Shown here: piece after piece, positions 1 to 64,000 of the stretch
Layout of the letters: the number at the start of each line of letters is the position of its first letter
Position numbering within the stretch: position 1 is the stretch's first letter
NCBI GenBank assembly: GCA_023374025.1
Contig: SIJG01000125.1
Location: 241,849 to 305,848 of the forward strand
Source: Heterodera schachtii
Lineage: Eukaryota; Nematoda; Chromadorea; Rhabditida; Heteroderidae
Direction of reading: 5' to 3'
Length of the DNA: 64,000 nucleotides
The notes under the pieces: model-generated
The model's input: the letters and a program-made list of their open reading frames with translations, nothing else
What the model was told of the DNA's origin: nothing
Database searches by the model: none
Translations under genes and position numbers: made by a program

Positions 1-664
1 AAGGGTAACTACTAAAGACTATAATTTATTTTGTATAATTTAATAATATTCAAAATTTTGTATAATTTAAAACAAAGGTTGACATAAATTTTTTCATATG
101 ATATAATATAACAAATAATCAAATAAAAATTTTAAATTTCAATTTCTGTGTAATCCAATTGAGCAATAGCTGTTAAATTTTTAAAAAAAAATTAATTTTT
201 GTTAGTTTCATTAATAAGTTAGCAATTTCTTTTAATTTAATATTAATTTTTATTTTCATCTTATTCTAAATTCATAACTTCTTGACGTTAAGAAAAACTA
301 GGTTAGACGGGTCCGGGGGTACCCGACCGGGTTCAGACCCGGATACCCGGTTTTCAAAGAGAATCGAATTGTTGGATATTTTATTAAATTTGCTCTTCTG
401 TTATGTACATCAATATTCGTTTTTCATTTATTGTAAATTTATTGATGATTATCTATTTTATTTCTTGTTCCTGGAATTCTTTTAAATTAGGCGGCGGCTG
501 TTTCTATATAAATAAATCTATTTTTATTATTTCTGTATCGCTAATAATTAATTATAAATTTAATCAAGTTTTTTACTAAAATACTAATTTTTTCATGTTT
601 TAAAATTCTTTATTGAATTTATTAAAAAATCTTCTGTTCTTATATCATCTTTGGTTTTTCTTCT
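1..664. other. AT-rich stretch with a small GC-rich transposon-like fragment
   Basis: No gene is recognised. The only structure is a GC-rich block at about 300-352 with overlapping GGTACCCG, GACCGGG and GACCCGG words in both orientations. It resembles the subterminal region of GC-rich hAT-type miniature elements. No paired end or target duplication was found, so it is at best a remnant. Confidence 0.35.
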
Positions 665-672
665 GTTTAAGC
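665..672. repeat. 8 bp target-site duplication of the MULE (left copy)
   Basis: GTTTAAGC abuts the left arm and recurs exactly at 3321-3328 beyond the right arm. A ninth base on the outer side differs (T against C). Confidence 0.85.
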
Positions 673-799
673 GGCGACATGAAGTTTGGGCACCGGGAAG
701 TTTGGGCACCAGGAAGTTTGGGCACCAGAAGTTTGGGCACCGGGAAGTTTGGGCACCAGGAAGCAATTTTTAAAAAATCGAAAATATTTTTTAATTTAA
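673..799 (+). repeat. Left terminal inverted repeat of the MULE
   Basis: Five tandem copies of a 15-16 bp unit, GAAGTTTGGGCACC followed by GG, AG or A, run from about 681 to 760. They are followed by GAAGCAATTTTTAAAAAATC and an AT-rich tail that also matches the other arm. Such stacked motifs are probably binding sites for the transposase (inference). The inner end falls just before the transposase stop codon at 828. Confidence 0.9.
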
Positions 800-827
800 T
801 TTTGAAAAGTTGAATTTGTAAAAAAGA

Positions 828-2807
828 TTAATATGGTAAGTGATAGCTAATTGTGCGCAAATAATCGAGCGGCTCACGTTCAAGTCGCGTATTGAAGATA
901 GCCAACAAATTTTCGTCTTGCTGAATGTTCGCTGCTCGGCGATCCAAACCACGGCCCCTTATCCCTTGTATAGGCGCAGCCATATATTCATCAACCATAT
1001 TATGAAAAATATTATTTTCATCAATAATTGCTCTGATCACTCTGCTTAAACGAGGCGAATCTTCTCGAAATTTCGAATTCCACTGCAAATGCCAGGCTTC
1101 GATGCTGTTATTTGTCCTGCTTATGTCATTTTGGAGCCGATCAGAAACATTCCACAATCGAGGAGCAAATAAAGCACGGCGATGCGCAAGACCGGCATTG
1201 TTAATCCATCCCCTAATCCATTGGTCAACACCGCGTCCGTTGTTAATTTCAGGGTTTTGGTGCAATTGAATTGGTTGTTGTGCCATTATAAAATCACCAC
1301 CAAACCATGTCCGTACATAATATTGCATAAATTCTTAACAGATTTGCCCTTAATTTAAAACCCCTTTTCCCTACCAAAAATTTCGTCATTAGGCTGGAAG
1401 CTGGCTACTAAAACACAAAAGTAACTGTAAACCGATTCAATTGGCACAAAAGGAATTGCTTTAAATGACCTAGAAAAATAATTAATTACAGAAAGAAATT
1501 TTGTTTTACTTTAAACGCAATTTTTCATCTCTCTCATTTGCATTGCATTGTTCAATGCCAATGTCCCAAATTCGTCGCATGTTCGTTTGTTGTCGCAAAT
1601 TCCTGGAAATTGCTTCTCCAAAATGCCAGACGCATCCCGCTCGAATACAACGTGGGAAAATTGCACCAAAAGTCGTTAGCGCGGATGACTCAAAATCAGA
1701 AATCACGATATTGGGATCAAATTGAGGGACGGCTTGACGAATGGAACCAAAAAACGCATTGTAAACTGCTTGAGATTTTGCTGGGAGTATTCCAAAGACA
1801 GCAGGAATAGCACACCTATTTTAAAAATATTATAAAACAATTATTCTGTATTTTTTACCGATCAATTATAACTGCAAGGGTATATAATTGGTTAAATCCC
1901 CTCGGGACTTTGTCAAATGTGCCATCAATTGACACCTCATTGGCATTTCTCAGCATTTGCTCTCCAAAGTTTGACATAATCACCAACATTTTTTGTCCAC
2001 CGATGTTTTCATTGAAAATAAGCCCAAATTCTTGAAGATAAGCTGGTATTTGTATAGCACGCGGATCTGATACGGTAATAAGATAAGAAAAATAGATACG
2101 ATAGTGTACTCAATTAACTACCATCCAAATCGAGTCCTTCATCTCCTTGGAGCCGTCGGGCATTGACCTTGTGCCAGTTAAAGGCACGAACCATTGCCGA
2201 AGATGAGGGGGTCCCAGATTCGACGGCCACCCGTACACCAACAGGGATTGAAGATCTCACTTCAGCAACAATATCCCTCGTCCTCATCGGATTGGCCTGC
2301 CTTGCTTCCTGCCTCAATCTGTCTTCAGCATCTCGTACCTGCATTAAAATATTATCAAAAGTAATTAGTTCTACCGTATTTATTAAAAATTATAGTATAC
2401 TGTCATTTAAATTACAGTACCATAATATTCCCTGTTCTTGGCGGGTGATTATGATTTAGATTATTATAATGCCCCATTTTGAAGCGTTTCCCCTGTTCAT
2501 TTTGTTGCCAAATGCGTGAAACAGTAATTCTGGCAGGGCAATATGGACACTTTATTTTACAGCGCCAAAATTCGTGCATATCATTAGACTAAAAAAATAT
2601 GAATTTTCTCGGTAAATTTCAATATTTGAATACTTTCGAGGTTTTATCGAACGCATATTCAAAACCATTGTGCGTTAAAAGCGATTTTCCTTCCTGGCCA
2701 TGGCGTTTTGAAACAATTTCCAAAAAATTTATGTGCTGAGGGGCCCCTTCTGCTGCCCCTTCAGATGAATCGCTTGACACAAATTCTCCATCCTCGAGGA
2801 GTGCCAT
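828..2807 (-). CDS. MULE transposase, seven exons, FLYWCH zinc finger plus DDE domain
   Basis: This gene encodes the enzyme expected to cut and rejoin the element's ends. Exons on the minus strand: 2634-2807, 2421-2588, 2122-2338, 1859-2066, 1510-1815, 1375-1469 and 828-1333. Every intron (40-82 bp) starts GT and ends AG. Joined length is 1674 nt, exactly 558 codons with one terminal stop, so the frame survives six splices. Residues 46-106 form a FLYWCH zinc finger split by intron 1: aromatic F49/Y51/F53, WRC at 66-68, C72 and C75, H104 and H106. The MULE catalytic core follows: first Asp D234 in SIDGTFDKVP, second Asp D296 in VISDFESSA, the GCVWH motif with C317 and H320, and catalytic Glu E468 in RTNNSIEAWH. 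At 557 residues the length is normal for the family. The start at 2807 was chosen because it begins a compact acidic N-terminus just before the finger; an in-frame upstream ATG at 2927 would add a hydrophobic leader that looks like untranslated sequence. No stop or frameshift was found. The exon model is by eye. Confidence 0.9.
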
Positions 2808-3202
2808 TGTATTAGGCACGTTAAGCTGCTTCCGCTCGACGATGGAAGAAAATTTACAATTAAAAACCGAAATTTTTTGGTAATTAAACACAAAAACAGA
2901 AAAAAAATATAATGGACAACTTCCCATCTTAAGTTATTTATGAAAATATTTTTATTCAATTCATCCTTTGTATTTATGTTTATGTAAACAGCAGATGTGC
3001 AGACGAAAGATAACGATCTCAAAAAGTTGACAAAATGTTGGCCAATTCAATTTATTTTATTAATATTAATCTCACATTATTTAGTAATAATGAAAAGAAA
3101 ATACATGCTAATAATTTAGTCATTTACATTTTATTAATTAATTTTTTCATTTAGTTTTAATTTATTTTTTATTTTATATAGAAACATAATTAACAATGAT
3201 AA

Positions 3203-3320
3203 TATTTAAATTAAGAAAAATATTTTCGATTTTTTAAAAAATTGCTTCCTGGTGCCCAAACTTCCCGGTGCCCAAACTTCCCGGTGCCCAAACTTCCCGG
3301 TGCCCAAACTTCCGCCCCCC
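3203..3320 (-). repeat. Right terminal inverted repeat of the MULE
   Basis: This is the reverse complement of the left arm, with four copies of the GAAGTTTGGGCACCGG unit against five on the left. The copies here are more uniform (three end GG, one AG). About 395 bp separate the inner edge from the transposase start codon, so any promoter would lie in that gap or in the arm itself. Confidence 0.9.
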
Positions 3321-3328
3321 GTTTAAGC
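3321..3328. repeat. 8 bp target-site duplication of the MULE (right copy)
   Basis: GTTTAAGC, identical to 665-672, immediately outside the right arm. Confidence 0.85.
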
Positions 3329-6300
3329 AATAGTCATTTTTGGGGTTTTAATCATTCACTCTTTGAATATGTTAGTATAAATAATAGTTGAATAAAGATT
3401 ATTTTTTTATGAATTATTTTAAAATTTAATATTTTATTAAATTGAATTATTTCCTTTATATTCATTATTTTTGACAAAAGTTTTTTATTTAAAAAATCTC
3501 TTTGCCATAAAAAAGTTTGTTGAATTTGTTTTTTTTTTTTTTGTTAATAAAGTCATTTAATAATTAACTTCTTAATTTCCCTTTTTCAAGAACAATAAAC
3601 TTGTTAAATAAATTATCAATGATTTTATGAAATTGTTTAATTTTGTTCTTCTTCTTCTATTTAAAACTGGTGCAACAATTTTTTTAAATTTTTATAAATA
3701 ATAAATAAATATTACATAAATTGATTTATTAAAAATACAAAAAAGGTAAATATTGATCATAGTCACCAAAATTGCTTAAAAATGGGCAGAATCGATGTAA
3801 AAGATTTGAAATGGATAGGAAAAATAGAATTAGAGGCGCGCTTGCCCTTTTCCAGGTTGAAAAAGTGCCGGAATTGGAGTGCCAAACTCAGCTGGGACTC
3901 AAGTGACCGCACTATAAAAAGAACTCAAAAGACATTTTAATAATTTTCTAGGATAATTTGTGGCGCTGATCACGAATATGACCTTTATTTTGCAAAATTC
4001 CGAACTCCGAACCCTCTCTAAAAAATATACAGCAACGATTTATTCTCGTCTCTAAAGCAAGAATATATTGAAAACTGTGTAAAATAAATAAGGAATCCCT
4101 TTTGGAGGGCGCGTAGCGCCCGCCTTAGCGAGCATGCGAAGACGGATAACCTGTCAGTGGACAAAAACGAAATCGTACATTATAAACTGAGAGCAATCGA
4201 TTGTTATAAATTAGAGATTATGCGTTTACAAATTATCCTAAAAAAATTTAAAATTATTTTTCTTAAACCTTCGTTTAATTAATATGTATGAAACATGAAA
4301 AACGCATTATATCTTCGTAAAAAATCGTTCATTAGACATTTTTTAAAATTTATTCTGTTAAATATGAATGCATTTATTACTAATATTAATTTCTTTTTAA
4401 TTAATTTTTATATTTCCATGTGAAAATACAATTAATTTTAATTTGGTAAATATTTATTAAATACGTCTTAATTTTTTCATTATGGAATCAAATGTGTCAT
4501 ATTTTAGATCATAAAAAAGGTAAAAGCGTTTAACTGCATGTATATTGTTCGAAATTCATTAGAGTGATCAAACACTTACATGGTTTTATGAATATCAATT
4601 TTAAAGACATAATTGTTTTTTTATCCCTAAAAATTTTCTTTTTTTTATGAATAATATTTTTGCTTTGTTGCCAGTGAAGCAAAAACGAAATATTTTTTAT
4701 TAAGAATTTATTTTATTTTGTGGCTTATATATTAGAAAATGAATTTAAATAGATAGAATATAATTATTAATTTTCATTAGGCTTCTTTAATAATAAAATT
4801 AATTATCTTTTTGAAAAATGTGAAAAATGAATAAAATATTGATGTTAAGGTGATTTTAGTAAATAATTTGTAAATTAAAAAATCATTGAAAAATTGATTA
4901 ATTTATTGCAGAATTTTAAAATAATAAATCAATATTTATATTTTTTTATAAATCAAATGTTTTTACTTGGAATTTTAGTTATTCATTATCTTGAGCATAT
5001 TACGCATCATTTTTACTTAAGATCTTTAAATAATTCACAAATATTTCTTCATGATTTGATCCATTCTATATATTGCTTTGGCGCTATAATAAAACATGTT
5101 TATTTTAAAAGTATTTTTCAAAAAATAGTTCAAAATACATACTTAATTCTTTAATTTTTCAATTATTTGACACATTAACTGTATATTATTTTTATAAACT
5201 GATAGAAAATTTTTTGTTTTATTATCCATTTGAATAAAAGTATCAATCAATTAATGCTGACTTTTTTATTAGCGATTTTGACTTTTTTTAATTTAGATTT
5301 TGATGATTTTATTAAGTATTTTTGTTTGGTTTTAAATAAATCTCTTGTTGAAGTATCTGTTTCAGCTCCAGCAAATAATTCAAAATTTATTTTTATTATT
5401 TAATTAATTTTTTATTTTTGTACAAATAATAGGCAAGAAATAATGTTATATTTTTTTGACTTGCTTGAACACTCCAAGGGACATTTACTTCTTTTTTTAA
5501 AAAATGTTTTTAATTTAGATTATGTTTCTATTATTTATAATTTCTAATTAATATTGAATAAATTTAAATTTTATTAATTTAGTCTATTAAAAATATTTTC
5601 ACCTTTAATTTATTTTTGGCTGTTTAAACTTAATTTAAAAGCTAATTTATATTCCTTGGTCTTGGGCTTCCCGTTGAATGGGTTTGTGGTGTATTAAGGG
5701 GATAATTTGAACTTTAAATGCCCACATTTCCCGCCCATTTTCATAACAGATTTTTATCCAAAAAATTACCTATTTTGAATCAAACAAAATTTCGAGAAAA
5801 TACTTTTTTTTTTATTAATTTAAAAGCTTAGAAAATTATTTTTTATGTTTTTTTTTCAAATTAAAAATTTTAGAGCTTAAAATAATTAAAAAGTTTTTAT
5901 AATAAATAAATCATTTTCTTTTTCTATTATGATTATTCATTAACTTAGAATTTTAGGATATCGTTATCAATTATTAATTCACCTTTCACTTTAATTTTTG
6001 GTTTACAATTTTAAAATTTAGCTTATTTAAATATTTAAAAATTTATTTTGTTATTTGATATAATTTACGAAGCATTAAAAAATATGTCTTTTTAAAAATT
6101 ATTTAATTTTTATTTACGTATTACGTGTACACTTGAAGAATTCTGCTTCAAAGATACCGTCTTCTTTTCTGGAATTTTCATTTGAATATGAGATAAAGTA
6201 ATAAAATATATTTATTCTTATTTTATTTAATTAATTTTATTTTAAAAATTGTTTTGATTGTATATTTATTATTATTCGATTAAATTTTTTATGTCTAAAT

Positions 6301-6627
6301 TTTTTTAGAATTAATAATTAGATTTGATATCTTTTATAATTAAATCATTTTTTGTTTATTTTTCATTGTTCATTTAACTTCTAAATTTAAAGAACTCATT
6401 AGCAATTCAGCTTACCGTCATTTTTGTGTAATGACGAATTGAATTGTTTTAACTTATTGTGGAATGGAAGCAAATTTTTTAAATTTTTTAAATTTTTAAT
6501 ATTTCAAATTTTAAATTTTTGATGAATAGTGGAGATAAAATTTTTTGAAAATGAATGTATTTTTTCTGCTTTTCTCATCAAAACAAAGCCGCAGAAAAAA
6601 GAATTTACAAAAGAAAATCCTCCCTAA
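3329..6627. other. AT-rich gene-free stretch with one less AT-rich block
   Basis: No convincing coding region was seen. A block of higher GC at about 3795-4160 looks like an old repeat. It carries the perfect hairpin GGGCGC-GTA-GCGCCC at 4107-4121 and then a 17-mer that recurs at 56846-56862. A second, weaker block lies at 5660-5750. Everything else is low-complexity A+T with chance ORFs, such as one of 86 codons at 4894. Confidence 0.4.
4107..4121. other. Perfect GC hairpin
   Basis: GGGCGC, loop GTA, GCGCCC: a six-base perfect stem in an otherwise AT-rich region. It resembles the GGCGC-GAA-GCGCC hairpins repeated in the GC island near 61.1-61.4 kb. It is probably part of a dispersed repeat. 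Confidence 0.4.
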
Positions 6628-7689
6628 TAGGGATGTTGCAAGTTTCGCTTTTTGCTTTTCGCCTTTTCGCTTTTTCGCTTTTTTGGGCATTTCGTTTCGC
6701 TTTTTGGCTGAAAAAGCGAAAAAAAGTACACCCCTAAAGATTGGATTTTTAAAACAACAATGACATTTTCGTGGGAGAAAAAGCAAAAAATTTAGACAAA
6801 ATTTTGAATTTTTTAACCCATTTTACCAAATTTTTATTAAATAAAGAAAATTTGTTATTGAATATTTGTATCGCCAGGCCCAAAATGGTAAACTATTTAA
6901 AAAATTCTCTCAAAATCGCTGTTAACAGATCCATCAAAGTTTTCAAAAATTTTTCCCGGCGGCGCCTATCGGCACCGCCGGACCTCCTTCTTCTCCAAAA
7001 GTTTTTTTTTTTGGAAAAAGCGCGCCGAAAAAAGTGGTATGATAAGTAAATCTAAATTTCAAATAATATTCGTTTAGTCCAAAAAGATTAATGTTTAAAA
7101 TAATTGAAGAAAATTTGTTTGAAAGTTTTCATTAATTTAATTTAGCTTTTTGTTATATAAAATAAATAGCAAAATAAAAATTTAATTTTTTACTATTTCA
7201 TTTGAAATAAATAAAATTTTGAATTAAATTTTTTTAATTTTTAAAATTTCCCAATTGGTCCCGTTCCTCATTCCGGCCAAAAACCGAGGATCGGTCCGGG
7301 CTTTTCAGGTAATTTCCCGGTCCCGTACAACTCTAATTAATTCTATACAAAAAAAAAATAAATTAAAAAGCAAATGAAATCATATTGTAAAATTAATAAA
7401 TATTTTTAAGCAAAAATACTACATAGAAAGCTTTTTGACTATATGGCATAAGAAAAAGTATTTAAAAACCCCGACCCTCACATTTGTCTCACAATCACCA
7501 GAAGAATTGCATAAAGAATTTATGAAAAACAAAAGAACAGTCAATCATCAGAACAGTTAAGCATTAAAAGGTGAGTTTTTTGAGTCATAAATTCATCTAA
7601 TTTTTTGAAAATAAATTTCGCTTTTTCGTTTTTCGCCTTTTCGCTTTTTTCGCTTTTCGCTTTTTATTTTTCTCTTTGCAACATCCCTG
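6628..7689. mobile_element. Non-autonomous hAT-type element with CGCTTTTT subterminal repeats
   Basis: The left end is TAGGGATGTTGCAA and the right end is its inverse, TTGCAACATCCCTG. The flanking octamers CTCCCTAA (6620-6627) and CTCCCTAT (7690-7697) match at seven of eight bases, as expected for an aged hAT 8 bp duplication. Both ends carry dense runs of the word CGCTTTTT or CGCCTTTT just inside the inverted repeat. No transposase domain is visible inside; ORFs here (for example 92 codons at 6771) look like chance. A GC-rich hAT-like right end sits inside at 7250-7334, so the element probably contains a nested insertion. Confidence 0.75.
7250..7334. mobile_element. Fragment of a GC-rich hAT-like element end, nested
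   Basis: Reading the minus strand from 7334, the sequence begins TAGAGTTGTACGGGACCGGG and continues with further GGACC and GGGAC words. This is the look of a hAT terminal repeat with subterminal motifs. The matching second end was not found, so only one end is claimed. Confidence 0.4.
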
Positions 7690-7697
7690 CTCCCTAT

Positions 7698-9600
7698 TCA
7701 TGTTAAATGATCCTCCTGTTCTGCATCAATTTCCGTTCTAATAATTTTTATCTTATATGGAGTCAAAGCATTTCAAAAGCAAATTACAAAAGAATTATTT
7801 GGAATTATCCATTTTAAATTCGAAAAAACCAAAATATTTGAGGATTTGACATTTATTAGTGTTCATCCGCCATTGTCGTAGTATTTTTTATTTGAATTCT
7901 TTTGCTTGTTTTAATGAAGTAATCTATTGACTAAAAATGAAAAAAAAAAAAGGTCATTATTATAAAAAAATTGAATTTCATCGTTTCTTCAATACAAAAA
8001 TAAACAAATTTATTTATTGCACTAATGAAATAAATAAAAAGTCTTCTTAAAAACAGCATTTTTAAATTTTATTTTTAAATATTACAACTAATTTGAACTT
8101 GAATTGTTTTGCAAAATTTACGGTAATTTGAATATAAATAATTTATTAAAATTTTTTGTTAGTAAATTACTTTTAAAAAGCTGATGATTTTTTGAAATAT
8201 TTTAATATATTTTTAATTATATATTTTATATTAAATATTACTTCATATGATTTTTATTAAATAATTTATATTATTTTAATATTTTCTCATTAACTTGCTC
8301 TAACAATTCCTTTGTCTGAATAATTTTATTGTTGCATTTAATTTAGTTTAATTAAATATTTTGCATTTTTAAGGAGTATCATTTCATTAAATTGACATGT
8401 TTTTCATATTCAACATGCGATTAAACGCACATGCAAATTCTTGAGCAGTTAAAAGCTTATTTTTACTTATATATTATCAGTTAATATTGTCTATTGAATC
8501 TATTAATAATATTTTTTTGTTTTTATAATTTTTATATTTTTTTAACTAATTAATAGTCAATTTTTATTTCAAATTAAAGTAAAGCATTAATATTCTTTTA
8601 TTATATTTTTGTTTAATTTTTTTTTGTTACAAAAGGCTAAGCTTTAATGTTTTATTCTTCAAAATCTGGTGATTTTTAAATTATTATTAAAAAAACATCA
8701 CAGTAATTTAACTTTATAAATTCCAATTTCAAATTTAATAAATGATTATTAAGTAATAATTATTTTTCAAAAGTTATAATTATACCTGATTATAAGTAAA
8801 ATTTTATTTTCTTAAATAATATACAAGAATTGAAGTAATAAATATGATTATTTTATTTTTGAATAATCATCAACTCACTTAAAGGCTTAAAGCAAAAATA
8901 AAAAACTCTAAATAAATTAAATTTTTTACAGATATGAGCATAAAAACTGGTTTAAAAAACATAAAATTGGAATGTGTTACTTTAACACATGCAGATCTCC
9001 TATTATCTAATCAAACATTTATAATTGCATATTATTTCATTTAATTAACAGCATTAATAACAGAAACTTAAGATACAGAAATAATTTTATAAACTATATA
9101 AAAAATAAATTAAGTTTATTAAATGAATAGGTAATAAATAAATAATAAAATATTAAATAGATACGAAATTACAGAACAAATAATTTACCAAGTCTCAAGT
9201 TACAAAATGGCAGTTCAATTAAATGATAACCAAAATATTAACTCAAATTTATAAATCAAAAAATCAAATAAAACAATTTTACCTTACAATATTTTTTGTG
9301 CAAAAACAATTTAATTCGATTATATCTATGATAATATCAAGCCGAAAATTTAGTTCAGCTGCAGGCCAACGCATTGCCATTGTTCCGAACAAGTTATGTG
9401 CCGAGAATAAAAAAAATTAAGCAATTATTTAATTAAAAAGCACATAATAATTATGTGAAATTCAAAATATTCATAAATAATTTTTTAAATGAAAATAAAA
9501 TAGTTTTATAATCAATAATATTTTTATTTGAAATGGTTGCAAATTTTGAATTCCATTAAAAAACAATAAATATTTTGTCGTTATTTTGTTTTGAGTGTAA
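7698..9600. other. AT-rich gene-free stretch
   Basis: Only low-complexity A+T sequence was seen, with scattered short homopolymers. No coding-like composition, tandem repeat or paired terminal repeat was noticed. Confidence 0.4.
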
Positions 9601-11350
9601 TTAAAAGTATTTGAGAGCTTGTTTTAAAAAATGAAGATTTTTATTAAAAGTTTTGGATTTAATAAAAATATTTGCGAACTAAAATATGCACAGTTAAATT
9701 TGCGAAATTCCGGTATTCACAGACATATTCGAAATAAATTAGGGCAGAATGCTCCCTGTGCTACACTTGTTAGCTCCAGTGGAGTCATTGTCCATAAAAA
9801 AGCGGATAAATGCAATTTATTCGGCACAATTTTCCAAAAGGCTTTCCAGAAAAAGAATTTTACAATATGCAATGAACCTATTTCTAATTCAGTCTATTTT
9901 TCGGATTTCAACTTTGATATTATTTCTGTTTGTTCACTTTTGAAAATGTTGCCACCCAGAAATTCAACTTCTCCCGATGGTATTCCATACATTCTTTATA
10001 AAAAAGCGCTGAATCAATTGCCCCAGTAATAACGGAATTATTCCGTATTATATTAGATAGCGGCCAAATACCATCCATATGGAAAGAATCTTTTATTATT
10101 CCACTTTATAAAAAGGGCGAAAGAACAAATCCGGAAAATTACCGCCCCGTTTCATTAACATGTACTTTATGTCGGATATTTGAGAAAATATTAGCAAAGC
10201 AATTAGTTGAATTTCTTAATAAAAAGAATTACTTCTCAGAACATCAGTATGGGTTTATCAAATACAGATCAACTAACACCCAACTCCTCGTCTATTTGCA
10301 CGACATTTATTCTGCAATCCAAACCATGTTGATATAATATATATTGACTTTGCAAAAGCTTTTGATTCAGTTCCAATTGAATTGCTTTTAACAAAAATCA
10401 AAAATATAGGCATAGGTGGCAAAGTATTAAATTTTTTAGCTAATTTTTTAAGGGGAAGATCATTTAGTGTTAAAATTGATAACGCATTTTCGAAAAGGTT
10501 TGAGAGCTTTACCGGAGTACCACAAGGAAGTGTTCTAAGCCCTATCTTATTTCTAATTTTTATTAACGACTTACCGGAATTTCTACCGAAAAATGTCAGC
10601 ATTAAATTATATGCTGACGATGTGAAACTTTATATTAGGCATAGGAATAATCATATACGGGAAAAATTAGAAGAATCGCTTCTTTTACTTGAAAAATGGA
10701 CAGAGCTTAACGGGCTCGAAATTTCGGCTGAAAAATGTTCAGCATTTTACATAGGAAAAAATAATCAGAAACAAAGTTATTCGTTGATGAGAAAAATTAT
10801 CCCGGAAAAAGAGTTCGTCAAAGACCTCGGGATTTTGATTGATTTAAGACTTACATTTGCGAAACACATTGAAAAAATAATTAAAAAATCTTACTTTGTT
10901 ATTTAGAAATAAGGAGAACTGCTACAGACTTAGTCATGGTCCAAAAAATTCTAAGAGGGTATACACACCTTAAGCAAATGAACTATTTTACAATAACAAA
11001 CCGAAACAATAGGAAACCCCTTTTGCTTCGGCAAAAGAAATATATTTCTAAAACAAAAAATAACTTTTTTAATAGAACTATATCTATTTGGAATAAACTG
11101 CCTAAAGAGGCAATGCAAATTCAGAAATATAAGATTTTCAGAAACTATCTCCTAGAAACACTAAATTCATAATGCTGTTGTTGCTGCCTTAAACATTGGG
11201 TTCTTTTTGCATTTGATTGATTTATTTTCAATATATATTTTGTACCATCCTGGTAACTTTATTTTATTTTATTTCTTTTGCTTTTATTTTTATTTTTTAT
11301 TTTTTTTAATTTGCACTAAAACTTAAAAAAAATTTATGAATGAATGAATC
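9601..11350 (+). pseudogene. 5'-truncated, frameshifted non-LTR retrotransposon (CR1/Jockey-like LINE)
   Basis: Remains of the reverse transcriptase ORF of a LINE. Coding runs through three frames: 9631-10026, about 10020-10315, 10322-10905, then 10908-11172. The first part matches the linker between endonuclease and polymerase and ends with a SPDGIPYILYKKAL block. The second carries ENYRPVSLT and QYGFIKYRST. The third carries IIYIDFAKAFDSVP (first catalytic Asp), GVPQGSVLSPILFLIF and the catalytic YADDVKLY box. The last is the C-terminal RRTATDLVMVQKIL and FNRTISIWNKLPKEA region typical of CR1-like elements. At least two frameshifts exist, and a sizeable deletion at about 10890-10910 joins the thumb region directly to the C-terminus. 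The endonuclease is absent, as expected for 5' truncation. The copy cannot be active. The clade is inferred from motif style only. Confidence 0.88.
11173..11350 (+). other. Probable LINE 3' untranslated tail
   Basis: A T-rich then A-rich stretch follows the last LINE codon and ends in ATGAATGAATGAATC. Short tandem repeats of this kind are usual at the 3' end of CR1-like elements. The exact insertion boundary could not be fixed because no target duplication was found. Confidence 0.4.
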
Positions 11351-11639
11351 AATTTTTTGAATTTATTTTTCAATTTTGGCCGTAGCGGATAAATATGCAT
11401 CAAAATAATCAAAACATAAAAGAAAAAAAGATAAACAAAATCAATTATATTACACATTAACTGAGAAAACTTAACAATAATAAAAAAAAAAAAAAAATTG
11501 AATCTTAGCCTAATTATGAATATATGAATAATGTAGGTGTTTTATAACAAATAATAATATAATAATAAAAATATTTTTTAAACAATATCATAATCAAATT
11601 CGAATAAAATAACAATTTAATTCTTTCATTCAAAATTAA

Positions 11640-12260
11640 ATTATAAAAAATATAAGGAAATGTGGGGGACTTTTTGCTAATGTGGCCGAGCAAAGCCGAA
11701 TTTGAAAGCTATCGACCTAATTTTTTTTAATCGGAAGCTGATCTCACCTAATACATTTGTGTCTTACAAATTTACAGCACGATCATTTTGCGCTGAGATA
11801 TGCTAAGTTGTTTTTCTAAGTGCCCCGGATGCGGCACTTTTGGTCCGCTGGCAAAGAGGGTGATCTTTTTAGGCCTATTTTGGCGGGGGAAGTGAGGCTG
11901 AGCAAAAATTTTGTGCAAATTTTCAAATCCGGACAAAGGGTCGACACTCCAAAAACGGACAAAGTGTCGACACCCCGGACAAAGTGTCGACAGAGTGTTC
12001 TTTGTGCGTCTTGGCATGTGTCAGGTGAACGAATGTCTGTTCTAGACCATTTAGTCTTCATGGACAAAGTATCAACACACCGGACAAAGTGTCGAAACCG
12101 GGGACAAAGTGTCGACAATTTCTCTTTGGGTTTTTTAGGTGTGACTGGGGTGATCTAAACATTGCGAAGCCCACGGGTTCAGACTGCTGCACGGGTGCCA
12201 CGTATGTTTCGGTAGCTGCTGCTGCAAGAATTGGAAGAAATGAACACAATTTTTAAAAAC
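11640..12260. mobile_element. Repeat block with GACAAAGTGTCGAC direct repeats and a TTCGGTAGCTGC module
   Basis: This block is clearly less AT-rich than its surroundings. At 11929-11993 and 12061-12118 lie six copies of a unit close to CCGGACAAAGTGTCGACAC, all in the same orientation, split by a 67 bp spacer. At 12200-12226 lies a module reading ACGTATGTTTCGGTAGCTGC and on. Both motif types recur together at 60.97-61.70 kb, so this is probably one family of mobile element. Apparent ORFs on both strands here (for example 112 codons at 11820) are by-products of the repeats. Ends and target duplication were not resolved. Confidence 0.55.
11929..12118 (+). repeat. Six direct repeats of a ~19 bp GACAAAGTGTCGAC unit
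   Basis: Units begin near 11929, 11955, 11974, 12062, 12081 and 12101. Each is a version of CCGGACAAAGTGTCGACAC and most contain the palindrome GTCGAC. The layout recalls the motif stacks in the MULE arms, but here no inverted partner was seen. Confidence 0.7.
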
Positions 12261-15200
12261 TGAACATAAGTTTAAAACCGTTAAAAAATATAAATAAACA
12301 AATTCACTTATTCTGTTACCCAATAAATTCTTTTCAAAATAAAGAATAAAAGAGAAACATTTCATGTCTAATTTATTTAATGCATAAATTAATAACAATG
12401 TTCAAAAATATTTTTTCTATTTTCAGCTCATTTTAAGATGCCTGTTTTTTTCCATTTTATTCTAATAATGTATTTAATAATATTTAAATTTTAATTCTCG
12501 CAATTTTGATTATATTTTTAATTTTTTGAATAAAAAAAAATTATTAATTAATAAAACGCTTTAATAAATTAATAAATTATTATTTTTTTATTCCACTTCA
12601 TTTCCGCTTCTTTTTTTATAATCATTAAATAATATGTTCAATTGATATGAACAAAAATCAATTAAATTAAGTGATGACTAGCCAGACAATTAATAAAAGG
12701 CTAAATTGGTTTTTCTTTATTATATTTTAATTTCTCTTATTTCTTAAGTTCTTGCTATTAGCAAATAGAAATTATAACATATTCTCATTTTTTTAATTTT
12801 AAATTTTTTAAATCATTATTTTTTTGCTTTCTAATTGTATAAAGATTTAAAATAAAACATAAAAATCAATGAATTGTTTCATAATTTCGATAATTGGATT
12901 TTGGGCTTTAAGTAAAATAATAAATTAATTTTTCTTTTACTTTATTAGTTAATATTTTTATTTCATATATGAATCACATTATCTATCAGTAAAAGTTTCT
13001 TGAATAATAAATAAATATTTTAGCGTCTTTCCTTTTAATGATTTAAATTAAAGAACATTTATTTTTTTAGTTTTTAAATTTCATTTTGAAAATAAATATA
13101 ATTTATTCAATCTGTTTATTATCTTACAAAAAAAAATTATTAATATTTTAAAACTATTTCTTTAAATATTTTTCATGTTTGTTTGATTGCTATTTAATAT
13201 TTTATTTTAAATTATAATATATTTCTTGTCTTCGCCTAATTAATGCGTTTTTAAATTTATTATCGATTTTGTTTATATATCAACGACTTATTTATAAGAT
13301 TTATATGAAAAGTTTTTCCTTTTTCTCATTTTATTTAACTTTTATTGAGCATTTCAATTATTATTACTTTTTAATAATATGTTTGAATATAAAACTTTAA
13401 TGCAATCTTGTTTATTTAAATTGTGATTAATATTTTATTTCTTGATAGAATATATTATAAATATAAAATATTAATTTTATGTTTCATTAGGTTTTATTTT
13501 TTGGTTGGTATTAATTAATAAAAATCTTACTTATCTTCAAGTTGCTATTAGTTTTGTTAAAATTCATTTGACCCAAAAATTAAGTATAAAAACTATTGAA
13601 TCTAAATCATTTACATAAATATAAATTTTTTTTTTTCATTTTCGAAGTAAAAATTGAATATTTATATTTTTTATTTTAAATAAAAAGTTAAATTTTTTTT
13701 TTTTTGTAAATTTTATAAAGACTGAATTTATTAATTTATTTAATATTTAAGGTTTTAAAAGTTTTATAAGGTTTATTATTTAAATAAAATTTTTTAATAA
13801 ACTATAATTGTTATTTTATTTTACATTTCATTTCTCTCCTTTTTTAACTAATCTAAATTAGTATAAATTGTTAATTGTAATATTAATAATACTTATTTAT
13901 TTTCATATTCTTGTAGATGTAGATACTTTTGCTACCATCCCATTTCCCAGCATATTTCTATATTAATTTAAATGAATTTTTTACTATTTTACTTATCAAC
14001 TTTTTCTTTTAAAACATTGAATTTTTATGCTTTTGTTAATAATTTTAATTAAGCCATAAGGAAAGTGAAATATTATAAATATATTTTATATTATAATTAA
14101 AATTTTATATTCATTAACAAATTTTGATTTTAATTAAATAATTTCTTTGCTCTGACATTCCTCTTTCTGGTTAGCTTTGTGGTGATTTTTTTAAAAGTAT
14201 TTGTTTCTTTTTTTGTTATCATAATTTTTTTATTTTATTTTTTAATAAATTTTTTTTAGTTTATATAAAAAATTCTTATTTAATTATATTACTTCCGAAA
14301 TTTTTACATTTTTTGATTTATAAATATGAATTTTTATCATGAATTTTTATTGTATAAGGTAATAATTAGTTAATTAGCTTGAATAAATGTTTTTTTTTTC
14401 TCTATTCATTTACAATAATTATATTATACTTCTAACAAACTTTGAATTTTAATTAGCCATGAACGAAAATAAATTTATACTTTTATGCCGGACTGTTGCC
14501 TTATTTTATCATGTTGAGATTCAGACATGATGCTTTATACAATGTCGAAGAGCTGACAAATGAATGGAGATTAATTCGCAGGATTAAAAAAATATTTTCC
14601 TTATTTATGATTATGGCTGGCGATTAAACATTACTTCACAAATATTTTAAATCTATTTATTTAATATGTTAACATCACTAAAATTATAGTTTAGAGTTAA
14701 TGATTATAATATGTTTATCATTATAAGATAAATTTCCTATGATATTTTTTTTTGTGTATTTTTATTCAATTTTCGTGTCTTGATTTCCAATTTTCTCCTT
14801 CATTTTTGTAATTTTCTTATTTTATTTATTTTTTGCTATTTCTATTAGAAGTGCCCATATTCGGATGATTAATGAATAAAAACAGGGACCCCGCGCGAAA
14901 TCCCATCCTGATCCGGGCTCTATTTTGTAAACTGATTGATCCGAAGTATATCCTGGATTATTTTTTCTTCACCTTTAAAATATTGTTACATTAACCAATT
15001 GGTGAATTTTAAAGTAAAAGTAAACAAAATTCTCAGATTCATCCCTGTACTGAAGGGCGAAGAAATAATGTAGGATTTAATTATTATGTAAAAGAATAAT
15101 AATATTTTCATTTAAATTTGTTCGTTTGATAAGCATATTAAATCATTTTAATCGGTTGTGTATTAACATAATTAATCTCTTATGTCGGTGATAACTTTAA

Positions 15201-15600
15201 AAGAAATCAAGAAATTTTATTATTTCATTTTATTTTATTTCTCTTGATCTGCTAAGTCAATTATGGACATTTTGTTTCATTGGAATATTCTTCATATAAT
15301 TTAAAGCTATTAAGTTTTGTGATAAGAAAAAATTTTATACTGCAAATTTAAAAAACATTTCATTTAATTTTTATTACTTCGGCAAAAAAACTTCATTAAT
15401 AAAATATCAGAAAGTTATAAATTTATAAAACATTCAATTTATTTATATATAGTTTATTTATTTTTATTAATATTAATTGATTATTCAATATCGGTATCGT
15501 ATTGCTAATCGAAATTAATCATAATACAATAATTATTATCTTGGTACCTAGTAAAACGAAATTTTTTTTAGAAAAACCCAAATAACTAATTATAGTCCCG
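12261..15600. other. AT-rich gene-free stretch with one GC-richer patch
   Basis: No gene or repeat array was recognised. A short patch at about 14883-14925, starting CAGGGACCCCGCGCG, resembles a GC-rich hAT-like terminus, but no partner was found. The remainder is low-complexity A+T, mostly T-rich on this strand. Confidence 0.35.
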
Positions 15601-15640
15601 ATATAATTCTCCAAACGTAAAGGGTTCTATTTTTAAAACT

Positions 15641-15680
15641 GACCCCTTCTCGGAGGGGGCTGGCTTTATTAGAAGGGGTC
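15641..15680. repeat. Perfect 10 bp inverted repeat
   Basis: GACCCCTTCT at 15641-15650 pairs exactly with AGAAGGGGTC at 15671-15680, across a 20 bp loop. It lies directly left of the foldback element and may be a minute element or part of that element's end. Confidence 0.55.
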
Positions 15681-15685
15681 GGCTA

Positions 15686-16152
15686 CCCGACATTTGAGGA
15701 CTTTACATTTGAGGACCCGACATTAGGGGATCCCGACTTTTGAGGACCCGACATTTGAGGATCCCGACATTTGAGGACACGACTTTTGAGGACCCAACAT
15801 TTAAACGGGAGCAAAGGTGACCAAAAGTCTTCAAAGACAGCCGAATAATTCCAATCTTTCTTCTCCATGTACAGCTTATAGCATTAGGATGCCAAGGTCT
15901 GCCTTTGAATTTTCGTAATTGTCTAACACGTTGCCTAACACGAAGTTCAAAGGGAAAATCTTGTAAAAGCTTATCATAAATGCTGAAAGATTTTTTTTTG
16001 AAAATGTATATGCCCCCAAATGTCGGGTCCTCAAAAGTCGTGTCCTCAAATGTCGGGTCCTCAAAAGTCGTGTCCTCAAATGTCGGGATCCTCAAATGTC
16101 GGGATCCTCAAATGTCGGGTCCTCAAATGTCGGGATATCCTCAAAAGTCGGG
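15686..16152. mobile_element. Foldback element A: inverted stacks of a GAGGACCCGACATTT motif
   Basis: The left arm (15686-15802) and right arm (16018-16152) are inverted copies built from a 14-16 bp unit. The unit reads CCCGACATTTGAGGA or CCCGACTTTTGAGGA on the left and its complement on the right. The arms enclose about 215 bp. The design matches the MULE at 0.67-3.32 kb, with motif-stack inverted repeats, but the motif is unrelated and there is no transposase. I could not find a flanking target duplication, so exact ends are uncertain. The ORF of 130 codons on the minus strand is largely the repeat read through. Confidence 0.75.
15803..16017 (-). other. Coding-like filler inside foldback element A
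   Basis: The 215 bp core has more balanced base use than the flanks. It reads on the minus strand as FELRVRQRVRQLRKFKGRPW and on, and in an overlapping frame as MEKKDWNYSAVFEDFWSPLL. I do not recognise either peptide. Non-autonomous MULEs sometimes capture host exons, so this could be a captured gene piece, but that is inference. Confidence 0.3.
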
Positions 16153-16328
16153 ATTTTTATCAAATGCAATTAAAAGGTATTTAAATTTTTAGGAAAAATC
16201 ATTTTTCATTTTATTTAATAATTTTTTTTTTTCTGTATTACATTTTTGCATTATTACAACATATTAATTTCTTTAACTAAATTTGTAATTTTTACTACTC
16301 AATATTCTCTTAGTCCATCTTTTGTTGC

Positions 16329-17449
16329 CAAATTTCCATTTCTGTTTTTCAGCTTGCAATTAATTGATTTCTGAAATGTTTTTTATTAGTTTTTTAATAA
16401 ATATATATATATATATATATTTGTTTAGTTAGAATAATACAGAAGAAAACTCCTAATATTACAACCTATGAAAAAAGAACTTTTAAAAATTCTAATATTT
16501 TTAAAATTATTTTAATACTTTAAGGTAAAGTCATTAAAATAGGATATAATAATATAGCTTTTTTGATCATTGGTCTATAAATATATTAAACGATACACAT
16601 CACTAAAGCCAATAAATTTAGAAAAATCAGGTAGAAAATTTATTTTATCTAATTTTTCTTATTATTTCGTCTCCTAATGCATTTTAAACACTTTTAAAGT
16701 AGCACCAAAAACAAGTGTTGTTTGACATTTAAAGAGAGGTTTTCTATTTAAAAAACTTTTCTTTCTCTTTTCCTTTATAAATTTTACACAATTTTATTTA
16801 ATTCGAATATTTACTTAGAACTGGCAAGGATAAAATTAAATTACAAAAAAAAAGTTAATTTATATATATGATTTTATTTTTACATATAAAAAATTTATCA
16901 TTATCATTCTGATAGGATTATTGCATTTCCTTTATTGAATATGATTTATCATATGAGATTTTCTTTTATTATAATTAGCCATTTAAAAAATTTCAAATTA
17001 ATTTTATTTACATCAAAACGGTTGTTTGATTTAAATAAACATTTTAATTAATAAAAATCAATAATGTACTTCTGCATTGTTTCAAATATAGTTCTTTTTA
17101 GCGGGTCTCTCTCTATCTCTCTGTTTCCTTTTTACGTATAAAAAAAATTTCTATAATACGTTTATTTATTCTTTTATTAAGTTAATATGTTTATTTTGTA
17201 TTTTTTTTTTTGTTTCATTAATCACGTTTTCAGGCCTCACTATTGCTTGGTTTGAGGTTCACAAAATTTTGTCCTTATTTTTATTCTTAAAGGTGCAATT
17301 CAAATAAAAAATAAATTCGTGAAATGGCTTTAAATTCTTGTCCAAACACGCGATGTTGTGTTCTGTTTTCTTTGGTTTAAATTAATTTTTGCTTTTTCAT
17401 TTTTTAGAGGACATTTAATTACAGTCGAGAAAATGATTACGAAAGAAAT
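16329..17449. repeat. 1.1 kb direct duplication, copy 1
   Basis: The same 1.1 kb appears again at 20944-22079 in the same orientation, nearly identical along its length. Most differences are homopolymer or microsatellite length changes, plus an extra AGTTTCGCATT-like insert in copy 2. Landmarks are an (AT)n run, GCGGGTCTCTCTCTATCTCT and GCCTCACTATTGCTTGG. No inverted ends, no TG..CA ends and no target duplications were found, so it is not a clear LTR. No coding region was recognised in it. Confidence 0.88.
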
Positions 17450-20400
17450 TGTGGTCAAATAATTTTCTTCTTTACAAAAAAATTGTGAAATTTTAAATGT
17501 TTTTAATTAATGGGTCTGTTTTTTGTAAAATTTTTGTAGAATTTTTGCGAAATTCCCCAATGAAAAACGGGCATACTTTACTTAGTAAGAAAATGGAAGG
17601 TATATTTCTAAAAAATAAATTCAGCAATAATTAATCCCTTTATTTATTATATTATTTTTAAATAACTACATTTTGATAAAATCCGGGCACTGGTTCGGTA
17701 ATCATAAGACGAAACATATTTTTAACTAAAAATATTATTATTAATCATTAAATTTATTAAAAATTTTAAACAAAATTATGCTTGATCAAAGCAAGAACCG
17801 AAAACGAAACTATTATATTTTGAGAAATATAAAATCGCTTGTTTCTTTTAGAAAAATATTTATGAAATTTATTTTTTTAAAAATTTATAAAAATATTTTA
17901 TTATATAAAAAACAAATAAATTTTGAAATAATAATTAATTAATCATTAATTCAAAGATTATTTATTCGAAAATATATTCAGAGAGTGAGTGATTAAACTT
18001 ACTATATTTATAAGGCATTTCTGTTTTTTGACGGCATTTAAAAGTGGAGTTTTGACATAAATTTACGGATTATGGAAATTACTTAAATTTTCAGAAAATT
18101 TAAGTAATTTTTGCCGTGCCTTTTTATAAATTGTAAAGAAGAGTACATTCGAAAGAATATTTAGAACACTAATTTAGTTGCTTTTATAAAAATTTTTATT
18201 TTAAACATAATTTCTTATTTTGAGCATAAACTTAATAAAGCAACATTAAAGAGAATTAAAAACTAATCTTTAACAATGAATTTTAAAGAAGCAATGATGA
18301 AAATCAATAATTTAGCCATAAATCACAATGCATATTTAAATAAAGTTTAATTTTTTTACTGATTAAAGCAACACAGAAAATAAAAAATTAATTATATTTT
18401 AATAGTTTTTGTAATAGTTTATTATGTGAATTTTAAACAAAAATCTGTAGCAAATAATTACCATATTTATGAACTACCACAAAAAGAATAAAAGTAACGC
18501 TGCTATTACGTGAATTTTCTTAATTTAAATTTGTTAAAGAAAACTAATAATTTAGAATTTTTGTTTTATAATTTTTTAAAACAATTCAAAAAAGTCAATT
18601 CAATTTTAACAAAATAAGAGAAATGCTAATTAATAAAATATAAATTAATTATTAATGTAATTTAAATAAAATTACCAAAGCCAAATAAGCCTTAAACAAT
18701 AATTACATTATTGTAAATATTTAAAAGAATTCAAAGTTCGCAAAAGAAATTAATTTTATTTTAATTACATTTAAACAAGTTTAAAACAAAATATTACAAT
18801 TTAAGTTAACATAATTCTCAAAAAGATGAAAAAACGGATTAAAGAAAATACAAAAAAACTAGTAACTAATGGAAGATAGCATTTATTTATAATTCCAATC
18901 AAACAATAAATTAATAATTATTATTTCAAGTCATTTTATGATATAATGAATAAAAAATAAATTTGCGTTGGTGAATAAGTCTTTGCGCTTTTTTTTGCAC
19001 TTTTAAAGTGAAATAAGGAGACTTGGCCTTTCTTTAATTTTTTTTTAATATTCCTCAACTTATTTGTAAATTCGCATTTGGAAATTCTTTGTATTTATTT
19101 CTTCTTTTTATAATTTTATAAAAATTTTCCCACGACTTAAGGATATTCCTGACAAAGTTTTGTGTGAGTCTAATGAGAAAAAACCCAAAGAACATTTCAA
19201 ATGAGATAGTAAACAGTAGGTAAAAATAAATAAATACTTCTTGATATAGCTCTTTTTTCAACATTCTAGGCATTAAGAAATGAACTGCTAAAGAAAGTAA
19301 TTCTCGATTGTAATTTTATTTTTTTTTTTATATATAATTTTTTTGCGTATCAATAGTAAATAAATTGATATATATTTTTACCCTAGTATGTGTACATATT
19401 TTATATTTCATAGGTGATTTTTTTATAAATTTATTTTTTTATTCTTTTCTCATTTCTTTATATTTGTAATAGATCAATATAATTAAACAGATATAATTTT
19501 TCTTAATTTGAATATTTCAACATACTTGTTATAATGAAATAAAAAATTATTTGAAAATTATAAAAAATTTTAATTTTTAAGAATTTCCTTTTGGTTGCAT
19601 TAATTATAAATAAAAATTTTTTTTAAACTTTTAAAGTTTGATTGAAGGATTTATAAATTTAAATGAGGCAACATTAAGTTGCGCCTTCTCCTTATTGATG
19701 AAAAAAGGAAGTACTTATCTTATTTATTATAATTCGCTAAGAAAATAACAAAAAATAAAGAGAAAAAAATAATAAATTTTTTGGTGTATTTTAAGGAAAA
19801 TGGAAAGTTATATTATAAATTGAAAATATATAATTATAATATCATTTTATTCTTTACACTACGTTTGCATATTTCATACTCATCTTGAAATATGCATTAA
19901 AAAAAGGATACCTATTTTTAAAAACGGAAACTGTACATAAAAAACTTTGCAGTTTTTACAAAAAATATAATCAAAGAAATAATTTCAAGGTCTACCAACA
20001 CAATAACACAATATTTTTATTTTACCAAAAAGCCAATAATAATACATTTATTTCTAAAAATTCCATTACAACATATTTCGAAAAGAGATAGAAATAAATC
20101 TAATATGAAAAGCAGTAATTAACCAGCAAAAAAGCAATATTAAAAAAATAAATAAATCAATAAGACAGAAAATAACGCAAACTATTCCAATTAAAAAACA
20201 AAAAAAAAGACCCCGGACTTTTAAAAATATAATTTTTAAAATAATTCCTAAAAGATTAAATCTGAACAAAAAAATTATGCAGAACTGAGAACATGATAAT
20301 GTGAGTATTTGTTTCCTCTCGGGGCAAGTAAACCAGGAATCTTAATTGAAAATCTTAAAAGACATTTTGAAGCTCAAACGATACTACATTAATTGGTTAT

Positions 20401-20943
20401 TCACACATATTGATAAATTAATATTAATGAGTGAAATTTTCTTTTACTTATTAAATGAATTATTAAAATTTATAAAAATGAATAAAGATAAAGTAAATAA
20501 ATCGGATAGTATTTATTTATTCTTTAAAATTTTAATAATTTCATTTTCACTAATTGTTAAATGAAATTAGTAACAAAAACATAAAACTCAAATATAATTA
20601 TTATAATAAAAAATATTTAAAAAAATCTTGTAATAATTATACAAAGCAATTAAACAAGATTATTATTGTTTTTTAAACTGCTCTAATTTTTAAAAAAATT
20701 GAAAAATTAGTTTCAGAATAAAATTTACCGTCAAAATCGATCAATTTGGTCGCAAAATGACCATTTCTTTCAACTAACATCAAATTATTCGGCTTAAAAT
20801 AAAATGTATCCCAACTAAAAAACGGTTCATAAATTTATCTTTTAATTTAAAAAAAATAAAAAATATATTCGCTTAATTGTGCCATATACTAAATAACTAA
20901 TTATTAGTTAATTGCTTTTTTATTGCCTTTGTGCGTTATGAGT
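17450..20943. other. AT-rich spacer between the 1.1 kb copies
   Basis: No transposon protein was found between the two copies, which argues against an LTR retrotransposon. A perfect 17 bp palindrome lies at 18076-18110. Three small lysine- and phenylalanine-rich ORFs occur around 19885-20564 (68 and 72 codons plus an ORF lacking a start). They fit chance in an A-rich strand and no domain was recognised. Confidence 0.4.
18076..18110. other. Perfect 17 bp hairpin with one-base loop
   Basis: AAATTACTTAAATTTTC at 18076-18092 is followed by a single A and then its exact reverse complement at 18094-18110. It is probably a by-product of AT-rich sequence, or a small foldback repeat. No function is inferred. 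Confidence 0.5.
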
Positions 20944-22079
20944 CAAATTTCCATTTCTGTTTTTCAGCTTGCAATTAATTGATTTCTGAAATGTTTTTTA
21001 GTTTCGCATTAGTTTTTTAATAAATATATATATATATATATATATTTGTTTAGTTAGAATAATACAGAAGAAAACTCCTAATATTACAACCTATGAAAAA
21101 AGAACTTTTAAAAATTCTAATATTTTTAAAATTATTTTAATACTTTAAGGTAAAGTCATTAAAATAGGATATAAATAATATAGCTTTTTTGATCATTGGT
21201 CTATAAATATATTAAACGATACACATCACTAAAGCCAATAAATTTAGAAAAATCAGGTAGAAAATTTATTTTATCTAATTTTTCTTATTATTTCGTCTCC
21301 TAATGCATTTTAAACACTTTTAAAGTAGCACCAAAAACAAGTGTTGTTTGACATTTAAAGAGAGGTTTTCTATTTAAAAAACTTTTCTTTCTCTTTTCCT
21401 TTATAAATTTTACACAATTTTATTTAATTCGAATATTTACTTAGAACTGGCAAGGATAAAAATTAAATTACAAAAAAAAAGTTAATTTATATATATGATT
21501 TTATTTTTACATATAAAAAATTTATCATTATCATTCTGATAGGATTATTGCATTTCCTTTATTGAATATGATTTATCATATGAGATTTTCTTTTATTATA
21601 ATTAGCCATTTAAAAAATTTCAAATTAATTTTATTTACATCAAAACGGTTGTTTGATTTAAATAAACATTTTAATTAATAAAAATCAATAATGTACTTCT
21701 GCATTGTTTCAAATATAGTTCTTTTTAGCGGGTCTCTCTCTATCTCTCTGTTTCCTTTTTACGTATAAAAAAATTTCTATAATACGTTTATTTATTCTTT
21801 TATTAAGTTAATATGTTTATTTTTGTATTTGTTTTTTTTTGTTTCATTAATCACGTTTTCAGGCCTCACTATTGCTTGGTTTGAGGTTCACAAAATTTTG
21901 TCCTTATTTTTATTCTTAAAGGTGCAATTCAAATAAAAAATAAATTCGTGAAATGGCTTTAAATTCTTGTCCAAACACGCGATGTTGTGTTCTGTTTTCT
22001 TTGGTTTAAATTAATTTTTGCTTTTTCATTTTTTAGAGGACATTTTAATTACAGTCGAGAAAATGATTACGAAAGAAAT
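20944..22079. repeat. 1.1 kb direct duplication, copy 2
   Basis: Second copy of the sequence at 16329-17449, same strand. It ends at the same base context (ACGAAAGAAAT) before diverging. The high identity implies recent duplication or gene conversion. Confidence 0.88.
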
Positions 22080-25000
22080 ATTAATTTATGTTACATCGGT
22101 ATTTTTATTATTATAGTAACTCATTTAAATACTCGAATAAAAATCTAATGTTTTATAAAATAATTTTGTTTTATTATTATTATTTTGCAATGAAGTATAT
22201 TAAGCAATGAATTTATTTGATTATTTCGTTAACTAAGTTTGGACTTATGTTTCTTTTAATCCCAATCATAATTTCTTTGTTATTTATTTTTTCGTATTTA
22301 TTCGAATTTTCCGGCTATAAATTTTTATATGGCTGCATAATTATTTAAAAAGAAATTTAAATTGTGTTTCTTTTAATTTTTATTAAAATTTGAACGGACT
22401 TCTTTTAATAATATCCATGTCTTTGACACTCAAAAAATCGTTCGACGTCAGCATTTTTAAAGTCAATTCTGTCTTTTTAAACAATTTTGGAATTTTTTAT
22501 TTTGTTGCAAATAATTTATTTTCTTTTTCATATACTTCAACAAAAATTTTTTTTATATTATTAGTTTCATTTTATTTAAGAATATTTTCAAAAAAGAGTT
22601 TTTGTTTTTTTACAATTTTTGTATTGAATATATTTAATATTTATTAAGTTTTTTAATAAAATCTGACACATCGTCCAAATGTTTATGATTCAATTGACGC
22701 ATACACTGGCTAAATTATTTATTGTTTTTTAAATTAAAATAGGAAAAAGCTCAACTAATTTGTTAATTTCCCCTTAAGTTTTTCTTTAAATATTTAAAAA
22801 AATTTTTATTAATTGTTTTGTAATTTATATTATTTATTAATTTCTGATTCTGCTTAAAAAATTATTTTGATTTTTCAATCCAATTAAAAATACTGTTTTA
22901 TATTTTAAAATACTAATATTGAATATTTTCTATTCTGTCAATAATTTATCTTATCTCTATTTTAAAAACATTTGTTTAGAAGTGATTTATTATTTTATGT
23001 TTTGACGCTATACTGATGTTATCATTAAGATATTTTAAAAAATAATTAAAATTTTTAAGGAATTTGTTGCTTTATATTATAAAATTTGGAACTTTCCATA
23101 GTCTAATTAGAAAAAACATTTGAAATCATTTGTTTTTTTATATAAATGCTTTAAAACAATTTTTTGTAATTTAGTTTTTTGAGCAGAATATAATTATTTT
23201 TTTCAATTATCTTTCAATAAAAACTTGTCGTTTTGCTTTGCTCGTACATCAACATTACTTCTAGCCATATTTAAACAAAATATTTCCAAAAATTAACTTT
23301 TATTCTTCTTAAATAATTTTGATATTTAAATTTTTTGAGTATACTTCATTAGATGAAACCATGCTGTTATTTTTTAAGATAATTTATGAAAATTTTAATA
23401 AATTTTTAAAGAGATTTGTTGCTTCATATTATAAAATAAGAAAACTTCCCATTTAGAAAATGATACAATTATATTTTATTCATCTTTTCTTATTTGTCAA
23501 TGTTTTTAAACATTTAAATCCTTTTAAATATTTTCTTGATCTGAATATAATTATTTTTTTGAATAAATAATCTTTTAATTGATAAAAAATAAAAAGATTT
23601 TAATTGCTAATTTAAATAATTACACGTCCATAAAAACTTGTCCATCTGTCCTGTACAATTGTCATGAGTTATGTTGGCTTGGATAATCTTTATCATTAAT
23701 TATCAATATGCCTATATAATGACAATGATAAAATAAACCATAAAATGCAATAAAAAAATAACATATAAAATTTAAAAATCCCCCCTTTTCAAGTAGCTCC
23801 AAAGCATTGGTATTTAACATTTAAAGAGAGTTTTTCGTCTTAAATTAATTTCCTAGCTGTTTGTATAATTATATTATCGTAATTATCATCATTAGGGATG
23901 CGATTCTTAGATTTTAACAATTTTTTTTGCTCAATTGTATTTTTGTTTTATTGCATTTTTGTTTAGGAATTTCTCAAAAAATGTTGAAATAGTGAAAAGA
24001 TAGTGACAAAACGCCAAATAGTGACTTTTCACTATTTTAAATGACGAAAAATGATGTTCAAATGAAAAATTTTAACGCAGTAATGCGTTTTTTACCTTTC
24101 TCAAAACATGAATAAATAGTCTTTAATTTATAGATGCATTACATTAAATTATTTTTAGCATAATTAGTTACCAAAAAACTTTTAATAAATTAACCGGACT
24201 TGCTTTCGGTTTTTTAAGTAGCATGTATTATTTTAATTCATTCCAATGTTAGCTTATGTATTTATTTTATAAAATTTGTTGAAGTATATTCACTAAGTTT
24301 TTTCTGAGCAAATATATAAATTTTTTAACATTTTTTTATTTTCCATTAATTGTAATGTCATAAATGGTTTATTTTATTCTGTGCTTTTCCTTTAATCTCA
24401 TGACTATCGGATGAACAGTGTTTCGGTGTTTAGCCACCATCAAGTTAAAATAACATTGTTTTCTAAAACTGTTACAATATTAGCTTTTTTCATTTTTTGA
24501 TTAATAAATTATATCGACTTACTAATTATTTATTTTTATCATTAATCATGTTAAATGAGAATTGCGGGATAATGCCGTATATTTAAAAAAAATTGCTCTA
24601 TTTATTATCATGCATTATTTTTATTCTTTACTTTTTTGTAAATTTATTTTGCCTAATAAATTTGCATGTACGTTTCACTCAAATCTGGATCGATCGCGGT
24701 ATCGTACTGCCTATAAATTAATAAATGCATTTATTGTATCAAATTATTAGAGTAAACTTTCGAACTCGTTTCTTGTAAATTATTATTTTTTAATTTTTAA
24801 ATTTTTAATAAGCTTTTCAATTCTTCTACAATTATTACCCTATAGAGCTTATTGGTTAATATTTAATATTAATTTTATTAAAATTAAAATTTTTACGATG
24901 CTTTGCTATATTATTAATCAAATACATTGAATCTTTTTTTAATAATAAATTTTACTTCATTGTCTTAATATTTTATGAATAAAATATGAAAAGTTCATTG

Positions 25001-27151
25001 GTCTCTCCCACTTAATTGTATAAAAGTACGTAATTTTTGTTACAATAATTCTTAAATCATTTTTTCTATTTCATTAACCATAGAAAACCATTAGAAATAC
25101 TTTTTCTATTTAATTTAATAATTAATATGTTGTTTTTGTTTTTATATAAGAATTAATTATTTTTTTATTATTTATTTTTAATTCTTTTTTAATATTTTAA
25201 AATTTGAGTGAATGTTTGATCGAAAAGTAAAATTTACTAAATTAAAAAGATAAAAATGAAATTATGATTTTTTTAAATAAATTAAAACCCTTCTAAAGCT
25301 TTTTTTATTATCAATTCATATATTAATTAAACCTTGCTACTTTTAAAGAATATAATAATTTTTTTTAATTTTTTCCTTTAATTCCAATTTTCATCAATAA
25401 TTTTTCACTCAGACCGCCATTTATTATGTCTCGCTGAGTGGTTTCTTAAATGTTTGCCTTTTTTTATTGTTCAGAAATTTTACCAATATTTTTATTTTCT
25501 TGTGCTGTTAATTACTATGTAAATTATTTCGTTTCTTTTAGAAATTGAATAATTATTAGCAATTTTGATAAGACATTGTAATATTTTGCTGTTTTTGATT
25601 GTTTTTTCCACTTTTAAGTTCAATATGAAATTGCTTTAACTTTTAATGTACAAATTATTAACGATTATCTTTATTTGAATAAAACAAATTATTTAATTAA
25701 GATCACCTTTTTAAATATTTTATTAACGTCAATTTAAAAATAACATAATTATTATGGTTTAGAACCAATATACAATATTTTTTAAATTTACCATATTCTC
25801 AGTAATTATGATTTGAGCTCTGTATTAAAATTATTTTTAGAAAGGTACCTTCAAATATTTAATTTTCATTTTTTTTTACAAATGCTTTTTTTTATTTTGA
25901 AAGAATTATAAAATTGCAAATTGTTAGATAGTTAAATAAATTAAAAATTCATGCGTTTTTTATTGTGAAGCAAAAAAATAGATAGTTTATCTTTAACTGC
26001 TAGATTTATAATTTTAATATAATTTTTCACCAGCGGAAGGAAACAATAATTAATTATTTATCATTTTGAAATTCAGCAGCAAACAGCACAAAATATTTAA
26101 CCAACCTAAAAAACATCCATAATAGGGCATAATTTTGTTATAAAAAATTAAAGGATACATAAGGATAAAATTTAAGCGAATTTACGAAATTTTACACGAA
26201 AAATAATGTTTTAAACGTAAAATTTCTAATAAATTCATTATTCCACAGCCAAATTTCTATTCTCCATTCCTAGTAAATAAATGCTTTTACTTCTAATTTT
26301 TTGAATGTAATTAAAATAATTAACAAGTTATATAATTTTTATAACTAATTAATTAACATTTGTGGAATATAAAGCTTTAATTTTTCGAATTTTTTTTCTT
26401 TCTTTTTTATGTATTCAATTTGTTGAAAAATATTTGATTAAATATGCCGAAAATTGAGACATAATAATGATACAAATATATTTGGATAAAATAGGCAGGG
26501 AAATTGAATTCTTTTTATATTATTTTATCAAATTTTAATGATAAATTACGATTTTTCAATTATAAACTCGAAGTTTGATGACCTTTTTTGAAAGTTGTAG
26601 TTTGGACAATTATATTTAATTTAATGTTCTTTTTTCAATTTTATTATTATTTTCATGTCTCGGAACATAGCAGTATCGAAGTAAGCAATCAGCCATTTTC
26701 TATATTAATATATTGTCTAACATTAGTCATTTTAGTTTGAAATATGCTAATATTTGGGCATTTTTGTTGATCATTTTTTAGGTTTTTAAGCAAAGTAATT
26801 TTAATTAACTGTTTTAGCATTTAATTATATCACTTATTTTAATGCTTGGTTTGGTATAAAAATTTCATGCATTTCGTTCTGAATAATTTTTATATTAATT
26901 AATTAATATTATTACACCTTCCAAAATATTATTTAATTTTAAAAATTATCGAAATTCTGCAATTTAAAAATATCGGTATTAAATTATTTTCATTTTTTAA
27001 AATTAACAATAAGGATTTTTACATTTTCTATTGCCTTTTCAATGGTGAATTTTATGAAATTTTATTTTATAATGTTGCTTGATTATTTTTTTTAGGTTTA
27101 TAAATTAGAATTTTTATTTTTGTTGTTGTGTGATTTAATTGACATATTATA
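22080..27151. other. AT-rich gene-free stretch
   Basis: No gene was recognised; the longest ORF (85 codons at 22390) is phenylalanine-rich and looks like chance. At 23975-24040 the words TAGTGAC and AGTGAAAA recur in both orientations, forming a weak foldback. An ATTAGGGATGCG word at about 23893 could be a decayed hAT terminus, without a partner. Confidence 0.35.
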
Positions 27152-27159
27152 GTAATCAG

Positions 27160-27539
27160 TAGGGTTCGAATTGTATGCACTAAAAAATGCCAAATATGCA
27201 CATAAAATATGCACTAAAAATCCGCCAAATATGCCCTCAAAATGCAAAAAATGCCCAAATATGCACTAAAATATGCCTTAAAAACTGCCAAAAATGGCTT
27301 TTAACCCTCAAAAAAAGCCCAAAAATTGTCTATAAATTAAGGATTGATTTGAAAACACCAAAAAAAGGCTAAGGGGCATTTTTAGACAATTGAAAAAATA
27401 TTGAATTTCCAAATTTTTAAATTTTTATATATGCTAAAACAAAATTACATTTTTATATAAATAAATTTTTTTCCAAAAGTTCTAACAAAAAGTTAAAAAT
27501 TTTCGATTATTAAGGGTGATCATACAACTTCGAACTCTA
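27160..27539. mobile_element. Small hAT-type element with ATGCAC subterminal motifs
   Basis: A 380 bp element flanked by the exact octamer GTAATCAG (27152-27159 and 27540-27547), the 8 bp duplication typical of hAT transposons. The left end reads TAGGGTTCGAATTGTATG and the right end, inverted, TAGAGTTCGAAGTTGTATG. Inside the left end, words such as AAATATGCAC, AAAATATGCACTAAAA and AAATGCCC repeat many times. No transposase is present; the 61-codon ORF at 27187 is made of these repeats. It is closely related in layout to the element at 33675-34344. Confidence 0.82.
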
Positions 27540-30500
27540 GTAATCAGGTTCTTTTCAATAACTTTGTTTTATTTTTTATCTTGTTAGAAAATAAAATCTT
27601 TTTCGCTATTTAAATTAAATTATTTGTTTTAGAAACATGTTATTTTTGATATTTAAATATTAAAAACTATTTGTTTGCTTTTTTCATTTAATTGAATTGT
27701 ATTAATTTATTTTCGGTAATTTATGCATTTAAAATTTTGGCATTTTAAAAATTTTATTACTGAATATAAAATAAACAATCTAAAAAATCACATTAATTTT
27801 ATTAAAAAGGAGAATGGTAATGACAATTTTTTTAAATAAGCAATAAGGATTTTTACATATTTTGCATTTATTTTTGCTACTTTCGCTTTAATTAAACAAT
27901 ACATTTAAGAAAAATAATTATAAAAATATTTATTTACACTAGTAACTTCAAGAGTAATTAATTAGTTTTTTTAAATTTTTTCTCTTGTCTAGATGCACAT
28001 TGTTTTGGTAAGATAAAGAATTTGGATTTTCTAATAAATATTTCAAATCTCATTGTTTTCCATGTATACAAATATTTTATGGGCTTTTTATAAATTTTAA
28101 AAAGTATATTTCACATTTTAATTAGCCTTTCATTTATTTTATAAATTTTTATTTTTTGAATTGACAGTTAATTTAGTTTTTCACATGATGTAAAAGTTGA
28201 AGTTACAATTCGATTTTTGCGATTATTTATTCTCTTACTTTAAACATATAAATATAGTATATTTTTCGATGGTCAAAAATTATAATTTATATTATAATAA
28301 CATATGAAATAATACTTAGGCAAATTAAACAAAATAAAAATGTTTTAAAATAAATTTATTTATTTTTTTTATATAATATTCCGAAATATTATATTGCATC
28401 TTTTGATTTTAATTCAAAATTATTTGCTCTCACCTGCTAACAGATTCTATTTATTATATTAATAATTTTTTAACAAACACAATAATTCAAATATGAATTT
28501 TAAACATGAAAAAATAAAAATAAAGTGATTAAACCCTGCTGAATAAAATTTTTTGTTAATACTAATATATTTCTCTTAATTGTATATTCTAAATATCACA
28601 AACACCCAAAATATGCTTTTATATGCACTAAAAACCTTCACCAAACCAAAAAATTGTAATGCAGAAATGCTATTTTTGAGCCCCTTTCTTCATAGCATAT
28701 GCGCAGAAAAAATATGCAAAATCATACAACTTCGAACTCTAGTAATCAGGTTCTTTTCAATAACTTTGTTTTATTTTTTATCTTGTTAGAAAATAAAATC
28801 TTTTTCGCTATTTAAATTAAATTATTTGTTTTTAGAAACATGTTATTTTTGATATTTAAATATTAAAAACTATTTGTTTGCTTTTTTCATTTAATTGAAT
28901 TGTATTAATTTATTTTCGGTAATTTATGCATTTAAAATTTTGGCATTTTAAAAATTTTATTACTGAATATAAAATAAACAATCTAAAAAATCACATTAAT
29001 TTTATTAAAAAGGAGAATGGTAATGACAATTTTTTTAAATAAGCAATAAGGATTTTTACATATTTTGCATTTATTTTTGCTACTTTCGCTTTAATTAAAC
29101 AATACATTTAAGAAAAATAATTATAAAAATATTTATTTACACTAGTAACTTCAAGAGTAATTAATTAGTTTTTTTAAATTTTTTCTCTTGTCTAGATGCA
29201 CATTGTTTTGGTAAGATAAAGAATTTGGATTTTCTAATAAATATTTCAAATCTCATTGTTTTCCATGTATACAAATATTTTATGGGCTTTTTATAAATTT
29301 TAAAAAGTATATTTCACATTTTAATTAGCCTTTCATTTATTTTATAAATTTTTATTTTTTGAATTGACAGTTAATTTAGTTTTTCACATGATGTAAAAGT
29401 TGAAGTTACAATTCGATTTTTGCGATTATTTATTCTCTTACTTTAAACATATAAATATAGTATATTTTTCGATGGTCAAAAATTATAATTTATATTATAA
29501 TAACATATGAAATAATACTTAGGCAAATTAAACAAAATAAAAATGTTTTAAAATAAATTTATTTATTTTTTTTATATAATATTCCGAAATATTATATTGC
29601 ATCTTTTGATTTTAATTCAAAATTATTTGCTCTCACCTGCTAACAGATTCTATTTATTATATTAATAATTTTTTAACAAACACAATAATTCAAATATGAA
29701 TTTTAAACATGAAAAAATAAAAATAAAGTGATTAAACCCTGCTGAATAAAATTTTTTGTTAATACTAATATATTTCTCTTAATTGTATATTCTAAATATC
29801 ACAAACACCCAAAATATGCTTTTATATGCACTAAAAACCTTCACCAAACCAAAAAATTGTAATGCAGAAATGCTATTTTTGAGCCCCTTTCTTCATAGCA
29901 TATGCGCAGAAAAAATATGCAAAATCATACAACTTCGAACTCTAGTAATCAGGTTCTTTTCAATAACTTTGTTTTATTTTTTATCTTGTTAGAAAATAAA
30001 ATCTTTTTCGCTATTTAAATTAAATTATTTGTTTTTAGAAACATGTTATTTTTGATATTTAAATATTAAAAACTATTTGTTTGCTTTTTTCATTTAATTG
30101 AATTGTATTAATTTATTTTCGGTAATTTATGCATTTAAAATTTTGGCATTTTAAAAATTTTATTACTGAATATAAAATAAACAATCTAAAAAATCACATT
30201 AATTTTATTAAAAAGGAGAATGGTAATGACAATTTTTTTAAATAAGCAATAAGGATTTTTACATATTTTGCATTTATTTTTGCTACTTTCGCTTTAATTA
30301 AACAATACATTTAAGAAAAATAATTATAAAAATATTTATTTACACTAGTAACTTCAAGAGTAATTAATTAGTTTTTTTAAATTTTTTCTCTTGTCTAGAT
30401 GCACATTGTTTTGGTAAGATAAAGAATTTGGATTTTCTAATAAATATTTCAAATCTCATTGTTTTCCATGTATACAAATATTTTATGGGCTTTTTATAAA

Positions 30501-31122
30501 TTTTAAAAAGTATATTTCACATTTTAATTAGCCTTTCATTTATTTTATAAATTTTTATTTTTTGAATTGACAGTTAATTTAGTTTTTCACATGATGTAAA
30601 AGTTGAAGTTACAATTCGATTTTTGCGATTATTTATTCTCTTACTTTAAACATATAAATATAGTATATTTTTCGATGGTCAAAAATTATAATTTATATTA
30701 TAATAACATATGAAATAATACTTAGGCAAATTAAACAAAATAAAAATGTTTTAAAATAAATTTATTTATTTTTTTTATATAATATTCCGAAATATTATAT
30801 TGCATCTTTTGATTTTAATTCAAAATTATTTGCTCTCACCTGCTAACAGATTCTATTTATTATATTAATAATTTTTTAACAAACACAATAATTCAAATAT
30901 GAATTTTAAACATGAAAAAATAAAAATAAAGTGATTAAACCCTGCTGAATAAAATTTTTTGTTAATACTAATATATTTCTCTTAATTGTATATTCTAAAT
31001 ATCACAAACACCCAAAATATGCTTTTATATGCACTAAAAACCTTCACCAAACCAAAAAATTGTAATGCAGAAATGCTATTTTTGAGCCCCTTTCTTCATA
31101 GCATATGCGCAGAAAAAATATG
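27520..31122. repeat. Tandem array of a 1203 bp unit, three copies to an assembly gap
   Basis: Units start at 27520, 28722 and 29925, spaced 1202 and 1203 bp, and are almost identical (one homopolymer base differs in the first). The third unit stops at a run of ten N. Each unit begins with the last 20 bp of a hAT right end, continues through about 1.07 kb of AT-rich DNA, and closes with about 120 bp of another hAT right portion (words CACCCAAAATATGC and GAGCCCCTTTCTTCATAGC). That closing portion also occurs in the element at 33675-34344. The identical 69-codon ORF in each unit (28580, 29783) comes from the hAT part and is not a gene. Confidence 0.93.
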
Positions 31123-31132
31123 NNNNNNNNNN
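31123..31132. other. Assembly gap (ten N)
   Basis: Ten unknown bases separate the 1203 bp array from the 411 bp satellite. A fixed-size gap inside tandem repeats usually means the true length is unknown, so both arrays may be longer in the genome. Confidence 0.95.
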
Positions 31133-33511
31133 TTTTTTCAGACTTTGCGAACTAATTGTAAAAACGAAAAAATAGGAAAATTGCTATAATGCTAAATTAA
31201 TATGAAACCCAAATTACTAAAGTAAAAACTAGTGGTTTTTAGTTAGGCATAATTGTAGGAAATCGTCGGAGAATTTGACTATATGTAAAAAATTCTCGAT
31301 ACATAATAAAAATTTAATTTAATTTTGCTTGCAATAGCTGTCTAATTGTAAAACTATAGAATTTTTAAAATTTAAAGTTAAATATTGGTTAAATAAATTC
31401 TACCGTTTTTAGTAGTCAATTTTGTCTCATATGTTTAAAAACCGGTTGCAATAAAAGCCAACATATTTAATAGCAAGTTTATGTCATAAACTTTCATATT
31501 TAACTGCACATTGCATAAATTGATAGTAAAAAAAATTTTTTGCATTTTTTCAGACTTTGCGCACTAATTGTAAAAATGAAAAAATAGGAAAATTGCTATA
31601 ATACTAAATTAATATGAAACCGAAATTACTAAAGTAAAAACTAGTGGTTTTTAGTTAGGCATAATTGTAGGAAATCGTCGGAGAATTTGACTATATGTAA
31701 AAAATTCTCGATACATAATAAAAATTTAATTTAATTTTGCTTGCAATAGCTGTCTGATTGTAAAACTATAGAATTTTTAAAATTTAAAGTTAAATATTGG
31801 TTAAATAAATTCTACCGTTTTTAGTAGTCAATTTTGTCTCATATGTTTAAAAACCGGTTGCAATAAAAGCCAACATATTTAATAGCAAGTTTATGTCATA
31901 AACTTTCATATTTAACTGCACATTGCATAAATTGATAGTAAAAAAATTTTTGCATTTTTCAGACTTTGCGAACTAATTGTAAAAATGAAAAAATAGGAAA
32001 ATTGCTATAATACTAAATTAATATGAAACCCAAATTACTAAAGTAAAAACTAGTGGTTTTTAGTTAGGCATAATTGTAGGAAATCGTCGGAGAAATAGCA
32101 AGTTTATGTCATAAACTTTCATATTTAACTGCACATTGCATAAATTGATAGTAAAAAAAATTTTTGCATTTTTTCAGACTTTGCGCACTAATTGTAAAAA
32201 TGAAAAAATAGGAAAATTGCTATAATACTAAAGTAATATGAAACCGAAATTACTAAAGTAAAAACTAGTGGTTTTTAGTTAGGCATAATTGTAGGAAATC
32301 GTCGGAGAATTTGACTATATGTAAAAAATTCTCGATACATAATAAAAATTTAATTTAATTTTGCTTGCAATAGCTGTCTAATTGTAAAACTATAGAATTT
32401 TTAAAATTTAAAGTTAAATATTGGTTAAATAAATTCTACCGTTTTTAGTAGTCAATTTTGTCTCATATGTTTAAAAACCGGTTGCAATAAAAGCCAACAT
32501 ATTTAATAGCAAGTTTATGTCATAAACTTTCATATTTAACTGCACATTGCATAAATTGATAGTAAAAAAATTTTTGCATTTTTTCAGACTTTGCGAACTA
32601 ATTGTAAAAACGAAAAAATAGGAAAATTGCTATAATACTAAATTAATATGAAACCCAAATTACTAAAGTAAAAACTAGTGGTTTTTAGTTAGGCATAATT
32701 GTAGGAAATCGTCGGAGAATTTGACTATATGTAAAAAATTCTCGATACATAATAAAAATTTAATTTAATTTTGCTTGCAATAGCTGTCTAATTGTAAAAC
32801 TATAGACTTTTTAAAATTTAAAGTTAAATATTGGTTAAATAAATTCTACCGTTTTTAGTAGTCAATTTTGTCTCATATGTTTAAAAACCGGTTGCAATAA
32901 AAGCCAACATATTTAATAGCAAGTTTATGTCATAAACTTTCATATTTAACTGCACATTGCATAAATTGATAGTAAAAAATTTTTTTGCATTTTTTCAGAC
33001 TTTGCGAACTAATTGTAAAAACGAAAAAATAGGAAAATTGCTATAATACTAAATTAATATGAAACCCAAATTACTAAAGTAAAAACTAGTGGTTTTTAGT
33101 TAGACATAATTGTAGGAAATCGTCGGAGAATTTGACTATATGTAAAAAATTCTCGATACATAATAAAAATTTAATTTATTTTGCTTGCAATAGCTGTCTA
33201 ATGGTAAAACTAAAGACTTTTTAAAATTTAAAGTTAAATATTGGTTAAATAAATTCTACCGTTTTTAGTAGTCAATTTTGTCACATATGTTTAAAAACCG
33301 GTTGCAATAAAAGTCAACATATTTAATAGCAAGTTTTATGTCATAAGCTTTCATATTTAACTGCACATTGCATAAATTGATAGTAAAAAAAATATGTGCA
33401 TTTTTTCAGACTTTGCGTACTAATTTTAAAAACGAAAAAACAGTAAAATTGCTATAATACTAAATTAATATGAAACCCAAATTACTAAAGTAAAAACTAG
33501 TGGTTTTTAGT
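31133..33511. repeat. 411 bp satellite array, about six monomers
   Basis: The landmark CAGACTTTGCG occurs at 31139, 31551, 31960, 32175, 32585, 32996 and 33407, giving periods of 412, 409, 215, 410, 411 and 411 bp. The short third monomer has lost about 195 bp. Linked variants (GCGAAC with ACCCAAAT, or GCGCAC with ACCGAAAT) alternate over the first four monomers. The last monomer is cut at 33511, where a CGATTCCGATTAC repeat begins. No coding potential. Confidence 0.95.
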
Positions 33512-33545
33512 TTTAATTGCGATTCCGATTACGATTCCGATTTTT
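33512..33545. repeat. CGATTCCGATTAC direct repeat, left copy
   Basis: AATTGCGATTCCGATTACGA and the following bases recur in the same orientation at about 34523-34550. The left copy abuts the truncated end of the 411 bp satellite. Confidence 0.7.
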
Positions 33546-33674
33546 TTAAATACTTTTTTCCCAAAAATTTTATTCATAATCAAAAATTTTTGCTAAATAA
33601 CAAAAAAACTTGATTATATCGGGGAGAATTAATCCGGCACTGCTCTGTGAAAAAAATTTAATTTCAGTCATTAT

Positions 33675-34344
33675 TAGGGTTGTAAATTATATGGACTATA
33701 AAAAAGCAAATATGGACATAAAATATGGACTAAAAAGCTCAAAAATGGCCAAATATGGACCAAAATATGGACTAAAAACTGCCAAAATATGTGTTTTAAA
33801 TTCTCAAAAATTCCAAAAAGGTGTATGTATTCAATATTTGCTCTAATACACTTAAAAAATACAATAAACAACCAAAAAATGGATTTAAAACATAAAAATG
33901 CAAATTTTTTTATTGTCGTCCATAGTAAAAAAATATTTGCAAGTTTGTCAAAATTTCAAAAAAATTCTCATTTAAAAAATGAAAGGTTCACAAAAATGGC
34001 AAAAATATTTCTTAAAAATGACGACGAAAACCCAAATTTCTCATATTTTTGGGAGTGTAATTTTTAAAAATTTCCAAAAAAGTCCATCTTTTGGGGTGTA
34101 TTTTTCGCTTTTTTTTTGCATTTTTATAGTGAAAATTTGCCAAAAATTGTCGAAATATGGGCTAAAAACACAAAAATGGAGAAATATAGATTTATTCCCA
34201 AAAACCCCCAAAATATGGATTTACATGGACTAAAAACCTTCACCAAATCAAAAAATTTTAATGCAGAAATGCTATTTTTGAGCCCCTTTCTTCATAGCAT
34301 ATGCGCAGAAAAAATATGTTTAATCCATATAATTTACAACCCTA
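33675..34344. mobile_element. hAT-type element with ATGGAC subterminal motifs
   Basis: A 670 bp non-autonomous element with ends TAGGGTTGTAAATTATATGG and its near-perfect inverse. It is flanked by the exact octamer GTCATTAT (33667-33674 and 34345-34352), as for hAT transposons. Its left side repeats AAATATGGAC, AAAATATGGACTAAAA and similar words. Its right portion matches the hAT part of the 1203 bp array unit, but with ATGG where those have ATGC. Small ORFs (78-101 codons between 33610 and 34421) fall across it and show no known domain. Confidence 0.88.
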
Positions 34345-34448
34345 GTCATTATGTTAAAATAAGATTAAAACATTCGTTTCAGAAAACATTTTTTTTCAAA
34401 ATTCATTGGTATTCTCGCTAAAAAAAATTCCTTCAAAAGGTCAATTCT

Positions 34449-34566
34449 TAGGGGTGTAATAATCGGATTTCAAGACAAAATCCGATTACGATTATCCGAT
34501 TCCGATTATGGCCCAAAATCCGATTAATTGCGATTCCGATTACGATTCCGATTCGGCACATCCCTG
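34449..34566. mobile_element. Probable miniature hAT-like element with CCGATT repeats
   Basis: The left end TAGGGGTGTAATAATCGGAT and the inverted right end CAGGGATGTGCCGAATCGG have the look of hAT termini. They enclose repeated ATCCGATTACGATT-type words. The flanking octamers do not match, so this may be a rearranged copy joined to the repeat at 33512-33545. Confidence 0.5.
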
Positions 34567-37500
34567 TTAGGCAAGCATAAAAAACCAACTAAAATATAGA
34601 ATACTTAATAACATAATATAGACTGATAGAATTTATAAAGCAATGGGCTTAAACTGACACAAAATTTGCTATAATGTCTATTTATATTTAAGTTTTATTT
34701 TAATTTGTTTTTGTAAAAAAAATTTTGAATTTATTCGCTTCACTTATGTCAATCATGTTTTGAGACTAAAATCACTTTGTTTCGAATTAACAATAATTTA
34801 TTTCTTCGAGAAATAACAATATTTTGGTATTATTTTTATAAAATTTAAATGTTTATTTTATTTAATTTTAAAATTAAATTCTCATCAGAGATAAAAAAAC
34901 TTTCGTCAATAATTAATTCCTCTGTCCTATTATTCTCTTGGCTGATCGTGAATTGGTCTTCCTGATTTAGAGTAAAGTATTCAGAAGGATGTGCTTAATA
35001 TAGATTATCAAAATAAATAAAATCCTCTTGAGGAAGATTCGGTATGATAATTGGATATTCAAATTCTATTTGTTTAAAAGTTATAATTTTGTTTAGTACC
35101 CAATATTTAAAATAATTAATCAGGTGAGCCTTTTATGCTTCAGTCAATAATCAGTACTATCAACCGAATTTCAGTTCATTATTTCTCATTGTTTAAATGC
35201 TAATTTAATATGTTTAATAAAAGTCTTTCATGTAATCTCTAAATAATTTAATATATTAGTGCAATATTTAAATTACTATTATATAATTCTTGTACTAATT
35301 TTTTCGATTACAATTTTTATATTAATTTTAAAAAAATATTCAGTTGTATGATAGTGTATTATTTCTCTCGATTCATTCGATAAATGATGCACAAAAATAT
35401 TGACAAAAAAAAGATTAATGTATTTTTCATATTGTATACTTTATAAATTTAAATAATGATATATTGTCATTAATGGTGTTCTTGTAAAAAAGATTGATAT
35501 GTTAATAATTTTTATTAAAAATAAATTTATAACCTTCATATACAATTTTAAAAAGATCAACCGTGTGATATTAATATTTTGAATTAGGTTCAGTTTGGGC
35601 TAAGAAGAAATTGGATTATGTTTTTTTTTATTCCATAATTTTCTTTTGATTATATACATTAGTGATTAGAACATCATAAGTTTAGAATTGATAAGAATAT
35701 TCGATTAAATAAATTGTTGAAATATATAAATTAAGATAATTGATATTTATATTAGATAACAATTTTATCAAAAAACATCATTAAGTTATTTTTAAAATTT
35801 TTCGATTTTAAGACAGAATATTAGGTATAATTTTTTTTGTATAATATATTAAATATAAAATCAATTTAAAAAATAAAATACCATACGAGCGATCAATCGA
35901 TCGAGTCTTTTTCCATGAAATGGGTCCCATTACAAATAAATAAACAGATTATTAAGAAAAAACAATAAAAATATATTCTTGCATGATTAAAATCAACAGC
36001 TTCAAGCAAAGTGGGGTTGTAGTAATATATGAAAAAGAATGAATATATTAAATTAAGAACTCTTAAATTAACAGAATAAGTCAACAGCAAACCAACTCCA
36101 ATGAGTCATGAATGTAGTCATGAGCGAAATCATGAGATTGAAAGAAAATATATGAATTTTAAACTAGGAGTCTAAAAAAGTATATAATTATAAAAACTAA
36201 CACTTCTTATCTATGGAAAAAATTTTTAAAAGATGAAATGAAATCTGTTGAATGATATGTTAATCTTTATTTATTTTTTGAATTAGTATTGTTCGTGAGC
36301 AACAATAATGTCAAAAAATAAAGAAAAAATACAAAATAAATACAAGTGAAAAATTTAAAAACAACAGTGACTAAAGAAAATTTTTTGAATTCTTTAAACT
36401 CAAATTTCATTCAACAAAAATTATCATTTGTATAAAAATAACAAAAAAAAATTATCAAGAATTAATATCAAATATACTTATAATAGAGAAACAATAACTC
36501 ATAAGCAACAAAGCTAGAAAAATAGATGTATATAAATATAACGGGAAAGGCAATAGTTAAATTCAAAAGGTATTTTTTTGTCGGAAATAAATAGTCGAAA
36601 TAAAAAACCTTAAAATATAAAATTTATCTACATATTTAAAAACGAATAATTTGTAACTAATACTAATTTAAAAAAATTCGTTTAAAGTTCAAGAATCGAC
36701 TACGTAATTTTCGAAAAAACTAGCCAAGAATACATTAAAAAACAGAGAACTAACCAATATTATGTTAATCAATTACAAATAGCTAAAATAATCACAAAAA
36801 CAATAATAAAGAAGTTTTCTTTAAATGCTTATCAAATTTAAAAAACTTAGAAAAATAAAAGAAAATAATATATTATACTTCTTATTTTGATAAAATAAAT
36901 AATAGAAGAAACCTACAGTTAAAAATAATCCATTGGAAATATTTATTTAAACTAACTGAACAATTGACGATATAGCTTGATGATTTAACTGTTATTAATT
37001 ACGCTTTTTATTTATATTATATATGGAAAAAAGTGGTTAAAGTTTTCTTACTATCTTAATTATTTTTTCTATAATTTTATTTCCACTGAATAAATAATCT
37101 TATACAACTAAATTTTTTTATTTTTATACGAAAGAAATAATTACTAATGTAAGAAAAATATATCAATCCTTTGATAAAAGTATATAAATTTAAAACATAA
37201 TATATTTAGATGTAAATTTAGGGCAAAAAAGTTACTGAAACAACGAAAAAATTTCAAATAAAACATTTATTGAAATTTATAAATTCAACAAAAATGTCTC
37301 TTTTAAATAAATCTGTTAAGAAATTTTTTCCACTCTAAATAAGAAACAACAATAAGAAAAAACTACAAAGAGTAAAAAATTTAATATAAAAAATATTGAC
37401 CAAATAACAAAATTATGCAAAATAATTTTATTAATTTATTGTAAATTATTTGTTTCCTCTATCAGTATTATTTGCCTTTGTTGTTTTAAAAATGGTTAAA

Positions 37501-40354
37501 TATTTAATTAAGCATTTTTCAATTCTTGAAATTTCTACACAACTATAATCAATCCACTGAAATGATTTTTCGATTAAGTGTATGAACTTAAATTTTAGAA
37601 TATATAGGAGATCTTAACTATTTATATATTCCTTATTTCAATTTAGATATATTTAGATTAATTACCAATTTTTTGAAATGAAATAAGTTTAAAATTAAAG
37701 CAACTGATTGTAATTGATTTAAATGAGCATATTGTAAAATTGCTTTATGGGTGGCTAAGTTATTCATTTATTTGATTTTTTAAAAGATAACCACTTTTAA
37801 TTTATATATCTTGTACTCTAAATTTGGTAATTGTCTCACATTTCTAAGAGTGGGAATAATTTTAAATTTTAATAATTTATTGATTTAAATATTATGCATT
37901 TTATATTTATTATTTATGTTTTTAGATTATTCTTATCATCATTACCCATGTAAAATTATTCCTATCAGTTATTTTAATATCTCTAACTATTTACAAAAAT
38001 TCATAATTGAAAATAAAATTATTAATTTTTGCGTTTGAGATATTTATGCATGTTCATTATTTTATTTTGTAATTGTATTTTTTCAAGGCTTCTCTTGTAA
38101 ATTCAAATGTTTTTTTTGACAAGACTCCACAATCGTTCTAATTCTTTTGCTTGGATATTATGATAACATCGTTAAATTCTGTACATGCAAATATTAATTA
38201 AATAAATTATTTTCGGTAAAACAATAATAATAATTTTTTTCTAAAAATATTTTGTATACCTTTTTAAATTTATTTCATTTTACGTAATTTTTTTATATCT
38301 GTTATCATTAAATCCAATTAACATGTTATAGTCAGGCGGCAATTAATTACATCTTAGTAATTCATTCAAAATGCTCGTAAACATATATTAAGTTAATAGC
38401 CTCATTAAATAAATTTTGTAATTTCTCAGTTTTTCAATTCATTTAATTAAATTTTTAATTTTTAATGGAGTAAGTCCTTAAAAAATTTTATGCGTTAAAC
38501 TATTTAAACAAAACAAGATCCCGTGAATAATCATCACACTCTCGCAAGTTGCTGCAATTTTATAGTTCAACGGGATAAATTTTCGCTAATGCTCGTCGCA
38601 TACAATTAATATTTAAATATGTCCGTTTCATAATTATCATAGGTTTTATATAAATTGTGTTTTACATTTAAATTAATGAGTTAAAGTTGTAAATGAAAGG
38701 ACAAGTTAATAAATATTTTAATTTAATTTATTTAAATTTGTTCTTACTATGATTCAGTGAGCACGGTAAAATTTGGTTTTCAGTTTTTCTAAAATATAAT
38801 AAGTATATTTAAATTGAGTGTAAATTCGTATAATTAAGAGAATTAATTTAAAAAAGTAATTATTATATTAAAATGCTTTAGAAAGATAATTAATTTCATG
38901 TGTAAACTTTTAATATTGTTTTATATTTATTATCTCGACCTGATGGATTTGTAAATTGAATCGAGAAGATTATTTGGCTGCATTTTTCTTTAGTTATTTT
39001 CATACGAATACTGGTAAATAAATAATGAAAATATTATTTGTTGAAATATTTATGTTTTACTTCTTTTTAATATGATTTGTAAAAAGGCAAAAGTATCAAT
39101 TTGGTTTTAATTAATTTATTATGTGTTCACTAGAGTAGTTGAGTTTATTTTAAGTTTGTAATTTTGTATAGATAATATTGGGTACATTACGATTAAGTAG
39201 CGTAGCAATTAAATTTTTATTTCTAAATATTTTATTTAAAGGAAGTGAAATTCTTATAAGAGACTTTAATATATTACGGAGTTTATTGATAACATAAAAA
39301 TGATACCTATTTAGATTTTCAAACAATGAATTATTTTTTACTTTTGCCTAAATTTAAATGAGCTCAGATTAGTTATTGATATGATGTTGTTTTTCATTAT
39401 ACCTATTTGTCACTGGACATGCACGGCCGTTAATAAAGACCATCTATATTTTTGTATTTCATTTTTCAAGTTAAAGATTTAAATGTGATTTTTCATTTTG
39501 GGTGCATATTTAAAAAAAAATCATTTTTTGTTTAATTATTTTTCATGCATTTTTTTGGTTAATTTAAATTAACTTCATCTCATATGCCGAAAAATATTTT
39601 CAGTTTCTAATTCGTTAGAATGTAAAAAACACATGTGTTAAATCATATCTTAACAAATACTCTTTCATGTTTTAAGAGCATTTTTTATAATAAATTAACG
39701 TCATAATTATTATTTATTTTAATTATTTTTTATGAATTTTATTTAAAGTAAAAGTATTAATAATTACTTGTATTATAAATTATTTTTGTATTGCTCCTTG
39801 ATTCTTGTATTCTGGTCCATGTTGTTTTTAAAAATTTTGGGCTTAGTGCATTTGACATTTGATAAAGTGCAGTACTTATTTAATACAAATAAATTTTTTT
39901 TTCAATTTCCTTTAACAATAATGCAATTTTTTCTGTAAATTTGTTCATTCAGACAAATATCGTCTTCTTGCATTATACTTTATAAATTATTACAGATTAT
40001 TTTCTTTGCATTAATGCCTGTCACAGACATTTGAAATTTGAGGCTATTTTGGTTCATTCTTACCGTGAATTTATTCAAATTACCCAGTATATGTTTGATT
40101 TTCCTAAGAAACATTTATCTTTTTTTGTCCTAATTATTATGTTTAAGTCCTTTTTATTTTATGCTTTAAATCAATTTCTTAATTATTTCATGATTGTTGA
40201 AAAAGTTTTTGTATTGATGGTAAAGAGAATTTTTAATTGTTATTTTATGGTGTTTGGAAATTTTCGTCGGTGGACAATTTGTCATAAAAATTTTTTTTAA
40301 TTTATGATCTAAAAATTCCGAAAATGATTGTTTTTAATAAATTATATCAGTTAA
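34567..40354. other. AT-rich gene-free stretch
   Basis: No gene or recognisable element was seen in 5.8 kb. The plus strand is A-rich from about 35.9 to 37.4 kb and T-rich after that. A less AT-rich patch at 38510-38605 has no recognised content. The 89-codon ORF at 40031 overlaps no known domain and is probably chance. Confidence 0.35.
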
Positions 40355-42075
40355 GATGCTTGAAATTCAATTATCTGATTATTATTTCAAAATTGCCTAA
40401 AATTTAAAGAAAATTAATTAAAAAAGCATGAACAGTTATTATGGGCAGAATTAAAATGAAAATTCATTGTATAGTTTCATTATATTTTAAATTGTTTCCG
40501 TAGTAAAAACAATTCTCAATGTTTTATAAATTCATTTTCGATGTAATTCTTGACATGCAAAATACAATAGATTAATTCTGATGAAAAATGAACATTTTAT
40601 CTGTTCCGGATTATTAAAAAATTCTGTTTCCCAATACAAATTATTTTTAAAAATGAAAGATGCTTGAAATTCAATATCTGATTATTATTTCAAAATTGCC
40701 TAAAATTTAAAGAAAATTAATTAAAAAAGCATGAACAGTTGTTATGGGCATAATTAAAATGAAAATTCATTGTATAGTTTCATTATATTTTAAATTGTTT
40801 CCGTAGTAAAAAAAATTCGCAATGTTTTATAAATTCATTTTTGATGTAATTCTTGACATGCAAAATACAATAGATTAATTCTGATTAAAAATGAACATTT
40901 TATCTGTACCGGATTTTTAAAAAATTCTGTTTCCCAATACAAATTATTTTTAAAAATGAAAGATGCTTGAAATTCAATTTCTGATTATTATTTCAAAATT
41001 GCCTAAAATTTAAAGAAAATTAATTAAAAAAGCACTGAACAGTTGTTATGGGCATAATTAAAATGAAAATTCATTGTATAGTTTCATTATATTTTAAATT
41101 GTTTCCGTAGTAAAAACAATTCGCAATGTTTTATAAATTCATTTTTGATGTAATTCTTGACATGCAAAATACAATAGATTAATTCTGATTAAAAATGAAC
41201 ATTTTATCTGTACCGGATTTTTAAAAAATTCTGTTTCCCAATACAAATTATTTTTAAAAATGAAAGATGCTTGAAATTCAATTTCTGATTATTATTTCAA
41301 AATTGCCTAAAATTTAAAGAAAATTAATTAAAAAAGCACGAACAGTTGTTATGGGCATAATTAAAATGAAAATTCATTGTATAGTTTCATTATATTTTAA
41401 ATTGTTTCCGTAGTAAAAAAAATTCGCAATGTTTTATAAATTCATTTTTGATGTAATTCTTGACATGCAAAATACAATAGATTAATTCTGATTAAAAATG
41501 AACATTTTATCTGTACCGGATTTTTAAAAAATTCTGTTTCCCAATACAAATTATTTTTAAAAATGAAAGATGCTTGAAATTCAATATCTGATTATTATTT
41601 CAAAATTGCCTAAAATTTAAAGAAAATTAATTAAAAAAGCATGAACAGTTGTTATGGGCATAATTAAAATGAAAATTCATTGTATAGTTTCATTATATTT
41701 TAAATTGTTTCCGTAGTAAAAAAAATTCGCAATGTTTTATAAATTCATTTTTGATGTAATTCTTGACATGCAAAATACAATAGATTAATTCTGATGAAAA
41801 ATGAACATTTTATCTGTACCGGATTTTTAAAAAATTCTGTTTCCCAATACAAATTATTTTTAAAAATGAAAGATGCTTGAAATTCAATTTCTGATTATTA
41901 TTTCAAAATTGCCTAAAATTTAAAGAAAATTAATTAAAAAAGCACGAACAGTTGTTATGGGCATAATTAAAATGAAAATTCATTGTATAGTTTCATTATA
42001 TTTTAAATTGTTTCCGTAGTAAAAACAATTCTCAATGTTTTATAAATTCATTTTTGATGTAATTCTTGACATGCA
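40355..42075. repeat. 304 bp satellite array, about 5.7 monomers
   Basis: GATGCTTGAAATTCA occurs at 40355, 40659, 40962, 41266, 41569 and 41872, a period of 303-304 bp. The last monomer breaks off at 42075 after CTTGACATGCA. Monomers differ at a handful of sites; the first and last share ACAATTCTCAATG where most inner ones have AATTCGCAATG. There is no relation by eye to the 411 bp satellite and no coding potential. Confidence 0.95.
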
Positions 42076-42079
42076 TTTT

Positions 42080-42235
42080 ATCAGAGTTTGTTTTTATTTA
42101 AATATTATCAAGCATGTGATTAAAGACTTTTAATGAAAAATTTTTGAAAATATTTTTTTTTAATCTAGAATTAAATGATATTAGATAATTTTCAATTTTA
42201 TCTTCGAATAAATTTAATTTTCTATCCTCGTGCTT
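42080..42235. repeat. Dispersed AT-rich repeat, copy 1
   Basis: The stretch with AAGCATGTGATTAAAGA and TTTAATCTAGAATTA and ending CTTCGAATAAATTTA has a diverged same-strand relative at 48450-48575. It directly follows the 304 bp satellite. Function unknown. Confidence 0.55.
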
Positions 42236-43285
42236 AACCCACAAAAAAAAGCAAATAGTTGCGCACGAGTTTTTTTTTATGACGTGGGGAAGTAGATTGT
42301 GTTTGTTATAAGTACATTTAATTTTTATGATAAAATCAAGCCCATATTTTGAATAAATTAGTTTTGAAGGTTCATAATTGATTTAGCTTGAATATTATGA
42401 TGTTTGAAATTGTCAAAGAGAAAATCAAAAAATGAATGGTTGGAAAATTACAAATTTTTGAAAATTACTAAGAATAAAAATTTGGTATATTTTATTATTT
42501 ATGTTATTTGCATTATTTTTCAAGAATAAATAACAATAAGTGTGTATCTTCCGTTTATTATTTCGAAATTTATTTAATCATGAGCTTGACATATTTTTAC
42601 GTCATGCTGTTGGTTGGCTGTCGATTATTCAGCTAATCTGTTTGTAATTCAGTATTTTTCTTAGTACGTTGCTTATATGCATATCTTTATTTATAATTGG
42701 GTATATAGATTTTTATTTTTTGTTACTATATATTGAAGTTTATTTTTATTTGTAGAAACGTTATAGACATAAAGCATAACTTGAATTGAATTGAATTTCT
42801 CTTTTAAATTTTTTTTTTGTCGATCTTGCAAATAAATTATTATATTTATCGATGTTTTTTGTAAGTATTTATAATTTTATGAACTAAGTTTTTTATATAA
42901 GTTTAAGTATTTATATTATTTAATTGATTTAATTTAAATAATTTACGAAAAATGGGAGATTTTTTAAGATAAAAATCTGTAGATTGAATTCATTTTTATT
43001 TTTTTAGTTTCTTTTTAGTAATTAATATTTGAAACTATAATGATTCTTTCAAATATGTATAATTGATCTTTGTTGATGCATGACAACGGCCTGTATATCT
43101 GTAGCTAAAAATTTCATATATTATTCTACAATTAATGTTATCATAGCAAATACACCGTTTGATATTATTCTTTATTTTTTAATTTTTATTGAGAGGATAA
43201 ATTTTGATATTGTTTATACAAATCTTTTTTGGTTCCAATGCTCATTTTCCAGACTTAACTTCATAAATTATATTTTTTAAAGTCT
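42236..43285. other. AT-rich gene-free stretch
   Basis: Nothing was recognised except chance ORFs (66 codons at 43080). Confidence 0.35.
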
Positions 43286-43288
43286 AAG

Positions 43289-43370
43289 TTTGGTGTCGCA
43301 TTTTCCAGTGTCGTATTTACCGGTGTCGCATTTTTAGCGAGCCAAATTAACGGTGTCTAATTTTTCTCTT
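43289..43370 (+). repeat. Short stack of GGTGTCGCATTTT units
   Basis: Four imperfect copies of a ~17 bp unit (GGTGTCGCATTTTCCA, AGTGTCGTATTTACC, GGTGTCGCATTTTTAG, CGGTGTCTAATTTTT) in one orientation. It looks like a solo arm of a foldback or MULE-like element of the kind at 15.7 and 44.8 kb. No inverted partner was seen nearby. Confidence 0.5.
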
Positions 43371-44827
43371 ATTTGTAATTATTTTGATCAGAATAAGAAA
43401 TATGTATTGATTATTTTATGTAATTTGGTTTTATTCGTCATCCTTGGTGCCCTTTTTTTACCAACTAATTTTTATTAATTAAATAAATGAAAGTTTCATT
43501 GAGTTTGAATTTTCTTTTTAGAATATAATAATTTAATATTTTTTCTTTACAATCTTTAAAATGCTTTTATATATTAACATTTTAATGTTTTTAAATTTTT
43601 GTGCTCTCATGAATACTTTAATTTTAGTTATTCTTTTTTTATAAAAAGAAATATGTCAATAAATTATTTTTAATGCTTGTATAAATTTACTTATTTTAAT
43701 TCATTTACTAAATAAAAAGTTTGCTATGCTATTTTTTCATATAAAATTTCTAATAGGAATTAGGGCTTCTTGCGTCTTTAAATAAAATTTTTCTTATGCT
43801 ATTTTTCTTTGATTTTTTTTAATTATATATTGATTGTTTTTGTTTATTAATTGATGCTATTTTTTAATACTATTATTGAGTTTACTTTTTTATTTTTCCA
43901 TAATTAAAGTAAAATATTAAATTTTTATTTTTGGTAATTTAAAATAATTTTTTGAGTTTAGGTTATTATTAATCATTTGCATTATTATTTCTATATCAAT
44001 TACAGCCAGTAGGCTACAAAAATATAGTTTTTATTCAGGCATCACTTGGATGGCTGCAAAAATTTCGTATGTTATTTTTTTATTTTTAACCACAGGTCAA
44101 TAGATAGCAGCGACCAGTCCCGTAAAAAGACATGATCATTAAATCATTTGATGGTCTGTTAAAAAAAAACCGTCATCATTCAATTTTTATAAATCCGCCA
44201 CAAGATAAAAACTTAAATAAGGATTTAATATAAATCTTTTTTTTCTACATACTTCCTACTATTATTTATGTGTTTCTTTGCTTCTCAGTTTGATCAAATA
44301 ATTTTTCTAATTTTGCCATGAAAAGTGATTATCTATCTTATAAAAATTATTCCACCATAATGCAAGCGAAAAATAACTTTCTTTGAATACCTCTTAAATA
44401 AAAATAATAATAATATTCATTTATACTTTTTTAATTATTTGATTTAATATAATTTTTCCTTTTAACTTTTGCCTACGATGCGAAAAAACAGTTCAAATGA
44501 GAGCATTTTTACAAACGTTATAAAAATTGTAAATAGTTTTGTAATTAAAAATGAGTAACATTAATCAATTAAATTAATTGAATTTATTATTTTCAAAAGA
44601 GATAATTCAATTGTTTAAATTTTTCTTTAGATATTTCTAATTTCTTCTAATTGATCAACTGAGTCTCATTTTCAAAATTCAGCCCATTTTATTTAAAAAT
44701 TATATATCACTTTGTTTGTTTTAAGTACATTTTTAATAGAGCTTTAAGAATATTTTGTTAAATTTTTAATAAAAATATATTTGCAAACTAATAATCTTGC
44801 TTCAGGGTTAAATGTGACTTTGTCGAT
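43371..44827. other. AT-rich gene-free stretch
   Basis: No gene, array or terminal repeat was recognised. A small patch near 44100-44215 is slightly less AT-rich, without identifiable content. Confidence 0.35.
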
Positions 44828-44836
44828 GTCCCAACC

Positions 44837-45819
44837 GGTGTGCATACATTTCGCCAACTTGACATCTCGCCAACTGACATCTCGCCAACTGACATTTCGC
44901 CAACTCAGCCAAAAACATTCATTTCGCCAACTCACCTAAAAACATTCATTTCGCCAACTTAGCCAAAAACATTTATTTTGCCAACTCAGCCAAAATCCGA
45001 CATTTGCCAACTGACATCTCGCCAACTTTGCCATTTCTTTTTTTTATGTCAAATTTAAGAATTCTTTATCGATTGGTGTAAACTATTTTTTTTAAAAACC
45101 AAAACGAAAAAGTTTCTTCAAAAAATTTTTTAATTTGAAAAATTTTTCGATTATGTACCAGAAATGAGTTTGTATATAGGCGGGGAGTGACGAACAAGCA
45201 AGGGTCTTGGAGAAAGGGCACACCTTCAGACTCTTGCGGTTCTGATGAGCTATCAAGCATCTTTATAGCTTAAATTTAAATTGAGTTATGAATTCCAGGC
45301 GAATTCGAAAATTTTGACTTTTTTTGCCCTGATTTTCAGAATCCTGCTTAGGGGTACGCAGGGAATCAGGGGGGATTTTGACCGAAATAGCAAAACCTGA
45401 CACGTTAAGAATTATGATTACAACTATTAAGATCACCTAAGTTTGAATTAGCACGGTTTAGAATGCCGGACTCAAGATTGGTACTTGTGATTTTTGAAAA
45501 AGCTTTTGATACTTTATTTATTTTTAAAGATTTCTTTGCTTTGATGCACTTTTTATGTTATTTAGTATCATTAGACAGTTCAAAAATCAATTTAAGACTA
45601 GTTGGCGAAATAATTGGCGAAACGTCAGATTTTGGCTGAGGTGGCGAAATGAATGTTTTTGGCTGAGTGGGCGAAATGAATGTTGGCGAGATGTCAGTTG
45701 GCCAGATGTCAAGTTGGCGAAATGTCAGTTGGCGAAATGTCAGATTTTGGCTGAGTTGGCGAAATGAATGTTTTTGGGTTAGTTGGCGAAATGTCAAGTT
45801 GGCGAAATGTAGTCGTGCC
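44837..45819. mobile_element. Foldback element B: inverted stacks of a TTTCGCCAACT motif
   Basis: A 983 bp element flanked by the exact nonamer GTCCCAACC (44828-44836 and 45820-45828), the usual target-duplication size of MULEs. The left arm (44837-45035) repeats CATTTCGCCAACTCAGCC, GACATCTCGCCAACT and similar units. The right arm (45598-45819) carries their complements, GGCGAAATGTCAGTT and GGCTGAGTTGGCGAAATGAA. The outer ends both start GG and converge on ACATTTCGCC. The 560 bp core has no transposase. ORFs crossing the arms (70 and 79 codons) are repeat read-through. Confidence 0.88.
45036..45597. other. Core of foldback element B
   Basis: This part is less AT-rich than the flanks. It holds a 64-codon ORF on the minus strand (45066-45260) that starts with an acidic, serine-rich stretch (MLDSSSEPQESEGV). 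A GC-richer patch lies at 45290-45480. I recognise no domain. The ORF could be a remnant of a transposase N-terminus or a captured exon, but neither is supported. Confidence 0.3.
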
Positions 45820-45828
45820 GTCCCAACC

Positions 45829-48800
45829 TACATTTAATTTCTTCTAAAGAAATAATTATATTATTATAGATTTTTGCTATTAGTTGCACGATTTAATATA
45901 TATATCGATCATTCTAGTTTTACAATATAACATTTAAGAATTTATTATTAATTTATTTTATTTCTTTCTTCGTTGGAATTGTCCAATTTTATAAATTGCT
46001 TTTTTTTCCACATTGAATTTTATCTTATTTCTGAAACAATAAACCTTTTATAAATGCTTTCTATTTTAATATAGTATTATATCTATTTCACATTTAATTT
46101 TTAATAATAGTAAATATATTTATGACAAAATTTGGATATGGGTCTGTAATGCCTTCGAGATTTTATTTTCCTCATTCTTATATTTGTAGATTAGAGTAAT
46201 TTTTAATAATTGTCTTGTTAATGTTTTTAAATTAATTCAGAGCACTGTTATAATTGTTGAATAGTTCAATCTATTAACATTTATCCATGTGCAGTTAGTC
46301 GCAATACGTCGTTTCTCATTAGCACACATAATGCATTTAATGCTAATTTCATAAATAAAATTTATCTATTATTTACTGAAAATTTTTTTAACTATTCAAA
46401 ATTAATGATTATTATGTTTTATTAATTTTACAAATGGAATAAATTTGGCTGATGCACATTTCCTTGATTGATTGATATGCTTTTATAATTTTACGTTGAT
46501 CAGCCAGATTCTTTATATATGCATGATTAGTAAATGGTCACACATTTTCACACATAATAAGAAAAACTCATTTATATAAACGTATATTTTTATTCAATTT
46601 TAAGAATTAATTTTAAACAAACGTATTTTATTTTATTATTTTTCGTTCTTTATTTGATAATTGAATTTATTTATAAAAACAAAGAACGATAAATTTAATT
46701 CATTTATTTTTACATAGAATGCGTTCAATTATACATTTTTAAATTTATACTATTTTCGTACTCATTATATATCAGTAAAAAGTCTTGGTAAATAATTATT
46801 TAATATTAAAAATTATGGCTATTTCAAATAAAATCTTGTAAATATATTTTCTGTTTTATCATAATAATTTTTTGATTTTATTTATTTTTTAATTCATATT
46901 TTTAATTATTTCAATTATTCTATTGACTTCTGCTCCATTTTTTCAGTTTTTGGGAAAGAGCAATTATTTTTAATTTAATCGACATTATTCAGAATTGTCA
47001 ATTAGTTTTCAATGAATCGATGACGAAACTCTGAAGTTTTTTAAGTTCTTAAGGTCATGAATTTTGTATTTTGAGCTTTTTCAGATTTCAAATAATTTTT
47101 ATAAGCAATGTAATAAATTGTTTGCATGTTTCATATTTATTTGAGTAACTTATAAAAATAATATTGAGTCTTTTAAATTTTCACGATCAATTTTATGGTT
47201 TTATGTTAGATTAATATTATGATTCCATTAGCTAAATATTGTTTTTTCTAGTTAATTTTGGATACTTTAAAAATTGTCGCTAAAGTTTTAACGTTAATTG
47301 TTTTTTATCGTCTATATATTTAGATTCATTTTATTAAAATATTCTTGTTCGAATGTCCACACCTATACAAATCAATAAACATCTCAAATAGAATAAAATG
47401 ATTATTAAAACAAATAACTTAAATAATATTTTGTTGCGATTCCAAAAAAATCTTAATCAAAAACTTAATAATCTGGATTTAATCGAACATAGAAGAATAA
47501 TTCAATAATACGCCTTTAATCTAAGAAATAATAAAAGGCACAATACTCGAAGAAACATTTACGCTCTCAGCATATCACTTGAAGGAACACATTAAAAATT
47601 ATTTTTGTACAGTTATTTGATTTTTTAAAACATTAAAAAAATGTAAAAAAGTCAATAAAAAAAAATATAAAAACTTTTCTAGTAGATAAAAATTTATACC
47701 TGAAAAAATATTTGTAATATTTTATTAAGAAAAAATCAGCTGGCTTTGTGACATAAGAATCAAAAACCAAAAGATAAAAATGTAATGATATAACTAAAAA
47801 ATATAGAAGGAAATAGAATTAAAAATAGATTAATAAGTTAAAAGAGAGAAAAAATTTAAAACAATGTATATAATTAATTTAAAAAAGATAATAATTTCTA
47901 AGCCGACTCAAACAAATATCGAATCATCTATCTTACAAAAAAAGTGCACATGACATAATAAAATCGTTAATATTAAACAACAAAAATGCTCTGTATAATA
48001 TTAAATATTAAAAATTATTTTAATTTAAGTTTAAATGTATAAATTTATAAAAATAAAAATATCTTTAAAATAAAAAAATGAATATCCAATTTAAAAAAAT
48101 TAAATAATTCGGTATCATTTATTGAATTCCTATAAATTTTAATGTTTAAGTAAAATTTGTAAAAAAAAAATAAAACTCAAAAACCTTTGTTTTAAGCAAT
48201 TGTAAAAAAGAAGAAAATTGGAATAATTCGAGTTATCTGAATAATAAGTTTAATGTGTATTTTGGAATTAATATTAGTAAATTAAAATCTAGACCTGTCT
48301 ACATGAAACTGGACATGCATAGCAGGCTGTCATGAAAATTTAAAAAAAATATAAACTGATTTTTAGTTTTTTCGTTAATTAACATTCTCTCATTGTAAAT
48401 TCATTTTTATTATAATTATCTTCGTTCGTTATAACAATAAATTTAATGTTCCAATTAAATATTGTGAAGCATGTGATTAAAGATTTAAAATTAATTTTTT
48501 TTTTGAAAAAACTCTTTAATCTATAATTAAAAGATATTTGATAAATTTTAATTTTTTCTTCGAATAAATTTAAACCAAAAATGCATATAATTAATAATAA
48601 CCAAAACTCAAAAAATCATTTTAAATTAACACCAAACAAACATTTTAGGTATTTACTTCAATTATAGAAAAATAAAAAAGTAAACTGAATTGAAAAATAA
48701 ATAATTAAATAAAGAAGAAATTTTACAAGTATAAACTGTCTAAACTATTGTTAATAAAATAAATCAATTTAATTTTTTAATCAGGTGGCTCTACAACAAT

Positions 48801-49964
48801 TAAAAGGTATTATTAATTTAATATCATACAAAAATTTAAAAAAGAAAATCCTTTAAATGTAACATGAAATACTTTAAATCGGAAAAATGTTAAATAATAT
48901 AGCATTTTACCATTGAGTTTTTTATGAATTAACAAAAAAATTTCCAATTTTTCTTTTTCGCACTGATAAATAATAAAATAATGAAAAAGGCAAGAAAAGG
49001 CAAAATATCAAAAAGGTAAAAAAGGACCATAAAATTTATGCTATAAGCTTTGAATTAATTATCAACTCGTTTTTTGTGCTTAGGTATTAGGGGCCTATCA
49101 ATTTAGCAAAAATGCATTCTAATTACAAACAACTATACTATCATATAGTTTACTTTTTTTAAAAATTCATACAAAAAAATTTTTATGAAATTACATATTT
49201 TCGATTTACCGAAATTAAATTCACGATTTAGCCACCTGAGCATGAGATTAAGAGAATTTAACTAAAGAAAAAAATCTAAAAATTTTATGCATAATATTCA
49301 AAAAATTAAAAAAAGGCATTCATTCTTTAAACACCGCACGAAAAAGAAGAAATGAAAGTTAATATATAAGAAAAATCAATATAACAAATTTGAAAATAAA
49401 AATTGTATTGTAAATAATTAATATGTAAAGATAAAAAGTTATTGATTATAATAATTGGCATTACTAAATGTTAAATTTTATAATAAAGCATATTTAATCT
49501 GATGTTGTTAGTTGTTGACATTAAATTAAAATGCAACATTATAAAATGGAACTTATCTATTAAAACATTTTAATTTCTAAATGACTTAGTAAATTATTGA
49601 ATGCCGAATAAAAATAAATAAAATTAGACATCCATAATAAATAGATAAAATTATTGAATATGGGATATTTAAAAAATAATAATATTTTTTTGTACGTATA
49701 AAGTGAAACAACTTTAGAGTTTAATGTAGATAAATTTAAAATTTGCAAACATTCAATAAATACTATTTCTTAAATTATATTCAAAATAAAGAGAAAGACT
49801 CAATTAAAATAATTTTTAATATTGAATATTGCGAATAAATCATATAAAACAGAAATATTAATTATAAATTCTTAATTTTTTTTTTTAAAACCTTTACGCT
49901 CGTAGAACATTTCTTCGCGTATCTCCTCGATTATAAAATATATACGAAAAAAATACTTAAATGC
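45829..49964. other. AT-rich gene-free stretch with a strand-composition switch
   Basis: No gene was recognised. The plus strand is T-rich up to about 47340 and then becomes clearly A-rich up to about 50270. A diverged relative of the repeat at 42.08 kb lies at 48450-48575. Confidence 0.4.
48450..48575. repeat. Dispersed AT-rich repeat, copy 2
   Basis: Same-strand relative of 42080-42235, sharing AAGCATGTGATTAAAGA, the TTTAATCTA.AATTAAA word and the closing CTTCGAATAAATTTA. It is more diverged and shorter. Confidence 0.55.
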
Positions 49965-50489
49965 ATTAAACTAAATTCATATTCGTACAATATAATTATA
50001 TGTGCATAAATAACTATCAGTATTTTCTAAATAAAATTTATGAAAATATTAAAACATTGTTAAGTATTTAAAATGTTATCAATAAATTTAATATAAAAAA
50101 ATTAATATTGTATATTTACTACAGTAACAAACAATGACTTTAAATAAATGTTAATACGAGAGAATCAAAACGTTAACTATCAACCAGCACAATTAATTGA
50201 AAAAAATCCACGCGTTCTTTAAATTCATTCAAAGAGCATAATTAATACCCTTATGGGGGGCAGCCATAAAACTAAATTTAGTTTTTATTTAATTAGATAG
50301 TGTTAATTTGTTGTCCAATTGATGGAATAATGTTTTTATAATAAATTATTATTTTATTATATTAATATTTAGTATATTTGATAATTATTCTCTAAAAAGT
50401 ATTTTCTGAAACTTAGATGGTAGATTCTTTTTTGTAAATTTTTAACTTTTACTTTCTTTTAGGTCGCCGTTAATAACCACTCGCGACAT

Positions 50490-50600
50490 CTTTCTGGATT
50501 TACACTAGAGACCGGACGTGATCGGGATCCCGCGGGATTTTTTCGGGATCCCGCGGGATTAAATTCGTGATTCTGACCTCTGGATCCGTCCCGAGCGATT
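50490..50600. mobile_element. GC-rich hAT-like fragment with two copies of an 18-mer
   Basis: TCGGGATCCCGCGGGATT occurs at 50522-50539 and again at 50543-50560, and each contains the 12 bp palindrome ATCCCGCGGGAT. It is preceded by CACTAGAGACCGGACGTGAT, which resembles a hAT terminus. It sits inside the loop of the 2.4 kb inverted repeat. Confidence 0.45.
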
Positions 50601-52027
50601 TTATCATAAATTGTAAATTTGTATAGGAATTTTATACCGATAGCAATTCGACTCTAATTTGTAAGGGCTAAATGATTTTTTATATTTTCAGTTGCAAATT
50701 TCTTTTTTTTATTAATTGTATGGCTTAAATATTTTTAATTTATCTTTTTATTTAGGGCTTCCTTTTTATGCTTAGAGTCAAAAAGATTTTTTTTCACTCT
50801 CATGTCCAGCTGACAGGAACTTTCTTCGGCGGTTTGTTAAAGATATTAAAATTGCTATTAATAAAAATGATCTTTGATATTAATTACAGGTTTTTAATTT
50901 TCCAAAAATCAGTGGCTTTTGAAATAAATTAGTTTGCCGTTTTAGTTCTTTTTTGAATTTATACTTTTTTCTGCACTGCTTTTTTTATTTATCTCTCTTG
51001 TTTTTGTATTTTTCATTTATTAAATATTTAAAAAGAAAAACTGGATTTATTTTTTTATTTTAAATGAGTAGATCAATATTTAAATGATTCTTTTTTTAAT
51101 TATGAATTTAACAATGTTTTACGATTGAAATATTAAAAAATTATTTTAGGTAATTGTTTTATCTTTAGATTTTGCTTAATAATTTTTTTATAGCTATCAA
51201 TTCTTAACAATGAATTAAAACTTTATTTACTGTTTAGCAAAAATACAACAGATATCTTCTGCAGCTCCATTTTTATTTTTATATATATATTTTTTATTGA
51301 AATAATCTTATATCAGCTTATTAGTTAATTGAAATCTTTTTTTTATTATTTTGCAATTTGTTGATTGAATACACTCTGATAAGGTAATTAAAAGAGAATT
51401 TTAGTCGTCATCCAAAAATGCGACAAAATTTCATGCAAATATCATGGAAATCTCGCCTTGGCTTTGCGAATGGGAATGAAAAAATTTCAATTCAAATATA
51501 CCCTCTGAAATTATTTTAGATTTTCCATCGAAAATGTGTTGCTATTTTATAAAATAATAATCTAATGTTAACTACATTTTCTTGTCGCGCTTCCTTGCAT
51601 ATGTTTACGGCACTGGCGGAGAACTAATTTTATTATTTAATAATATATGATATATTAATATAAAGTTTTGTTCGATTCACCTTATGACGAAAAACCAATA
51701 ATTTATTTATTTTAAAACGAATTAAATAAATTTGAACTAACAAATATTTAAATATAAATAAAAGATTTTATACTATTATATTTTATTAAAAAATAAAAGC
51801 GGTTTTATGGCTGCCCCCCATAAGGGTATTAATTATGCTCTTTGAATGAATTTAAAGAACGCGTGGATTTTTTTCAATTAATTGTGCTGGTTGATAGTTA
51901 ACGTTTTGATTCTCTCGTATTAACATTTATTTAAAGTCATTGTTTGTTACTGTAGTAAATATACAATATTAATTTTTTTTATATTTTAATATTTTCATAA
52001 ATTTTTTTAGAAAATACTGATAGTTAT

Positions 52028-52320
52028 TCAAAAATAATTTAATGAATGTTATGATTAGGGCTCTAATTTTATTTATTTGCACGGTTCAAAGTGTAAAAAG
52101 CCAAAGATCCCATCAATATTGATACTTTCATTCACACAAAAAAAGATTACTAAATAAAAAACAAAAGCTCAAAATTGGAATAATATTCCAAAAAGATTTT
52201 CTGTGTTATACCTATCATATTAAATTTTCTAGTATCCGATGGTCCCATTAACTTTTTTAAATTACTCTACTCCATCCATTGTTTTTTTCATCTCCCATGA
52301 TTTAATTTAGAATTTAATTA
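52028..52320. mobile_element. Insertion within the right arm of the inverted repeat
   Basis: Comparison with the left arm shows about 293 extra bases between AGTTAT and TTATGCACAT. A TTAT or AT duplication may flank it. The content is unrecognised AT-rich DNA with a patch of more mixed sequence (CCTAGTATCCGATGG-like words). It postdates the arms. Confidence 0.5.
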
Positions 52321-52365
52321 TTATGCACATATAATTATATTGTACGAATATGAATTTAGTTTAAT

Positions 52366-55300
52366 TTTTTTGTTACTTTATTTATTATTTCAATATTTAT
52401 ATTTTTCTAGTAAAAAACATCGTTTATATAAAAAACTTTCCATTACTGTTTATTGGCATTGATATGTTTTTTCCTTGAAGCGTCAAATTCGTTTTTATTA
52501 ATCAAGATCCGTAATGATCGTGAAATTAAGTATTAATTTTTCAAAAAAATTAGGAAAATTTATATAAATTTCATATTTAATTATTTTAGCATTATTTAAA
52601 TATTATATACTAAGTATAAGGACTTGTACGAATATTTTAGTATTATAATTTTACATTTCACAACTTAATTTATTAGGTGAGAATTTGCACATATTCATTT
52701 AATTAATTTATTCGTACATATATTCTTAATTATTTCTTTCCATGATGTTTATGACATTCATTGTTTATGAAGAATAAAGATTTATAATGTAGCATTGCCC
52801 TAAATCTAACTAATTTTTAGATATTGTATTCTGATGTTGAACAATTCATAAGGCGATTCTTAATATCAATAAATTTTAAATTTATTTTTATTATTTTTTT
52901 CCATTTCCAGTAATATTTTACTTTGTTTAGCTAAGTAGCTCTAAGTAGATAAAGGGCGGGCATTCATTCAGTTTTAATAATAAAGTATTTTTTAAATTTT
53001 TATTTTTATCTTATATATTTTCTTTCGATATTAAATTTTAAAGATTAATTATATAAAATTTATTTATATTTTTGTTTGTAATAAAATTTTTGAATTTGAT
53101 TTATTTATGTGTAAATCTTTCATATTATCGACAGTTTATAAACAATTTCTTTTATAAAGAATATTATTTGCGTTAACACTGAATTATTTTTGTCTTTTCT
53201 CATAAAATATATTTCATATTATGAAACCGTTTTATTAGCGATTTTATGGTCATAATTAAATAATCTGACTACTTTAACGGCAAAATTAAAATGCAATTTT
53301 CAACTTTTTTTGTGTCATTAAAATTATTTCAATATTTTATTTGATGAATTAATTGCTTTATTTAAAATGTACCGGTTCATAGTTCACACGTCGATTCTTC
53401 TTCTTTAGATTACTGAGCTATGAATGAACAATGATGTTCAAAAATTTTAAGGAAAAATAATTTAATCTGGGCTTGACCCAAACAAATTTGTTCTAAAAGG
53501 TTCAATTAGCACTTATTTTAAATTTTTAGATTATATATTTTTTATAAATATTAATTTAAAATACCACTCTTTTATTACTTTCATTTTCATTTGAATTTTT
53601 ATTTATACTCTTAAACGATAAGTTGGCTAGTATGTTCCAATTAATATATTAATTTTGTTTTTTGCATAAATTATCATTAATTATAATTAAAAAATAAATA
53701 AATTTTGTAACTGAATGAGATGAGGTGGTTTCTATTATGAATCTCGATATATTTTTTGTTTTCTTTATTTTTTTAATGTGTTGTCTCTGTTTGATAATAA
53801 ATATTTCTTTTAAATTATTTTTATATCTTTGAACCTAATATTTATTATTTTAATTATGAAATTTAGCTAAATTTTATACACTATCTTTATTATCGTCTGC
53901 AAGTTCATAACATTTATGCAGCATAACCTTTGAGAATATATATTTGCGTTTTTTATTTAAATAGTTTAATCGTCTAGCAAATTTATTGCTAGCTCAATAG
54001 CTAACTGCTAACTGTTATTAGGGATGCTGATCGTGTAATTGGGGAGTGATAAATGACCTAATTAGGGACAGTTATTGAACAGTGACCAAAAGGCACACAA
54101 AACAATGCGATTTTTCAAAATGTTTATTATCTTTTTTGAATTCTTATTATACTAATGTAATTGTCATTATGATTTAATTTAAAGGTTAGGTAATAAAAAT
54201 ATTATATATGTTATATTTTTTACATTCTTTTCTTTTATGTTATTTTTTCTATTCCTTGTCTACGCCGCCTTTACTTTTACAAAATGCGGCCATGCAAAAA
54301 TACAAATTTTTATATAACGTTAATACCTTCAATGTTAAGATAATCATTATTTTAAAGTATGCTTATTCATTTTTAGTTAAAAATGATTAACAATTGATTT
54401 TTTGCTTTAATGCAATGAGATTAAAGTGTTAAATATAATAATGACAGTTAAGCTTTTACCATATGCAAAAAAATTTTGCTAATTATATTGGCTTATAAGT
54501 TTATTTATTTATTTAAATATTTGGTAATATAATTTAGAATGGCTTTTTGGAATTAAATATTTTCTATGGCAATATGTCGACAAAAGAAATCTTGCTAAGA
54601 AGTTACAAATTATTTTAGTTCCTTTTGAAATATTAATAAATATCTATATGAACTAATTTACTTATTTTATTTTTTCTTTTATTAAGAACTTGAATTTAAT
54701 TTTGAAATTAGTTGCTTTATATTTGAATTTGTAATTTTTGATATTTGGTATTTGTATCAGTAATAAATTTAAAATTTTAATTATTATTTTAATTTTAATA
54801 TTATTTATTCTTGCATATTTCCATTGGCAATTAATTAATTAAATAAAAAATTGAAAAATAAATAATTTCTACATAAATTGCTCTTATATATTTCCATTTG
54901 ATTAACTATTTACAATATTTTTTTTTGTTTCAGCTTTTTTAATTATATTTATTAATTTATTTATTATTTTATTTTAATTTTTAATTATATAGTGTTTAAG
55001 TATATAAGTCAGTCTTTATATTAAACCAAAAAGATTTTAACATTTTTTATGAAAAAAAATAACAAACAAAAATTATATAAATTATCCTGATAAATAATCT
55101 ATTAACAAAATATATTAATTAAAACTATAACATATATAATTTTTAGAAAAAAAGAATAAAATGTTTTCAATAAGAAAAGAAAATAATCTAGAAATTTACA
55201 AGAAAAAAATACAAAATATGACAAGCTCGTTTTCTATCAAGCAATAAAATGATACAATATTTTGATAATTAAATATTCATTTTTTTTTATTAATATTATA

Positions 55301-58300
55301 TTTCCGATTCCGATTTTTTAATTTCTTCTTTTCACTTTGAAATATTTTTAGCAATCTTTTATTTAAATCTTTTTTATTAAAGATTAATATATGACTTCAT
55401 ATTTTTAATTTTATGTTATAAAATTGGGCACAATAGATAATTTTTTGCATTTTGATATTCATTTAGTTTTTAATTTAAAAATAATTACTGATAGCAATTT
55501 TTTTCTGAGGTCAAATGCTGCGTTAATTCGATAACGGTTCAGTACTGCGTTAATTATATAATCATGCAGCATTAACAAATTCATATTTTTATTATTTATC
55601 TTTTGTTTATATATTATGATGATGATATGTTTCTGGCTAGTAATTTAACTCTTTACTAAATAGTTTTAATGTTTTGTCACTTGCAATACTTTTAATGCAG
55701 TAATATATATTTGTTTCTGTTATAAAGTTTTTATTTTAAGCTATTTATATTTAAAACATGTATTAATCTGTATTATTGTCGAATTTTGCCATCTCCATAA
55801 TCAGATTAGACGAAAATATTAATAATAAGAGAACAATTAAAGAATTTTTATAATAAAAACCTTACAATTAGTAGTTTCATAAAAATGTTTTTGGCTCATT
55901 AAAATAAAAATATTTTGGTTTTCTATTAAATTACTATTTATTTTAAATGTTTTTATTTTAATTTGTGTTACAACTTTTAGCACTCAGCATTATCGAATAT
56001 ATCGAAATAATATTATTTATCGTCTAATTGAGTTTTCTTTTAATAATTTTAATTAATTTATGTATGATTAAACTAAACTTTATTTTAAAATATTTCACAC
56101 GTTATAAGATTTTTAATGTTCATTTGCTTGACATTTATTAATTTATGTTTGAAGTAGGAATATTTTGAAATTCAAATATTAATTTTTATCGAATTTATTT
56201 ATTTATTTTTGGCTTTTTAAGACTTATAGAAAAATTTTTTTTGAATTTTTAGCATTTAAATAATTTTTATTTAATATTCCAGGAGTTTGGCAGTTTTTAA
56301 ATTAATCAACGAGGATTTTTTTATTGATTATGTCCTTATGTTTGTTTAAAAATAAATAATGTATAGTTTTTTAAATATAATTATTTGGATTTTGTGCCTA
56401 TTGACTTCTATAAATAATTCATATTGTTTTTTATAATTTCTTGCAGATTTATATATTTGTTTTTATTTTTAATTAATAAATTGAATTGTATTTTACTTAC
56501 TTTTTGTTTATTATTAAACATACTCATATTGCATACTCGGACGTCCATAAGTTGATTCATTGTTGGAAATATTGATTCAAATATGGTTGCAACTTAAAAT
56601 GCTATATAATATTTTTATTCTAAATAAATTCAACTTCATACTAATAACACAAAAAATATTCTTTGATTAATTAATATTGAATATTTATTCTTGAACTTAT
56701 TTAATACTCAAATATTCAGATGAATTTAGTTTCTTGAAATAATATTTAAAATAAATATAATTGAGTCCCAGTGAAAAGTGAAACTTCAGTACCAAAGAAA
56801 TAAAGGATGAACAAAAAGAATTTGACAAGCTAATTTTGCAAAAGGGAGCATGCGAAGACGGAGCAAGTAGAGGGCTGGCGGAGGGCAGAGGAATAAGTCT
56901 GACGAACGTTTTTTAAATTTGTAGTTGCGCCAAATTTTTAGTCAAGAGAACCGGTCGATATATCAAAATAATATTATCTAACGTTTGATTGAGTTTTTTA
57001 ATAAGATATTTATTTATTTATGGTATGATATGATTAAACTAAACTTTATTTAAAAGTTTTCCAACGTTAATTCGCCATATGTATTTTTATAAGATTTTTA
57101 AAAAACTTTTGAAAATTCTAATAAATTTATTTTAAGAAATTACATTGGATTCTAGTCAAATCATTGATTGAAATGGAAGAAAATTTTCAAATCAACAAAT
57201 CATTTGATTTAATATTGAAAACAATAAATACAAGTAGTTAATTAATAATAAAAAAATATAAAGACGAATTGAATTATCAATAAAAAAAATTTAATCAATT
57301 CTTTTTTCTTTCTTTTAGAAAAATTGAGAAAAATTATTTAAAAATCACTTAAAAAAAGATAAATATGTTTTTTAATATTTGTTTAGATTAATGAAAAAAT
57401 ATAATAATAAAAGAACATGAAAAATAATTTTATAGAACAATTAAAACATAAACTCAATGGAATTTTTTTTAAAGTTCTGGTAAAGTAATTTTGACTCAAA
57501 CTTAATGAAAATTTATGATCATAACTTTTTATGAATTTATATGTGTTACATTTTTTGTTAGCAATTGAGTCGAATACTGGCCTTAGCAATTGTTTTTACT
57601 AGGATATATTATAATTTAATTTAATTTTTATTTATTTTTTTTAAATGAAATGTTATTATGTGAGCTAAATTCATATTTATCTTTATATTTTTATAAAAGA
57701 AGATTTTAAAATTGTTTTTTTCTTTGAAATTGAAATCTTATGTTTTGGATTTTAACTATCTGAAAATGAGTTTTTTTTTCTTATTTCAATTTTTTGGTTT
57801 TAATTTTAACTATGAATTGTTAATTAAAAATGCATTTTCTAAATGTTGTATTGACTAATAAAATTCATTATATTATAAAACTCACATTTTTATTGTTATT
57901 TATGTTGGTTTTATAATAACACCTTGATGAATTGTGTCGGCATTCTTGTAAAAAATTGCTTGATCGTTATCGTTTTCTTGTTTAAAAATTTTTATTAATT
58001 ATAAATCTAACTAATTTGTAAGTGCATGAGGTTCTTTCTTTATTTAGTTTTATTATAAAGTATAGTATAATACCATAAGAATTTTATAAACTTTTGTAAA
58101 AATATTCTGATTTTTTCGTTTATTTTGTAGGAATGATATTTTATTAATTTTTATTTTATATAATATTAAACATGAAAAGTTTTTTTATTATTTTAGTTTG
58201 TCGTTTATTTTTCTCGTGTTGATCCTGAGATTCGTAATTCAAATGAATTTTAAAAAAATAAGCAGATTATTTAATATTTTTCTTATCAAAACAAACTAAT

Positions 58301-60729
58301 TGATTACCTAAAACTTTATAAAACGTATTGGATAAATTTAATCTTTTAACTAATTACTTTTAATTATTCAAGCGTAATTTCCACCCCACTGCTCATCAGC
58401 GCTACCCATGTATTTCAATATTCTTTTTATGTATATTTATATTAGTTTGAATAATTTAAACTGATTTATTATATTCGATTAAGGTTTAAAAAGCTAAATT
58501 AAAGATATATTTTATTAAAATACTATTAAATCAGTTTTAATCAAATAAATTTTATAAAAGTTTAATTTTCATAAGATTATTAGGTGAAATTTTTAAATCA
58601 TTTATTGTTAAAAAGTTAGGATTTAAAATTATCATAATACTATAATAATTAAAATTGTGAAAATGTCAAGTATTTGTGTTTTGCAATATAAAATTTTATA
58701 AAAATTAATGATAAATTAATTATTATATTAAATATTTGCATAATTATTTTTGATTTCAATCATTTATTTATTTATAATATTTTCGTTAACAATGCAAAAA
58801 TTTAAAACCTTTCAATCTAACAAGTCGGTAAAAAAAACATTTTTTAACAGCACATTTTTTTAATATTTTCTATTAAAATGTATAATACTAAAAATATTCA
58901 TTTTAAAAATTTAATACATAATAATTGACAATTTGATTCTATAATTAGTAATAAAAATTTAAGTCCTATTAAAAAATTTATGACTTACAGACCAATTTTC
59001 GCAGTTATACTCCACAAATATCTTTTTTTTAAATAAAAATAAACATTTTAAATTAAAATTAATGAAACTTGTCGTTTGACTAAATGATATTCAAAAAATA
59101 TTTATTACCGAACTCTAAAAATAAAATATAAATTTTATAAAAGAGAACCAATGAAATAACTAATTAAAGAGATTTTATTAATTGCACATCTTAAATTGAT
59201 TAATTTTGCATTTATCATTGTTGATCAAAAAAATAAAATAAACATTTAAAGAGAAAATGTAAATTGAATTGAATAAAAAGTCCTAAAGACAAAAGTAAAC
59301 ATCGGAATTATCTGTCGTCAAAATTAAGTTTAAAAAATTATATACATTTTAAACATAAATCTTAACTTTATAAGGTATTATAAAAAACATTGTGATATAA
59401 GAATTTCAAAAAATTTTTTTTATTTGAAATGATTTTTCCAAATCGCCGTAACATACTGTGACGAAAAAGCAACTAATAAATTAAGCGAAACAACAACTCC
59501 AACGCCACGCTGCTCTGCTTTCTTCAGTTCTACGCCATGCGCCAAACTGGAAGCTTAATTGGACTTGGAAATAAATTAAAAGTGCTAATTAACGAAATCC
59601 TTTTGTAATTTTAAGTTGACAGAGCGAAAAAATTCACAAAATTAAAAAAAAATTAATATAAAATTTAATATTTTAAGAAATTTTATTAACAAATGATAGA
59701 TTAAAAAGTTTCATAAAAATAAATATCAAAATAATATGAAATTTCTTATCAATGGTAAAATTTCAAACTTTCCTACTATAATGTTTCTTTCCGGAGTTTA
59801 TAAGCATATTAACAATATTAATTAATCTTGAATTTTTTGATTTTTGAGATACATATATTTTTGGATAAATTGCTTTCTTTGCTGGGCTTATATTTCAGAA
59901 TTAAAATTGTGTTTATATCAAATCACAACAAGCGGTAAATTTAAATAATTAAACAATTAAATTATTTTAAAGAAAAATATCAGTCTTTTTATTTATTGAT
60001 TCGATTGAAGGAATTTTTTGATTGTTAAAAATTAAATTCAAATACATATTATATACAGAATAAAGGAATTATTTACAAATAGAATAAATATGACCAAAAA
60101 GCCGAATTAAAAATCTAATAATTTCCGAAACATAATAATTTAAATTACTTAATTCTTTTTTTAAAAGAAATAATATTAAAAGGTTTTAAACACCAAATAA
60201 TTTCAAAAATATATATGATTTTCTTTGAAAAGGATCATGTAATAACACAAAAATAATTAATTAAAATATAATGGTTTTGTTATTTTGTTACTTAAAAATT
60301 ATTCAAATTAATATTTGCATAATTGAATAAAGGAATTAACTTCAAAATTAAATTCAAATAAATATATACAGAATTGAATAAAGGAATTTTTTACAAAACA
60401 ATAAATATGACCAAAAAAACCAATTAAAATCTAATCATTTTCTAAACTTTTAGATTTAAATTTGCTAAATTCTTTCGGATATCAGGGGATTCATAGATTA
60501 TTTTTAAATAGAGAAAACAAATTTTTACATGAATTGATTTAGGAGCTCGATCAAGCTAAGTTCAATCGAGCAAGACCTTATTGCAAAGATTAGTAAATTT
60601 TTAGGCAAAAAATATTAAAATTAAAATAAACAAACAAAACTTAACCAGTTAATCGATTATTTTGAAGAAAGGGAGTAGAAAGTTAAATACAATTAACATA
60701 GAAATAAATCAATTTTTTTTTGGGTGTTT
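52366..60729. other. AT-rich gene-free stretch
   Basis: No gene was recognised in 8.4 kb. Items seen: a TAGGGATGCTGATCG word at about 54020 that could be an isolated hAT-like end; a small GC-richer patch at 56840-56910 carrying the 17-mer shared with 4130-4146; and a patch at 59500-59560 with ACGCCACGCTGC and ACGCCATGCGCC. ORFs of 60-68 codons (54208, 57383) look like chance. Confidence 0.35.
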
Positions 60730-60974
60730 GCATAGTCGATTCGGGTGTAGGAGGGGGCGCTGAGCACGATGGTGGCCGAATTTTTTTTTTTGGTCAAGTG
60801 CTTCAGAAGTTATGGCCAAATTTGTGCGCGATTTGGCCCAAATCCGGGATTCGACCCGCTCAACGTTGAGGCGCATCCATTCGCACTGCAGTTTATGAAA
60901 GTAGGGGTCTGGGGCTTATTTTCAAAATTTATTTCAAAGTCCGGGATTGAGGCGCGTCAGAGATATGGCCAAAA

Positions 60975-61030
60975 GAGACAAAGTGTCGACCACCAGACAA
61001 AGCGTCTACCCAGCGGACAAAATGTCGACA
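60975..61030 (+). repeat. Three GACAAAGTGTCGAC-type direct repeats
   Basis: GACAAAGTGTCGACCACCA, GACAAAGCGTCTACCCAGC and GACAAAATGTCGACAAA follow one another. They match the six-copy array at 11929-12118 in sequence and orientation. Confidence 0.7.
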
Positions 61031-61070
61031 AAATTTTTGGGTGGGGGAGCCGCGGGGGGGGGGGGGGGGG

Positions 61071-61430
61071 GTTGCGCGAAGCGCCTTCCGTAAAAAGGGG
61101 GGGGGGGGGGGGGGGGGGGAGGGGGGCCGCTGGGGGGGGGGGTGGCGGGTGGCGCGAAGCACTTCCGTAAAAAGGGGGGGGGGGCGGGGGGGGGGTGGGG
61201 GTGGCGCGAAGCGCCCTCCGTAAAGCGGGCGGGGGGGGGGTGGGTGGGGGCCGCGGGGGGGGGGAGAGGGGGGCCGCGGGGGGGGGGGGGGGGGTGGCGG
61301 GTGGCGCGAAGCGCCTTCCGTAAAGCGGGCGGGGGGGGGGGGGGGTGGGGTGGCGCGAAGCGCACTCCGTTAAGGGGGGAGGTGCGGTAGGCGGGGTGCG
61401 GGCGGGGGGGGGGAGGGGGGGTGGCGCGCG
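61071..61430 (+). repeat. Irregular tandem repeat of GCGAAGC hairpins and G runs
   Basis: Five copies of a core close to GGCGCGAAGCGCCTTCCGTA start at 61072, 61151, 61203, 61303 and 61352, with a degenerate sixth at 61422. They are separated by runs of up to about 20 G. Each core can fold as GGCGC-GAA-GCGCC, and the heptamer GCGAAGC is a known unusually stable DNA mini-hairpin. The G runs could form quadruplexes. Confidence 0.8.
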
Positions 61431-61437
61431 AAGACTA

Positions 61438-61700
61438 ACGCAGCTTTCGGTAGCTGCTACTGCCCAGCCAGCATGGTACGGGCGGCGCAGGCCGGCGAGC
61501 GGGGGGGGGGGGGGTTGGGGGGGGGCGGCAGCCCCCCCCCCCCCATCCAAACACCCAGCGAGAAAAAAAACTGTTTTTTCTAATAAATTTTTTTTTTCAT
61601 TCAATAATATTTCTCAAAATTAAACGCGCTTCCACGCATGTTCCGGTAGCTGCTGCTGCACGAACAGCCAGCCACGCACCTTTCGGTAGCTGCTACTGCA
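61438..61700 (+). repeat. Three copies of a TTCGGTAGCTGCTRCTGC module
   Basis: Copies at 61438-61463, 61633-61660 and 61674-61700 fit ACGYAYSTTYCGGTAGCTGC followed by TRCTGC. A fourth copy lies at 12200-12226. The bases outside the module differ, so it is a conserved unit within a repeat family. Its role is unknown. Confidence 0.65.
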
Positions 61701-61790
61701 CTAACAACCGCGACGGTCTACCCCGCGGCGGTTCACCGTTTATAAACGGCTAGGCTCGGCACTCTAAACTGAACTGCGCATGCCCTCAGA

Positions 61791-62290
61791 GCCGACTAGT
61801 TATTTTGATACCTATAAATAAATAAAAATCGAAAGATGTTTAAATAAGAATGAAATAAAAGCATAAATGTTCAAAAAATTAAAAGTGGAATGCAAGTTAT
61901 CATAAAGCGAGACTTGGCCCAGATAAAAACGGAATTTGTCTTCAAGGTTTTAAACATATTTAAGAATAAAAATTTTTTCCAATTTATTATATAAAATACA
62001 GAAAGTTAATGTATAAAATTAGAATTAAAATATGGTAATCTATATACTTTTTGCGTTGCTAATTAACATAATAAAAAACCAGAAGATTGGAAAATACAAA
62101 TTAAAACAGAAAAAATAAACAAGAATCGCCAAAATTTAGCGATGTTATTTTAAATAAAAGCAAAATAAAACAAAAATTTTAAAAAATAAATTTAAACTTT
62201 TTAAATATAAAAACGATTGGCTCTTTTTATTAAGCAATATAAATTTAAAAATGGCAAAAATATTTTATGTATGGTAAAAATTCTCCACCA
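61791..62290. other. A-rich gene-free stretch
   Basis: Low-complexity, A-rich on the plus strand. Nothing was recognised. Confidence 0.35.
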
Positions 62291-62423
62291 AAAGAGCACT
62301 ATTAAATTCAATCTCAGTTTCTACACTCAACACCTCAAACACGCGAAAAATCAAACGCGGCGTTCCTGTCTAAACTGAATAAACCAAACGTTCGGCAGCG
62401 ATTTTCAAATTTAACAACAAATT

Positions 62424-62684
62424 ATGCCGACCAGTCAATTATATAGAGCAAGAGAAATCGCACTCGGGCGGAGTAAATCTGATTTAATCTGGCACCTATA
62501 TATTAAAAATAGAAAAACACATGCAGACAACATGATACGAAGATCCATCAATTGGATCGCGAAGAATGGTATTATTAAAAAACTAAATAAAAACACAACT
62601 ATAGTAAAATTTCCACAATGCCCTGCCACGGCCAACATATTGATTGCACAGGCACACCGCATCATTAGAGCAATACACAAATAG
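62424..62684 (+). CDS. Small basic protein of unknown function (86 codons, unrecognised)
   Basis: I do not recognise this protein. It stands out because its codons are far less AT-biased than anything nearby (GCG, CGG, GCC, CAC and TGG are used) and it begins cleanly at ATG and ends at TAG. About 120 bp upstream is also of mixed composition and could be a leader. The peptide is basic, with no signal peptide or membrane segment. Residues 17-33 (KSKSD-like to YIKNRK) and 37-56 (helix with IRRSINWIAKNG) followed by a short strand-like NTTIVKFP suggest a helix-turn-helix or winged-helix fold, which is only inference from pattern. It may be a host gene, one exon of one, or a mobile-element ORF. 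The opposite strand is also open over the same span, which weakens the case. Confidence 0.4.
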   Translation: MPTSQLYRAREIALGRSKSDLIWHLYIKNRKTHADNMIRRSINWIAKNGIIKKLNKNTTIVKFPQCPATANILIAQAHRIIRAIHK

Positions 62685-64000
62685 TTAAACATTTTGACAA
62701 ATAATAAAATTATTATAATTATTTTACATACATCAAGTTTTAGGCTAACAATAATAAAAAGCTAAAATAATGAAACATGCATCAAAGAAAATATGCTTTC
62801 TTTTTTCGCCTATATCTAACAAAAAAATATAAAATAACAAAGGTTAGATTGATTTTTTTGTTTAAAGACAAATAAAGCATTCAAAAATTAATAAAATAAT
62901 AATAATACTATGTTAATTAACTTTTATAGTGAAAGGAATCCCTCCTAATTAGCAAAAATGAATAGATTCCCTCTGCGAGTTGAAACGAAATATTCAAAGT
63001 TTCTCGACCAAAATATTTTATTTCCAGTTTTTTAATTGTTAAATTTATTTTTTTTTAAATAAATTCAATCGAAAAAAGTATGCTTTTTGTGGTTTTTAAT
63101 ATTTAATTGACTTTTACTATCTTTTTCGAACTAAAAACAGCAAATCACGCAGTCTTTCGTTATTTTTAGAACAGTTTTCGGGATATAAAACAATTAAAAT
63201 CGGAAACCGATTTGGCCTGACCAAAACTGGTTCATGAGAAATGAAAGGCAATTACAATCGAAAAAAAATTTACGAAGTGAGCCTTTACAACAACAGCCCA
63301 AAGCAAACAGCAAAACACAAAACAAAGTCGAAGACAATTTTCGTTTAATACCAAATAAATGAAAAAATTTACAACTAACGCCTCACAAAAATCACAAACA
63401 AAAATAACACTAAATAAAAAAACAAGACGACAAAGATATTTTAAATCAACAATAATATCACAAAAGAATATGAAAAAATTTTTGGATAATTTTTCGGTCG
63501 AATGAATTAAGGTGCAGAATCTTAAGCCACGAATAATTTTTCTGCATATATTAACAAATATCACCCAATCTATGAATCTTTTGAAATATATTTTATTTTT
63601 TCATTATTATGTTTTAGCTTGTTTTTAAATTTTGCGGTTGTGAAATTAAACGTTAAATATTCGCAATTTTATAAGACATAAAATTAGATTAATAATTCTT
63701 TAAAAGCCTTAATTTTATTGTATTTAATTGCATCCTGAATCCTGAAATTTCTTATTTGGGTTTTGTTTTTATAACTTGTTCGTATTTTAATTTGATAAAA
63801 TAATAAATTAATTAATTTTTTTAATTTCTTATGTGCTAATTATAAATTAAAATTAAAAACAAACAACCAATCTTGATAATATAAGAGTAGCTTAAAGTAC
63901 CTATTACGATTTATTCGTTTTATTATAATTTTGTAAATAATAATAGTATAATAAGATTTCTTTACTTCTATTTTCTTATAATTCATGTATATAACGGCAA
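62685..64000. other. A-rich to AT-rich stretch with a weak coding-like patch
   Basis: No gene is confidently recognised. At 63238-63510 the plus strand has two short basic ORFs (35 and 48 codons, rich in K, Q and T) one after the other in different frames. The minus strand has a 110-codon very hydrophobic ORF (63232-63564), probably the complement of the same A-rich composition. Either could be a decayed coding region, but no domain is visible. Confidence 0.3.

What the first reader, a model, noticed from the sequence alone, without database searches (positions are those of the whole stretch)
665..3328. Potentially active MULE with complete seven-exon transposase and motif-stack ends
Seen: exact 8 bp duplication, long inverted repeats built from 16 bp units, and a seven-exon frame of exactly 558 codons with GT-AG introns, a FLYWCH finger and all three catalytic residues (D234, D296, E468). 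Known: MULE transposases use a DDE domain, and Drosophila FB/NOF elements pair a MULE protein with tandem-repeat ends. Inference: this is a recently inserted, possibly autonomous copy whose stacked ends provide many binding sites for the FLYWCH finger. I cannot tell whether the family has been described.
Basis: partly seen in the sequence, partly recalled or inferred. Interest (0 to 1): 0.75.

Follow-up and report, generated by a model that had tools for sequence, protein, structure and literature searches.

The report
Stacked-end MULE transposon in a nematode
This is a complete-looking cut-and-paste jumping gene of a nematode whose ends are stacks of short repeated sites; it is of a kind already described in root-knot nematodes and mosquitoes, and its short relatives seem to have moved recently and to carry two unlike end types.

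Summary
Window 673-3320 is a MULE DNA transposon between exact 8-bp duplications (GTTTAAGC), with inverted stacks of five and four copies of a 15/16-bp unit. A seven-exon minus-strand frame gives 557 aa with FLYWCH and MULE domains and D234, D296, E468. The host is a nematode, most likely Heterodera schachtii (inferred). It is the only copy found there with both ends and exon 1; four other long pieces are truncated. Many short relatives share its caps: 34 of 39 two-ended elements (this one included) have exact 8-bp duplications, and two identical 697-bp ones at different sites suggest recent movement. The plan is already described (Tm1 of Meloidogyne, Muta of Aedes), so this is a new family of a known kind. 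Activity, splicing and FLYWCH binding are untested. Kb-long 16-mer arrays elsewhere suggest spill-over into satellite DNA.

The parts
665..672 (.). left target-site duplication GTTTAAGC
673..680 (+). end cap A1, GGCGACAT
   Evidence: same cap at the outer edge of relatives
681..763 (+). left stack, 5 units of 16/15 bp, GAAGTTTGGGCACCRG
767..791 (+). inner subterminal repeat, perfect inverted copy at 3216-3240
828..1333 (-). exon 7 (W450, catalytic E468, stop)
1375..1469 (-). exon 6
1510..1815 (-). exon 5 (catalytic D296, H320)
1859..2066 (-). exon 4 (catalytic D234)
2122..2338 (-). exon 3
2421..2588 (-). exon 2 (FLYWCH C68, C75, H104, H106)
2634..2807 (-). exon 1 (predicted start ATG; start of FLYWCH domain)
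3216..3240 (-). inner subterminal repeat, partner of 767-791
3245..3312 (-). right stack, 4 full units plus a partial inner one, inverted
3313..3320 (-). end cap A2, read outward-in GGGGGGCG
   Evidence: same cap in relatives
3321..3328 (.). right target-site duplication GTTTAAGC

Best explanation
A cut-and-paste MULE DNA transposon of a nematode. Inferred working: the spliced 557-aa transposase binds the repeated 15/16-bp units through its FLYWCH finger. Several molecules line up on each stack, pair one A1-capped end with one A2-capped end, cut at the outer edge of the caps with the D-D-E core, and insert with an 8-bp stagger, which gives the 8-bp duplication. The same machinery would serve the short elements that share caps and units. 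Shown here: anatomy, duplications, intact frame, catalytic spacing, a family with very young copies, one-of-each-cap pairing in every typed locus, and the same plan in sister loci. Inferred: splicing, DNA binding, synapsis, and that this copy (rather than another, unseen one) drives the short elements. The confidence below is for the identity and this way of working; that this very copy is active today is about even.
For: Frame, domains and duplication. Residues shown essential or important in active Muta1 (D214, D283, H307, W401, E419; PMC5225508, passages read) have counterparts by spacing in D234, D296, H320, W450, E468: D2-H 24 and W-E 18 in both, while D1-D2 is 62 against 69 and D2-E 172 against 136 (matched by spacing, not by an alignment with Muta1). 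Exact 8-bp duplications at 34 of 39 two-ended elements, this one included. The identical pair L034/L039, 697 bp each, has different duplications AAAAGCCA and CCGAGGAT. One A1 and one A2 in 39 of 39 typed loci, 8 of 47 loci not typed at one end. The nearest partial copy (C112, 99.2%) differs by 7 synonymous and 3 replacing changes in 10 coding changes, against 21.5% synonymous expected if all single changes are equally likely, p=0.0014 (a transition bias would raise the expectation). Sister loci with 8-bp GG-N6 caps, 14-16-bp units and 8-9-bp duplications. A paralogous stretch on contig C225 runs across the insertion point without the element.
Against: Only one copy found has both ends and exon 1 (both searches score only the best candidates, so more copies are not excluded). 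An active autonomous element often has several near-identical full copies. The four other long pieces are truncated: C74 and C50 carry stops and coding gaps, and C112 has a 1-base coding gap. The window's unit order (GAeG / GGG) differs from the commonest order in the short elements (GAaG, 40 of 78 ends) and their inner sequence differs, so the short elements may depend on another, unseen autonomous copy. The C74 copy gives little sign of constraint (11 synonymous of 30, p=0.04, with stops). The identity of L034 and L039 could also come from gene conversion. No transcript, splice or binding evidence.
Confidence: 0.85

Rival explanations
1. The copy is an intact but silent relic: a single surviving transposase copy that no longer moves, while the short elements were mobilised by a different, lost or unassembled autonomous element with the same caps.
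For: Single two-ended copy found; unit order and inner ends of the short elements differ from the window element; Tm1-A in Meloidogyne is likewise single-copy and the authors judge Tm1 currently inactive (PMC3169594, parts 1-4 of 8 read).
Against: Uninterrupted 558-codon frame; identical short copies; caps identical to those of the short elements; mostly synonymous change against C112.
Confidence: 0.4
2. The transposase has been kept for a host role and the element no longer transposes.
For: Transposon-derived transcription factors are reported across animals, FLYWCH proteins among the words of these papers (PMC10027918 and PMC12265568, seen in search listings only); single copy with some constraint.
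Against: It still sits between intact ends with an exact duplication, and truncated copies lie elsewhere; a host gene does not need stacked inverted ends.
Confidence: 0.05
3. The stacked ends are ordinary satellite DNA into which a MULE happened to insert, not part of the element.
For: Arrays of the same unit longer than 2 kb exist alone, one of them ending in an assembly gap about 3.8 kb from this element.
Against: The duplications lie outside the stacks; dozens of other elements have the same cap-stack plan with their own duplications; sister loci have different unit letters at the same place.
Confidence: 0.02

Closest known systems
Tm1 (Tm1-A) of Meloidogyne incognita/javanica, PMC3169594 (parts 1-4 of 8 read)
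   Same: FLYWCH-MULE transposase predicted from 7 exons; 2593-bp element; unlike 7-bp outer motifs A1/A2 at the two ends; stacks of about 14-bp units; many short relatives; variable unit number
   Different: 496 aa instead of 557; caps CGGTTAA/CCTACCC and unit CGATTCAGTATCGC, which is not in this window beyond chance; duplications most often 9 bp (8-10 reported), here 8; the paper says Tm1-A lacks the last FLYWCH histidine, here C68, C75, H104, H106 are present
Muta1 and Muta5 of Aedes aegypti, PMC5225508 (passages read)
   Same: predicted 504- and 554-aa transposases, FLYWCH finger in 13 of the 14 Muta families, 8-9-bp duplications, long ends with a short terminal motif and subterminal tandem repeats (Muta1 12 bp plus 3-4 bp linkers; Muta5 nine copies of 15 bp, 8-bp terminal motif), hundreds of derivatives
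   Different: two or three exons; other sequences; Muta1 activity shown in yeast, none shown here
Phantom group of MULEs, PMC6446971 (passages read)
   Same: MULE domain with FLYWCH (or SWIM, or no) finger, 8-10-bp duplications, ends 18-613 bp or none, animal hosts
   Different: placement by tree could not be done here; the host list read there for Phantom names no nematode, and a Trichinella sequence is set apart
Tetris of Drosophila virilis, PMC4079207 (abstract and outline read)
   Same: foldback element whose internal tandem repeats also occur as kb-long satellite-like arrays
   Different: 220-bp unit, apparently nonautonomous
Galileo of Drosophila, PMC3688188 (abstract and outline read)
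   Same: tandem repeats within long ends found to hold multiple binding sites for the transposase's DNA-binding domain
   Different: P-element superfamily, THAP domain

Membership tests
MULE (Mutator-like) superfamily | MULE/DDE transposase domain | tested here: met
   Pfam PF10551 31 bits over cut-off 27.6; D-D-E with H and W at Muta1-like spacing
MULE (Mutator-like) superfamily | 8-11-bp target-site duplication | tested here: met
   8 bp exact here and in 34 of 39 elements of the family, this one included
MULE (Mutator-like) superfamily | terminal inverted repeats | tested here: met
   74 nt at 82%, 48 nt at 98%; the outermost 8 bp are not inverted copies of each other
Foldback-type ends (structural class) | tandem units inside inverted ends, varying in number | tested here: met
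   5 and 4 units here; 1-12 units per end, 46 of 78 ends with five
Tm1 family | motif C unit CGATTCAGTATCGC | tested here: not met
   2 loose matches in the window, 1.49 expected, none at the ends
Tm1 family | caps A1 CGGTTAA and A2 CCTACCC, mostly 9-bp duplication | tested here: not met
   caps GGCGACAT/GGGGGGCG, 8 bp, compared by eye with the paper's motifs
Tm1 family | protein similarity to Tm1-A transposase | not testable with these tools
   sequence of ADM16638.1 not at hand
Phantom group | FLYWCH finger plus MULE domain | tested here: met
Phantom group | placement inside the Phantom clade by phylogeny | not testable with these tools
   no reference set at hand; the protein search of the large database gave no hit at E <= 0.001
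FB/NOF (Rehavkus-like) | PHD finger of the transposase (Rehavkus row of the table in PMC6446971; that NOF belongs there is recalled) | tested here: not met
   Pfam scan at E <= 1 shows only MULE and FLYWCH

The most novel reading that the evidence does not exclude
The ends of these FLYWCH-MULEs are a two-part code. A quickly changing 14-16-bp unit, stacked at fixed spacing and register, is read by the FLYWCH finger and gives family specificity. Two unlike 8-bp GG-N6 caps, one needed at each end, enforce correct pairing of ends. Families of one genome diversify by changing the unit around a fixed core (TTTSGNCA in most), and surplus units escape into satellite DNA.
Probability: 0.3. Interest if true: 0.6.

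Novelty: new member of a known kind. Interest (0 to 1): 0.45.

Why it matters
It extends the stacked-end FLYWCH-MULE plan, known from root-knot nematodes and mosquitoes, to what is most likely a cyst nematode. It supplies a family with an intact transposase frame and young short copies. Because several families with different unit letters sit in one genome, the question of why foldback-type ends are stacks of repeats becomes directly testable: swap units between families, count the units needed, and test whether two like caps can pair.

Tried and rejected
Telomere idea: Meloidogyne telomeres consist of unusual repeats, and in M. hapla of a 16-mer (PMC12643312, PMC10844300, PMC10630426, passages read). 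The 66-bp Clade I motif gave no match here (the tool warns that an empty answer alone shows nothing), the published M. hapla 16-mer differs, and the two kb-long arrays fetched lie inside contigs (C125 at 236-239 kb of 394 kb; C156 at 205-207 kb of 278 kb), so a telomere role is not supported. Contig ends were not surveyed.

Another autonomous copy among the long two-ended elements: L017 (4444 bp) is a short element with a long reverse-transcriptase-like frame inside (recognised by eye from its motifs, no domain search made). L018 (3101 bp) and L019 (1564 bp) match the window element only at the ends, and their longest frames are 90 and 203 aa.

Protein search of the large database gave no hit at E <= 0.001, and no solved structure matched at E <= 1. 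A text search for the unit letters gave five papers with unrelated titles. Searches on Heterodera with Mutator/MITE terms and on Phantom/foldback/FLYWCH terms listed, by title and abstract start, no nematode family of this kind other than Tm1; this covers the held open-access library alone.

The fetched relatives were hand-picked from the places listed, whose lists were cut short, so the proportions are not from a random sample. The 39 elements (caps found by pattern, window included, of 48 loci) and the 39 loci (ends typed without asking for a combination, window not included, of 47) overlap but are not the same set. L027 and L054 share duplication and flanks and look like one duplicated locus; both are counted.

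Full report
What is there. The window lies in a 178.5-Mb genome of 356 contigs (C125:241849-305848). The element is 673-3320, between exact copies of GTTTAAGC. From the left it reads: cap GGCGACAT, five units of GAAGTTTGGGCACCRG (16 bp, one of 15), an AT-rich inner repeat, the gene on the minus strand, the inner repeat inverted, four inverted units, and a cap that read inward is GGGGGGCG. All 9 matches of the unit core in 64 kb are at these ends (0.05 expected).

The gene. Introns are 40-82 bp and 12-37% GC; the CDS is 42.5% GC, in a window of 23% GC. Pfam finds FLYWCH at 37-106 and MULE at 231-321, both above cut-off. Mutagenesis of the active mosquito element Muta1 abolished transposition when D214, D283 or E419 was changed to alanine and showed the importance of H307 and W401 (PMC5225508, passages read). 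Here H320 lies 24 residues after D296 and W450 lies 18 before E468, the same spacings as in Muta1, while the D-D and D-E distances differ (62 against 69; 172 against 136). This match is by spacing, since the Muta1 sequence was not at hand. The four likely FLYWCH metal ligands are C68, C75, H104 and H106.

Copies in the genome. The DNA search finds four other long pieces: C112 (window 665-2560, 99.2%), C74 (673-2601, 97.7%), C21 (673-1552, 99.3%) and C50 (715-1168, 94%); identities exclude gaps. In the protein search the first 56 residues at more than 50% identity appear only here. Both searches score only the best candidates (40 of 160 and 78 of 294), so further copies are not excluded. C112 differs by ten coding changes, seven of them synonymous (21.5% expected if all single changes are equally likely; p=0.0014), and has one 1-base coding gap; C74 and C50 carry stops and coding gaps. 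So this copy is structurally the best one found, and the coding sequence seems to have been under constraint in at least one lineage.

The short relatives. The 30-base double unit is found at 549 places (up to 3 mismatches; 0 for the reversed control). I fetched loci around listed places and examined 48 including the window; 39 had both caps by pattern, and 34 of these 39 have an exact 8-bp duplication. Of the other five, L045 has a 9-bp one and four have none that I could see. Of the 39, 35 are 586-749 bp. The median pairwise identity of these 35 is 89% (range 57-100%, the low values from L046, whose interior is turned), but L034 and L039 are identical over 697 bp with different duplications, which suggests recent movement. 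The commonest stack is five units in the order GAaG (40 of 78 ends; 14 of 39 elements at both ends); the window has GAeG and GGG.

One cap of each kind. Typing ends without asking for a combination, 39 of 47 loci had both ends typed and all 39 were A1/A2, none A1/A1 or A2/A2; 8 had one end missing or untypable. In L033 and L048 the inner sequence is the same at both ends yet the caps still differ, and in L046 the interior is turned round relative to the caps. This fits a need for one A1 and one A2 end. [quoted passage not shown] PMC3169594).

Sister families. The protein finds further MULE segments in the same genome at 23-51% identity. I looked at seven sister loci. Five have stacked ends: C9 (L083) caps GGTAACAT/GGTTCCCG, unit GTGATTTCGTCAGTGA, duplication ATATTTTT exact; C5 (L079) caps GGCGCTAT/GGTGGCAG, unit GTGATTTCGCCAGTGA, duplication 7 of 8; C25 (L082) caps GGCTCCCG/GGTGGCTG, units of 14-15 bp with TTTCGACA or TTTCGCCA, duplication GCATTTTT; C129 (L088) caps GGGAACAG/GGGTACAT, units of 14-15 bp with ACTCGCC, duplication GAATTGCTT (9 bp); C270 (L089) one end only, GGTGCTAT, unit with TTTCGTCA (caps and most duplications read by eye from these outputs). 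Their segments match the window protein at 23-48%. The other two (L081, L085) showed no such ends in the fetched stretch. Thus cap length, the leading GG and unit length stay while letters change, and in four of the five the core TTTSGNCA stays. L088 has FLYWCH and MULE domains in one uninterrupted frame. L079 lacks E468 in the aligned segments, so it looks broken there.

Empty site. The joined flanks match C225:96766-97185 at 75% across the junction without the element. The alignment is good on both sides, but the 8 bp themselves are not recognisable there, so it shows an unoccupied relative of the site, not a clean pre-insertion allele.

Host. The exact nematode SL1 leader is present (245 matches with up to 1 mismatch). 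Size, contig count and the length of contig 156 (277,847 bp; contigs seem numbered by falling length) fit the published H. schachtii assembly (about 179 Mb, 395 scaffolds, 90% on 154 scaffolds over 281,463 bp; PMC9582021 passages). This is an inference.

Against known systems. Stacked-end FLYWCH-MULEs are described: Tm1 (seven exons, unlike caps, 14-bp units, short relatives) and the Muta families (10 of 12 long-ended families with 9-15-bp subterminal repeats). This element is therefore a new family of a known kind. Its caps and unit fail the Tm1 sequence definition; membership in the Phantom clade was not tested. What is added is the one-of-each-cap rule seen in every typed locus, the constant plan with changing unit letters across families of one genome, and arrays of the same unit over 2 kb long outside the element (C125:236256-238741, cut by a gap, 123 cores; C156:204764-206855, 98 cores), for which Tetris is a precedent (PMC4079207, abstract).

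Noticed in passing
L009 3257-5742 (C125, about 3.8 kb left of the element) and L010 3765-5856 (C156): Satellite-like arrays of the same 16-mer, 2.5 kb and 2.1 kb. The first runs into a stretch of N that ends just before the window's first base; no cap at the edges that can be seen. The C156 array shows further periods of 31 and 63 bp.
   Followed up: partly
window 44837-45819: Another stacked-end foldback element: 15- and 27-bp units, many with TTTCGCCA, outer motifs GGTGTGCA and GGCACGAC, exact 9-bp duplication GTCCCAACC at 44828-44836 and 45820-45828.
   Followed up: partly
window 15685-16152: A third foldback-like structure with inverted stacks of a 15/16-bp unit ACCCGACATTTGAGG; no duplication looked for.
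   Followed up: partly
L088 (C129:218800-223200): Two head-to-tail copies of an intronless 504-codon FLYWCH-MULE frame, identical in translation, with 124-bp stacked ends, flanked by a 9-bp duplication and separated by a partial one.
   Followed up: partly
window 9628-11169: Reverse-transcriptase gene in pieces in different frames (RVT_1 E 4.4e-25 for 10277-10903; the piece at 9628 gave no family).
   Followed up: no
window 61039-61421: Very G-rich tandem repeat. The window has 96 G-quadruplex motif starts on the plus strand; the first 40 listed all lie at 61039-61179.
   Followed up: no
window 3282-3305 (minus strand): The A2-side stack contains four overlapping G-quadruplex motifs, the only ones on the minus strand of the window; the A1-side stack has none by the same rule.
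   Followed up: no
C2:1187265-1187366 and C56:956874-956993: The canonical nematode telomere repeat TTAGGC (four exact units) was found only at these two places; the C2 one is well inside its 4.78-Mb contig, the end of C56 was not looked at.
   Followed up: no
C9 and C30: SL1 genes occur in tandem at spacings of about 577 and 613 bp.
   Followed up: no
L017 (C43): A short stacked-end element interrupted by a retroelement-like insert with a 761-codon uninterrupted frame (judged by eye).
   Followed up: no
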